Source of the DNA: Capsaspora owczarzaki ATCC 30864
Taxonomy: Eukaryota; Opisthokonta; Filasterea
DNA: 64,000 nucleotides
Direction of reading: 5' to 3'
NCBI RefSeq assembly: GCF_000151315.2
Contig: NW_011887294.1
Location: forward strand, 1,818,460 to 1,882,459
In this document: piece after piece, positions 1 through 64,000 of the stretch
Position numbering within the stretch: the first letter of the stretch is position 1
Layout: each line of letters begins with the position of its first letter
Position numbers and translations under genes: made by a program
Notes under the pieces: generated by a model
Databases searched by the model: none
Told to the model about the DNA's origin: nothing
Seen by the model: only the letters and a program-made list of their open reading frames with translations

Positions 1-56
1 AAAAATGGGAGAATGAGCGCTCTGAAATGCCCCCAACATCCAAATCTAGCCCATAC

Positions 57-1252
57 CTTCAGCACTCGGCTGGACCAACCAGCAGGGCCCAGCATGGCGT
101 TGGCAAGCTCGACGCACCGTGCATACGAGAGCAGCGATTGACGATTTGGCAGATTCTTGGTCGCAAGCGCCGCCTGACATGATCCATGTATTCCTTTGAG
201 CGCTCATCCACGAAGCATCCTCGATATAATCGACACACGCACGAGAGAGAGAGAGACAGATTCTCTTACAGATAGTTGGTACATCCAAGACTCTGCTGCC
301 GGACGATTGGCCAGCCATTCTCGCGGGTGCTCGAGCGCGTACACGGCGCGTTCTGCATCGCTTGGAAAGTAGAATCTCACAGTTCCATACTGACTGATTT
401 CGTTATCTACAGCGACAGCGCACATCATCGAAGGGAAGAAAGTGAGATGAGTGCTCCATCGACAACGACAACAGTTTATCGACGACCACCGACTTGGAAA
501 TCGTCCCGGAACATTCTTGCTTTGCTGCAGATAGACGCTGTAGACGGGTCCAAACTCTCGCATCAGAGTCTGCCGTGCAATTCAAGTTTCAACGCAATGA
601 GCGAAAGGCGAAAGGCGAAACGAAACGAAACGAAACGGAAACTCGAAAAACACAAATGCACACAGACCTTGAGAAGTTGCTCAGTCGCCTCGATTGGCAA
701 TTTGCGAATGTACACACGACATCCATAGGCTTCTGGCGTTGCGAAATGGGCAACTTCATGGCGCGGTTGCGGCGGAGGAAGGGCAGACGTACGACGTGAA
801 TCAAACAGTTTCACATCCATTTGATGCTGCTGGCGTGGCTGCCGAGGTGCAGGCGGATGCGGCACTGCAAACTCGCCTGCCAGACTGCTGGCATGAGCAC
901 GGGATGACGCACCGACAGCCACGTCGCGCTTGAACAGCGGGACAGTGGAGCTCGGTGACGATTTGAAACGCGCGGGATTTCGCGTGCAAGCACTCTTCCC
1001 ATTATTGCCTGCAACGCGCGCCCCATCATCACCACCATCATCATCCGCAGCTGCGTCGTCGGGTGGGTCCTCGGCTTCCTCGTAGTCGGGGTGCTGAGAG
1101 TCGCCTCCTGCAAAGTCGCGCTCGCGCTTGACTCGCAGCTCGGCAAGCATTTCGGCGGAAGGCGGCTTTGGCGCGTTAAACCTGCCGTCGACCATCAACG
1201 CGGACACGGCTGCAATGCTGCTGCTGTTGCTGCTGCTGCAACTAACCGACAT
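57..1252 (-). CDS. RDM1: RDM1-like protein (RRM plus RAD52-motif segment), partial
   Basis: Seen: exons 668-1252, then about 406-569 and 270-406 (one frame, with an optional 3n intron between them), then 57-173; the gene continues past the left edge. The ATG at 1252 opens a Ser-rich and acidic extension of about 170 residues. An RRM follows: RVYIRKLPIEATEQLLK spliced to TLMREFGPVYSVYLQQSK, then the RNP1-like YGTVRFYFPSDAERAV. The last exon reads YARCVELANAMLGPAGWSSR, close to the human RDM1 stretch SRCQELANYYFGFNGWSKR. Known: RDM1 is a RAD52-motif protein linked to DNA-damage response and nucleic-acid binding. The N-terminal extension is far longer than in vertebrates. About 40 residues between YLQQSK and YGTV are either an unspliced insertion or an intron. 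The RRM alone would be generic; the RAD52-like motif decides the call. Confidence 0.72.
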
Positions 1253-1608
1253 GATTGTTTTGTTTTGCAACAATGCACAACGCGACGAAAATGCGAGGCG
1301 GCGGTCGACAGCAAAGAAACTCGAACACCAAAAAAAAAACAAAAAAAAAAAACTTTTAGACTGAATGACCTCCCGTTTTTGTACTTGTCTTGCATGCATT
1401 AATAACAAACCAAGAAACAAGAAAAGGATGAGGCTGATACTCTGAGTGGTAAACAGAAAAACAAAACGAAAAGCAGACAAAGACAGCTCGGGTGGGAGGA
1501 CAAAAAAGGCACACAGGAGAACAAGAAACAAAATCACGCACAACGGCTCAAGAATTAAAAATCAAAACAAAAGGAAGGGGAAGGGGGAGGGTGCCACACT
1601 TCTTTTGT
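1253..1608. other. Gap between RDM1-like start and PKC stop
   Basis: About 350 bases hold the upstream side of the RDM1-like gene and the 3' side of the PKC gene, both on minus. Purine-rich with A runs near 1330-1350 (T runs on the transcribed sense strand). No gene seen. Confidence 0.5.
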
Positions 1609-2677
1609 TTAAGAGTTGGCAACAGAGGTAAATGCGGGGTTGACATAGGAGAAGCCAGCAAACTCCTCCTGATTAATGGCAAGAATGGTCTCGCGATCGG
1701 TCGGGGTGAGTTCAGCGTTTTCGGCGGTAAAGTCCTCGTCAAAGTTGTTGGCGTCCTTGCGCGACTTGATCTTGGGCTTGAACGGAGGCTTGATTTGGCG
1801 CGCTTCCAGCTTGGCCCAGTCGATGGCTTTGAAGAAGGCGTTGTTCTTGATGTCCTTCTCGCCGGTGGGCGAGCAACCCAATCGCTTGGCCACCGTCTTG
1901 GTCAAGTAGCCCTTGACAATGTAGATGGCGTCCTTGGAGAGCCACGACGGGTACAGGACGTCGTCCTGCAGAATGGCCTCAAACAGGTCGTCCTCGTTGT
2001 CGGCTTCGAATGGCGGCTGGCCCACCATCATTTCGTACATGAGAACGCCGAGTGCCCACCAATCGACCGACGCGCCGTAAGGCTGCTCTCGCAGAATTTC
2101 CGGAGCAATATAGTCGGGCGTGCCGCAGAACGTGCCAGTGGTGGCCGTGCCGGTGATGCCTTCCTTGCACATGCCGAAATCAGCCAGCTTGATGTGACCG
2201 TCTGCGTCAAGCAGCACATTGTCAAGCTTGAGATCGCGGTAAATGATGCCCTGCTTGTGCAGGTAGAGCAGGGCCGAGACAATCTCGGCAGAGTAAAAGC
2301 GGGCGCGCTCCTCGTCAAACTTCTTGGCGCGCTGGATCTGGAACATCAAGTCGCCGCCGTTAATGTACTCCATGACGAAAAAGATGCGGTCTTGTGTCTG
2401 GAAGCACGAATGCAGGTTGCACAGGAAGGGATGGCGGCCGGCGCTCATCAAGACACGCTTCTCAATGTTGGTGCACTCCACGTCGTCGTCTTGCAAAATA
2501 ACATCCTTCTTGAGGACCTTGATGGCGTAGACGTCTTCGCTGCCCTTGCGCTCGGCCAGCATGACCTTGCCAAAGCTGCCCTTGCCCAGCACCTTCAAAA
2601 AGATAAAGTCCGAGAGCCCAAACTTGGACTTGTTGTTGGCGCCCCCTGCGGCGGCCGCCGACGCAACAACCGCCGAG

Positions 2678-2709
<32 letters not shown>

Positions 2710-3888
2710 GGATGGGGCCGTGGCGGCTGCAGCGGCGCGTGCAGTGGTCGGTGACACGGGCGGCATGCCTGTCGACGACGACTGCGGCGAGGTGCTGCTG
2801 CCACCAAGCGTCGCGCCAGGAACGGTGAGCGACGGTGCACTTGCTGCTACTGCCAGCGGCACGCTTGCGGCAGAGTCCGAGGCCGAGATCGACAGAGACT
2901 TTTTGGAGCGCGTGTTGCCGAGCTCCTCGGCGTTGGTACCAATGCGGGCCAGCTCTTCCGCAAGCAATCGCTCGTCCACGCCGCACGTGTGTGGCACCTT
3001 GTCCTGGCAGCGCTTGTGGACGTTGAGTTTGCACGCTTCGCAGCGCATGCCCTGTCGGAAGACACCGTACAGTAGCGAGCCGCAGTGGTCGCAGAAAGTG
3101 GGGCTCTTATAGTTGTAGACCTTGAATCGGTGTGGAATGTTGATCGAGAAGCGCTTGTCGGCGTCGTCTGCGTCCGACTTTGCATTGCCGGTGCACACGC
3201 TCACAATCTTCTCGTGGCACTTTTTGTGCACAACGACCTGGCAGATCTGGCACTGGTAGCCCTGCTTACCCAAGCCCCAGATAAAGCCCGTGCAGTGCGA
3301 GCAGAACGTTGGTTGGCGGAAGTTGCGAGCCATAAACTTGTGATTGTTGACCTCGTGGATTTTGCGCTTGCGGACGGCGCCCCGGCGCTTAAAGTTGTCT
3401 CCGCGCTGCTTGAACGCCGTCTTGTTCCGTGGTGCTTGTGCTTGGAAGTCGGCAATAATGTGGATGGAGCCGCAGGGCTCCAATTCAAACCAGGCCTCGT
3501 TCCTCCCCGTCGGGTTTTTCAAGAGCTGCTCTAGGGGCACGCACACGCTGGCAATGAACTGATCCGGCGGGACGAGTGACTTGTGAAAGACGATAATCTC
3601 CAGAGACCGTCCGCTGTGCACCTCCTCCTCAAAGTCCTCGCTCCAGATCGGGCAAAAGTTCTTCTGTTTGGCGGTGGTCTGTGCGATCGGCGTGTCGTCC
3701 ACCTGCACGACCGCGTACGGGTCGATCGTTGTGCGCTTGATGCCGCCGGGCACATCGCGCGGCTTCAAGTCCTTGGCCTCGACGACCTTGACCTTGAGTG
3801 TGCCGCTGAACGTCTGGACGCTCGACGCCGAGCTCGAGCTCCTCGACGACGCAACGGACGCGCTCGAAGTCGACGACAGAAAGCTCAT
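1609..3888 (-). CDS. Novel-type (delta/epsilon/eta) protein kinase C
   Basis: Single-exon gene of 759 residues, with its ATG at 3888. Domain order: C2 at about 28-150; a pseudosubstrate-like [11 protein letters not shown]; two C1 zinc fingers at about 185-310 ([17 protein letters not shown], then [17 protein letters not shown]); a Ser/Thr/Ala-rich linker with a Thr run from GTC repeats at about 2680-2709; the kinase from about 427 ([25 protein letters not shown], activation loop [11 protein letters not shown]); then the AGC tail with turn motif LTPTDRE and hydrophobic motif [11 protein letters not shown]. Known: C2 first, with the pseudosubstrate directly before C1a, is the PKC epsilon/eta order; these are diacylglycerol-dependent and calcium-independent. 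The role in lipid-triggered signalling at membranes is inferred. All catalytic motifs are intact. No introns are seen, unlike most neighbours. Confidence 0.96.
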
Positions 3889-4762
3889 TCTGTCAAAGGG
3901 AAGAGTCGAGTGAACAGAGAGTCATCAGCAGAACAGAACAGAACAGACGGAACAGTGAGTTGCGGTGGTGCGGTTTTTTTCATTTACAAAGAAAGGCAAG
4001 GCAAAAAGGGCGCTTTTTTTTTTTTTTTTTTTTTTTGGGAAGTGAGTTTTTGGAGTGCGGTGAGAGTTTGCGCGAATACCTCTTGCCCTACTCTCCTCCC
4101 CGAACCGGTGTATTCGTCACGTCATGTCACAGCGGTTGCAGCAGAAATGAAGCACGGCAAAAACCAACCGAAACAAAAAAAAAAAAAAAAATCGAATAAA
4201 AATGTTCTCAAAAAAAAAAAAAAGAATAAAACGTTTTGTTTGTTTTGTTTCTGGCTTGGATTGTTCGACGTGGTGGTGAGGGTTGGGGGGTGAAAGCAAT
4301 GTGCAACACACAAAGTGAATGCACGCTTGAACTGCTGCTGTTCGCGAGGCCCGCAACTCGGCAGAGAGCGAGCGGCGAACTCACCAAAAAACCAAAAAAA
4401 AAGAAAAACAATAATAAAATCCATAACAAAAAAGAACTCTTCTGCAGCGAAAAGTAGCGAGAGCGTGACTCGCACAATGGCAGTAGCCAGAGCAGACGGA
4501 GGCAACAAGAAGCTCGTCGGACAGCCAAGACTGGTCCGCGTTGCGAGCAGTCGAACAGAGCAGCGAAATGGCTCGTAAAATGAAAAAGTTCAAAAATGAG
4601 GTTTTGAAAAAAAAAAAGTAGAGAACGATGGCAGCCACCTCGATTTCCCATACGGCTACTCGACGCTGTGTCTGTCAGTCGTCTCAACTTGCGAGGAGTA
4701 GAGTAGGGAGAAGAAGCGTGCAAGCTAACCAGGAGAAGAAGAACGGAACGAGCAACAAGGAG

Positions 4763-4793
<31 letters not shown>

Positions 4794-5283
4794 CCATAGA
4801 GCGAGCTATGAAGCATTCAATGCGCTCCGTGAATGATTGAGGCTCTTCGACACATTGAATGTCAGCATACAAACTACCGAAACAAGAGCACGCTCTCGTC
4901 GCGATGTAGCAAAAGTGGCGGAGGGGAGCAGCAGAAGAAGAGGAAGAATCGTAGGAAAGTGGTGAGAAAAAAAAAAAAAAACATTGCTTACCAAGAAAAA
5001 ACGAAAAAAAAAAAAAAAAAGAATGAGAAAAGCAACAATCAAACATGGTGAAAATTGCATTCTAAAGTAGAATAATGGCGAGCGAGCAGAGACAGCGACA
5101 GCATGCATGCATGGTCAACAGCGTGAGACAGAGAGACTTTGGCAATGGAGTCGTGTCAAGCAAGCCGAACTGAAACACCAAACAACGAACGACAAACAAC
5201 AACCAACAAGAACAACAACCAAACAAGTGCTCAACCAAGAACGACACTTGTTGCAGCACAACCAAGCCAAAAAGAGCGCAGGG
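3889..5283. other. A/T-run-rich intergenic region
   Basis: No convincing coding exon on either strand. It contains a T run near 4013-4036 and many A runs (about 4177-4189, 4210-4223, 4762-4790, 4966-4981, 5004-5020). In this window A runs on + mark introns or UTRs of minus-strand genes, so part of this may be 5' UTR intron of the PKC gene or 3' UTR of the next gene. That is inference. Confidence 0.45.
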
Positions 5284-6675
5284 TCAGATCCTGAGAGGCA
5301 CACCGCTCAACACTGGCAGCCAGAACGCATGCGCGTGAACATGCGTGTGAGAATGCGTGTGCGTATGCGTGTGCGTGTGCTGATGCGTGTGTGTGTGCGT
5401 GTGGACGTGTTCGACGACAGTCTGGTAGAATGAGGCGGGTCCTGTTGGGTTGACAGAGGCGCGTCGGGACGAGAGGGCGGAAGGAAACCCGCCGGATGTT
5501 TGAGATGCTGCGCGTTGGTCTTCTAGATTGAATCGGAAGGCTCCATGGTACACGCCGTCCGAGTCTTGATCCAAATGCAGTGCTGCTGCTGCTGCTGCTG
5601 CCGCTACTGCTTCTGTAGCGTCATTCTCAGGGTCCACTGGCGACTCGATAACCTCTTCCTCGCCATCGCCCAACAACAGGTCAGTGCTTGGGGTCGCGCC
5701 ACGAGACGCCCGCTGCCATCGCCGTCGGACTTCCACGTGGCAATGCTGCGAGACATGCTCCTGAACAATACTGGCGGTGTGTGCTTGCTCGACCGTCTCG
5801 CTGTGGGTCACAATGACGAGTTGCCACTTGTCGCTGAGATTGGCACCCAGCTCCAGCTGCATGTCTTCGACATTGACGCCTGCCTGCTGCTCGCGTTGCA
5901 TTGTCTGAAACACCTTGGCCAGCTGCGACTCGAGCGAATCCGGCGCCCATCCGGGCGTGTCGTGGCCAAACAGCCCGAGTGCCTGAATCTCGTCGAGCGA
6001 CAAGATGCACGAGTTGCGATTGTCTCGTTCGAGCTCTGGCAGCATGAGGCTCTTTCGCATGGATGCCCGCGAAGCTCGATTGGACGAGTCGCCGGCTGCT
6101 GGTCTTCTCGATTGTCTTGTTGGACGTCGCTGTTGATCCTGATGAGTCAAGTCGTTGTTCAAATTCGCATTCGCCCAATCTGGCGCGGTCGTCCCAGCGG
6201 TACCGTGGCCACCCGCAGCAGACGCCGTCGCCAGCCGGTGGATGGCGTCTCTCTCAGTGCCCCTGCTGCTGCTGCTGCTGCCCTCGAGGCTCGCAGGAGT
6301 CGGCGCGTTGTTGTTGGCCAGCAGCTCGTCCCAATCGTCCAAATCACCAACTGCCGCAAAGAAGGAATTTCGGAATGCCCGCGACAACCGCGCACGCTCC
6401 ACCGCGGGCAGGGGCGCAAATGTGAGCGACGTGGTTGCTGCACTCGAGCTGGAAGCCGTGGCAGACGCGCTCGTCGACGTTCCAGCGTCGGCGGTTGCGA
6501 GATGATTCTGATTCTGTGACAAGCTATTTCGACCCGCTTCGCCTCCGGCTGCCGACGAGCTTGCAGCAGCAGCACTCACGCTTGGCCTTCGCTGGTGCTG
6601 GTCGAGTCCACCTATCGTGGCTGCATCTCCGAGAGTGGCCAGCAATGCTGGTGAGTTGGCTTGCAGCAGTAGCAT
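5284..6675 (-). CDS. Unrecognised Ser/Ala-rich protein with His-Thr repeat tail
   Basis: Open frame of 463 codons from an ATG at 6675, with no introns needed. I do not recognise the family. Residues 1-220 are Ser/Ala/Thr-rich and probably disordered. A more ordered stretch at about 225-330 includes LDEIQALGLFGHDTPGWAP and SDKWQLVIVTHSETVEQ. Poly-Ala follows, then at about 425-450 an alternating His-Thr run (HTHTHTHQHTHTHTHTHSH) encoded by a GT/GC-rich microsatellite at 5336-5404. The KWQL stretch faintly recalls a formin GTPase-binding region, but no FH domains follow. Codon use matches a real gene better than chance, yet the C-terminal end could be an artefact if a splice precedes the microsatellite. 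It starts divergently from PXMP4. Confidence 0.5.
   Translation of the reverse strand: MLLLQANSPALLATLGDAATIGGLDQHQRRPSVSAAAASSSAAGGEAGRNSLSQNQNHLATADAGTSTSASATASSSSAATTSLTFAPLPAVERARLSRAFRNSFFAAVGDLDDWDELLANNNAPTPASLEGSSSSSRGTERDAIHRLATASAAGGHGTAGTTAPDWANANLNNDLTHQDQQRRPTRQSRRPAAGDSSNRASRASMRKSLMLPELERDNRNSCILSLDEIQALGLFGHDTPGWAPDSLESQLAKVFQTMQREQQAGVNVEDMQLELGANLSDKWQLVIVTHSETVEQAHTASIVQEHVSQHCHVEVRRRWQRASRGATPSTDLLLGDGEEEVIESPVDPENDATEAVAAAAAAAALHLDQDSDGVYHGAFRFNLEDQRAASQTSGGFPSALSSRRASVNPTGPASFYQTVVEHVHTHTHTHQHTHTHTHTHSHTHVHAHAFWLPVLSGVPLRI
5336..5404. repeat. GT/GC-rich microsatellite inside a coding frame
   Basis: Imperfect repeat of GCGTGT and GTGTGT units on the + strand. Read on minus in the frame of the Ser/Ala-rich gene it encodes His-Thr, His-Ser, His-Val and His-Ala pairs. 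Confidence 0.85.
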
Positions 6676-6938
6676 CAGTCAGTGAGTTTCAAATCTTGTT
6701 CAATCCCAAAATCTGATGCTGCAAGAATTCAAGATTTCAAAACAAACAGTGGATTACAAAATCCTGAAAGTGGATCTCGTTTGGTTGTAATTCATTCTCA
6801 TCGTACAGTACGCCCTTGGATATATCAACAAGGCAAACGGGAATGGCTACACAGTACTGTATGATCCGCAATGGAAAAAAATCAGCTCGCCTCAGTCTCT
6901 GTTTCACGCCCGCTTCCGACCCCGCAAGAATCAAACAA

Positions 6939-8176
6939 ATGTCCCTCTCGACGCTCGCATCGGTCAAGGCGACCCTCGATGTGCTGCTCGCCTCGGCCAA
7001 TTCCACGCCTGCCGTGGCGGATCTCCTGGCCATCGTGAAGGGCTTCCGGAACGGCCTCGTCTATGGCGCCAAAATCCGCGCGCCGCACGCGTTCGTGATG
7101 ACCTTCCTGTTTGGCCGCGGCAGGTCAGTCCAGTTCCCAAGGACAAGGGGGAACAATAAAGCAGGAACAAGCTTGCTGAATCCAAGTTGTCTGAGGGGGG
7201 AAGAGTCGGCGTGTGCGAACGAGTGGAAGCAATGCAAATTGAGTGGAATCGGAAGAGCGAGTGGAGCGGAGTCAGATCGATACATGGAGCGGAAGGAGAT
7301 CGCCAGCACTTGGACCATGACAAGCTTGGATTATCACTGAGCACAAGTGAATTGGAAGCGCCAACTCGGAAGGAACAAGAGTCACAACGGGAATGGGAAT
7401 GGAAGCGATCAAGTGTCCGAGATCACTCACTCACTCTGCATCACCCTCTCTGACTCTCTGATATGTCTTGGACTACAGTCTGAAAAACAAGGCAACCGCA
7501 ATCTTCAAAGCAACGTACACGCACTCGCGTAACTTGTCCACGTTCGTGCTGATTTACAAGTCGCTGCTCGCTGTGCTGAAGCGATTGCAAGGAGTTCGGC
7601 ACACAACGCATCCGTTCATTGCCGCTTTTATTGGCGGATGGTATGTGTTTGGTGAGAACAACAACATTAACAGCCAGGTGAGTGTTCCAAGGTCTTGGTT
7701 GCCGCTTTTCACCTTTGCCAGAGTTTAGAATTTTGTTGAGCGAGAGATTGGGGTTGATGGTGCATCAATGCCCAGCGCCTGACATGACATCTCTGCCCAC
7801 ATAATGCCTGGCTCCTGATTGGGTTTTTTTGGAGCGCGTGTTGTACCGATTGCTCGTTTGCTGACTTGAACTTTTGTTGTTTTGCGCCAAATCCCGACAC
7901 GTACACATCCCTTTTTCTGCCTACCAGATCAACATGTACTTGCTATCTCGCATTATTTTCGGACTGGCAAAGCTGGCCGTCGAGAAGGGATACATTCCCA
8001 AGCCCCAAAATGACCCGTTCCCGCTCTTTGCCGCATTGGTCTGGGGTATCGTCCTCTGGCTGTTTGAGCAAGAAAAGCACACTTTGCAGCCGTCGCTGCA
8101 GGCCAGCATGACCTATCTTTACCACGATTCCAATCACTGGACCAACCTCAAGAACTTTTTGTGGCACAACAAGTGA
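6939..8176 (+). CDS. PXMP4: Peroxisomal membrane protein 4 (PMP24)
   Basis: Three exons (6939-7123, 7479-7677, 7928-8176) join in phase to 210 residues; the human protein is about 212. Diagnostic stretches are KGFRNGLVYGAKIRAPHAFV, FIGGWYVFGENNNINSQ, INMYLLSRIIFGLAKLAVEK and LQPSLQASMTYLYHDSN, near-identical to animal PXMP4. Introns have canonical GT-AG ends, the first splitting a Ser codon. Known: a multi-pass peroxisomal membrane protein of the Tim17/22/23-related family, recruited through PEX19; its exact transport function is unsettled. The start is the ATG that gives the normal family length; an upstream in-frame extension is ignored. Its 3' end faces the ALG14 stop about 90 bases away. 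Confidence 0.95.
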
Positions 8177-8268
8177 ACTTGATTTCTTTTGTGTTTTGTT
8201 TTTCGACAATATTCTAAATACACACCATCACAGCAATGTCCTCCACGCGTGACGCCATTTGCTGGGTG

Positions 8269-9438
8269 CTATAGCAGCCGCCCGTGGTACTCGCAACCCG
8301 ACACTTTTTCGTTCAATTGCGGCCACATGACAACGACGCGATCGGGAATGTGCAGCATTTTCAGCAGCCGAGCAGCAATTGACAGGGTTTCGACGCGACA
8401 GATGCTTTCGATATAGACCACTCGAGTATCGCACACACCCAGGATCTGAATTTGCAGGTTTTTTTAGGGTTGAGGTTTAGACGAGACTGTGTCAGCAACC
8501 AGCCTGTCACTCGCACGACATCAACTATGCGAAGGATTCAACAAGACTTACATAAAGTAGCTTGGCTGCAATGCAGACAGGGACGCAGGTTCCTGGACCG
8601 TTGCACAACACCTGAACCAAAAAACAGAAATTCAGTTTGGTTGGTTTTGCGTTTGTTGTCGACCTGTACCCGCCCCTCGCCACGCTTCCAACCCAAAAGA
8701 AACCAAACATGCTCGAAGCTCGGGAACAACCAAAATAAAGAAAGCAAAACCTCAAAAAAAACTGCAAATCCTCACCAGCTCTGGGCGAACACGGAATACC
8801 ATTGGCAACGCAAACAGCAGCGCATGCGCTGTCGTAAACAGCGAAGTCAGCCAAGATTGAGCCACCTCCCGGCTTCGAGGAATCGTTTCAATCCAGAACT
8901 GCCTGGGCTGAGCAGTCCATCGCGCAGCAGCTGGAGCGAGCGACGACGGCTGTTGAGCACTTCTTGCGTTGTTGGACAATCTCGACTCGATCGCTTCCGA
9001 CCCAGCCGCCTTCCCGCCCTGGCGTTGCTTGTGGCTGCGAGTGCGTGCACTGATCGACACATCCTTGTTCGCGACTGAGTCGTCGTGGTGATGCTTGACG
9101 GAGCCAACGCGAGCCAATTGCTGCTCGAATCCGAGCGCTTTCGCCTGACTGGTCGTGTCCGTTTGCGCCAGGACGTAGACACGAGGAGTGTATCGCTTGG
9201 GATCCAGTGAACGCAGGAGGTCCATCATTTCCATCGTGTGGCCGCCCGAGCCGAGAACGACCATGGTGGGGCAGGGCTGATCCCGACCCTGCGCTCTGCC
9301 AGCACGCACCCGTGCCCATGCGCGACGGCGGATGAATAGCCAGATAGTGAATAGGGTGGCCAGTGTCAGAAGCACCGTGCCGGCGATGGCCAAGAGCGAG
9401 GCGGCCGAGTCTGGCATGGCGAACGCGTCCCACAGCAT
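8269..9438 (-). CDS. ALG14: UDP-GlcNAc transferase subunit ALG14
   Basis: Three exons (8776-9438, 8552-8611, 8269-8445) give 299 residues. The start at 9438 precedes an N-terminal membrane segment (LLAIAGTVLLTLATLFTIWL), followed by VVLGSGGHTMEMMDLLRSL, IPRSREVAQSW, LVLCNGPGTCVPVCIAAKLL and VYIESICRVETLS, and the C-terminus ends in YHGRLL. Known: ALG14 is the ER membrane anchor that recruits ALG13 to form the enzyme adding the second GlcNAc to dolichol-linked oligosaccharide on the cytosolic face. Odd point: a loop of about 55 residues rich in His, Arg and Ser (after ARVGSVKHHHDD) separates the two halves of the first Rossmann-like domain, making the protein some 80 residues longer than human. 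The 60-base middle exon carries the NGPGT motif. Confidence 0.95.
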
Positions 9439-9595
9439 TTTTCTAAGCCAGTCTGAGCACAACGTAGGTGGGCTGAAATTCAAAAGGCAGACTGCAATCA
9501 AAAAGGAAGGGGGGTTTTTCTTTTGTTTTCGAGAAAATTATCAATGTTAATGTTAACGACAAAATATCAGAGAGACAGCAATTCTGGCGCGATTT

Positions 9596-11503
9596 CTATT
9601 TGAGCGCCTCGATGGCTGCGCCAATGGACGTGACACGCTCCACGCGGGGCACTTTGGAGCGAGATCCGCGGGGAGTGGTAGTTCCGTTCGCGCTGCCGGT
9701 GCTCGTGTTGCTCACGTTGCTGGTGGCGCGCGTCATTCGCGTGGTGGAACTGGCGTTCAGCTGCGCGAGTTGCTCGCTGTTTAATTTCGCATGGCGGCGG
9801 CCATCAGCCTCGTCGTCTTCGTCGGGCTCGTGTCGGCGTTTGGCACTGCGGATGGCAGGACCGCGAACAGCTGGCGCTGCTGCTGCTGCCGTGGATTGTG
9901 CCGCTGTCAGCGCTGGCGCAGCGTCGAAGTCCCCGCGCAGATCGGCGAGACCGGTGAGAGAGTTCCGCTGGCTGCCAGGAGATCGCCGCCTCAACAGCGG
10001 GGCAGCCGATGATGACGCAGGATCGGGCAGATAGCTGGCGGGCTTGTTGTTGTTGCTTCGGGGCCGCGAGGGCTGCTGTTGTGCAGAAGAAGTGGTGCCT
10101 CCGATCGTAAATACTTCCGCGCCGCTCTTGCGGAGGAGCGCGCTTATCGGACTGGTCGGACTGCTAATATCGATCGGCGTCATGGCAGTTGCGGTGGAGC
10201 CGTGTCGGCTGCTTGAACGTGACGGGGTTCGAGGCAAGTCACCGGCAGCTTCCGGTGCGGCAGCTCTCGCGGGTGACGGGACTTTTTGTGGCGGAGGGTG
10301 GCTCGACTGGTACCTGGAGTGCGCTGACGACGATGAAGATGACAAGACCACGGCATCTGACTCGGACGGCTCCTTCTTGACGGTTGGTCGACTCGGTGCA
10401 GGAAGCGGCGCGGCTTGTTGGGCTGACTGTGCGTCGCTCTTCTTGGTTACGACAGACACCATTCTTGGTGCAGCAGGCCTCGAGGAGGTACCGCCCCCAC
10501 CGCTGCCACCATCAGCATCCATGTCCATTGCTTGCATTGCTTGGGGTTGATTGGAGCCGCTTGCTTGCTGCCTCCGCTTGTTCACATCCTTCAGCTCTTT
10601 CAGATCAACCGTCAGAGCTTGGACCTTTTCGCGCTGCTGTGCCTCTTGCTGCTGCGCAGCTTGAAGCGCTTTGGTTTGTGCTTCTAGCTGAGCAGCGAGG
10701 GCGCGTATCTCCTCCTTTTTGGCGTTGAGAACGGCGGCAAACTTGACGTACATGGCGCTTTCGGCAGAGCTCTGTCCCTCAATCACATCATCGAGCATGG
10801 CAACCGCCTCGGTTCGTTGCAGCGCCAGCTTGTCGCGCTCCTGGCGCAATGCACGACCTTGGTCCATGAGCTGTTGGCGGTCGGTGATGAGCGCGCGCAA
10901 GAAGGCTTTCAAGGACGATTCGGCTTTTCGACTAAAGGACGGGAGGCTGATGCCGCCGCGGAGAACAAGAAAGCCGTTGCTGCGGTCGTGCCACTGGAGG
11001 ACGAGCGCGTCGCTGTCGGAAGAGTCGGGAGTGGCACCAGTCGTCGATGTGAGTCCGAGCGAGGACGAGAGGGAGACGGACGCTCCCGATCCATCGGACG
11101 GGTCCGGAAAGGACTCTAACGAGGCTGAAAATGTGCCTGGAAGGAATATGTCTGGCTGCGATTGCTTGGCGGACGACCGGGGTGGGCGAGAGCTGGCGCT
11201 CGCTCGGCTGGTGGTGGAACCGGACGCGGACGCCGACGCCGACGATGCAATCTTAAACTCGTACGCATACTTGGCATCGTCTTGCTTGGCCAGCATCATG
11301 TTGGAGTCTTGAACAAAGTCGGGCAGGTCCTTGTCCGAAGGCGCGAGCGCGGCCACATCGACCGTCCGCTGCCACACGCGTGCGCCGTTGGTCACGGTGA
11401 ATGTGACAGACCGGATCTTGTGCTTGTCGAACGCCGAGTGGCTCGCGGCAGTCGTAGATTTGGCGCCAAGACCTGCTGAGATCGTGTTGCTCGCTTTGCC
11501 GCG

Positions 11504-11538
<35 letters not shown>

Positions 11539-11821
11539 GCTGCGACGCGGTCAGCACGCGCAGGTCGTCCAAATCGGACTCGTCGTCTCGTAGCTGCAGA
11601 CTGGCGCTGCTCGCCGCTGCAGAAGACCCGCTCGTCGTCGGATGGTGATGCTGATACTGATCGCCAGTGTCGTGCTCGCTCCAGCGGCACAGCAAGTAGT
11701 ACTCGGCCGTGTCCTGCACCCCGACGCGCTCGCCCTGCTTGGGTGACTCGCCCGTCTGCTTCTTGACGACGAATCGCTCGAACGTTGTCGCGTGTGCGTC
11801 GTTGACCAGCGTGCCCGACAT
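9596..11821 (-). CDS. XRCC4: XRCC4-like non-homologous end-joining factor
   Basis: Single exon of 741 residues from the ATG at 11821. The N-terminal third is a head domain split by Thr/Ser-rich inserts (YYLLCRWSEHD; VTFTVTNGARVWQRTVD; ALVLQWHDRSNGFLVLRGG). A long coiled coil follows, containing SAMYVKFAAVLNAKKEEIRA, which matches human XRCC4 DLYKRFILVLNEKKTKIRS, the helix that binds DNA ligase IV. The C-terminal half is Ser/Pro-rich and disordered, with basic patches (IRSAKRRHE) and a (S/T)-rich end. Known: XRCC4 homodimers stabilise ligase IV and bridge ends with XLF. It is over twice the human length (about 336) because of inserts in the head and a long tail. XLF and PAXX are alternatives, but the VLNxKKxxI motif favours XRCC4. 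Confidence 0.8.
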
Positions 11822-12833
11822 TTTTCTTTTTGAGGATGATCAAGCTTTTGAGTGATGCTCGATTCTCAATTCGATTCTCTCAATTCTTTGCTTTTTTGAA
11901 AATCGACTAAACTTGGATTTTGGAATTGTTTTTCATGTCAGTCTTTTTGTCTCTTTCGTTCTTTCATTTTGGTATTGTTTCGAACAATCGTTCATGCTTT
12001 TTGTCAATCTCAGTTGATCCGCCACATCCACATCGATCTTTCCCTCTTCCCTCTTCCCTCTTCCCTCTTCCCACTTCTCCCCTGCCCCCTTCTACTTGCC
12101 CTTCCCCTTCCATCTCTCTCTCTTGGCTTGTATTTTTGGCTCGCGTCCATGTGCTCTGTTCACCAATTTTTTTATCCGCCTGCTTTGTGGCACACACCCC
12201 CCATCGCCACGCCGACTCGCACCGCGCCATTCTACAAATACACATCGACGCACTCCCCGCAAGGCATTTAGCCCCATCTACGTCCTGCTCGATCGATCGT
12301 CCGACCTCGTGCCAAACAATGGGAGAGAGGGGCGCGGAAAGCACGTCAATGCGAACACAACACACTGAATGAACTGAGAAGGAAGGACAAACAGCACTGT
12401 GGCCACCTGCGCTGCTGCATTTTGAGAACGCCGCGCTCGTCGGTCGCTCTCTGTCGATTGCCGTGTTTTTGCCTTCCTGTTCAGCACAGATGAAAAGGCA
12501 AACGTCGGAAAAGCAAAGCAACGCGTTCAAAATGCGACCACGTTGTTCTCGCATTGACAAAAAAAAAAAAAAAAAAAAAAAGCCGATTTTCAATGCGTTT
12601 TTTTTTTTTCCCGCTTTTTTTTTTCATTTGTTTTTCCCGCTTTTTTTTTTTAATTCTTCGTTGTTCAATGTTAACAAATGAGCGCGACTTCAATGAATTC
12701 AAACCCTGAAGTCATGGATCTGAGTCTTCGCTCGTGATCGGAAGCAGCGAGCGAGCAAAAGTGGTCACTGAAAGGGGAGGGGCGGTCTTTGTGGCCACAA
12801 GAATTGACAGCCGCGCAAAAAGTAAATTGAATC

Positions 12834-12875
<42 letters not shown>

Positions 12876-13443
12876 TTCAATGTGGATGCGATGTGGCTGG
12901 GACGATTGGTGATTGAGTGGAGATCAAAGCGTCCTGCATTGAAAAAGGCAGCATGAACGTGCAATGGAGGCACATTGACACTGAACAAGTCAAAAGTTGA
13001 AAAAACCAACAAAAAATACATTAAAAAATCACGAACGCATTCCCCACAGTTTTGTACGAATCTACTTCCGACGCAGCTGTTTTTTTCTCTCCTTCTCTCA
13101 CTTCTTGCCCCCCCCCACTCGGACGCGTCATCCATCGCACAGCCAGTACCGAGCGAGCGAGAGATAGAGAGATAGGAGAGCGTCGCCACGTGTGTCCTTG
13201 TGCTTATCCTTATCTCCCAAAAGGGCAATTAACGCATGTGTAACGCTCGTCCATGTGGTCCTCGCTGAGAAAACGCAAAAAAATACCAAAAAACAATATT
13301 ACATTTGCATTGACATTCACTTTCTATTTTGGAAACTACTGTTTTGCAACGTGTCAAAAAAGATATCAAGACCTTGCTCACACTCACATTTTTTTGGTTT
13401 TTGTTTCACTTTTTTGTTTTGTTTCACTTTTTTGCTCAGAATC
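11822..13443. other. Divergent intergenic region between XRCC4-like and FOLR-Kelch genes
   Basis: About 1.6 kb between divergent starts. It holds CTTCC-type pyrimidine repeats near 12041-12072, an A run at about 12559-12580, T runs near 12600-12650 and a 35-base A run at 12836-12870. No exon seen on either strand. Promoters for both genes presumably lie here, but I cannot point to a specific element. Confidence 0.5.
12836..12870. repeat. Poly(A) tract of 35 bases
   Basis: Uninterrupted A run on +, one of the longest homopolymers in the window. Confidence 0.95.
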
Positions 13444-16400
13444 ATGCCTTCCCGCCAGCTCACCGCCGCTGTGGCCGTGCTGGTGGTGCTTGCCACCGCT
13501 GCTTCGACGGCGTTTGGCGACGCTCCCATCTCCTTCAAGGACCCCTACGAAACGATCATCACCGACTATGGCCAATCGTGCATCAGCCACCCGAGCCATG
13601 CCCGCCACGGCAAGCCCACCGTCAAGGACCTCTCTAGCCCCGAAACCACGCTCGAGTTTTGCACGCCGTGGGCTGGCAACGGCTGCTGCCGCCCCGAGCT
13701 CACCCGCTTGATCAACTCTGTCCCGGACTATGACGCCGTGTACGACTTTAACTGGGCTGTGTGCGGCGAGCTTTCTGCCGACTGCGCGACCTACATGAAG
13801 CACGAGGCGTGCTTTGTCGAGTGCTCCCCGTACCTGACTCCGTTCGAGGATCGCTCGTTCGGCTACTACTTTTCGTCCGTCCCCGTGTGCTCGAGCTGGG
13901 CTGATCGCTGGTTTGACGCGTGCCGCAACGACAAGACCTGCGTCGACAACTGGTACGACGACAACGCCTGGGATTACACGCCTGACGGCTGGAACATTTG
14001 CAAGCCGGACTCGCAGTGCACCACCTACGCAGACCGCTTTGGCAGCCCCAAGAAGATGCTCGAGACCCTTTGGGGCATTTCCTTCACCTACTCGACCGAC
14101 GAATCCCGCTGCTACATGCCATTCTTCAGCGGCGTCCCCAACGAAGCCCCTTACGTGAAGGCGCTCTTGGACAAGATCCAGGTGGAAGACCCGTCTGTGA
14201 TTGGCACCAAGGTCAAGGCCGTCGACTCGACCGAAGAGTCCAAGCTGCCCAAGGCCGTCGACTTCCTCCCCATCGATGCCCCGTCGATTGGCGCCAAGAC
14301 CCAGACCCCGGAGCCTGGCCTTGCCGGCTACACACGCATTGTCGTCGATGACATTGGCCTGACGTACGCCCTCGACCAGATTACTGGTGCGATTGACATC
14401 TACCCCATCGACCGCAGTCTCGGTGTCCTGACGCACATCACCTTCGCTTCCACCGATTCGGCTGCTCTCGACATGGATCTGATGGAGGGAGTGCTTGCAG
14501 TCACCACGGTTCCTCGCTCGTCGCTGGCCACCTGGAAGGAGGATGCTGCCCAGCCTGGCTCGCTTGTCTTTATTGACATTGCTAACGGCTTTGCTGTTCT
14601 CTCGACGGTGCAAGTCGGTGCCTACCCCGTCAAGGTCCTGTTCACCCCCAACGGCGAGCACGTCGTCGTGGCCAACCAAGGTCCCCGTGTCAGCTCCACC
14701 CTCGACCCCGATGGCAGTGTCACCCTTGTCAGCGTTCGCCCGCAGCGCAACTACACTGTCGGTATTATTGGTCCCTACGTTCCGCCAAACTTGCTGGACT
14801 GTGCCGCTGCCGTCCAGCAGAGCACCCACGTCCGCACCGCTGTCTGGAACAACGAGACTGCCGTCGACCCCCGTGTTGCGCAGTTTGCCAACTTTTCTGC
14901 CGGTATGCGCGACATTGAACCCATCTGGCTCTCGGTTGCCATCGATTCCGCGAACGTCTACGTGTCTCTGCAGGCGCAGAACGCCTTTGGTGTCATCTCC
15001 ATTCCTTCGGGAACCTGGACGCGCGTCGTTGGCTGGGGCTTTAAGGACCACCAGGAGCCCGACATGGGCCTCGATGCCTCCAGCTCTGACGGCATCAACG
15101 TCAAGAACCAGCATCTGTTTGGTCTGTACCAGCCTCGCGTTGTTGAGGTCTTTTACGCCGACGGCATTCCCCACCTCATCACCGCCAACCAGGGTGACGC
15201 CACCCGCAACGCTGTGGACATTTCCACCATCACCATCGACAACCCCGACTTTTGGAGCAACCCTGACGGCTTCAAGGCCTCGGTCGCTGGCCTGAAGGTC
15301 CACGACACGCTCGGCGTTGAGAATGGCAACCACGAGTTTATCTACACGTTCGGTGGTCGCTCCGTCTCCATCTGGGAGATGGACGGCTCGCTTCGCTTTG
15401 ATTCTGGTGACACCTTTGAGCGTATTCTTGCCTGGATCCAGCCTCGCTGGTTTAACGCGGTTGATGGCGCCAGTGGCTTTGATCAGGCCTCGTCCACCAC
15501 TGGCTGCGCCCCCAGCGCCGTCACGCTCGGCCCGATTGGCGATCACCTCTACGCCTTTATCGGTTTTGACAACTGCAACGGCATTGTCGTCTTTGACGTG
15601 ACCCTCCCCCACGACTCGCACTTTGTTCGCTACCTGCCCATCGAGGACATTTCTCACGTCACCGGCCTGTCCTTCTTCCCGTCTGTCGCCCCCACCTTTG
15701 ACACCGCCAAGCTCTACGTCACTGCCTCTTCTGGCACCACCGCGACCGTGCGTGTGTACCAGGTCGTCCCCACTCTCGACCAGGGCCGCTTGACCGTCCC
15801 CGTCCACGAGTCGTGGTCGATGGCCCAGCCGCTGCCCACTGCCCGCTCGGATTTTACTGCCAGCACTGTCGGCAAGCGCGTCTTTGTCACTGGTGGCTGC
15901 ATCACGGACAACGTCGTCACCCCTTACGGCGTCGACCAGTGCAACCAGGTGGCTGGCGATGTCAACATTTACGACCCGGAGACCAACGCTTGGGTTGTTC
16001 CCGGTGGTGTCATGATTACTCCGCGTACTCGCCACGCCGCTGCTGTCTGGCGCGAGCGTCTGTACGTTTTCGGCGGTCGCCCTGCTGGCGACGATTATGG
16101 CCAGGCATTCTCTTCGGCCGAGTTTTACGACTTTGAGCTGGACGGATGGCGCGCCATTGCTCCTCTGCCCGTCGCCCTCAGTGATGCTGCTGCCGTCGAG
16201 CTCTTGGACAAGATTTACGTGTTTGGCGGCTACGACTCGTTCTACACTGGCTCGCTCAACCGCACTTTTGTTTACGATCCGATGGCCGACACCTGGTCTG
16301 AGCTCGTGAACGCTCCGCTCAACGGCGCGTTCGGCCGTGGTGACCACTCTGCCGCTGTCATTGACGGCGTCATTTACTGCTTTGGTGGCTTTAGCCAGGC

Positions 16401-17256
16401 TCTGGGCGCCGATTGGGGCACCACTGAGGCGCTTGCCACGATGGAGGCCTTCGATCCTTTTGTCGGCCACTGGACTCCCCGTGCCTCGATGAACCTCGCT
16501 CGCGGCGATGCCGGTATTGCCGTTGTCGACGACATGCTCTACGTCATGGGTGGCGAGGGCAAGGATGGCTCTGACCCTTACACTTGGAAGTACATTGCGC
16601 GCAACGAGCTCGAGCGCTACGACCCTGCCCGCGACCTGTGGATCACGCTCGCCCCCGTCCCGTCGTCGCGCCTGCGCTGCGCTGCCGCCTCCGTCGGCGA
16701 GTTTACCTATCTGTTTGGTGGCCACAACCAGCAGAAGGAAATCCTCTACCTCGTCGAAAAGTTCAACGGTGACATCATTTTCGGTCTTGAAGAGTACTTT
16801 GAGCACATTCAGATCCGCGCTTCCAGCCTCCACAACTATGTCGTGTCTGCCACCTCTCGCGAGTCTCGCTGGGTTGCCAACGAGGCCTACACCAACGACA
16901 TGACCACCGTCAACACCCAGCTGGCCTCTGTGCAGACCACCTCGGCTGCCAACAACCTGACCATCACGACGCTCCAGGCCGAGATTGCTGCGCTCCAGGC
17001 ACAGTTGGTGGTCCTTACGCACTCCCTCAACGCTGCGACTGCCCAGGTTGCTCAGCTTCAATCGTATGTCGATTCTGGCAACGTTGGCGCTGACAGCAAC
17101 GCCAAGGAGATTGCCGTCGCTGCCCTTGTTCTGGTTGTGCTCCTCATCGTTGCGCTCATCGTTGTTGCCGTCAAGACCTGGGCTGTTCCTGCCCGTCGTC
17201 GCGCCAACAGCCAGCGTGGCCCTGTCAAGCTGGAGGACCTCAGCGACCGCATTTAA
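13444..17256 (+). CDS. Type I membrane protein: folate-receptor-like, choice-of-anchor-I-like and Kelch domains
   Basis: Single exon of 1270 residues starting at the ATG at 13444. Residues 1-23 form a signal peptide. Residues about 40-190 are Cys-rich with the folate receptor/riboflavin-binding pattern (GCCRPELTRLI, NWAVCGELSADC, CFVECSPYL, VPVCSSWADRWFDAC, KTCVDNWY). Residues about 290-775 resemble the choice-of-anchor-I propeller (VVVANQGPR, ITANQGDATRNAVD, FGGRSVSIWEMDGSLRFDSG). About 790-1115 hold Kelch repeats (LYVFGGRPAGDD, IYVFGGYDS, IYCFGGFSQ, LYVMGGEGKD, TYLFGGHNQQ). A coiled coil (1150-1210) and a transmembrane helix (about 1222-1246) with a short basic tail end the protein. It should display on the surface or in an endomembrane lumen. 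Ligand and function are unknown. Third-position C/G use is strong and suggests high expression. Confidence 0.85.
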   Translation: MPSRQLTAAVAVLVVLATAASTAFGDAPISFKDPYETIITDYGQSCISHPSHARHGKPTVKDLSSPETTLEFCTPWAGNGCCRPELTRLINSVPDYDAVYDFNWAVCGELSADCATYMKHEACFVECSPYLTPFEDRSFGYYFSSVPVCSSWADRWFDACRNDKTCVDNWYDDNAWDYTPDGWNICKPDSQCTTYADRFGSPKKMLETLWGISFTYSTDESRCYMPFFSGVPNEAPYVKALLDKIQVEDPSVIGTKVKAVDSTEESKLPKAVDFLPIDAPSIGAKTQTPEPGLAGYTRIVVDDIGLTYALDQITGAIDIYPIDRSLGVLTHITFASTDSAALDMDLMEGVLAVTTVPRSSLATWKEDAAQPGSLVFIDIANGFAVLSTVQVGAYPVKVLFTPNGEHVVVANQGPRVSSTLDPDGSVTLVSVRPQRNYTVGIIGPYVPPNLLDCAAAVQQSTHVRTAVWNNETAVDPRVAQFANFSAGMRDIEPIWLSVAIDSANVYVSLQAQNAFGVISIPSGTWTRVVGWGFKDHQEPDMGLDASSSDGINVKNQHLFGLYQPRVVEVFYADGIPHLITANQGDATRNAVDISTITIDNPDFWSNPDGFKASVAGLKVHDTLGVENGNHEFIYTFGGRSVSIWEMDGSLRFDSGDTFERILAWIQPRWFNAVDGASGFDQASSTTGCAPSAVTLGPIGDHLYAFIGFDNCNGIVVFDVTLPHDSHFVRYLPIEDISHVTGLSFFPSVAPTFDTAKLYVTASSGTTATVRVYQVVPTLDQGRLTVPVHESWSMAQPLPTARSDFTASTVGKRVFVTGGCITDNVVTPYGVDQCNQVAGDVNIYDPETNAWVVPGGVMITPRTRHAAAVWRERLYVFGGRPAGDDYGQAFSSAEFYDFELDGWRAIAPLPVALSDAAAVELLDKIYVFGGYDSFYTGSLNRTFVYDPMADTWSELVNAPLNGAFGRGDHSAAVIDGVIYCFGGFSQALGADWGTTEALATMEAFDPFVGHWTPRASMNLARGDAGIAVVDDMLYVMGGEGKDGSDPYTWKYIARNELERYDPARDLWITLAPVPSSRLRCAAASVGEFTYLFGGHNQQKEILYLVEKFNGDIIFGLEEYFEHIQIRASSLHNYVVSATSRESRWVANEAYTNDMTTVNTQLASVQTTSAANNLTITTLQAEIAALQAQLVVLTHSLNAATAQVAQLQSYVDSGNVGADSNAKEIAVAALVLVVLLIVALIVVAVKTWAVPARRRANSQRGPVKLEDLSDRI

Positions 17257-18163
17257 AACCAGTCTAGGCGCCGCTCTTTCTCCTTTTTTTTTCTCCTCTT
17301 CCCTTGCTCTTGTGTCTTGTCCTTTGTCATTTCGAACCCTTCCTTTTCACCTTTTCTCCTTTTCACCTCTTTCTATTTGTACTTTTTTTTCTGCCGTCTT
17401 TTTTGGCCGTCGAGCTTGTTTCTCTCTGGCTCCAGACGTGTGCTGCGTTTCCAACGTCGCATGTGTTTGGACTGTCGGGACTTCTCGTGTCTGCCTAACC
17501 CCTCCAGGACCGCCGGGGTGCTAAGTATCATTTGAACTTTCGCACTTTTGCTCCAACGCACAAGATGTTCATCTTTTTGTTTGTTTGTTTCTGCATCCTG
17601 TTTCGCTGCCCCACTCAATGCGGATGTCTTCCAACGAGGACTGTGATTTTCTGGCATCGGGCATTCCACCTTGCTCGGAGCTGTCTTGAGATTTTTGCAG
17701 AGCTGGCCTCATCGGTCTGCTCGAATTCTCTTGATGGCTCTCTGCATGCTTGTGGGTGTTCTCGTTGCTGGTTCTTCTTGTTCTTGTTTGGCTGCTGGCT
17801 GCTGCCCCCCCCCCCTCAAAAAGTTGTTGTATCTTGTCTTTTGCGCGATTGTGTTGATTCTGGCTTGGCTGAGATCATACCCGTGAACCTGCCCGGATAA
17901 TACCGGGAAGGAAGCGTCCTGGAACCCCATTTTTCTTCTTTCTTGATGTATGCCTCTTTGTTCGAAATGAAATTGTGTATATGACTTGTTTGGTGCAAAA
18001 GTTGATTGAGCATTTTTTTGGTTTTATTGTGGGCAATGTCTTGGTAGAGTGTGTGTGTGTGTGCACAGGCGGTTTGACATGAATGGGGGCATAGCTTGAT
18101 CGAGCCTGTTTCGTCTTTTGCTCAGTCTGCATCGTGGTTGGATTTGTTTGCTGAGTGTTCTTG
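17257..18163. other. Gap between FOLR-Kelch and JMJD4 genes
   Basis: About 900 bases of pyrimidine-rich sequence, presumably the 3' UTR of the upstream gene and the promoter/5' UTR of JMJD4, both on +. No exon recognised. Confidence 0.5.
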
Positions 18164-19912
18164 ATGTCTGAGCCAATTCAACTCCTTGCAAGCTCAACCG
18201 ACCTGTCCTACGATGACTTTGTCGCCCAGTTCATGGCGCCAAACCGGCCTGTCGTGCTCCCAGAAAGCGCCATCCGACACTGGCGCGCACGTCACGAATG
18301 GACGACCGATGCGGGTGCAACGACCGGGAGCGATGCAGTTGTCGTGCGCAACATTGACATTGACCGCATCGAGGCGCTGTTTGGCCAAGCTGTGGCTCCG
18401 ATTTCAGACTGCGATGTCACTCAGACGTATGGAATGGCTGGATTGGTCGGGACGGGTCGCAGTGATGATGGGCAACCGCTGCTCAAGGAAGTGACCATCG
18501 CCAAGTACTGCGATTACCTGCGTCGACGAAGACAGCATGTCCAACGACAATCGAGGAGCACTGGAACGAGTGTCGAGTCTCGAGACGGGTCTATTGGGAA
18601 GCCTGGGAAGCCTGGTGATCACGATGGCACGATCGTTTCGGATCCTCTTCCTGCCGACCGCTGCATCTACTTGAAGGACTGGCACATGACCCGAGACTTC
18701 CCTGGCTACAATGCCTACGAGTTGCCAGTGTACTTTTCTGATGACTGGCTCAACGGGTACTGGGACGAGTGCGGCAGTCTCGATCAAAACCGGCGTGACG
18801 ACTTTCGCTTTTGCTACATTGGCCCAGCAGGCAGCTGGACGCCCGTTCATTTTGACGTAATGAGGTACGGGCGACGCGAGTTGTGGGTTGGCTGATGCGC
18901 GTATGTGGGAGCTACGCTGTCATCTGAATGTAACTGTGTTTGACTGCTGCAGCTCGTTCAGCTGGTCTGCGAATATCTGCGGCCGCAAGAAATGGATCTT
19001 CTTCCCGCCCGAGGCCCGAGAAATGCTCACCGATGCCGCTGGAGAGCTGCTCAGCGACGTGCGAAGTGTGGACGAAACAAGGTTTCCAAACTTCCGCAAT
19101 GCACCGCGGATCGAACTGTTTCAAGAAGAGGGACAGTTGGTGTTTGTTCCAAGTCAGTGGTATCACCAGGTTATCAATCTGGTAAGCAGCAAGACACCGC
19201 AGAGAAGATAGAGAGAGATGGAGGACGATGTGCTGCTCACCAGCTCCGTCTCCCTTATCTTGGTTTTCGTTTTTTTGTTTGTTGGGTTTTTTTGTTTTTT
19301 GTTTGTTTGTTTGTTTGTTTGTTTGTTTGTCTGTTTGTTTTTGTGCCTCAGACCGACGTCATATCAATCAACCACAACTGGGCCAATGGATGCAACATTT
19401 TGGGAATGTGGCAGCTCGCAAAAGAAGACGCACAGCTTGTTGCTACTGATCTTTCGCTCGAATCGGCATCGCTGGATGAAATCTCCACCAGCAAACAACA
19501 TGGCGCGGTTGCAGCAGTACGCTCACCGGCAGCGCCAGCAGCAATGTTTGGCCTGATGGCAGCTACTGCAGAGCAGGCTATGACTGTTCAAGACCTGCTT
19601 CGAGCGAACGGATCGCTTGACTTTCGCGCAATGCACGACTTGTGCATGGTACAAGTTCGAAAAATCCAACAACGCAGCCACCAACTAGCTCTGTTGGCTC
19701 CTTCGGCAGTCACCGCCGAGGTTTGTGCTGCGCGAAATCGGCACGTTTCCGACCTCAAGACGATTCGGCAGATCTTGACCGACATTTCTCGTTCGACATT
19801 TTATCGAGAGTGTCGAGATGCGTGGCCCGCCTCCATCGATATCGAGCAAGAGCTATCTGAACAAGAAACATTACAAAGACGGCTGACCGAGTTATTCGAA
19901 AGTTTCAAGTAG
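18164..19912 (+). CDS. JMJD4: JmjC-domain 2-oxoglutarate oxygenase, JMJD4 type
   Basis: Three exons (18164-18864, 18953-19181, 19352-19912) give 496 residues. Motifs in order: YLKDWHMTRDFP, LPVYFSDDWLNGYWDE, FCYIGPAGSWTPVHFDV with the iron ligands H-x-D, SFSWSANICGRKKWIFFPP with the 2OG-binding Lys region, FVPSQWYHQVINL, and ISINHNWANGCN with the distal His. These track human JMJD4 closely. Known: JMJD4 hydroxylates a lysine of the release factor eRF1 and promotes translation termination. The C-terminal helical part is longer than in human. The second intron is dominated by a GTTT tetranucleotide repeat. The stop faces the BMT5-like stop 124 bases away. The start uses the first in-frame ATG; there is a GTG nine bases earlier. 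Confidence 0.94.
19301..19340 (+). repeat. GTTT tetranucleotide repeat in JMJD4 intron 2
   Basis: About nine GTTT units, one with a T-to-C change, ending just before the acceptor of exon 3; it may serve as the polypyrimidine tract. Confidence 0.9.
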
Positions 19913-20035
19913 TTTTTTGCTTTGTTTTTCGTGAATTTGCCGTCAACGTATTTTATCCTCCTAAAAATTAATACAGTAGTCAACAAAATGTCACGATTCC
20001 TTTCGCATCACCAACACACTCAAAGCCAACAAAAA

Positions 20036-21596
20036 CTATCGCCGCTTGTTCTTGCGACCTTGAGGAGCCGCGCGTTTCATCAGCCCGGCTGCCTGGAGCT
20101 GTCGCTCGGTCTGCTTGCGCTCCACGTGTGCCTGTTGCTTGCGGTGGTCGGCAAACTCGCGCTCGCCCTTGAACGCACTCGCTGGAATGCTGTTTGCGCC
20201 CCGCAGAACATGAACCAGCAATGGCGGCAGGGGCGGATTTTTGCCATCGTTGATGCAAAAAATGTAGATGACGCTCACCAAATCGGTGCGGACCTCAGTG
20301 GCACGCTGCTCGACGGCGATTCGACCGTCCTGGTGCGCAGGTGTTTCGTTGTTGTTGTCGTCGTCGTCGTCGTCGTCCGATTCGTCGTCGTCATCTGATG
20401 CGTCGTCCTTGCGCTGTTCGTGCGTTCGCTTCAAACCACGCGCTGGGTCGGACTCGACGAGCTCCAGCAGTCTGGGATCCGAGACAACGGTGCGCACCAG
20501 ATTGGTTTTCTGGTGCCGATAGCCGGGGTAGCACTGCTCGTCAAAAGGAATGCAGGTTTTGAGGCGCAACTTTCCCGATTTCTTTGCCTGTGTTGCAATG
20601 TCCCACGAAAAGTACGGCTCTGTGATCTTCAGCACGACGTGAATTTGGCCGTTCGGCCGACGCAACCGGCATGCCGCGGCACGGAAAAAGTCTGTTGGAG
20701 TGGGAGGGAGAGGGCGCGCAGTTTAGCTTGGACGAACGCAACAAACGCACACAAGATTCAATCACCAAAGCTGCCACGAGCCACATACTGTACAAAAGAT
20801 CTTGATTGGACTGAATGCTCTCGGTATACCCAGACTCTTGCGAAAATTCAACGCCAGTGTGCGGGAAGAGGAAAATAACACGGTCAAACTGCCGCACCGT
20901 GACCCGGTGCGAGTTATCCTCGGGATCGCGCTGCTTGCGACGCGTGTGTCCCGAGCCACGACCATTTGCACTACGCGACACGCTGTCTGGCTCGTCGTCG
21001 TCGTCGTTGTTGTTGTCGGCCTCCTGCTGCTGGACGCGGCCGGCGGGAGGTGCATCGCCCTCGTAAAAGTCGAACGCGCGCGCATCGACCACCGCTGTTT
21101 CAGTGTCAGAGTCCTCCACCGGACGCTCGATATCGCCAGGCAGGATGGCATGCTGCAGCCGTGTCGCGTCAATCCCGTGGAGCACGGTCGCGCCCATCGC
21201 TTTGAGCGCAGCGCAGTTGGCGAGCGTGCGCTTGTCCGCATTGCCCTCTCGCTCTCGCTCTCGGTCAGAGTGATCAGCGGCCTCGACTGCGATTGCAGCA
21301 GCACTACTATCATCATCGTCCTCTGACGTTGTGCCCGCTGCTGGATGTTGCGGCTCGGGATCGAAGGCGGTGCACACGAGGCGCGCGCCGGATCCCAGTC
21401 TGCGAGCGAGACTCGCGCTAAAGCTAAAGTCGGCCTCGCCTAGGAGCAGAATGTCCATAGCAGCAGTGTATGGGATGCTGGCCTTTGCCTTATCCTGCCC
21501 TGCCGAGGGCAATGGTGCGTCATTGTCGGTCTTCCTCGTGGCAGGGGCGGCGACACTCGGATCCACACGCGGCTTCTTGCTCTCGTGCTTGGGCAT
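20036..21596 (-). CDS. BMT5-like rRNA (uridine-N3) methyltransferase domain protein
   Basis: Two exons (20789-21596 and 20036-20691) join within an Asn codon to give 487 residues. The start is the ATG at 21596 (MPKHESKKPR). Family signatures are MDILLLGEADFSFSASLARR, a DATRL segment, FDRVIFLFPHTGVEFSQESG, SNQDLLYNFFRAAACRL across the splice, QIHVVLKITEPYFSWDI and IPFDEQCYPGYRHQKT. Known: this Rossmann domain (formerly DUF2431) occurs in yeast Bmt5, which makes m3U in 25S rRNA, and in the FDXACB1 N-terminus. Acidic Asp-rich linkers interrupt the domain, and a basic tail (KRAAPQGRKNKRR) suits nucleolar localisation. The exact target is not provable here. It starts divergently from the ATP2C1 gene. 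Confidence 0.85.
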
Positions 21597-21912
21597 CGTT
21601 TGCCTTCCTACTTTTTTTGTTTTTGGTGCCAAATTGACGAGTTTAGAATGGAATCCAACTTGTGACCAAACCCCCGTCTGTGCGAGGTCGGGGTTGTTTT
21701 GACAAGTGAGGACGTAGACCAAAAAATCCAAAGCCAAAAGACTGAGTTACCATCGCTTTGCTTTTTGGCCATCAAAGTCACAACACAACAACGGCGACTC
21801 GTTTTTGTTGCGTTCAAATTCGTAATGTTCGACATTCTGAGCTTTGTTGACCTTTCAGTTCTTTTTTTTTTTTTTTTTTTCTTTTCTTTTCTTTTCTTTT
21901 CGTTCTGAACAA
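21597..21912. other. Divergent promoter region between BMT5-like and ATP2C1 genes
   Basis: About 315 bases separate the two ATGs. It ends in a T run followed by CTTTT repeats at about 21860-21900, directly upstream of the pump's start codon. No gene seen. Confidence 0.5.
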
Positions 21913-24653
21913 ATGGGCAAGGACGATACAGCGAGCCTGCTGCCGTCGTCGGGCGGCGCTGGCGGCTCGATTTCCATTGGCATGGGCGGTGCTGTCGGAA
22001 GCGCAGCATTGGCTGGGAGTGGCAGCGGCAACATCAGCAGCGGCGGCGGCGGCGGCGGCGCTGGGACTGGCGGGGGGGTCGCTGGCGGGAGTGACGCGTG
22101 GACATTTGCGCTCATGACGTCCGAGGAGACGCTGGCCCGGCTGGACGTCCATCGCGATCGCGGGCTGGACGCGGCTGCAGTCAACCATCGCCGTGGGCTG
22201 CGCGGGTTTAACGAGCTCGAGGTCAAGGACGACGAGCCGCTGTGGCGCAAGTTCCTCGATCAGTTCAAGGAGCCGCTCATCCTGCTGCTGCTCGCTTCGG
22301 CGACCATCTCGCTGCTCCTCGGCCAGTTCGACGACGCCATCAGCATTGCCCTTGTAAGCGCGTTTGCTTGTGTGACTTTGAGACGTGGGGAAATCGCAAC
22401 AGCGGCGAACGAGAGACAGAGACAGAGAGACAGAGAGACAGAGAGAAGGGGAGCAGCAAGAGAGAGCACCGTGGGAGGAAAAAAAAAAAAAGGCGAAAGA
22501 ATAGAAAAAAAAAAAAAAAAAAAAAAAAAAGGCAAACACGCCCATACTGATTTTCCGTTTTATTTTCATTGCATCTCTCTCTTTGGTCGTCCTTTCACTC
22601 GTGTTTTTCACTTCTTTTTGTTGTGATATCATGACATGCGTTGTTGTGGTGGTGGTGCTGGTGGGGGTGGTGGGTCGGGAGTGGATTGCGTTTGCATGGG
22701 GACTGACGATCGTTGTTGCGAAGGAAGACGATCAGCATGGTCCAACACAACACCCATAACAAGCGAAGCAGAACATTCTCACCTTTGCAGTTGTTGTTGG
22801 ATAGGCTGTCATCATCGTCGTCACAGTCGGGTTTGTCCAGGAATATCGCTCGGAAAAGTCGCTCGAGGCGCTGAACAAGCTGGTGCCGCACAAGTGCCAC
22901 TGCTTGCGCGAGGGCAAAGTGCAGCAAATCTATGCGCGCGAGCTCGTGCCAGGCGACATTGTCGTGCTGGCGCTGGGCGATCGCGTTCCTGCCGACATTC
23001 GCATGATTGAAGTAAGTTGGCGGTCTTTGGGTCTTTTTCTTTTCGTTGGACAGAGCATCCCTTTTTTTTTTTCGTTGACATGCAACTCACACCTCGCTCG
23101 CTTCGCTGTTATTTGCCCCTGCTGCGAATACTTAGTCTGTGGAGCTCGAAATCGACGAATCCAACTTGACCGGCGAGACCATCCCGATGCCCAAGCACAC
23201 TGGCGCAATCCCGCATGCGCCTGGCTTGCAAAAGCCATCCATCCACGACCGCAAGAACATGGGCTTCATGGGCACGCTTGTGCGCAACGGCCGCGGCGTC
23301 GGCGTTGTGACTGCCATTTCTGAGGACACTGAGTTTGGGCACGTGTTCTTCATGCTGCAGGAGGTCGAGGACCGCCAGACTCCGCTGCAAATCAAGATGC
23401 AAGAGCTCGGCCAGAGCCTGTCGTGGCTGTCTTTGGGCGTTATTGGTGTGATTTGCTTGCTCGGTCTTGCCCAAGGCCGCAACATGCTCGAGACGTTTAC
23501 TGTTGGTGTGTCGCTCGCGGTCGCCGCCATTCCCGAAGGCCTGCCGATTGTCGTCACTGTGACACTCGCCCTTGGTGTCATGCGCATGGCCAAGCACAAC
23601 GCGATCGTCAAGAAGCTGCCGAGCGTCGAGTCGCTGGGCTGCGCGAACGTTGTCTGCGTCGACAAGACTGGCACGCTGACGCAAAACGAGATGACCGTCA
23701 CCCGCGTGTTCACGGTGGCGCGCGGTGTGCTGCCCGTTTCTGGCCAGGGCTACTCTGGCCACGGCGCTGTGCTGGTGGATGGTGCCCCCATCACTGTTGG
23801 AAACGCCAACGCGTCCTTCTCGGCCGCGCCCGTGATTGCGCACGACGTGCTGCGTGTGCTCGTTGTGGGCAACCTTTGCAACAATGCCCACATTAGCGCA
23901 GCCGGTGAGCTGGTGGGCCAACCCACGGAGGGCGCCTTGATTGCGGCCGCCATGAAGGTGGGCCTGACCGACCAACGTCGCTGCTACGAGCGCGTGGCCG
24001 AAAACCCCTTCAACTCGGACAACAAGTGGATGGCTGTCAAGTGCCGCCGACCCACCGTCGAACAAGCCGCTCAGGCCTTCCCCATCCTGGCCAACGCGCC
24101 CGCGCCGAGCGTTTCGCTGCAGGGCGGACCCAGCGTCATGGACTCGACCGGCGACACGTACTATGTCAAGGGTGCTCTTGATGCTGTTCTCGACCGCTGC
24201 TCGTTTGCTGTGGCGGCGAACGGCAACATTGTCGCGCTGTCCCCGAGCGACAAGGCCTTGATCACTCGCACGGCGGCCGAGGTTGCTGGAACGGGCCTCC
24301 GCGTCGTGGCCATGGCCTATGGCTTCCCGCTCGACTCGCTCGTGTTTACCGGCTTTGTTGGCATCATTGATCCGCCGCGCGTGGGTGTTCGCGAGGCTGT
24401 CCAGCAGCTGCTGGGCAGTGGTGTTGCCGTCGTCATGATCACGGGCGACGCCCAGGAGACTGCCGTGGCCATTGGCGAGCAGATTGGCATTTTCGACCGA
24501 AACTTCCACACTGCCATCTCTGGCCAGCAGGTGGAAGCCATGGATCAGCACGAACTCGCGCACGTCATTCACCGCGCGCGCATCTTCTACCGCACCAGTC
24601 CCAAGCACAAGATGACCATTGTTGCCGCCTACCAGGAGAATGGCGACGTTGTT

Positions 24654-24685
<32 letters not shown>

Positions 24686-25597
24686 TGCGCTGCGCCTCGC
24701 CGACATTGGCGTGGCCATGGGGCGCTCGGGCACGGACGTGAGCAAGGAGGCTGCCGATGTCATTCTCGTCGACGACAACTTCCTCACCATCATGGCCGCC
24801 ATCGAGGAGGGCAAGAGCATCTTTTACAACATTAAGAACTTTTTGCGCTTCCAGCTCAGCACCAGCGTTGCCGCGCTCTCCCTCATTGCCATCTCCACCT
24901 TCATGGGCTACCAAAACCCGCTCAACGCCATGCAGATCTTGTGGATTAACATTATTATGGACGGGCCGCCTGCCCAAAGGTAAGAGCAAAGTGCTTGGAG
25001 CGTGGTGTCGAGTCCATTGTGTGGTTTTTTTTTTCGTTTTTGTGTGGGGGCGGTCAACTTCTGCCTGCGACTCACGCTTCCACCCCTTTTGGCGCTACTG
25101 TTCACTTCCTCGTCATCAGCCTCGGCGTGGAGCCCGTCGATCACGACGTCATGAAAAAGCCGCCGCGAAAGGCCAAAGACCCAATCATCACCAAGATGCT
25201 CATTCAGCGTGTGCTGATCTCGGCGCTGTTTATTCTGGTTGGCACGCTCTACGTCTACATTCACGAAATGAAGGTAGACAACGTGGTGGACGCGCGCGAC
25301 AACACGATGGCCTTCACCACCTTTGTGCTGTTTGACATGTTCAACGCGCTTGCGTCTCGCTCGGAGGAGAAGAGCATCTTTACGATTGGCTTCTTTACCA
25401 ACTCGGCCTTCCTCTACTCGGTGGGCGGCTCCCTCATCGGTCAGCTGGCCGTTATTTATGTACCCTTCCTTCAGTCCATCTTCCAGACCGAGGCACTGGC
25501 GCTCGGCGATGTCGTGTACATTACGGTTCTTGCTTCCACCGTCTTCTGGGCCGAAGAGGCTCGCAAGATGTACATGCGTGGTTCCTCTCAAGCATGA
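21913..25597 (+). CDS. ATP2C1: Secretory-pathway Ca2+/Mn2+ P-type ATPase (SPCA/PMR1)
   Basis: Four exons (21913-22353, 22805-23011, 23136-24979, 25120-25597) give 989 residues in phase. A Gly/Ser-rich N-terminus is followed by EPLWRKFLDQFKEPLILLLL, FVQEYRSEKSLEALNKLVP, DESNLTGETIPM (actuator TGE), VAAIPEGLPIVVTVTLALGV (M4 ion site), VDKTGTLTQNEMT (phosphorylated Asp), MTGDGVNDAPAL (hinge) and SLGVEPVDHDVMKKPPRK after the last splice. Identity with animal ATP2C1 is strong throughout, and the single M4 PEGLP site with the YRSEKS stretch separates it from SERCA. Known: it loads Golgi lumen with Ca2+ and Mn2+, supporting glycosyltransferases. The exon 1-2 junction uses an ATAG acceptor. Intron 1 carries A runs near 22480-22530. 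Confidence 0.97.
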
Positions 25598-26648
25598 TTT
25601 TGGTCTCAGATTGAGGGGTTTTTCTTTCTCGATCACATTAATCTGAGTGTCTTTTTGGTGTTTTGTAGGTGTTTTGTTTTGGCTCAGTAATAAGCTTTGT
25701 TTTTGGAGACGCTGTTGCTGCGTGAAGAATGATAAATTTTCGCAGCTGAAAGTGAAAGTGAATGCTTTCACCAACAAAACAGTCGCAACAAACTCCCAGT
25801 TCGGCTCAACGTTGCCACAAAAATGAGCTCCCGCAGCTCGAGAAGAGGTGACTTTTACACGTTGCCGCAACAGCGCACCAAAGCTCGACGCGAGTGACTT
25901 GGAGTGCATGTCAGGAATGTGGTGTTGGCATTTTTTGTTGTGGTTTTCGTGTTCGACATTGACTGCGCTTCTCGCTGGTTTTTCGCTGCATGCTGCACTG
26001 ATTTTAATACTCCCTTTCTCCCATCTCCTTAGTGAATAGACTCGTGAAGGCCTGTGTGACGAGTGAACGTGGCAAATCGGGGGTGGAAGATGAATGAACG
26101 CCCAAAATTCGGTGGTTCAAGCCGATTTTCCCCCATCATTTTCTGTCGAGCGCGGAGGCCAACATTCCCATTGCTCAGCATTGCGTATGGCTGGCCTTCG
26201 AGCGTCTGGCACTTCTTCATGTTGGTAGCGACGCCCGAGGTTGCGGTTTTCGTCCTTGTGTAATTGGCGATGTGTCAAGTGGAAGGGTCAGATCTGTACC
26301 GCTCCTAAATAGGTGCGGGTCAAGTCATCACATTGCGGATGCGCCTACATTCCCCCTGCGTCCATCCCCTATTCTGCAGACAATCCCGCAACTCCATTGC
26401 TGCTGTCGTGTGCATCGCTGGCCATCTTTTCGTGACTGTTTTCTGCCAATCATTGCCCAGCATTACTCACTGTGCGCGCGCGTCCAAAAACAGGTTGTCA
26501 TTCTTTTTTTTTTTTTTTTTTTTATTGTATTTTTTTTTTCGGCTCGTTTCTGCTCTTTTTCGCTCTTTTTCGCTCTCTCCGTCCCACTCCCACTCTCACC
26601 CCCACCCCCTCTGCTGCTGGTGGAGCGAACGACGCTGTTCAAAAACAC
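25598..26648. other. Gap between ATP2C1 and 7TM-RGS genes
   Basis: About 1 kb without a recognisable exon: 3' UTR of ATP2C1, then the 5' side of the receptor gene with T runs at about 26503-26523 and a CTCTTTTTCG repeat near 26555-26580. Both flanking genes are on +. Confidence 0.5.
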
Positions 26649-29519
26649 ATGTCCGTGTCCGATTTCTACTATGCCCTCGCGGGCATCGTGCTCACCGTCA
26701 ACCTGGTTGGCCTTGTGTGGTACTGGCTTCGACGAGACATCCACCCCATCCGCTCTCGCGGCGTTGGCTGGTCCATCATGTCTGGCGCGTACGTATTCCA
26801 ACCTTGCCTGCACACTCTGGTCGTCAACAAAGCACACTGTCATCACGCACTGTCACGAGCGATGGGAGGAGGAAGAGAAGGGCACGAGCGTTTTGTGGCC
26901 TTTTTTTTTATTGTTTTTTTTCTTGTTTTTTTTTTGTTTTTGTTTTTTGTTTTTGTTTTTCTATTGTCTTTTTATTACACAAACGGGCCTCAGTGTGCTT
27001 GTGTCTTTGCGGGGCAGAGTGCGCTGTGGCACTGTTCAACCCCAGCCCAACTAACGCATACGCACCCTACTGCGCTCTGCCCTGGGCAGTCGCCGCTGGT
27101 CAAGGGGCGCGCTGAAGCGTTGCTCCACCAGCGTTCAAACCCGATCGAACGAACCACGGCTTCCGATGCGTTTCTTTGGCTTGCATCCGAGCGATGCACC
27201 GGGGGGACGGGTGTTTTGGTGGTTCGAGCAACGTTGTCGTTGTCTCGCATCTGGCATTTCTCTCACATCTGCTCGGCCAGCGCTCGTCCAGCACGACGAC
27301 GAGGCAACAACACTGCTCGATGTCTCTACCTTTTTTTTTTTTTTTTTTTGATTTGATGCTAATTTTTTTTTCAATTTTGTTTTTTGATGGCAGATTTGGA
27401 ACGTACTGGATTGTCGTCAACATGTTCAATCTGGCTGACAAGGAGCACTACCCTTGCATGCTGTTCTCCATCAACAGCTGCTTCAACCTGTGCCTTTGGG
27501 CAGTGGTAAGAACCTGAATGGGTTTTTTTTTTTTCTTTGTTTTTTGTGTTTGTTCCTGCTCTGTTTTCATTGGCTTTTTATTTTTTCAATTCTTTTTTTT
27601 TTTTTTTTTTTCTGGCGCGTTCGTGCTCGTCGATCCTCTCGCTCGCTCTTTCTCTTTCTGTGTCTCGTTTTTGCTCGTCGATCCTCTCGCTCGCTCTTTC
27701 TCTTTCTGTGTCTCGTTTTTCTTTCTTTCTCTCTTTTTTCTTGGCTCTCGATCGCTGTTCTCTTTTCTTTTCTTTTTTTTTTTTCCTCGAACCACACCCG
27801 CAGCTGTGACATGTGCGTTTTTCTTTCGTTTTGCTTTTTTTTGTTTTTTGTTTTTTTGTTTTCTTTGCGGTTGCCATCGCGAACGAACTCATGATGTTCG
27901 GACGATGTCGCGCGTTTTCGCATCACCACAAAACTCGGTACTTTTTGCATCGTGTCCGCGACGTGCGCTTCCACTGCGAACTGCAGGTCACTTCTTCCCA
28001 ACACCTCCAGCTCGTGCAGAGTTCGCACTTGTGTTTTCAGAGTGGGTCCCCGGTCCGCCACGTTTTCTGGTGGGTTTTTTTCTTTTTCTTTTTCTTTTTC
28101 TTTTTCTATTTTCATGTTCATCCGGTTGTGTCTGCGTGTGTTTGTGTCCGTTGTGACGGTTGCGGTCGGCTTTGTTCTTTGTTTCTTTGTTTGTTTCTTT
28201 TTGTTTTTGCATCTCGAACGTGATCACTTTTGTTGACACTATCGTTGTTTTCTCACCCCCACACATCTCCATCATCTCGATGCACACAGCCCTACCTGCT
28301 CCGCATGTTCACCGCTTCGTACAAGTACCTGTGGAGCATGGAACGGCTCAACCAAAAGTCGCGCTGGTACACTGATCACAAGTGGCTCATTTCCGACAAG
28401 TTTATGTTTTGTGTGTTTGCGTTCATGACCCTGCTGCACTTCTGGGTCACGTTCGGCATCATGCTGGGTGTGGGGCTGGACTACTATCGCCAGCCCATTC
28501 TGAATTGCGATACGAAAACCAACACGCGGCCGCAAACGTACCTCGGCTTTGTGTACCTGGTTTCGGTGCTTGCCTTTGTCTTTGTCCTGCGCCGCCTCAA
28601 GATCGACGATGCCTTCTACATTAAGCGCGAAATGACCTGGGTTGCGGGCTTTGTCTTTCCCCTCTTCATTGCCTTCATCATCTCGGTCAACGTCAAGATT
28701 CCCGGCTACGACACGTTCATTCTGCAAATCCCAATCTACTGGCTTGCCTTCATTTTCACCATCTACTACCCAATCATCCTGTCCTACATTAGTGCCGTGC
28801 GGTTGAAGCGCACCGACTCGTTCTTCAACCTCGTCAATGATGCCGACTCGACCAAGACGAATCTGATGATGGTCGACCTGGCGTCGCCGTCCAGCGATGC
28901 CGCGGCCAAGGCCTCCATTGCGTCCAACGTGTCGGAGACCCAGGATCGTGCCACCGAGTCGGATGTCCTGCCCGAGTCCAGCACGCCCAGCACCCCGACC
29001 GAGAAGGTTGCCGTTCAAGTCGATCCGGCTCGCCCGATGACCCCCATGGAGGCTGCTCGTCAAGCCGCGCTCGCCAAGACGTCCATGACTGCCCTTCAGT
29101 CGAGCACGTCCCAGCTGGGCGAGCCAGGCCAGGAGGTGGAGCCCCTCGCCATCATCATTGAGCACCCCATCTTCCTCGAAGCGTTCAAAAAGTTTTCCGC
29201 GCAGTGCTGGTGCTCTGAGAACATTTTGTTCTATCTGGACGCCATGAACTTTAAGCACCGCCCGTTCAACCAAGCCGAGCTCGACCGCATCCGTCGCGAG
29301 TACCTCCAGCGCAACGCGTCCTTCGAGCTCAACATTCCCGAGTCGCTCCTCAAGACAGTCACCAGGCGCCTGGATGCTGGCGACTGCGACTGCAACTCGT
29401 TGGATCCGGTCATTGCGCAAATCCACAAGCACCTCAAGTTTGACATTTACCCTCGTTTCCGTCTGTCCAATCTCTTCCGCGACGCCCGACGACGTGCCAA
29501 CACCCCTGCTCATGTGTAA
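26649..29519 (+). CDS. Seven-transmembrane receptor fused to an RGS domain
   Basis: Three exons (26649-26788, 27394-27505, 28290-29519) give 493 residues in phase. I count seven hydrophobic helices: YYALAGIVLTVNLVGLVWYW; YWIVVNMFNLAD; CMLFSINSCFNLCLWAV; MFCVFAFMTLLHFWVTFGIM; FVYLVSVLAFVFVL; WVAGFVFPLFIAFIISV; IYWLAFIFTIYYPIILSYI. After a Ser/Thr-rich linker comes an RGS domain (about 375-480: HPIFLEAFKKFSAQCWCSEN, LFYLDAMNFK, IRREYLQRNA, ITRRLD-like region, FDIYPRFRLSNLF). Known: 7TM-RGS proteins such as plant RGS1 act as GTPase-accelerating regulators of G-alpha subunits. The ligand is unknown. Intron 2 (784 bases) carries T runs and a 48-base tandem duplication; a missed small exon there cannot be excluded, though the join is in phase and gives sensible topology. 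Confidence 0.83.
27624..27719 (+). repeat. 48-base direct tandem duplication in a 7TM-RGS intron
   Basis: Two near-perfect copies of a unit starting TGCTCGTCGATCCTCTCGCT, period 48, between T-rich flanks. Confidence 0.9.
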
Positions 29520-31182
29520 AAAAACGCAAAAGAGAGAGAGAAAGGGACATTGACGACTTTGGCGCTATTCATTTCATATCTGGTCTTAGTTGCCTCCTCG
29601 CCTGTCATTTGAGCCTTGTTGTATGTTGATCGTTGGTTGTATGTTTAGTGTTGATTGTCGTGTTATGTGATCTTCTTGGTTTGTGCCTGCTTGCTATTGC
29701 TTTTCGCCCATGCTTCTGTCTGATAGCAGCTTTTGTGTGTCTGTGAGTGTGTGTCTCTGCGTCTGTGCTTGTGCTTGTGTTTGTGGTCTAATATCATCCA
29801 CTCTTACCTTTTTGACTGTCTTTGCGTGCTTGTGGAGCATTCGGGGACGAGTCGCACAAACTCAATTTCGCTGGCATTTGCCCGGTTTTTGGTCCACTTT
29901 GGCCTCTCTTGTCCCAGTACTCTTTGCCATGACAAATCCGCTGATGTGTAGATCTTGTCTCGGACTCGTGCACTGCGAATGATTGAATCGAAAAGCAAAT
30001 TCAGAGAGTTCAGGCCATTCTTACTTTTTGTTTCCAATCAAAAAACCCCCTTACAATTCACAATGGTTCGTGACTTTTTTTTTATTTCCAATCCCCGTTC
30101 GCATTTGTCCTCGGTGTTTTGCGCTGCTCGCGTTCGCCCATCCGCTCGGCTGAGCTCGCCTGCTCTCTTTGATGATCTGCTGCTGCTTTTGATTCATGCA
30201 TGACGGTGCTGGGGCGCGATGGCGAAACGACCAGACAGACAAAAAAAAAGTGCGCTTTCAAAAAAAAAAATCAAAAAAAAATCAAAAAAAAACCTGTCGA
30301 TTTTTTGGTCCCTCGCTGCTGCTTTTGCTCTCTGTCCGTCGCTGTGCAGCGGCTGTGCTGGGACTGCTTGCGGTGATGCACTCGTCGACGACGCCTGTGG
30401 GGGCCCAACCTTTGTCCGCTCGATTGTCTTGCGTGGCAATGAAGGGAAATCCCCGTCTCGTCAAACTGGGGAAGAAAACGAGATCTTTCACCACGAGACT
30501 TTTTTTTTTTTTTTTCTCGGGTGAACCACGAGTGTGCTTCGTTGCGCTCTTTTTTCCTGCTGATTCGAGGGATCGCATCCACCTGCCGCCCTTCCGCCTG
30601 TTGCGTTTGATTGTCGCAAGTGGTGATCTCGTTTTCCCTTGGGTTTTCCGCCCCGCTTGTCCTCGGGGTGTCCTCAATCGAAAGGAGCGTTTTGCCTTTC
30701 TTTTTTTTTTGCTTTTTTTTTCATTTTTTTTTCTTTTTCTCCCAATCTTTTTGGCTTTGGGGAAATCCGGTTTTTTTTTTTTTTTTTTTTTTTGGGTTGC
30801 TTTTCGAACCAAGGCCACGAGTTGTTTTTTCTTTTCTTTTTTTTTTTTTCTCCTTTTTTCCCGCTCTCTTGCTTTGTCCTGCTTCTTGCTGTCTCTCGAT
30901 TTGCTCGTCATCCTAGCTTGATGTGGTGTTGATGTGCTGCTCCCAGCCGTGCCGCCTCGCATGGATCCCTGAATCGAGCGCAAGAAACAAAACGCGATTT
31001 TTTCGGCCTTTTATTATTATTTATTATTTTTTTTTTTTTTTTTTGCTCCATCCATGTGCCGGCAACTCGCCTTTGCTTGCCTCCTTCCAATGCGCTCGAC
31101 TACCATCACGAACAAGCGCCTAAACTCTGCCTGTTTGCTTTTTTGACTCATCTCCATTGTTTTCGATCTGCAGGCGGGCGCT
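29520..31182. other. T-run-rich region upstream of V-ATPase A
   Basis: About 1.66 kb. The first part is the 3' UTR side of the 7TM-RGS gene. From about 30480 to 31050 there are repeated T runs (near 30500, 30710-30735, 30769-30793, 30836-30850, 31024-31044). A CTGCAG acceptor-like site ends at 31173, ten bases before the V-ATPase start, so a 5' UTR intron is likely. No coding exon recognised. Confidence 0.5.
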
Positions 31183-33306
31183 ATGGAAAACGCGCGCAAG
31201 GTCAAGATGAGCGCCGAAGAGCGTGCTGATCGCTTCGGCTACGTCTTCTCGGTCTCTGGCCCAGGTCAGTGCAGACAATTGGGGGTGGCCTGCTTTGATT
31301 GAAATGGCATGGAGACAACTGCAGTTGTTTTTAGTCGTCGAGCACAGCAAAGCTCACCTTTCTTCTTTTTTTTCGCTTTTTCCCTTGGTTCCATGTTTGA
31401 TCGCCATCTGCAGTCGTCGTCGCCGATCACATGAACGGCGCGGCCATGTACGAACTTGTCCGTGTCGGCCACGACGAGCTCGTCGGCGAGATTATTCGTC
31501 TTGAGGGTGACACTGCCACCATTCAGGTCTACGAGGAAACGTCGGGTGTCACTGTCGGCGACCCCGTCCTCCGCACTGGCAAGCCCCTGTCTGTGGAGCT
31601 TGGCCCTGGTCTGCTTGCCTCCATTTATGACGGTATTCAGCGCCCCCTCCGCGACATTAGCGACCTCAGCAACAGCATTTACATCCCCCGCGGTGTCAAC
31701 ACCCCCGCCCTCAACAAGACCGCCCAGTGGCACTTTGTCCCCAACCCCAAGATCCGCGTTGGCGACCACGTCACCGGCGGCGACCAGTACGGCACGGTCA
31801 AGGAGAACTCGCTCATTGAGCACCGCATTCTCGTTCCCCCGCTTGCTCGCGGCACGGTCAAGTTTATTGCCTCCGAGGGCGACTACTCGCTCGAGGATGT
31901 TGTTCTCGAGACCGAGTTTGCCGGCAAGGCCTCCCAGTTCACCATGATGCAGGTTTGGCCCGTGCGCACCCGTCGCCCAGACGCCGAGAAGCTCCCCGCC
32001 AACTACCCCCTGCTTACTGGCCAGCGTGTCCTCGATGCCCTCTTCCCCTGCGTCCAGGGTGGCACGACTGCCATTCCCGGAGCCTTCGGCTGCGGCAAGG
32101 TAAAGCCAAAGGAAGGAGGTTTGGAGTTTCGGGTACTTTTGTTCATTTTGCTGACCTTTTTCTGTTTTTTTTTTTTTCTCTCTCTCTCGATCTCTCTCGA
32201 TCTCTCTCTTTGCTTCTTCGCAGACTGTCATCTCGCAAGCCCTGTCCAAGTTCTCCAACTCGGACGTCATTATCTACGTCGGCTGCGGTGAGCGAGGAAA
32301 CGAAATGTCGGAAGTACTCCGAGATTTCCCCGAGCTCGAGATGGAGGTTGATGGCCGCAAGGAGACCATCATGAAGCGCACGACTCTTGTCGCCAACACG
32401 TCCAACATGCCCGTCGCTGCTCGCGAGGCTTCCATTTACACTGGTATCACTCTGTCCGAGTACTTCCGCGATATGGGTTACAACGTCTCCATGATGGCCG
32501 ACTCCACCTCGCGCTGGGCTGAGGCTCTTCGTGAAATCTCGGGTCGTCTTGCAGAGATGCCCGCCGATTCCGGCTACCCGGCCTACCTCGGTGCTCGTCT
32601 TGCCTCCTTCTACGAGCGTGCCGGCAAGGTCAAGTGCCTCGGCAACCCCTCCCGCGAGGGCTCTGTGTCCATCGTCGGCGCCGTCTCGCCGCCCGGTGGT
32701 GATTTCTCCGACCCCGTCACCTCCGCCACCCTCGGTATTGTGCAGGTCTTCTGGGGCTTGGACAAGAAGCTCGCCCAGCGCAAGCACTTCCCCTCGGTCA
32801 ACTGGCTCATGAGTTACTCCAAGTACGAGCGCGCGCTCGACCCCTTCTATGAAGATTTCGACCCCGAGTTTGTCAGCTTCCGAACCAAGTGCAAGGAAAT
32901 CCTCCAGCTTGAGGAGGACTTGTCCGAAATCGTCCAGCTTGTCGGCAAGGGTTCGCTCGCCGAGTCTGACAAGATCACCCTCGAAGTTGCCAAGATTATT
33001 CGTGACGACTTTTTGCAACAAAACGGCTACTCTAACTACGATCGCTTCTGCCCCTTCTACAAGACTGTCGGCATGATGCGCAACATTTGCCTCTTCTTCG
33101 ACCTCGCTCGCCGCGCTGTCGAGTCCACGGCACAGTCAGACAACAAGATCACCTTTGCCATCATCAAGGACAAGATGGGCGGCCTCATGCACGAGCTGTC
33201 CTCCATGAAGTTCCTCGACCCCATCAACGGTGAGGCTTCCCTCAAGGAGAGCTTCAAGCAGCTCGCCGAGAAGCTCCAGAATGCTTTCCGAAACCTTGAG
33301 GATTAA
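31183..33306 (+). CDS. ATP6V1A: V-type ATPase catalytic subunit A
   Basis: Three exons (31183-31264, 31414-32099, 32224-33306) give 616 residues; the human subunit has 617. Features: [20 protein letters not shown], the non-homologous region [11 protein letters not shown], Walker [22 protein letters not shown], Walker B-region [33 protein letters not shown] and [13 protein letters not shown]. Known: ATP-hydrolysing subunit of the V1 sector, which pumps protons into endolysosomes and Golgi. The second intron cuts exactly between Lys and Thr of Walker A. It is 124 bases, so this is a spliceosomal intron rather than the intein found at this site in some fungi. A later in-frame Met ([10 protein letters not shown]) is a possible alternative start. 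Confidence 0.98.
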
Positions 33307-33625
33307 AAAAAGAGATTTGTTTTTTTTGCTTCATTTCCCCCCCCCCCGTCTCCAGTTCTATTTCTCTTGCTCCCTCTCTTTCTTTCCAACTTTTGTTCCA
33401 CTCTTTCTTTCTTTTTACCCATTGGTGGTTTCCTTGTATGCAATCTTGCGTGTTTGTTTTGCTGTAGCTCTTGTCCAATTTGAAATTGTTTTTTGAAGTT
33501 TTCATGGTTTTTTGTTTTTCCTTTTCATTGGTTGTTTTGAACTACTGTAATGGACGGAGGATTGTCAAAAAATCATTCATTCATTCATTCCATAATTTGT
33601 TAAAAGAAAAACAAAAGCCCAACCA
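33307..33625. other. Convergent 3' gap between ATP6V1A and NIFK-like
   Basis: About 320 bases of UTR-like sequence with a C run at 33338-33346 and a short CATT repeat near 33575-33590. No gene seen. Confidence 0.5.
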
Positions 33626-36212
33626 TTACTGGCTGACACCCTCTGGCAAATTGCTGGCATAACCGCCAAAATCATAATCAATACCAGCGGCTTCCAATCG
33701 GGCGCGCACCATCTCCTGCTTGGAAATGAGCTTGAGTGCGCGGTTGCCTTCTTGAACAAGATCGCGCTCCTATCAGAGAACAGTCGTCGACGCCAATGTG
33801 AGCGCGCGAAACTAGAACCGCACACAAAATCAAACACATCTCGATGTCGCGTTTACCTTGTTGTGACGCGCCTTTTCGTTCAAGCTGTAGGAAATGTGTC
33901 GGAACTCGTTCTTGGCGTTCTTGAATGTTTGTGGGTGGACGTCCTTCTTGTCAAGCAGTTGGCACTGCAGCAGTCGGCCGAAAATGAGGTAGTTGTTCAT
34001 GGTCTCTGCAACAGTCTGAGCAACGACGCGGTCGCCAAACTCGACGAATGCAAAACCGCGGGATCGGCCAGTCTGGGTGTTGAAGTAGGGAGAGGGTGGA
34101 AGAAACGTGAGCGCAAACACCTTCAACCAAGACAAAATAAAACGAAACAAAACAAACCGAATATAACAGAACATACCTTCTTGTTGCGCGACATGCGCAG
34201 GCGATAAACGTTGCCAAATTGGGAGAAAAATCGTCGCATCTGCTCCTCGTAGAAACCGTACGGGATGTGACCGACGTACAAGACTCCTCGCTCGGTCTTT
34301 GTTTTGGTCTTGGAGGCAGCACGCTTTGCCTGTTGCATACCAACAATGAAAAATGACAACCCCGTGAGCAATCGGAAAGCGTCGGAAACACAAGGGGAAT
34401 GGTGGTTGTGGCTCAAAATAATCAGCATCTCTGCTGCCCGCCCTTTTGACACTCTTCCATCTTTTAGCTTTTTGGTTTGCAGAGAAACGCCCAGTACCAG
34501 GTGCAATCAGAGCCTGTCAAGTGCCATCTGCCAAGCCCTCTCCCCAAAAAGCCAGTCGCCAATCTACACCCTCCCAAATGCTGTTGTGGAGAAGAACTGA
34601 AATGCAAGCACTAGTCAAAGATGCCTGTATTACAGCTCTTCTGCCACCCAGCAAAACGAGTGCGCAATGAGAAACCGAGATGAAAGAAGGCAGGCAGAGC
34701 AAAACAAAGCGAAAGAGCGAAAAAAAAAGCAAAAAAAGGGAACAAACAAAAATAAAGAGAAAATGGAGAGCGGGGAAAAATCCAATGTGTCGAGCAAACA
34801 CACACCGACCAGACCCACAATCCGCATCACCCGTGTCATAGTGGCACCAGGCATTCCCAACAGACCGAATCGCAAAAAAAAAAAGAAGAGCGGCGAGAAA
34901 AAGGCAAACAACAAACTAAACAAGATAAAAAAAAAAGCAAAAAACAGCGAAAACCGAGGAAAGAGCAGCAGAGAAGAAGAAGAAAAGAAAAAAAGCAAGC
35001 AAAATATCACATGCAGATCAACGTCTGGAAAAATCAGGAAAAAAATCACACAAGAGGAGAGAAGGGGAAGCAGGTCGAGGGGAACCAATTGTCCCAAGCC
35101 CCCGACCCCCCAATTTGAGGTGTTTAGCATACCTCAACAGCTTGAAGGTTGGTCTTCAGGCGGTTGAGAGTGGCCTGGTCGAGGCGGATCTCCTGGCGCT
35201 GGGCCTTGAACTCGTCGTCGTCGATCGGCTCGGCGTCGGAATCGGCAGCCTCGTCGTCGTCGTCGTCGCCAGCAGCGTCTTCGCCCTCTTCCTCGGCGCC
35301 GTCGTCCTCGCCATCATCACCCTCCTCGTCGTCGTCCTCGGGCTCCTCGTCGTCGTCGCCCTCCTCTTCCTCGGCGTCGTCCTTCTTGGATGGCTTGCGC
35401 TTGTCGCCCTTCTTGGGCTCCTCCTCCTGCTCCTCATCGTCCTCGTCCTCCTCGTCGTCGTCGTCATCGTCGTCGTCGCCCTTGTCCTCGACTTCCGAGT
35501 CTTCCTCGTCGTCCTCGGGGTCGGAGTAGTCCTCCGGCAGCGCGTCAAGGACCTCCTCCTCCTCCTCGTCTGTTTCGCGATGGATTGTCACAAGTGCAAG
35601 TGAGACCAACCAAAATCAACAAGCGACACAAACGTCCACATCCATAGCAAAGAGCGAGATTGAGAGTGTGTGGTTGCATGAGCTGCTGCTGCGATCCGAC
35701 AACCAACGGCTGGAAGCGCCACTTCCACGTGGGACGGACGAGGCAGCGGCGCTCGCTGCGGCTCTCAACGTCGACCCCCGCAACCCCCCCCCAAATGGGA
35801 GTCTGTGGAAAAGGGACTGGGTGCTCTGAACGCAGCCCACTGAATGTGCAATGACTGATGCGCACGGAGCGAAGAGTGAAAGGGGGAGCGCAAAAGCGGG
35901 AAAGGGAACCGCATGGGGCGCTTTTCCATTCAATCCCCAATCTCCAAGGCAGCTCAGGGGGTGCCTATGAGACTGCGAGCGTATCGATGTAGAGAAGCTG
36001 TGTGCGTGGTTACCCTTGGCCAGGCGGCGGCTCTTGCGGGTGGTGGGCTCGTTGTCGCTGGAAGCGCGCTTGGTGCCTGAAAGCAGAAAAAATAAAAGGA
36101 AAAAATCATATTAGTTAGTACGCGCACTAAGGAAATTATAGCCATGGTGGAGAGCGGGTTGGTAAAGATTGCTGTTTTTGTTTCATTTGATGTTCATACC
36201 GCGAGAAGACAT
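33626..36212 (-). CDS. NIFK: Nucleolar RRM protein, NIFK/Nop15 type
   Basis: Six exons (36200-36212, 36014-36076, 35133-35569, 34177-34329, 33857-34072, 33626-33769) close in phase to 341 residues. A 13-base first exon encodes MSSR. A basic stretch ([10 protein letters not shown]) precedes about 110 residues dominated by Asp and Glu, then [20 protein letters not shown] opens the [32 protein letters not shown] joined to [18 protein letters not shown] (RNP1), [19 protein letters not shown]. The AETMNNYL(I/F) stretch is diagnostic for human NIFK and yeast Nop15. Known: binds pre-60S particles at the ITS2 foot and is needed for 5.8S/25S maturation; in animals NIFK also binds Ki-67. The C-terminal tail is short, and no Ki-67 FHA-binding segment is obvious. 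Intron 3 is about 800 bases and A-rich on +. Confidence 0.9.
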
Positions 36213-36550
36213 TTTGTGTTTGTGAAAGGATTGAAATGAAAAATAAGAAAAGTGAGCTATGACTTTTGGAGTTGATCAAGAGTGTTGAGGAACGAGGATG
36301 ATGTTCTAGTTGGACAACTGCTTCAATGGATGGATGAATAGATGGATGAATGGATGGATGATCGTTGAGTTGTGCGTGATTTTTGCGCAAGGTTTTACAC
36401 TTTGTTTTTCCCGCACTCCCTCAAACCACGTACCATACCAAGAATATCATAGACGGTCCAGATTTCATTGATCACTTTGGTGATTCTTCCTGCAACTCTA
36501 CCATCTGAGCGAACCTCGAGATAAGCAGTCTCAGTCCCATTATTCATCTC

Positions 36551-36583
<33 letters not shown>

Positions 36584-36612
36584 GTTTGGTCTCAGTGTTC
36601 AGGCAATCGTAC
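36213..36612. other. Divergent region between NIFK-like and MAP kinase genes
   Basis: About 400 bases with a GGAT/GATG repeat at 36326-36360 and a 30-base T run at 36553-36582 followed by GGTTTGGTCTCAG. That looks like a 3' splice site, so an upstream exon of the kinase gene, coding or not, probably lies here; I could not identify it. Confidence 0.5.
36326..36360. repeat. GGAT/GATG microsatellite
   Basis: Imperfect repeat of TGGA and TGAA tetramers between divergent genes. Confidence 0.85.
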
Positions 36613-39604
<2,992 letters not shown>

Positions 39605-39744
39605 TTCATTTGTCAGAATGACTTGCCGAGTTTGTTGTCGAGCTGTCGACTTTTGTGCTGTTGCCAAACGAATCGCTCCTCTCGACTGTACATTACACCA
39701 CTATAGAATAGATCTTACATTGCAGTCCACTTTACTGAGCACCA

Positions 39745-42417
39745 ATGCTTGCGACTCTGCAACGCAATCGCTCCGTGCTGGGCGTCGGTGCTGCTGCTGC
39801 TGCCTCGTCTCGCGGCGGCGTGATTGCGCACCGCCTTGCATCACAATCATTGTCATCCACGAATGCGCTTGTGGCATCTGCCGGCGGCCCATCGAGCCGT
39901 CATGTGTCCCAGAGCGCCTTGATCGGCGCGGCGGCAACGCTGCCAAGACAACCAGCGCCGATCACCATCACACACGCCTGCTCCCATCCGAATCACTCGA
40001 GTCGACCACTGCCGTCATGCGCACGCCACCCAGCGCTGGCCGTCGCTCGGGGTCGCGGTCGTGCACTGGGACTGCCGGACACGCTGCTGCACACACATGC
40101 TCGCTCGATTCACGCCCACATGGGAGGCCGCGCATCTGCCAAGAACCACGCCGGCGGCGGTGGACATGGCAATCGCAAGCCATCTTCGTCTGGAAAGCCG
40201 TCCGGTGCCTTCCCAGCACCCGACCTGCAGACCGCCCAAGCCTCAGTCTCGTCGCGGCTCTTTGCTGTTGGAGGCGCTTCACCACCACCTCCTCCTCCTC
40301 CTGCTGCTGTGGTGGCACCACCACCTTCATCATCATCGTCATCATCTGTTTCTCCACAGAGTAGCGCTGCTCAGTCATCGTCCACGCCTGTCAAACCGGT
40401 CCAAAAGCCTGCGAAAATGGTCGAAATCTTCCGCGGCATGTCTGCCGAGCTCCTCGCGCAACGGTTGCGAGTGCCATTCAAGCAGCTGCAGCCAGTGCTC
40501 CAATTGCTCGCCGATGAGGACGCCGATGTGTCCCCTGCGTCAGCTCTATCCATTGAAACGGCAGAGCTGGCCGCCCTCGAGTACGAGTTTGACGCCAAGA
40601 TCGTCTCGCCACCGTCCAAAAAAGCACCCGTGCCTCCGCAGAATGCAGCAACGCAACATCAACAACAACATCAGCAGAGGCAATTTCCACCACATCAGCG
40701 CAGAGGCGCTCAGCCACCACCACCACCACCACCAACACGTGCACCAGCGATGCCGACCAACCCTTCGCGAAAGCCACGGCCACCCGTCGTCACCATCATG
40801 GGACACGTCGACCATGGAAAAACAACATTGCTAGACTCGCTAAGGAAAACGTCCGTTGCAGCAGGTGAGGCAGGTGGAATCACGCAACACATTGGTGCGT
40901 TCAAGGTGCCCCTGCCGAACGGCGGCGCGGCAACGTTTCTCGATACCCCTGGACATGCCGCGTTCTCTGCCATGCGCTCGCGCGGTGCACGTGCAACCGA
41001 TATCGTGATTCTGGTTGTGGCCGCGGACGACGGCGTCATGCCCCAAACAGTCGAGTCGATCGAGCACATTCGCGCGTCGCGAGCGCCCATGATTGTGGCC
41101 GTCACAAAGTGCGACATGCCAATGAGCAACCCCAAAAACGTCTACCAGCAGCTGCTCAAGCATGGTGTCCATGTGGAAGCGCTTGGCGGCTCCGTCCAGA
41201 GCGTGGAGCTGGCCGCACCCAAAGGCCTTGGTTTGAGCGACTTGATTGAGAATATTGCAGCCCTGACCGAGCAGATTGCCCCCGAAGCCGAGCAGGATGG
41301 GCCAGCGGAAGCAATTGCCATCGAAAGCAAACAGCGCGAAGGAATGGGCATGGTTGTCACATGCCTGGTCACGCAGGGCATTCTCCGAGAGGGTGCCATT
41401 CTGGTGAGCGGAACGGCGTTTGCGCGGGTTCGTCGACTCAGTAACGATCGCGGCGAGGCGGCTTCGGAAGCCTTCCCTTCCGATCCCGTCGAAGTGGTCG
41501 GATGGAAGCACGTCGTCGAGCTCGGCGGCCACATTGTCGAGGTTCCCTCGGAAGATCGCGCCAAGCGCCTCGTATCCGTCCGCGCCAGCAAGAAGCAGTC
41601 GCAACAGACATCTCAAGCGCCCAATCTGGCATCCGAGGGCTTTTCCGACCAGATGAGTCGCGAAGACCGCAGGCTTCGCAGCGTTCGCCTCGCCTCCCAC
41701 GGCCGCATTGTTGTTGCCAAGCGTGGCATTGACGCCGAGGCAACCCAACACAACGTCAAAGAGGCGGAAGCAGCCGCTCGTGCCGAGCCCGTGTCACTCA
41801 ACATTGTGCTGAAAGCGGACGTGGTCGGGTCCATGGAGGCGATCGCAGCCTGTCTGGCTGGACTGCCGCAATCGCAAGTTCGCGTCTCGGTTGTGCGCCA
41901 GGATATTGGAGCCATCACGCAGTCAGACATTGATATTGCGGCTGCATCTGACGGTGTCATCATCACCTTCAGTCAGCCCGCTCCGTCCAAGGCGATTGAC
42001 ACGAAGGCTCGCGCGGCCGGCGTGGACATTCGCAGCTACAACATCATCTACAAGCTGCTCGATGACATGAAAGAGCTCATGCGATCGCGCCTGCCCTCGC
42101 GGACCGTTGAGAAAACCCTGGGCACCGCGAATGTACTGGCCTGCTTCCCGCACTCCCGTGTCCCCGGTCTCATTGCAGGCGTGCGTGTCCAAACCGGTAG
42201 CATGCTGCGCAAGCACAACTTTAGCGTCACGCGCAAGGGTCAGGTCATCTTTAGCGGCAAGGCGGTCGCGTTGCGGCACGTCAAACAAGACGTCGAGACG
42301 CTTGATCGTGGCGGCGAAGGTGGTCTACAGCTCGAAAAGTTTGGTCCTTTTGAGATTGGCGATGAAATCCGTTGCTTTGAGCTCAAGGAAGAGCGACCTG
42401 AAATTGAAGAGTATTAG
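39745..42417 (+). CDS. MTIF2: Mitochondrial translation initiation factor IF-2
   Basis: Single exon of 890 residues from the ATG at 39745, 140 bases after the MAP kinase stop. The first about 100 residues are Ser/Ala/Arg-rich, as expected for a mitochondrial targeting peptide, followed by Pro/Ser low complexity. An IF2N-like region ([20 protein letters not shown]) precedes the GTPase: G1 GHVDHGKT at about 353-360, [12 protein letters not shown]3 DTPGHAAF, G4 TKCD. Domain II ([20 protein letters not shown]), IF2 domain 3 ([16 protein letters not shown]) and domain IV ([11 protein letters not shown]) complete it. Known: it places fMet-tRNA on the mitochondrial small subunit. Mitochondrial rather than plastid or bacterial placement is inferred from the leader and host. 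Confidence 0.96.
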
Positions 42418-42575
42418 GATGGGTGAAATTTCTTTGTGCTTTTCAACGCCAATGAATAAACGAATGCCACATCACAATCAATAAAGACGACAAGAACAAT
42501 GGGAGGCAATTTCGTGTATTTGGTGGTTTAGCATGCAAAACAAAGACAATACAAAAGAACAGACAAGCAGATCAC

Positions 42576-45500
42576 TCAAAGCAACGCTTGAAGCCAAGAA
42601 TGCTGAGCTTGCAGCGTGAGCAAGTACGCGCGCAAGCTTTGCTCGTCCATTCGTGACTCTTTCGCGACTTGAACAAGTTTGGAAGCGAGCTGAAACACTG
42701 CGCGATCCACGGCAAACTCTGGTGCCGCGCTTTCGTCGGGTTGACCTTGAGTCTCAATCACCGAGAGGGCGTTCCGTGCGCGCTCGAGCACTTGAGCTGG
42801 AAATCCAGCGACTTCGGCGAGTTTGATGCCTACTCGGGTCATGTCAGTGAGTTGCAAGGTTTCAGCAGACAAAGTTGAAGCAGACAAGCGGAGACAGAGT
42901 TGTTCGGTTGGTTTTTTTTTTTGTTTTTTGCTCAATACCGTAGTGAGTCTCCTTGGATGGGCCCTTGCGGATGACATGGGTGAACACGGGCCGCGCCGAG
43001 TCACTGCCTAGGTTCTGTGGATGCAAACAGAGGGGCATTGATTGAGTGAAGGAAACGTACAGCTTCTGACAATGACAACCTGTTCTAAATGCTACTTGCC
43101 TGGACTTCAAGATGGAAGCTGGCAATGCAGAACGACGGGGTCACGCGTGCCAATCAGTGCACACACAATACCGACCAAAACCTGAGCAAATTGTTTCATG
43201 AAGGTTGAACGAACGGAAAAATACGTACTTGGCCACATTCGGATAGAGCGAGTCGAGCAGTGTCAGCTCTTCAAAGTGAGTCGCAAAGAAGGTGAATGCC
43301 TTGAGCGAAAGCAAGTACTCGCAGATGGCGTGGCAAATGCCAACCGCCTCTTGTGCACTCGTGCCTGCCAGAACAAATGCGGCGTGAGTATTCGTTTGCA
43401 ACGGCCCTTCGATTTGCACGGCACAACACTGAGCTTGTCTCACCGCGACCCAGCTCATCGATAATGATCAGCGATCGGTTTGTCGCGTGCTGGAGGATGT
43501 ATGCCGTCTCTCGCATCTAAGAACAGCACGCGCGCGACAGCGTAGAGCTCAGTGAGCAAAAAAAGCATTTGCTTTTGGATTACTCAATGAAAGTCAAGCA
43601 ATCATCACCTTACCTCGAGCATAAAGGTGGACGAGTTTGACTCGATGTGGTCATCGCTCCCAATTCGAGAAAACAGGTGATCTGAGATGCGCAGCGAGGC
43701 GTACTCTGCCGGCACCAAGCATCCCATCTGCGCCACCACCTGCATAATGGCGATCTGTCGAAGGTAGGTTGACTTGCCGCTCTGGCAGTCCATGGGGGCA
43801 CGTCAAGTGATCGGATTTTTTCAGTGAGTGGTTCATCATCTGCTCCTTTCAAGATGTCAACTTGTGAGATGCGTACCATGTTTGGCCCCGTGATAATTTG
43901 AAAGTTGCATCCGCTCGACATGAACACGTCGTTCGTGACAACCGAGGCCTCGTCCGCGCTGTTGAGATGCTCAATGATGGTGTGGCCACCAGCTTTCACG
44001 GCAAGCGTATCAGTGAACTCGGGTCGAACTGGAGCAAATACATTTCCGAAGAGACAGCGGTGTGAGATTGCAACGAATGTGCTCGAGAACCCAACATGCG
44101 CAAACAAAAACAACGCAGTACCGGCCTGGCGTGATAGCGTGGCATGGTGAGCAAACGACTGGAGCATGTCAAGAATCGCCAAAACCTCGGTCAGCTTGTA
44201 GAGGCTGCTGATCATGTCACGGATGTCAAGCAGGACATTTGCAAGCACTCTGGTGGGGGACGGGAAGGAGTTTTTGGTCAGTTTTGTGCATTTGCATGCT
44301 GTTAGTTGCATCTCCGTCCCAGCATGCAAGCATTAGCGAGAACTGATGAAACGCACGCGTTGGACATCAAGTACGTTTCTTGCAGCGACTCGTTGACACG
44401 ATCTAACATCGACCAAAATTGTGTGAGAGTTGCAAATGGGTCAGATACCTCAGCAACAGGCCAGAGCATTGTTCGGCTTACTGTTGAGCTTGATCTATCA
44501 GCATCGGCAAGGCAAACAACACTGCATCGTAAGCAGCACTTCGTTCGGAACGCGCTTGCAACCGCAAAACCCCTTACCATGTCCGAAGAGGTGAACGACA
44601 GCGTCTTCTTGGAACGCACCACCTGCTGAAAGATTTTAGGAAGGCCAAAGTTTCCCAGGGCTGGGCGTGAGGAGGAAGCTGGCTGTCGAGCGCGATTGTC
44701 GCTGTTGACTTCGTTGCCGACTTCATCGTCCGCATCATCATCATCATCGTCGTCGTCGTCGCTATCGTCGGCAGCGGCATTTGCCGGACGAGCCGAACCG
44801 CTCGTTTGAGCTGGTCCACCCGGCACCATCGAGACAGGAGTGGTGATGTAGAACCCGCGGCTCGCACTGAAAGCAGTCTTCAGCGGCAGGACAAACTTGG
44901 TTGCATACTGGGATGTCAAGTTGTAGATGTCTTCAACGGTCTCAGTGTAGGTGCGGCGAGCTACATCGAGCAACCCATTGATGCCAGGTTTCACAGCAAA
45001 GCATTTCTGAGGAAAACACAAATAGACCAAAGAGCCACGGCATTTTTGTTTTCAGGTTAAAACCCAGTGGAGCTTTGTAGCAGTGAAACTTGCCTGAGAT
45101 CGCATGAGCAGGATGCCCTTCTGGAACTTGGTATCGTCACTGATGGCTTCGTCAATCTTGGCACGGATTTGAGCAAACCGCTCGTCCTCGAGCATCTAAA
45201 GGTATGCCACAAATGCAGCAATTGGTGCATGCAATGGTTTGTTGACTGAGGTAAACTCCAACTGCTGGCGACAGAAAACTCGTACTTTGGCGCAGCCTTG
45301 CAACAATGCGGATGAAGCCCCCGAGAGCGTTTGGCGAAGCTGCGGGATGAGATCAAGCACGTGCTTGAGATGGATGAGATTGGTAATGTTGGTGTCGGCA
45401 ATCGTAATGGAGTGCTGCTTGGGAATCGTGATGAGCTGGGAGTCATAGGCAGAGCCAGACAGCGTGAGCTACGAAGGCATGCGCGCAGAATCTCAGAGCT

Positions 45501-47673
45501 TGAAAGTTACCAGAGCAATCAAGTGGCCGACGTCCAAAAACTTGGAGAGGATGTCCTGGAGACCAAAGAACATGTCCTGCATGACACGCAAAAATGATTG
45601 GATCGTAGTGCAAAACATCACAGAGAAGACAGTAAAGTTGGAACTTGCATACATCGTTTGTCGTCAATTCTGTCAATGCAAACGAGGATGTGAGCTACAG
45701 TTGTTGCAGAAAATCGCTTTCGTTTGCGCTCGCCCACCTTCAACGGCATCCAAACGCGTCTCGATGGTGTTCAAGTCTGTGCAAGCAGTGGTACTTCGAC
45801 GTCAGTGACAACGTCTCACCACAACAACCAGAGCTTATGTGGGCTCCCGACCTGTGGGCGGCTGAAGAATGTTGGAACGAAGGAGCCGGGCTGGTGTTGA
45901 TGAACGCCGGCAATGAGATCGCATCCAGAATGAAAGTGCATGATCCCTTTTTCAATACTCTTACCTCCTGGAATCGTGTAGCAGTGGTTGAGAACACCGT
46001 ACAGCGAGGCTTTGCTCTATGCAGTGAAACCAACATTTCAAAGTGCGTCAACCACGATTTCACACTTCCAGCATGTCTGATAAACTTTAATTCCCCAATT
46101 GCCGCATACCGATGGGTCGCGAGCGTTTGCCAGAAGCTCCAGATGCTTGCAGGTGGTCAGATCTGGATCGGACACAATAAAATCAGCCACAAACAACACG
46201 AAACACGCTTTTGTGCGTTTTTTTTTTTTTTTCAATCTATTCTCGGTGGAACCCCTCAAGAAGGCTCTTACCAATCATCATGGACTGCTCGCTTCCGCGC
46301 ATGACGACATCCAGCGAGTGCGGGGCGTACACGGTGTTTTGGATAAACTCCAAGTACTTGAGCAGAGCTGCGGCTGTGGCCAAGCTGTAGTACTTGCCTG
46401 CCACTTCAATCTCAATGCTGCTGCTGTTGTCTTTGAGAACAAGGTTGCGGATGTATTGCAATCCTGTTGGACGGCAAAGTGAAGGGGACTTTCCGGCAAA
46501 AACAAAACACTTGCACACAAATTCGGTCGAAAAATGTTGCAGCATCGCTCACCGCACCTTTCGTCTCGTTAAAGTACTTTCTCTGCACTGTAACGAGATT
46601 GCTCAGAGGAAACTTTTCGTTGATGACGTTGTAGAGCTTGAGGGCCTGATTGTTGTCAAAAGCAGTGTTTGGCATGATGATCTAACCCATGCCAAGAAGA
46701 GCATCAAAAGTCGCTACAAAAATCAGCATTTCGGAAAAACGGCAATCTTGCCCCGGAATTCAAGAGATAAAATTGCAATCATCTTTCGGTCAAAAATTGG
46801 CGATGAAGGGGCACCTCGATAGGCTGGTACAGTTGCAACTTGGCGAGCACTTTCGAGTACGTGGCATTGTCTGCAAACTACCAGATGCAGGCCGTCCAAA
46901 GGAGTTACAAAAACAAAGTAATTTATATTTTACGTGAGTTGAGTCAAGATCGGCGAGTAGGGCGGGAGGTTTGTGCCATTGAAACGGCGCTACCTGTGAG
47001 AGGGTCAGAACTGGCCGTTTCAAATCGATGCAGGCCATTCCTATCTCGCCGCCAAGCGCACGGCTCTCCACGATCGCTGTGATTCATTGTGATTGTTTTA
47101 CAAACGAGCCACCATTGCAGAAATGTGAGAGCCATTGCGCCACCCAAGCCAAGAAAGTGAGAAGGAGAGTCCGCCAAAATTTGGCGCCAAAACATGAACG
47201 CACAATCGACAGCCCAAATTCGCGTTCATCACAACTTTCACGCCCAGGTCGCCCGCACGCCACCACGGCTTACCGACAATCGCTGAGGGAGACCCAGATG
47301 AGATGGTTGATGTGCCGGTAGTGAGCGCATGTGTGCCCGGCGTCTTGCCATGGCGCGCCGCGGCGCCAGTTGAGGTCGAAACGGTGTTGCGTGAAACATT
47401 TGCTGGCGTGCCACCGAAGCCGCGGCTTCCTGGGCGCGGTCCTGCTGCTGCTGCTGCTGCACTTGTCGAAGCATTCTGTGATGCCATGCTGCTGGAGCTC
47501 GCAGGAGGCCCAGTCGACGCACGCGCGCCGTCCAGGTTGGCGCCGGCGGTCAGCGTTCCGAGGTCTGTCCGGACAACCGTCGCCAAAATGGATGGAGGTG
47601 CGACGCTCAAGTGAGATCAAGCCTCAATGAGTCGACTTGGCGTGATGATTAGCTTACCATAGCGAGAGGTCAT
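42576..47673 (-). CDS. MSH4: Meiotic MutS homologue MSH4
   Basis: I assign 24 exons, from high to low coordinate: 47658-47673, 47274-47564, 46994-47076, 46815-46877, 46558-46681, 46272-46463, 46110-46162, 45965-46016, 45852-45890, 45738-45776, 45653-45669, 45511-45576, 45286-45468, 45094-45195, 44578-45006, 44357-44448, 44122-44249, 43877-44028, 43614-43781, 43444-43516, 43229-43364, 43100-43118, 42939-43014, 42576-42829. Phases close to 948 residues (human 936). Signatures: [64 protein letters not shown] (Walker A), [20 protein letters not shown] and FFATHFEEL. Known: with MSH5 it stabilises crossover intermediates in meiosis I. Odd: an Asp-rich insert of about 50 residues in exon 15, two GC-AG introns, and exons of 16, 17 and 19 bases. 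The first exon and the exon 16 acceptor are the least certain. Confidence 0.95.
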
Positions 47674-48002
47674 TGCAGGCGTGCAGACAGAGGAACAGAA
47701 AGCACAGAAAAGAACAAACAACAGGGAGATGAAAAATGACTGATCGACAACATCCCATTTTCGGTTGTCATATTCACACTGAATACAATGCCATGTCATG
47801 GAACACGGAATTGATTGATTGATGCTTCAGGCTTCAAGGTCAAAGCACTCAGTCTTTTTGTTCCATCCAATGTTCAACCAGCTGATTCGAACACTGCCAG
47901 CCGTCGCTTCGGTTTGTCCCTTTCTTCCTTTCTTTCATCGTTGCCATTTCTCCTGCTTTGTGTCTGCTCTTTTCCACACTTGCTCTGTCTTGGCACGACC
48001 TT

Positions 48003-48117
48003 CTCTCTCTCTTCCCCACCTCATGGCTCCTTGCTTTGGCTAGGCTGAAGGGACTCTCTCTCTCTCTCTCTCTCTTCCCCACCTCATGGCTCCTTGCTTT
48101 GGCTAGGCTGAAGGGAC
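48003..48117 (+). repeat. 63-base-period tandem duplication
   Basis: Two copies of a block that contains TTCCCCACCTCATGGCTCCT and ends GGCTGAAGGGAC, separated by an expanded CT dinucleotide run. Confidence 0.9.
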
Positions 48118-48147
48118 ACAAGGACAAAAAAAAACTCTCGCCTGGTG

Positions 48148-48253
48148 CCTCGCTGCGCACCTCTCGCATTCGTGCACCTTTCATCTGCACTGATTCACTC
48201 CCTCGCTGCGCACCTCTCGCATTCGTGCACCTTTCATCTGCACTGATTCACTC
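48148..48253 (+). repeat. 53-base tandem duplication
   Basis: Two essentially identical copies starting CCTCGCTGCGCACCTCTCGC, head to tail, just downstream of the 63-base duplication. Confidence 0.92.
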
Positions 48254-48537
48254 GCACGAGAGAGGGAGAGGGAGAAGTGTGGCGCAACTGTGATCCCATT
48301 GAAAAAAAGAAAGAAAGAAAAAAAAAAAAAAAAAAAGTCACGGTCATTGAATCCACGCAGTATCAATGATCAATGAGGGGGACGCTGATCACTGATCACG
48401 AACAGATTCCCCTTTCGAACTGTGTAGTGTGTGCAACCAACACACTGGCATCATGGCACTGAGCAGCATTGACTCACCTCAGCTTGTTTCTGACTGACGG
48501 ACAGCGATGCGTTGTGGCACGAGCGTCCGCACGATCC

Positions 48538-49600
48538 ATGCACGCCGTCAGCGCCGCCGCGCTCGCAGGCAAGCCGCAGATCAACGCCAGTGCTGCTGCA
48601 GTCACTGCCACCACCGCCACCGTCGTCAAGGGCAAGACCCCCGCCGAGGGCCCCGAGATGACCTTGTACCCTGGCGCCACTGCTCCGTTCACGGACAAGC
48701 TCGAGTTTCTGCGCAACGGCACCGACCGCGGCCCAATCCCTTGCTATCGCATCATGGATCGCACCGGCACCATCCTTGACGGCTCGCAGGATCCAAACGT
48801 GAGTGGTGGCATTTCGACGAGCGAGAGCTTACTAGGATTGTGTTTTGTGTTGTCGTCTCACTCTCTCTCTCTCTCTCTGCATCTTGCGACTTTGCCAGTT
48901 TGATACTGCCACCCTCGAGAAGATGTACGTCACAATGTCGCGCCTCAACGTCATGGACGGTATCCTGTACGAGTCGCAGCGCCAAGGCCGCATCTCGTTC
49001 TACATGACCAACTATGGCGAGGAAGCCACGCACATTGGCAGCGCTGCTGCTCTCGATGACCGGGACATGGTGTTTGGCCAGTATCGCGAGGCTGGCGTCC
49101 TCATGTGGCGCGGATTTACCCTTGACGAGTTTATGAACCAGTGCTACAGCAACAGCAAGGATCCCGGCAAGGGCCGTCAGATGCCTGTGCACTATGGCTC
49201 CAAGCGCCTCAACTTCCAGACCATCTCGTCGCCGCTTGCGACCCAGATGCCCCAGGCCGCCGGCGCCGCCTACGCCTTCAAGCGAGCTGGCAACGGTCTT
49301 GCCGTTATCTGCTACTTTGGCGAGGGCGCTGCCAGCGAAGGCGATGCCCATGCCGCCTTCAACATTGCATCCACCACCGATGCTCCGTGCATTTTCTTCT
49401 GGTATGTATGCAGAGCGCTGCTGCCGCTGGAAACATCAGCGATTTTTTTTTTTTTTTTTGCAGTCGTGCTCATTTTGAGTTTTGCCTTGTTTGTTCTTCC
49501 TCACGTCCAGCCGTAACAACGGCTACGCCATCTCGACCCCTACTCGTGATCAGTACCGTGGCGACGGCATTGGTATGGCGACATGCTTCCGACGCGACGG

Positions 49601-49635
<35 letters not shown>

Positions 49636-50333
49636 CTCGTTTTTCTCACTTGGTGTCGCTCTCGTTTTGTTGTTTACAGCAAGCCGCGGCGCCGGCTATG
49701 GCATTGACACAATCCGCGTTGACGGCAACGACGTCTTTGCCGTGTACAACGCGACCAAGGCCGCCCGCAAGTTTGCCGTCGAGCAAAACCGTCCCGTGCT
49801 GATTGAGGCCATGACTTACCGGTACGGGTTCAAAGCAGAGCACAAACGAAAAGCAAAGCAAAACAAAGCAAAGCAAAGCAAAACAAAACAAAACAAAACC
49901 AGACTCCTCCCGGTCGTTTGTGCGTTGCCCTTCTCCCCCCCCCCAAACTCACCTTTTTGTATCCCATTCGCTTTTGACGTGTGACAGTGTGGGACACCAC
50001 AGCACAAGCGACGACTCGTCTGCATATCGTCAAGCCACTGAGGTCAATCGCTGGGTCAAGGAGGACCACCCCATTACCCGCCTGCGCTTGTACATGGAGA
50101 AGAAGGGCCTGTGGGACGAGGCTCGCGAGCAGGCACTCAAGAAGGAGGCCCGTGCTCAAGTGCTCGACCACTTCCAAAAGGCCGAGACGGAGCTCAAGCC
50201 CGCAATCAAGCACCTCTTCACCGATGTGTTTGACACTGTGCCGCTTCACTTGCAGCGTCAGCAAGAGGAGATGCGCGCGCACATTGCCAAGTATCCCGCC
50301 GACTATCCCACGCAGTTGTATGAGAAGGATTGA
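48538..50333 (+). CDS. BCKDHA: Branched-chain 2-oxoacid dehydrogenase E1 alpha
   Basis: Five exons (48538-48798, 48899-49401, 49511-49572, 49680-49821, 49988-50333) give 437 residues from the first clear ATG. Motifs: [57 protein letters not shown], the thiamine-diphosphate site [28 protein letters not shown], and the phosphorylation loop [13 protein letters not shown]. Known: a mitochondrial matrix E1 subunit that decarboxylates 2-oxo acids from Leu, Ile and Val, inactivated by a kinase at the Ser in HHSTSDD. Upstream in-frame residues (RCVVARASARS) look like a targeting peptide, so the true start probably lies in an unresolved 5' exon. Intron 3 contains a 33-base T run (49603-49635). Confidence 0.96.
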
Positions 50334-51010
50334 GGAGAGTGTGGTGTATGTTGTCCGAGTGTTTTCATGCACAACTGAAATGAAAAAAATCCAAGGGTGT
50401 TTTTTTCTTTTAATTTCGTTTTTCGAGTAGTCGCCATCAGTGGAAACAGTAGTGTTGTAACGGGGTTGAGCGAGAAAAAAAATTGTATTGAACAGAGAGA
50501 CACTTTAAAAACAACCAAAATCAAAAAAGAGGGGGCGAGCTCAGTCAAGCCATCATCCATGCATTGGGGGACAACCAGAAAGTGGGAAAAAGGAGAGGAG
50601 GAACTCGAACAAAGAAGAAGAAGAAAGAGAAGAAAAGAGCCAGGAGAGCAAAAACACACGAGCCAAGCGCACATTTTGCAAACATTTTTTCACAAGTGGT
50701 AGTGTTGTGCGGAGCAACTCGAGAAGGGTGACACAGAACAATGGAGTTGACCAAGGTCTGTGATCTGCACCTTCACTAAAAGCTGTCAGCGTTGTTAAGA
50801 AGAAAGTTGGGCGAAAAGAAGGAAAAAAGCAAAAAAAAAAAAGATAAAAAAATCGAAATCAAATCATAAACCAAAGTGGAACGAGGGAGAGTGTCACCAC
50901 TTGGTTTTGAAAGCATGAATCAGCCAGCGACAGAATCAATCTGTAAAAAGGGGACCGAAGGGGGGGGGGAGAAACGCTGACTGTCTCTCTTTTTTTGTCG
51001 TTTCTTTGCT
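50334..51010. other. Convergent 3' gap between BCKDHA and CRK-like genes
   Basis: About 680 bases, A-rich on + with short A runs. Consistent with 3' UTRs of two converging genes; no exon seen. Confidence 0.5.
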
Positions 51011-52791
51011 TTACATGTTCAAGTCGCCAAAGTCGTTGAGGACGTTGTCCAACTCGCTTTGAAGATCGGCAAATTGGTTGGTAAGGAAGTCATCCAACTG
51101 CTGCGGGTTGAGCACAGAGCCAGAGGCTGCGCTGGCAGGGGCGGCAGGCTTGGGGAGTGTGGCGGTCTTTGCTGGTGGTGCGCGCGCTGGCTCATCATCG
51201 TCAAACACAAACACGTACTCGCCAGGCGATGGCTTGGCAGCGCCAGTGGAAGGACGGGGAGCACCGCCGCCAGGAGCGGGGACGGGCGCCTCGGGCTCGG
51301 CATCCGAGTTGAGGTGCTTGAGCACGGCCGATTGGTTTTGGTACAAGTCGTCCGACGGCGGCTCGTGCTGGGTGAAGGCGGGCGGTGGTGGCTGCGGAAT
51401 AGAGCCGCCGAAGGCGTTGGCGACAGCGTCGCGGTTTTGGTACCAGTCGTGCGAGCTGTTGTTGTTCTGGGCGGGCGGAGGGACTGGCGGGCGGCTTGAG
51501 CCGCCGGGAATGGGAGCAGGCGCGCGTCCAGCAGAGGACTGCTGCGGGCTGCTCATGCTGACATTGGAGCCTTGGCGACCAAACTGGGCAGGGGCGGGAG
51601 CAGGGCTGGACTGGTTGCGGAAGGTGCTGTTGTGGTTTTGTTGCTGCTGAGCCTCCTTCATCGCAAGAGCAATGCCGGGCAGGACGGCAGGGCCGACAGC
51701 GGGCGGGGACGACGCCTTAGCCTGGCGAGCACGCATGGCCGAGAAGGCATCGCTGTTGCTCGAGCTGCCAGCTGCGGGCGCAGGGGGCGTGGCTTGCAGC
51801 TTGACAAAGTTGGCCGGGATCAGACCAATCTGACCAGTGGGGCTCTGAGCGAGCCACCAATCCGACGTGCTGAACTCGATAATGCGCAGAATCTCGCCCA
51901 TCGAGAATCGGACTTCGTCTGCTGCGCCACCCTCAAAGTTGTACAGGGCGGTTGCTTCGCCGACAAAGTTGCGCGAGTCGTTTTCCTGTGGGACAAAAGA
52001 GCACCAAAAACCCAAGAGTCAGGGATGATGCGATTCAACGTGACAAAGCAGCACCGAAAAAACAAAAAATGTGGACACGACGATAGAGAATCAACATACG
52101 CGTTCGACGGGGGTGGTGAGGCAGTTCTCGTTCAACGGCTTGTTCATAAAGTGGTCGACGAGGTCGATCAGCTGAGGAAACTCAAACGAGTAGCCCTGCT
52201 CGCCAATCTTGAATCGGTTGTTGCGCTTCTTGATCATAAAGTGACGGATGCCCGAGCGCTCGCTAATTACGTTCGTCCAAAATGAAAACCCCAAAAGAAA
52301 AAAAACGATGAGGTGGATGACCGCTAACAGCAGAGCGACACAAAACACAAAAACAACAAAAGCCCCAACAACAAAAGTGCTTACCGGACCGAGAGGACGA
52401 GGTCTCCAGCAACCGACGACGAATCGCGGATGAGGAAGAAGCCAATGCTCTTCAGCTTGCGCTCTGCCTCGATGCGACCAAGGGGGCCATGGTAGAAGCT
52501 GTGAGAAAAAAACGAAAAAAAGGAGAAGAAAAAACAAGAGGCTGAACAGTTAGTGTCAATTGCATGCATTGAGCTCCTCCCTCAGAGGCGCGAGTGCAGT
52601 GAATGAGACAGAGCAACAGCAGAACAAAGCACATTGAGTGGAAAGAAGATGAGAGTGTGCAGCAGTTGGAAAGAAAAAATGAAAGAGCCAAGACAAAAAA
52701 CAAAAAAAAAATAATAATCAAAAAAACTCCCTCGATCAGCCACGATCAGTGTGGCCAAAAGTGTGGATCACTGCTTGGGGCTGAAGGCCAT
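51011..52791 (-). CDS. CRK-like SH2-SH3 adaptor
   Basis: Certain exons are 52385-52498, 52100-52262 and 51011-51985. A 20-base first exon at 52772-52791 (MAFSPK) fits phase and start context, giving 423 residues; an alternative first exon at 54434-54471 (MSAYYADLHKKH) also fits phase. The SH2 domain opens the protein (FYHGPLGRIEAERKL, GFFLIRDSSSVAGDLVLSVR with the FLxR arginine, HFMIKKRNNRFKIG). One SH3 follows (ATALYNFEGGAADEVRFSMG, DWWLAQSPTGQIGLIPANFV). The remaining half is Pro/Ser/Ala-rich with two Tyr motifs (DWYQNRDAVANAF, DLYQNQSAVLKHL) and a hydrophobic-acidic C-terminal helix. Known: CRK adaptors link phosphotyrosine to Pro-rich partners. Unlike CRK there is no second SH3. This implies tyrosine-kinase signalling in the organism. 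Confidence 0.85.
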
Positions 52792-55420
52792 CGTCTTCTA
52801 TCGATTGGTGACTCGAGTGCAACCCAAGCACCACCACCAGCACCACCACAGTCAACAACAACAACAACAACAATAACAATAACAAACCAAACCACATCAC
52901 AGTGACTCGGTTCAAAAAAAGATAATAAAAAAAATCAATATTAACTCATAATGAACCAAAATAAATAAATAAATAAAAAACAAAAAAAAACCACCAAAGC
53001 ACGAGGATTTGGTTTCAAGTGGCAGGCAAAGTGCACCAGGCTCAGACCGAAAGCTTGATGCAAGGCAGCAGACTGCAGCTGGCCCTCGCCATCCCCCGAT
53101 CCTCTTCAGAAAGCGGACGCCACGATCCAGGGGGGCAGGACAGAAGAAACACCCAACGGAAAAAAAAGAAGAAAAAACAAACAAAAAAAAAAAAAAGAAA
53201 AGAAAAAACAAACAAAAAAGAAAAAAAAAAAGAAAAAAAAAAGAGGCAGGCCAACTGAAGCAAAGGCTGCAGAGAGCCATCCATTGGGCTCAGTGGTGCA
53301 TCAGATGCAAATCAAAGCTGACGTTACACCAAGCGAGCACAGCCATCCCACTGAGGAGGGGCGGCAGGCAGGCTCAGACTCGCAATCATCAAAAAATAAA
53401 ATAAAATCACTAATAAATTGAAAGGCCATGGTTTTGGATCATGGCGGTTTCTTTTTGTCTTCTTTTGCTCAAGTTCAAGCAACGTCGACACCAAGCACGA
53501 CGGACGCCCACTGGCAACAAACCATGCCGACCATGCTGTTGCTTGGGAGAGAAAGAAGGACACAACGGCAACCATGTGATAGCGAATACAGGAAATTGTG
53601 AAACCACAAACACCCAAAAATATCCCACGCCGAGCGACGTAGCGGCAGATGACAGCGAAGCGAGCACATCGCATGAATGCACGCATGCGATGGCGAAAAG
53701 AGGAAGGGGTGGGGTGACACTGAGCGAGCGAGCACGGTGATTCGAAGCAGTCGGAAAAGAAAACAAAGCAAAAAAGACCCGACAGATGTCTCAAAATAAA
53801 TGCGGTTTGCTTGACTCAACAGCGTCCTGTCAAGACCGAGCGGCAAGCACCACAGAGACCAAGAGGGGCCAGGGGGACGAAAAGTGACCCAGCCGGCCCC
53901 GGAAGAAGAGGGAGAGGAGGAGGAGGAGGACGATACGGGACGAAGAGCAATCACCACCACAAAAAAAAAAATAAAAATAAAGAACAACAGAACAAAAAAA
54001 AAAAAAAAAAAAAAGACCAAAACAACTTTTTGAACCTGTTTCGTCACTGTGTGCGATGAGCGAGAGGGAGTCGCTGGAGAAGGGTCTGACACGAAGCGGG
54101 TTGCTTGTCGTGATGCCAGAGCGACTGGGGCAGTAGCGACTCTGACAAACACGGCAACAAACGAGCCAGCCAGACACACGATTCGATCAAAAAAAAAATC
54201 GATCAAAAAAGCGAAAAAAGAAAAAAAAGAGCGAAAAAGAAAAAAAAGCCTCCGTTGGCTGAAGCTGCATGAGGAGAGCGACAGTGCGAGCGGCGCTAGG
54301 ATACATTGGCGTTATGTGCAACATTGAACCCAACCATTGAGGTGGTGGACTGGTTGGCGACAGAGGAGAAACGGGGGAAGCAGAAAAGCGAAAAGCGAAA
54401 AGCGAAAAAAAAAAAAAAAAAAAAAAAACGAACCGATGCTTCTTGTGCAAGTCAGCGTAGTAAGCAGACATGAGAAATAGTGTATGAGAGTGTTGGAAGA
54501 CTGACCTTTTGTCTGAGGCGGCCGAATGTTGCAATTACTGTTCAATACACCACCACATAATACAGTACAAATGATGGCAAGCATCGCAAGGAAGGAGGTA
54601 ACGAGCAATGCGGTCGTGATCACGAAAACCAGCTCAACCAAAATAGCACGATGGAACAAAAAGTGCGTCGCTTGTGTGGATCTTGTCAATACAGATTGCC
54701 CTTGAGAAACGGGAAGACAGCATCCATACAAGTCAGAGATGAAGCGGGCTGCTCACAAGCCAGGTGGATTAGTGGGGAGTGCAAGCGCGCGCGCGAGAAG
54801 GGGCGAGGCGAGGGTGAAAATTGGATCTTGTTGATTTTAGCCTTGCCCTTTTTTGTGCTGTCGGGAGTTTGAGCGGGATGATCGTCCTTCAGGGAGAGAG
54901 AGAGAGAGAGCGAGCTGAAGCCTGATAAACAGACCACATAATGCCACGGCTTGCTGCTGCTGCTGCTGCGTGCTGGAGCTCTGGGGGCAGAGAGCTTGTT
55001 GAACTGGACTTGAATCGAGACCCGAAAAGCTAAAATTCCTCCCTGCATGTGTTTTGGACGTTTTGGGTGCATCGGGATAGAATTGTGATTGTGCATTTGT
55101 GGATTAGTGAATCAACGTTGCCTGGTTCTGGCTCGAGCTTGAGCCTGCGTGGCCTCAGGTTGGGGCTGGTGAGTGTGGCGTAGTCAAAAGTTCCAATCGA
55201 ACTCTTCCAATAATCACTCGTTTTCAGTTAAATTTTGGAACGTCACAGTCTCCATCCTACTGTACCAGCCTGTGTATTTTTGATAATCCTGCTTGTCGGG
55301 TCCTATTTTTATTCCAGTTCACTCGGATCCTGCACCTCTCCGGTCGCAAAACAAGCCAACAAGGCCAAAAACAACCGCAGTCCAGTCCTTATCCTTTTCT
55401 CACCTTGGAACACTGAACGA
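52792..55420. other. A-run-rich region without recognised gene
   Basis: About 2.6 kb between the divergent CRK-like and USP genes. A runs on + (near 53160-53240, 53987-54014, 54404-54428) match the pattern of minus-strand introns, so much of it may be 5' UTR intron of the CRK-like gene. A CAACAA repeat lies near 52854-52884 and a GAGA run at about 54895-54911. No conserved exon recognised. Confidence 0.45.
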
Positions 55421-58400
55421 ATGGCGAGCCCCGCGATCGCAGCGCCGTCGACCCCGCTTCCGTCAACCCTCGGCTCGCTGACGGGCAGCCATGGGTCGAC
55501 CGCCACATTGCAGGCGGTGCCCACTGCTGCCGTGTCGGCGACCTCGATGACCTCGCTCGACCGGTCTGGCCTCAGTTCGCTTTCGCATTCGGTGAACGAC
55601 CTGACTTCGACCTCGGCCGACTGGTCCCGCGGGCTCACCAACGCCACGGGCGACAACCACTGCTTCATGAACGGCGTCGTGCAGCTCCTGTGGCATCTCG
55701 CGCCCTTCCGCGACGCCTTTGCCGCAGTCGACAGCCATCACTGCTCGGACACACAAAACCAGCTCGACTGCGTCTTTTGCGCGCTCAAGGTAAGGCTTGT
55801 TGACCTGGAGTGTCCTCCATCCCATTGCGATTTTGGCATCCTTGCAATCCTCTGCTCCTTGATGAGCAAAGCGGCTCCAGTGACCTTGGTTCCAGGCTTG
55901 AGCTGTGCCAGGATGCGAAAATGCGATTGGGAAGAAACTCGTCACATGAATTTTTTTTTTTTTTTTTTTGGATTTCTTGATCCATCCTGACAAACTTGTT
56001 GTCGCTCTATTTCGAGTACACCTCGGACATGAGCATCCAAACCACGAAATTGCTGGTGAACTTTAATCCAAGTTGTGTGGTTTTGAGCGATGCATGCAGC
56101 ATTCTCAGCACCCATACCGCAACAACGGCAAATGTCAAACCAAAGAATGTGCGACGCGATGCGAAAAACGCAAACCAGCTCAGATCCGCGCTTGACCTTG
56201 ACCTGAGCTCACTTGTGAACTGAACTCTCGCTCAACAGACAATCTTTAACAATACAACCGACTCACACGTCCCTCCGGACGCTCTCCGAAGCGCGTTGAG
56301 CTCAGTGTACAAGTCATCGTCGCGGTTCCAGCTTGGCGACATGAATGACGCAGTGGAGTGCTTGGTACGTTCGCCTGTTGCATGTTGATACGCACGTCGA
56401 CTAGCGTGGATGATTGTTGGGGGTTGTTCCCCGCTTTAACTGGTGGAATGTTGTGCTGGCATCGATTTCTACACTAACCCCCCTTCCCTCGCTTGACATG
56501 TTCCTGCTTGATAGGAGGCCATCCAAAGCACCATCCACTCGCAGGTCGTCGGCGACCAGGTCAAGGACGATCACTACGACTCGTGCACGGCGCCGACCTG
56601 CCCAGTTCACAGCGTTTTTGCGCTGCGCGTGTCCGAGCATGTAAAGTGCAGCAGCTGCGGCGCGCAGTCGAAGGATTTCGAGTTTGAAAAGAGCATCCAC
56701 TACGTTGCCGTCGAAGCGCTTGCAGAGCAAGTCCACCACGAGCGCAAGCGCCGCAGAAAAACCAACACGTACCGCTTGAGCATCATTGCTCCCAACACCA
56801 AGGACGCGCCGCCGGCCAACGGCAATCCCCGAGCGAGCCTGTCGAGTGGAAGCGCTGGCAATGTCGAGGACGAGCCCTGGCCCGCTGGTTGGGAAAAGGT
56901 CGAAGCCCCCGAAGGCAAGTTGTACTTTCACGACCACAACTCTAAAATCACGTATTGGACGGATCCGCGCCTCCGAGTGCGGGCTGGTTTGCCGCACGGC
57001 TGGGACTTTTCCACGACAGAGACTGGCGAAATGTACTATGTCGATCACGTTACCAAGGGCTCTGCCTGGACGCCGCCGCTTGCGACGCGCTCCATCCAAG
57101 CCACCTTGCATGAGTGCATTCCACCCGTGGCCCTCGACCACCTGCTGAATGCAGTGAACGAATCCGACGTGCGCAGCTGCCAAAAGACCTGCGGCACCGT
57201 CAACACGATCGTCCCCACTCTCCACAGCGCACCGAGCGTCTTTGCCTTGGCCCTCGTCTGGGGCAGCACGCGGCCGCAGAGCGAGCTGATTTCAGAGGTG
57301 CTGGAGCTGCTGGCCCCTGCGCTGGACTTGGCGACCGTGTTTCACCGCACGCGGCCCACCGAGCCAAAGGCAAAACGTCGTTGGAGTCTGGCAGATCCTG
57401 ACAACCGCCTCAATGCCGACGCCTTTGCTGCCAAGGACGCTCTGCCAATGTCCCTGACCGGACTGGTATGCTACTACGGCAAGCACTATATTGCCTTCTT
57501 TTACAACCCGCGAGACCGGATGTGGATGATGTACGATGATGCGACCGTCAAGCCGGTCGGGCCAACGTGGGCGTCGCTCATCGCCAAGTGCAAGGCCTCA
57601 AAGTTCCAACCTGCCGTCCTGCTTTACCAACGCTGCACGTTCGAGGAGGCTCGGGCGCTGGCGACCCAGTACATTAGCGAGTACAATGAGATTGTGGAAA
57701 AGCGGGCGGTTGCGAAGGCGCGCGACCAGCATCTCATCCAGCTCACCGAGTACGAGCTCAACCGCATCTCCAGCTCCATCTCGGACGCCGCAGACGCGTC
57801 GGGCGTGATTACGTCTCCCTTTGCCACCCTCAGCTCGTCCGGCATGCTCGCCAAGCTCCACAAGGGCGGCATCGCCTCCAAGCTCGGCTCGCTCGCCACA
57901 CGCGACAATGTTGCCCAGCTGAACCGCCGTCCAAGCGCGATTGATACGTTTGAGGCGCATGCGGCCGAGGAGGACGACGCAGCGTTGGCGCGCCGGCTGG
58001 CAGCAGAGTTTGAGAGCGAAGACCAAGCCTCACGCCAGTCCGCAGAAGACGCCGATGCCGCGTTTGCCCGCCAACTGCACAACGAGATGGTCGCCCAGCA
58101 CCGCGCGGCGCAAGAGCAGTTCCGATTGCGACAGGCCGAGCAGCAGGCGCGCTTGCAGCAGCAGCAGCAGCAGCCGCAGCCGCAACAACAACAACAACAA
58201 CATGCAGCAGCACCTAGCACGTCCGATCCCGCGACTACCAGTGTGACTACCGACCCAGGCGTCACCACCTCGAATGCTGCTGCTGCTCCTGCTCCTGCAC
58301 CTGGTCCGCGTGTCAAGCTCGAACACATCTCTGCCAGCGCATTCAGAGAAGGATCCTTGTTCCTGAAAGAACGCAAACACTTGATCAAGTCCGCCTGGAA

Positions 58401-58989
58401 GGAGCGTCGATTCTCCTTGCGCGGTCCGTACTTGACGTTTGTCAAGCCAAACAAGGTCGACTCAATCAAGGTGGTCGACCACCTGGACAAGTGCGTCTTG
58501 CTTGTCATTGACCAGAGTCACACGCGGCTGTCCGGGTCCAGCGGATTGGAGTCGGTCCGCGATCGCTCCAAACCTGCGGCCGCGGACGCCTCGCTTTCTC
58601 GAAGCCCATCCGCAGCTAGCTCTGCGAGCTCGGCGTCCGTCTTGAGCCGAGCGTCGTCCAACGAGCGCATCGGCACTGTCAACGGCAAAAAGGCGGCGAC
58701 TCCCACTCCTTTCTACTTTCAACTGCGCCACCCGAAAATGCTGTATGAGCTCTGTGCCGCCTCGGAGGAAGACATGCAGCAGTGGCTGCTCATGCTCGAA
58801 CGTGCCGGCGCTCGACGGGGCTCGCTCAAAGAGTCACACGCGACAGGCTCTGAAAGCGCAACGCCACCGTCACCTGCTCCTGCTTCCGACGCTGCGACTG
58901 CGCCGGGTACTGATTCTGCCCCATCGTCGCCATCAACGTCCAACCCGGCTGCGTCCCCGTTTGTGTTTAATGCTGCAAACTATTACTAG
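55421..58989 (+). CDS. USP53/54-like protein with two WW domains and a PH domain
   Basis: Three exons (55421-55789, 56239-56364, 56515-58989) give 989 residues. The UBP fold opens at about 73 (GLTNATGDNHCFMNGVVQLL, with the Cys-box Cys near 81), continues with CVFCALK joined to TIFNNTTD and FQLGDMNDAVECL, and ends with the His box YYGKHYIAFFY near 487 and MMYDDATVKPVG. These lines match human USP53/54. Between the Cys and His boxes lie a C-x2-C zinc-type pair (VKCSSCGAQSKDF) and two WW domains at about 285-318 (WPAGWEKVEAPEGKLYFHDH) and 323-356 (GWDFSTTETGEMYYVDH). A Gln-rich region follows, then a PH domain at about 767-928 (SAWKERRFSLRGPYLTFVKP). Known: USP53/54 act on K63-linked ubiquitin chains in animals. 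Cys, His and Asp are all present, so activity is plausible. Confidence 0.86.
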
Positions 58990-59063
58990 ATTTGGATTGA
59001 TTTGTTGAACTGAATGTTGTCTTTTTTTGCTTGGACATTAAAGTTATGCACAGTTGTTTTTTT

Positions 59064-60077
59064 CAATCGTATTTTTGATTCAAGAATTTGAGCAGCTCTT
59101 GTCGTTTCTTCTCCATCTGTGAGTTCGTTATCGGTTCAACCAGCGGAATGAGTCTTCCCACAAGCATGAGACAACACCAAACCCCCTATAAACGTCTGCA
59201 CGTCGTTCGATACCTCTAAATCATCCTCTGTTTTCTCGACGTGCATCTTGATCACTTGACCGGAGATGGCCGAGCGCCGCACGTTGGGATCGGCGTCAGT
59301 CGAGTGTCGACGCTTGTCCTTGCTTGATTTCTGCATGTGTGCTTGTGAGTTTTGTTCGAAACAAAAAAAGACCCAGACAAACAAACAAACAAAGGTGCGC
59401 GACGGTTTGATCGATTGGGTGGTTTCGTACCTTGGATTTATGTGATTTGTGGGACTTGTGAGACTTGTGTGACTTGTGCGATTTGTGAGACTTGTGCGAT
59501 TTGTGGGATTTATGGCTCGAGCTGCGTTTTCCATGATCGTGTCGTCTTCGGTCTGAGCAACCACGCCAAAACAAAACATTCAATTTTTATGAGGTTTCAC
59601 GCGTTCCTCAAAGCTCAAAAGAGAATCAAGTGAGAGTAATGTTTTCGTACCACCTCCATCTGAGTCTGAATCCGACCCCGAATCCGAATCGGACGAGCTG
59701 GACGAGCTTGATTCAGAGTCTGAGCGAGCAGACGAACGTCGATGATGCTGGCGCCGCCGCGGTGATTGCGACCGTGACCGTGCGGGTGATCGAGACCGTG
59801 ATCGAGATCGAGATCGAGAGCGAGACCGTGATGGAGTGCGCGAACGCCTGCGTCGTCGAGCAGAGGAGGAGGAGGAGGACGTCGTGGAGCGATGAGAGGG
59901 GGACCTCGACCTCGACCTCGATCTTGACCTGGAGCGGGATCTTGAGCGCGGACGACTCGATCGTCCACTTGACGAGTGACGGCGAGTATCGTCACGGCGG
60001 TCGTCATCAGAACCATCACGGCGTCGGCTGCGAGAGGCTGACGAGTGGTCGTCGCTGTGCCGGCGAGATGATTCCAT
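59064..60077 (-). CDS. Arg/Ser-rich nuclear protein with HKS repeats
   Basis: Four exons (59651-60077, 59431-59552, 59214-59330, 59064-59117) close to 239 residues. The first exon is an RS domain (SRSRSRSRSRSRS tracts) and an acidic Ser/Asp stretch. The second encodes nine consecutive His-Lys-Ser triplets. The third and fourth give a conserved-looking end: RRSAISGQVIKMHVEKTEDD then LEMEKKRQELLKFLNQKYD. I recall similar ISGxxIxMxxxKTxxDxxxxxxRxELLKFLN endings in RS-rich splicing-associated proteins but cannot name the family. A splicing or mRNP role is inferred from the RS domain. The frame stays open past each donor for a while, so unspliced readings give spurious extensions. Its stop faces the USP-like stop 74 bases away. 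Confidence 0.78.
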
Positions 60078-60371
60078 TTTTTGCCCCTCAGTGACTGAGA
60101 CAAGGACTGAGACTTGGAGATTGTGTTCAAACAGTAACTCGACAAGCAGTCGTCACATTGTTCACCGAAGAAGCAGTCAAAGATCAGGCTGCAAGCGCAT
60201 GAAAACAGAGGTAAAATGTGTTTATTTTTTTTTTTTTTTTTTATCTTCTGTACACGAGCAACGCACCCCCAAAAAACAAAAAAAACGCGTCGCAGCTGTA
60301 TAAACTAGGTCAAAAAAGTGACCTTGAACAGCAAGCCATAGAGTTGCAGGTAAAGCTGCAACCAAACACGT
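60078..60371. other. Short gap between SMPD-like stop and RS-rich start
   Basis: About 290 bases with a T run near 60226-60242. No gene seen. Confidence 0.5.
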
Positions 60372-62964
60372 TCACGATGAAGTGCTCGAAAGGCCGACAA
60401 CGCAGCCAAACACATAGTTGATCACCGAGAAGGCTGTGGCACAATAGTGTTCCACTCCACAGGTGCTCAACGGACACGCAACGGGAGCACTTGCGCCGAC
60501 GGCCAACGTCGAAAACAAGTTCGCAACCTCGGGCTCGTTGCGAATGCGTTGCGACAAGTTGGCAAAGCTAGCGACTGATGTGTCCGTCATGTTGTACGTT
60601 TCCTTCAAGTTGTACAGCTTGGCCCATGAGCGGAGAGCAATGTCGTCAAGCTGCTCATCCGTGGCGGGAGTGGACAAAGCGGCGGCAGCAGCGTTGGCAC
60701 CAGTCAGGTCGAAAGTGTACGTCTCGTGGTCAATCAGCTCAAACGTCGTGCCATTGAGCGTGTACACGCGGAACGACGGATTGACCTGGGAGTTGGGAGA
60801 CACGGGCGGACCAGAAAATACCACGTCGACGGGCTGATCGACAATCAGGTCGGGCTCCACAGTCGCATTTCCAGCGGTGACGGCGTGAATGAGGCTGAAT
60901 AAATCGCGGTGCACATAGCCGTACACGTTGAGAACCGCGCTGTTCGGAAACGCGGCGATGAATTGTATGGCCCCTGAACTGTACGTTGGGGTCACGTCGA
61001 CAGATCCAGGAGCGATGTTTCCAATGATCACGAGGCGCTCTTGAGCCATGAGTGCTTGTGTGAAAGTCTCGGTAAAGAACGCAATCTGCTCTGTCGTCCG
61101 AGGCTGAGCCCGATCCAACGCCACAAAGTAATTGTACTGAAGAAAGAGAAAGGCCCCAAAGCAAAACCAAAATCAGCAAGTCAACATTGGGTCGCAAAAG
61201 CAGCAGCAAACTTCAGTGTGGTCCAGGGACTTCACCTTGTTGCTTTGGTATGAATTGGTGGCCACCAGACGCAAACCAGGTCGAATAGGTTGCGTGTATG
61301 CACCAAACCTTTGCACTGGTTCTAGCAAAGTCTTGTTGGGAAACCACGGGCTCCACAAGTCCGCGTAAGCGTCGAGTATGTACTGGTCGGTGTTGTAGTT
61401 GAACAGGTTGTCCGGGTAGACATCGTGAGATCCCACCGCTGGGAACACGGTGACGTTCGGCATTGTCTGCAGGAAGAGGTCGCGGACGAGGCGGTTGGCC
61501 TCGAGCGTCCGGTTCCAGGAAGAGTTCCAAATGTCGAGCGGGCCGTTGTTGCCAGTCCAGAGCACATAGTCGATTCGGCCGTTCGGGGCAGTCGAGTCGT
61601 TCGCATGAGTGTTTCCGTCGAACGAAAAGGTCGCGTTAATGTAGGCAAACAGCGATCGGAGAGTCCGGAGCGGCGTGTTGCAGTTGTAGTCCCCAAACGG
61701 ACCCGCGGTTCCTGGTCCATTGCTAGCGTGGCAGCAAACGAGTTGATCGCAGTTTGTGTTTGAGTTTGGCTCGTAGGCCATGTCCAGGTTGATGTCTGTG
61801 ATTTGCAACAGGCGGATGGTTTCGCCTGGCGCGTACTTTGGCGTGGTGGAGGGCACTGGAAGGGCAAATGCAGAAGACTTTCTGGATGTGCGTGCTGGGT
61901 GTCTTCTGGACGTGCGTGCTGGATGGTCATGCTGATGCGTCGATGGCTCGGTCGTTGGTTGGACCTTTTTTGAGGTGCGAGGTACTTGCGTCGTCGAAGA
62001 GCCAAACAGCGAAGAGACGAGGGCGTTTGCAAACAAGCCCATGGCGCGCGTGGCTCGTTTGACGCTGTAGGTGCGAGGATTCGCGTCGTCGCGCCGGACA
62101 GACCTCTCGCTGCGTTGCTTGGTGTCACTCAAACCGGCCACGACCATGCTCGGTTGGTAGGGAGGCGGGAACTGGCCGAGGCGGTTTTGGGTTTTGTTCA
62201 AAACGACACAATAGTCAAAGTATTCGCACAGCTCTTCGGATGTCAAAGTGGTCAGTCCGAGCGCGTTCACCAGCGGCGCGACGTATCGGTCGCTCAGCAG
62301 CGGGCAAATAATTGAGCCGTTGATTGGCACAGTTTGGACTGGTATCGTTTCGACCGCTATTTGGATTGCGATTCGAGGAAACACAAAAACGAGGAAAAGA
62401 CAAAAACAGAGAACATGAACGCCGTTGACCAAAATCAGCAAGTTCGGCACCAACAATTCCATGTGCTCCAGCAAGCTGCCATACTGTTGCTCACACGCGT
62501 ACATGTGCACAAAAGCGAATGCAACACTTACCAACCACACATGCATTGACGAATATGCTGCGAATGCTTTCCACATCAGTCAATGTCGCCATCAGTTGAA
62601 AAGTTGGCAAAATTGCTCGGCAGGCGTTGCAATTTGTCCCAAAGCTTTGCTCGAGCAACGGATCCGGAAACGGATCTAACGGCGCCAAGGGCATGATCGG
62701 AACCGAGAGTCCTGTGCCAGCAAACAGACTGGGGCTGGACTGGCGGCGAGACTGCCGACTGCTGCTACGCGCAGACACCGCAATAGCGAGCTGTGCTGCA
62801 TCGTCTGCGTTCATCTTTGAAGGGTCGTTCACCGCACCGCCGTCACCCGAGTCTCGCAGCAACTTCCCCGCTGGTGCCGCGGCTACCAGTGGTAAAGACT
62901 CGAGGCTCAGGAGGAGCAGCAGCGACAGGAGTGCTGTTGTCAGGACGCCGCCAACATGTGTCAT
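60372..62964 (-). CDS. Acid sphingomyelinase-like protein, probable pseudoenzyme
   Basis: Three exons (62532-62964, 61236-62356, 60372-61136) give 772 residues. Residues 1-30 are a signal peptide (LLSLLLLLSLESLPLVAAA). A saposin-B-like domain spans the first splice (NCNACRAILPTF, then ELCEYFDYC). After a His/Arg/Ser linker the metallophosphatase-like part starts near 325 and ends with the ASM C-terminal region (FELIDHETYTFDLTGAN, LYNLKETYNMTD, several Cys). Alignment to human SMPD1 from memory: DLH reads DIN, WTGD reads WTGN, GNHE reads GSHD, GHIPPG reads GNIAPG, GHTH reads GYVH. So about five of seven zinc ligands are replaced while fold residues and Asn-glycosylation sites remain. It is probably secreted or lysosomal; lipid binding without hydrolysis is possible. 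Confidence 0.88.
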
Positions 62965-63314
62965 CTGGAAACGAGAATTTTGGAGTGCGCCAAATAATCG
63001 TAACATCAACAACAACAAACACGCAATTTGTTCTTTTTTCGCATTCGAATTGGATTGATGATTGGGCGAAGTGCACGATGAAGGTGAGGTATTTTGGGGA
63101 AGAAGGGTGTGACGAAGGTGAAATTTTGAAACAAACAAAACGGTACTGAATCACTCGAGCTGGGACATCCGTTGGCCGTTTCCATGCGTTTTCGACTGCA
63201 GCACGTTTGCTATCGGCAGATGATCAACATTGACGGTTTTGATGGGCAACCAGTCTGATCTGATCAGAGAACTGTTCCAGTCGTTTTTTTTTTTCTTCTT
63301 TCTTCAAACCAAAA
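62965..63314. other. Divergent region between SMPD-like and PSMC2 genes
   Basis: About 350 bases separating two ATGs on opposite strands, with a short T run just before the PSMC2 start. No gene seen. Confidence 0.5.
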
Positions 63315-63620
63315 ATGCCCAAGGATTATCTTGGAGAGGATCAGCGCAAGGTCCGCGCTGACGAAGACAAGGACGATAAGCCAATCAAAGGTACGCAAGG
63401 CAGGCAGGCAGGCAGGCAGGCAGCGTCCGTTGAAGATGGGAGCGGCGAGAGCGAGTACTTTGGTCGTCTCAATGCATCTCCATTGAAAACTCTCAACCGT
63501 TCAACCGTGCTGCGTTCCTTGCGCAAACTGCGGCCCTTGTGCTCACTCTGTGGCTCTCTGCTTCTGACTTGCTTCAATCCAGCGCTCGACGAAGGCGACA
63601 TTGCCCTGCTCAAGACCTAT
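63315..63620 (+). CDS. PSMC2: 26S proteasome regulatory ATPase RPT1, 5' part
   Basis: Two exons (63315-63390 and 63583-63620) encode MPKDYLGEDQRKVRADEDKD, then DKPIK joined to ALDEGDIALLKTY. Human PSMC2 begins [20 protein letters not shown] and continues PIRALDEGDIALLKTYGQ, so the identification is firm despite only 38 residues. The donor after TAT at 63621 is GTACGC. The next exon, expected to begin with Gly-Gln, is not found before the right edge, so the AAA domain lies outside. Known: RPT1 is one of six base ATPases that unfold substrates for the 20S core. Confidence 0.93.
63399..63423 (+). repeat. GGCA tetranucleotide repeat in PSMC2 intron 1
   Basis: Six head-to-tail GGCA units starting nine bases after the exon 1 donor. 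Confidence 0.9.
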
Positions 63621-64000
63621 GTACGCGACTTGAGTTCGATGACGCTCTCTCTCTCTTCTCTGTCCCTCTCTCTCTGCTCGTCCTATTCCCGCTTTGCACC
63701 CTGCGTTCACCGTTTTTCAGCACCAAGAACGCCACTCGCTCGCAACTCGCACCAGCGTCGTCGACCACCGAACCAGCTCAAAGCAAAGGACTCGAACAAA
63801 AAGCTTCTCGATTTTCAGTTGACGAGATCGCGAAACAACGAATTTTTTTTTTTGTGTTGTGTGTGTGTGCTCGATGTTGTGGATTGGTGAGAGCGAGATG
63901 GCTTGAACCGCATCATACTCGTTATTCAGGGCTGCTGCGTTCCTTGTTGGGGAGACGAGACGCTGAGCGCTTCGTTGGTTGAAAGGCGTTCCATCACTCA

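Follow-up and report, generated by a model that had tools for sequence, protein, structure and literature searches.

A predicted single-pass surface protein of Capsaspora owczarzaki with a folate/riboflavin-receptor-like head and two propellers

Folate receptors are GPI-anchored, and the folate receptor/riboflavin-binding protein group is otherwise freely secreted. Attractin is a cell-surface protein, the propeller of HHIP is of the GSDH type, and the MSP130 proteins are presumably members of the choice_anch_I family. Juno is a mammalian novelty that was derived from folate receptors, according to its authors (PMC4751342). HHIP is a secreted protein with an N-terminal pocket-type cysteine-rich domain (CRD) followed by a propeller, and this HHIP-N domain was placed by the authors with NPC1, RFBP and the folate receptors (PMC8660895); the MSP130 biomineralisation proteins are found at the cell surface and have bacterial relatives (PMC4536745). 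Here, a gene of Capsaspora owczarzaki ATCC 30864 is described whose predicted product combines parts of these systems.

Gene and domain layout

The gene is a single open frame at positions 13444-17256 (+ strand) of the window, i.e. the whole stretch of 64,000 nucleotides that was analysed, and encodes a product of 1,270 amino acids; the ATG of the signal peptide is at 13444 and the stop codon at 17254-17256. The stop-free frame extends upstream to 13192, and the nearest in-frame stop before the ATG is at 13165. As a chance control, 13001-17500 was shuffled base by base 200 times; over all six frames the longest stop-free run reached 365 codons (mean, 187). As read, the coding part is one uninterrupted exon, as had been claimed from the sequence; a 5' leader intron is possible, because a pyrimidine-rich tract with terminal CAG (13437-13439) ends four bases 5' of the ATG.

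That two neighbouring genes, or an assembly join, were read as one gene is extremely improbable. Codons 1-290 have a raised GC3 (0.84 up to codon 250 and 0.875 for codons 251-290, against 0.72-0.75 afterwards), as such a join might produce, whereas the 1,270 codons form one unbroken frame, and the secretory N-terminus and lone C-terminal transmembrane helix make up a coherent surface protein. Two genes, which the sequence-only reading had named as evidence against itself, or an artefact were rejected in view of the lack of internal stops, the same frame throughout, and RSCU correlations of 0.73-0.92 among four segments of the gene. An antisense open reading frame of 1,225 amino acids (13384-17061) had no Pfam match up to E 0.1 and was rejected as mechanical.

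The following features were predicted for the gene:

13444..13518, +, signal peptide, about residues 1-25 (hydropathy peaks across residues 5-24)
13579..14112, +, folate/riboflavin-receptor-like cysteine-rich domain (head), residues 46-223, 14 Cys (Pfam Folate_rec, PDB matches, residue mapping)
14320..15813, +, choice_anch_I propeller, about residues 293-790
14335..15735, +, stretch with the 11 changed carboxylate positions within the choice_anch_I propeller (comparison with 80 prokaryotic relatives)
15832..16779, +, Kelch propeller, about residues 797-1112, six Kelch-type GG doublets (Kelch_1 and propeller profiles)
16819..17067, +, stalk of helices, perhaps a coiled coil, residues 1126-1208 (helical in the model of the ectodomain)
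17107..17175, +, transmembrane helix, residues 1222-1244 (hydropathy over 19 residues, maximum 3.64)
17176..17253, +, tail of 26 residues, mostly polar (no YxxPhi, di-leucine or NPxY)

The signal peptide and the transmembrane helix, both proposed earlier, were recovered by Kyte-Doolittle hydropathy only. Folate_rec, choice_anch_I and Kelch_1 all scored above their Pfam cut-offs, and the first two have one matching locus each in the whole genome. The structure prediction that had been suggested as a check gave a model of the whole ectodomain, from an alignment with 28 relatives, which was usable for the choice_anch_I propeller and the stalk only; it failed for the head and the Kelch propeller (pLDDT mostly <50), so that the structure of these two parts is taken from sequence alone. 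For the stalk, helices were modelled at residues 1126-1170 and 1174-1208 (pLDDT 62-78 for about 1145-1204, lower toward both ends), which bears out the helical part of the coiled coil proposed earlier and leaves its coiled-coil nature at a perhaps.

The predicted topology is that of a single-pass type I surface protein with a vitamin-receptor-type head, two propellers, a helical stretch, a transmembrane helix and a short tail. No description of such an architecture was found in a literature search of partial coverage (titles and abstract openings among the matches listed). The search for paralogues in the genome gave only one weak match, in the Kelch region (E 3.8e-5), and matches to PHROGs profiles were confined to the propeller regions.

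The Folate_rec head and vitamin metabolism

Pfam Folate_rec (PF03024) matched residues 56-223 with E 9.3e-32 (110.7 bits; cut-off, 29.8), a strong match, the absence of which had been set to count against the proposed folate/riboflavin-receptor-like domain. In the PDB, the head matched riboflavin-binding protein (3.5e-24), folate receptor beta (1.2e-22), folate receptor alpha (2.8e-20) and Juno (1.9e-16). It is identical to folate receptor (FR) alpha at 58 of 169 aligned residues and to chicken riboflavin-binding protein (RBP) at 53 of 159. The conserved cysteine framework is present, with 14 Cys in the domain and 13 of the 15 aligned cysteines of FR alpha kept; the two absent ones, FR 139 and 189, which are disulfide partners, are lost together. 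No match to the head was found in viral contigs by pattern search, or in plasmids up to E 0.01.

Several residues of the folate receptor pocket are retained (Y82, F84, W156, W160, W193, S196), and others are altered: the folate-anchoring D103 is E; R125 and R128 are lost (R128 to Y) and Y107 is V, with some alignment uncertainty in this loop; and G159 is A, N161 is D, and W162 is Y. Of the residues given for the folate pocket, D103, R128, F84 and G159-W162 (PMC4751342), the head keeps F84 and W160 and in this departs from a true folate receptor.

For vitamin metabolism, the genome contains a match to lumazine synthase for riboflavin synthesis, and a match to HPPK with a DHPS-type Pterin_bind match beside it for folate synthesis. 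No match to the SLC19 folate carrier was found in the genome, and five weak matches to the SLC52 riboflavin transporter were all below the cut-off. No YxxPhi, di-leucine or NPxY motif, the three standard endocytic motifs sought, is present in the 26-residue tail. The sequence-only reading had proposed a nutrient or adhesion receptor; its nutrient half is weakened, because genes for folate and riboflavin synthesis are present, an SLC19 match was not found, the tail is without these endocytic motifs and the folate-anchoring residues are retained only in part; adhesion appears the better half. The synthesis genes are compatible with scavenging. A vitamin uptake receptor, which would capture folate or riboflavin and then be internalised, fits the closest relatives of the head with a solved structure, riboflavin-binding protein and the folate receptors, and yet is improbable, in view of the two synthesis families, the genome without an SLC19 match, the tail, and the altered folate-anchoring residues.

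A small-molecule sensor, the head of which would bind pterin, folate or flavin from bacteria or a host and gate adhesion or feeding, is fairly unlikely; its purpose would be comparable to that of folate sensing in Dictyostelium, there via a GPCR. Dictyostelium uses folate as a cue for bacteria (PMC9998073), and the several retained pocket aromatics and the conservative replacement of D103 by E would suit such a sensor; the lost FR residues Arg 125, Arg 128 and Tyr 107, in a loop of somewhat uncertain alignment, argue against it, and nothing in the tail speaks for signalling in a scan for endocytic motifs only.

The Kelch and choice_anch_I propellers

The proposed Kelch repeats were confirmed by Kelch_1 (E 3.1e-39, 132.5 bits; cut-off, 20.1) in five stretches, and the region also matched the KLHDC2/KLHL20 propeller profile (E 6.8e-29) and the attractin/LZTR1 propeller profile (PF24981; E 1.3e-23, 84.1 bits; cut-off, 50). 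Six Kelch-type GG doublets were read in the sequence, with a seventh GG (in PGGV) left out, and the repeats are predicted to be sufficient for a six-bladed propeller. In plasmids, the Kelch part gave 74 records, none spanning 80% of the query.

The other propeller was identified by Pfam choice_anch_I (PF22494; residues 370-738, E 2.4e-33, 116.1 bits; cut-off, 32), in agreement with the choice-of-anchor-I-like propeller proposed earlier, and by NCBIfam choice_anch_I (NF038117) with E 1.1e-76 and 258.5 bits, under the cut-off of 300 for that family. It is alignable over its full length with prokaryotic choice_anch_I proteins, with identity reaching about 35% (37% when the alignment is trimmed). 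In a tree built to find the donor of the propeller, its end branch is 3.73 (median, 0.35), none of the possible sister groups is supported, and cyanobacteria come closest by path alone; the bootstrap was not settled, so that the tree speaks neither for nor against a transfer. Two stretches of viral contigs fitted a pattern for this propeller, neither of which codes for a relative.

At 11 regularly spaced strand-end positions of the propeller, each of 80 prokaryotic relatives has E or D (80/80 at each position). In the Capsaspora propeller, residues 298, 396, 494, 565, 691 and 740 are R, V, I, R, S and T, and residues 412, 511, 583, 709 and 764 are Q, A, Q, D and G; i.e. none of the 11 acids is identical (one is E to D), whereas 9 of 13 other acidic columns are kept. 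The 11-position feature was defined in this analysis, its strand-end regularity was noticed post hoc, and the rings of acids are read from strand positions. The relatives were chosen by two peptide patterns and similarity to the Capsaspora protein (at least 594 stretches matched, at least 389 relatives; 80 were kept and all 80 used). Seven of 17 pattern-free plasmid records were aligned and agree, gaps apart, at 9 of the 11 positions, with a haloarchaeal row as exception (412, 511); in the columns for 740 and 764 every row with a letter has other letters, through a shift or a disagreement, and the count is unsupported there.

At a conservation of 98.5% or more among the relatives, 5 of 18 acidic columns are kept, compared with 22 of 26 others (Fisher p 3e-4). 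At 95% or more, acid retention is 8/21 (0.38), whereas leaving out each of the 80 relatives in turn gives a minimum of 0.90 for them; at the 85% threshold the effect is weak (9/24 acidic versus 55/86 other columns kept, p 0.03). Conserved basic columns fare no better than acidic ones (3/9 kept), and this, together with the weak effect at 85%, indicates that general divergence explains part of the acid loss. The loss of these acids while the glycines and prolines of the fold mostly stay (Gly, 16 of 18 columns; Pro, 8 of 11) is, as judged from the alignment, a new observation.

Fold searches with a model of the propeller, built from 45 of the 80 relatives, returned many propellers with near-equal Z, and Foldseek placed a Sphingobium phosphotriesterase (5hrm) at rank 12 (E 3.5e-9, 10% identity). 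Phosphotriesterases of this type bind metal via Glu in their channel; the metal reading of choice_anch_I is a lead only. The choice_anch_I propeller of the Capsaspora protein has probably lost a metal or catalytic site and become a scaffold, or it could be an enzyme of another kind. The strand-end carboxylates in all 80 relatives give rise to a testable idea, that the widespread choice_anch_I family binds metal at the propeller face, for which the Capsaspora propeller is a natural version without these acids.

Proposed function and comparison with known systems

We infer, with about even chances of being right, that the protein may act at the cell surface as a type I, single-pass receptor for recognition or adhesion. 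The stalk would pair or cluster the ectodomains, and the two propellers would be rigid platforms for binding proteins or glycans on another cell, matrix or prey; the head pocket, lined with aromatics, may accommodate a flat ring ligand resembling a pterin or flavin or, alternatively, the head may bind a partner protein as in Juno. Adhesion or co-receptor action would run via membrane partners, since the tail is short and lacks the three endocytic motifs. A wider proposal is unlikely, namely that a lineage older than animals took over a propeller of prokaryotic type, removed its double ring of carboxylates for metal or catalysis, and combined it with a vitamin-pocket head and a Kelch propeller into a ligand-gated adhesion receptor; if true, the folate/riboflavin-receptor fold would have been a cell-recognition module before vitamin carriage, or the sperm-egg role of Juno, in animals.

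That the domain combination is unusual, as the sequence-only reading held for extracellular Kelch repeats with a vitamin-receptor fold, is plausible. Extracellular Kelch repeats have a precedent in the attractin-type propeller, and a CRD joined to a propeller has one in HHIP (PMC8660895). As in attractin-type proteins (PF24981), the Kelch propeller would lie outside the cell; their CUB, EGF and PSI domains are absent from the Pfam matches of the Capsaspora protein to E 1, and it has a CRD and choice_anch_I instead.

HHIP represents the nearest known logic, with the order of CRD then propeller in common, and differs by the second propeller and the transmembrane anchor of the Capsaspora protein. 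An HHIP-like trap for a morphogen or lipid, in which the CRD would hold a lipid and the propeller the protein part of the ligand, is very improbable: the shared order and the pocket-type CRD of HHIP-N fit, but no GSDH-type propeller or EGF repeats were among the 18 Pfam families matched up to E 1, the 12 PDB matches that the head gave up to E 10 do not include HHIP, and the anchor is a transmembrane helix. By its predicted architecture, the protein is not an HHIP. GSDH fragments were observed elsewhere in the Capsaspora genome; a search for NPC1_N gave no match and carries no weight.

Prokaryotic choice_anch_I proteins are not joined into a eukaryotic surface protein as the Capsaspora propeller is. 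MSP130 resembles the Capsaspora protein, by description, as a surface protein with bacterial relatives; sea urchin MSP130 is lipid-anchored, according to a reference title, in contrast to the transmembrane helix predicted here. Folate receptors, RBP and Juno are without the two propellers and transmembrane helix of this protein, and in place of the GPI anchor of a true folate receptor, hydropathy gives a hydrophobic helix and, after it, a tail of 26 mostly polar residues. Juno is a vitamin-receptor fold turned cell-recognition receptor, and a clear Folate_rec member on a predicted surface protein in a unicellular genome would raise the question which came first, recognition or vitamin binding.

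Gene frame and domain architecture

The sequence-only reading described a single uninterrupted coding exon for a folate-receptor-like domain, a choice_anch_I propeller, Kelch repeats and a membrane anchor, and this description was correct. The frame and its neighbours in the window are:

13444-17256 (+): receptor gene, one unbroken coding frame of 1,270 residues
13384-17061 (-): antisense ORF of 1,225 aa, spanning almost the entire receptor gene; no match in a Pfam search to E 0.1
9596-11821 (-): ORF of 741 aa, possibly an XRCC4-like repair protein (XRCC4 coiled-coil match, E 9.9e-6, 26 bits, just below the cut-off of 27)
18155-18895 (+): ORF matching Cupin_8 weakly (E 0.006, below cut-off), possibly the opening portion of a gene for a JmjC-like hydroxylase that continues at about 18888-19211

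The closest upstream in-frame stop of the receptor gene is at 13165, and the longest stop-free run in 200 shuffles of the gene region was 365 codons. Folate_rec (residues 56-223, E 9.3e-32) and choice_anch_I (residues 370-738, E 2.4e-33), the two profiles proposed for searching, were both matched above their Pfam cut-offs, as was Kelch_1 (E 3.1e-39); the NCBIfam choice_anch_I model gave E 1.1e-76, yet its 258.5 bits lie under the cut-off of 300. Hydropathy predicts a secretory segment at the N-terminus and a single C-terminal hydrophobic helix (residues 1222-1244), which is preceded by helices in the ectodomain model; all five N-glycosylation sequons fall on the predicted outer side. The 26-residue tail contains no YxxPhi, di-leucine or NPxY motif.

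Six Kelch-type GG doublets were read in the second propeller, with five stretches above the profile cut-off. Against the PDB, the whole protein matched best the SAKe6 set of designed six-bladed Kelch propellers and KEAP1/KLHL proteins.

Folate_rec and choice_anch_I were each matched once in the genome (27,456,641 bases, 29 contigs), and no second copy of the whole protein was found there, the only match being a weak one to the Kelch region. Four fragments of GSDH-type propellers were also observed (contigs C9:95159-95662, C9:105028-105474 and C13:69513-70360; E 1.9e-6 to 0.0065, two above cut-off).

Strand-end acids of the first propeller

At least 389 prokaryotic choice_anch_I relatives were confirmed; 80 were retained, chosen by two peptide patterns and similarity to the Capsaspora protein, and all 80 aligned. 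These relatives carry an acid at the strand start, often after a proline, and an acid after a strand, at 11 positions.

The missing strand-end acids are the largest addition made by this analysis. On the propeller model (mean pLDDT 81.4), 11 of the conserved acid positions form a regular pattern: six (298, 396, 494, 565, 691, 740) occupy position two of a strand, and five (412, 511, 583, 709, 764) lie one or two residues past the end of a strand. Each is E or D in 80/80 relatives; in the Capsaspora protein the two groups read R, V, I, R, S, T and Q, A, Q, D, G, in that order. The proline preceding four first-group positions is retained (395, 493, 564, 690), and the acidic columns outside the 11 are kept in 9/13 cases. 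Seven plasmid relatives agree at 9/11 positions, save two exceptions in one haloarchaeal row; positions 740 and 764 are not supported in their own alignment (n=7).

In 110 columns the 80 relatives show conservation of 85% or more; there the Capsaspora propeller keeps Gly 16/18, Pro 8/11, aromatic 8/13, aliphatic 11/20, N/Q/S/T 9/15, basic 3/9 and acidic 9/24. Acids are kept in 5/18 columns versus 22/26 for other residues at the strictest threshold (Fisher p 3e-4), a difference that is weaker at 85% (p 0.03). Since losses of basic residues are as frequent as those of acidic ones, the change concerns charged residues generally. The lineage is highly divergent (end branch 3.73 versus a median of 0.35), and the tree of this propeller gave no supported donor or sister group.

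The 11 acids of the prokaryotic proteins probably constitute a metal or catalytic site; we infer their ring arrangement from strand positions, not from coordinates. The Capsaspora propeller has probably lost a site at one face, most likely one for metal.

Folate_rec head and vitamin supply

Against solved structures, the head matched chicken riboflavin-binding protein best (3.5e-24), followed by folate receptor beta (1.2e-22), alpha (2.8e-20) and Juno (1.9e-16). Mapped onto folate receptor alpha, it is identical at 58/169 residues and keeps 13 of 15 aligned cysteines; the missing two, 139 and 189, are presumably disulfide partners. In folate receptor alpha numbering, Y82, F84, W156, W160, W193 and S196 are retained, with D103 replaced by E, R125 by G, R128 by Y, Y107 by V, W124 by F and W162 by Y. 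From these residues kept and changed (D103 to E; R125, R128 and Y107 lost), an aromatic pocket is probable and binding of folate proper doubtful; candidate occupants of the pocket are ring compounds, lipids and partner proteins. In Juno, folate binding was lost with D103A as one of several changes (PMC4751342).

The genome yielded matches to lumazine synthase and to HPPK with an adjoining Pterin_bind (DHPS-type) match, no match to SLC19, and five matches to SLC52, all under cut-off. A role in vitamin uptake is weakened by the lumazine synthase, HPPK and Pterin_bind matches and the lack of an SLC19 match, the latter being weak evidence because these families were searched exon by exon. The HPPK and Pterin_bind matches lie on one strand (contig C1:308279-309818 (-)), a layout like that of a fused gene for folate synthesis. 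The domain set and topology of the receptor protein, together with its lost site residues, would suit a role in recognition or adhesion.

Comparison with known systems

The protein is assembled from domains of known kinds. We take MSP130 to be a choice_anch_I member. It is described as a biomineralisation protein of the cell surface with bacterial relatives (PMC4536745). HHIP combines a pocket-type CRD, grouped by its authors with NPC1, RFBP and the folate receptors, with a six-bladed propeller and EGF repeats (PMC8660895). The order of CRD then propeller is shared with the Capsaspora protein; the propeller family and the anchor differ, and the Capsaspora protein has a second propeller.
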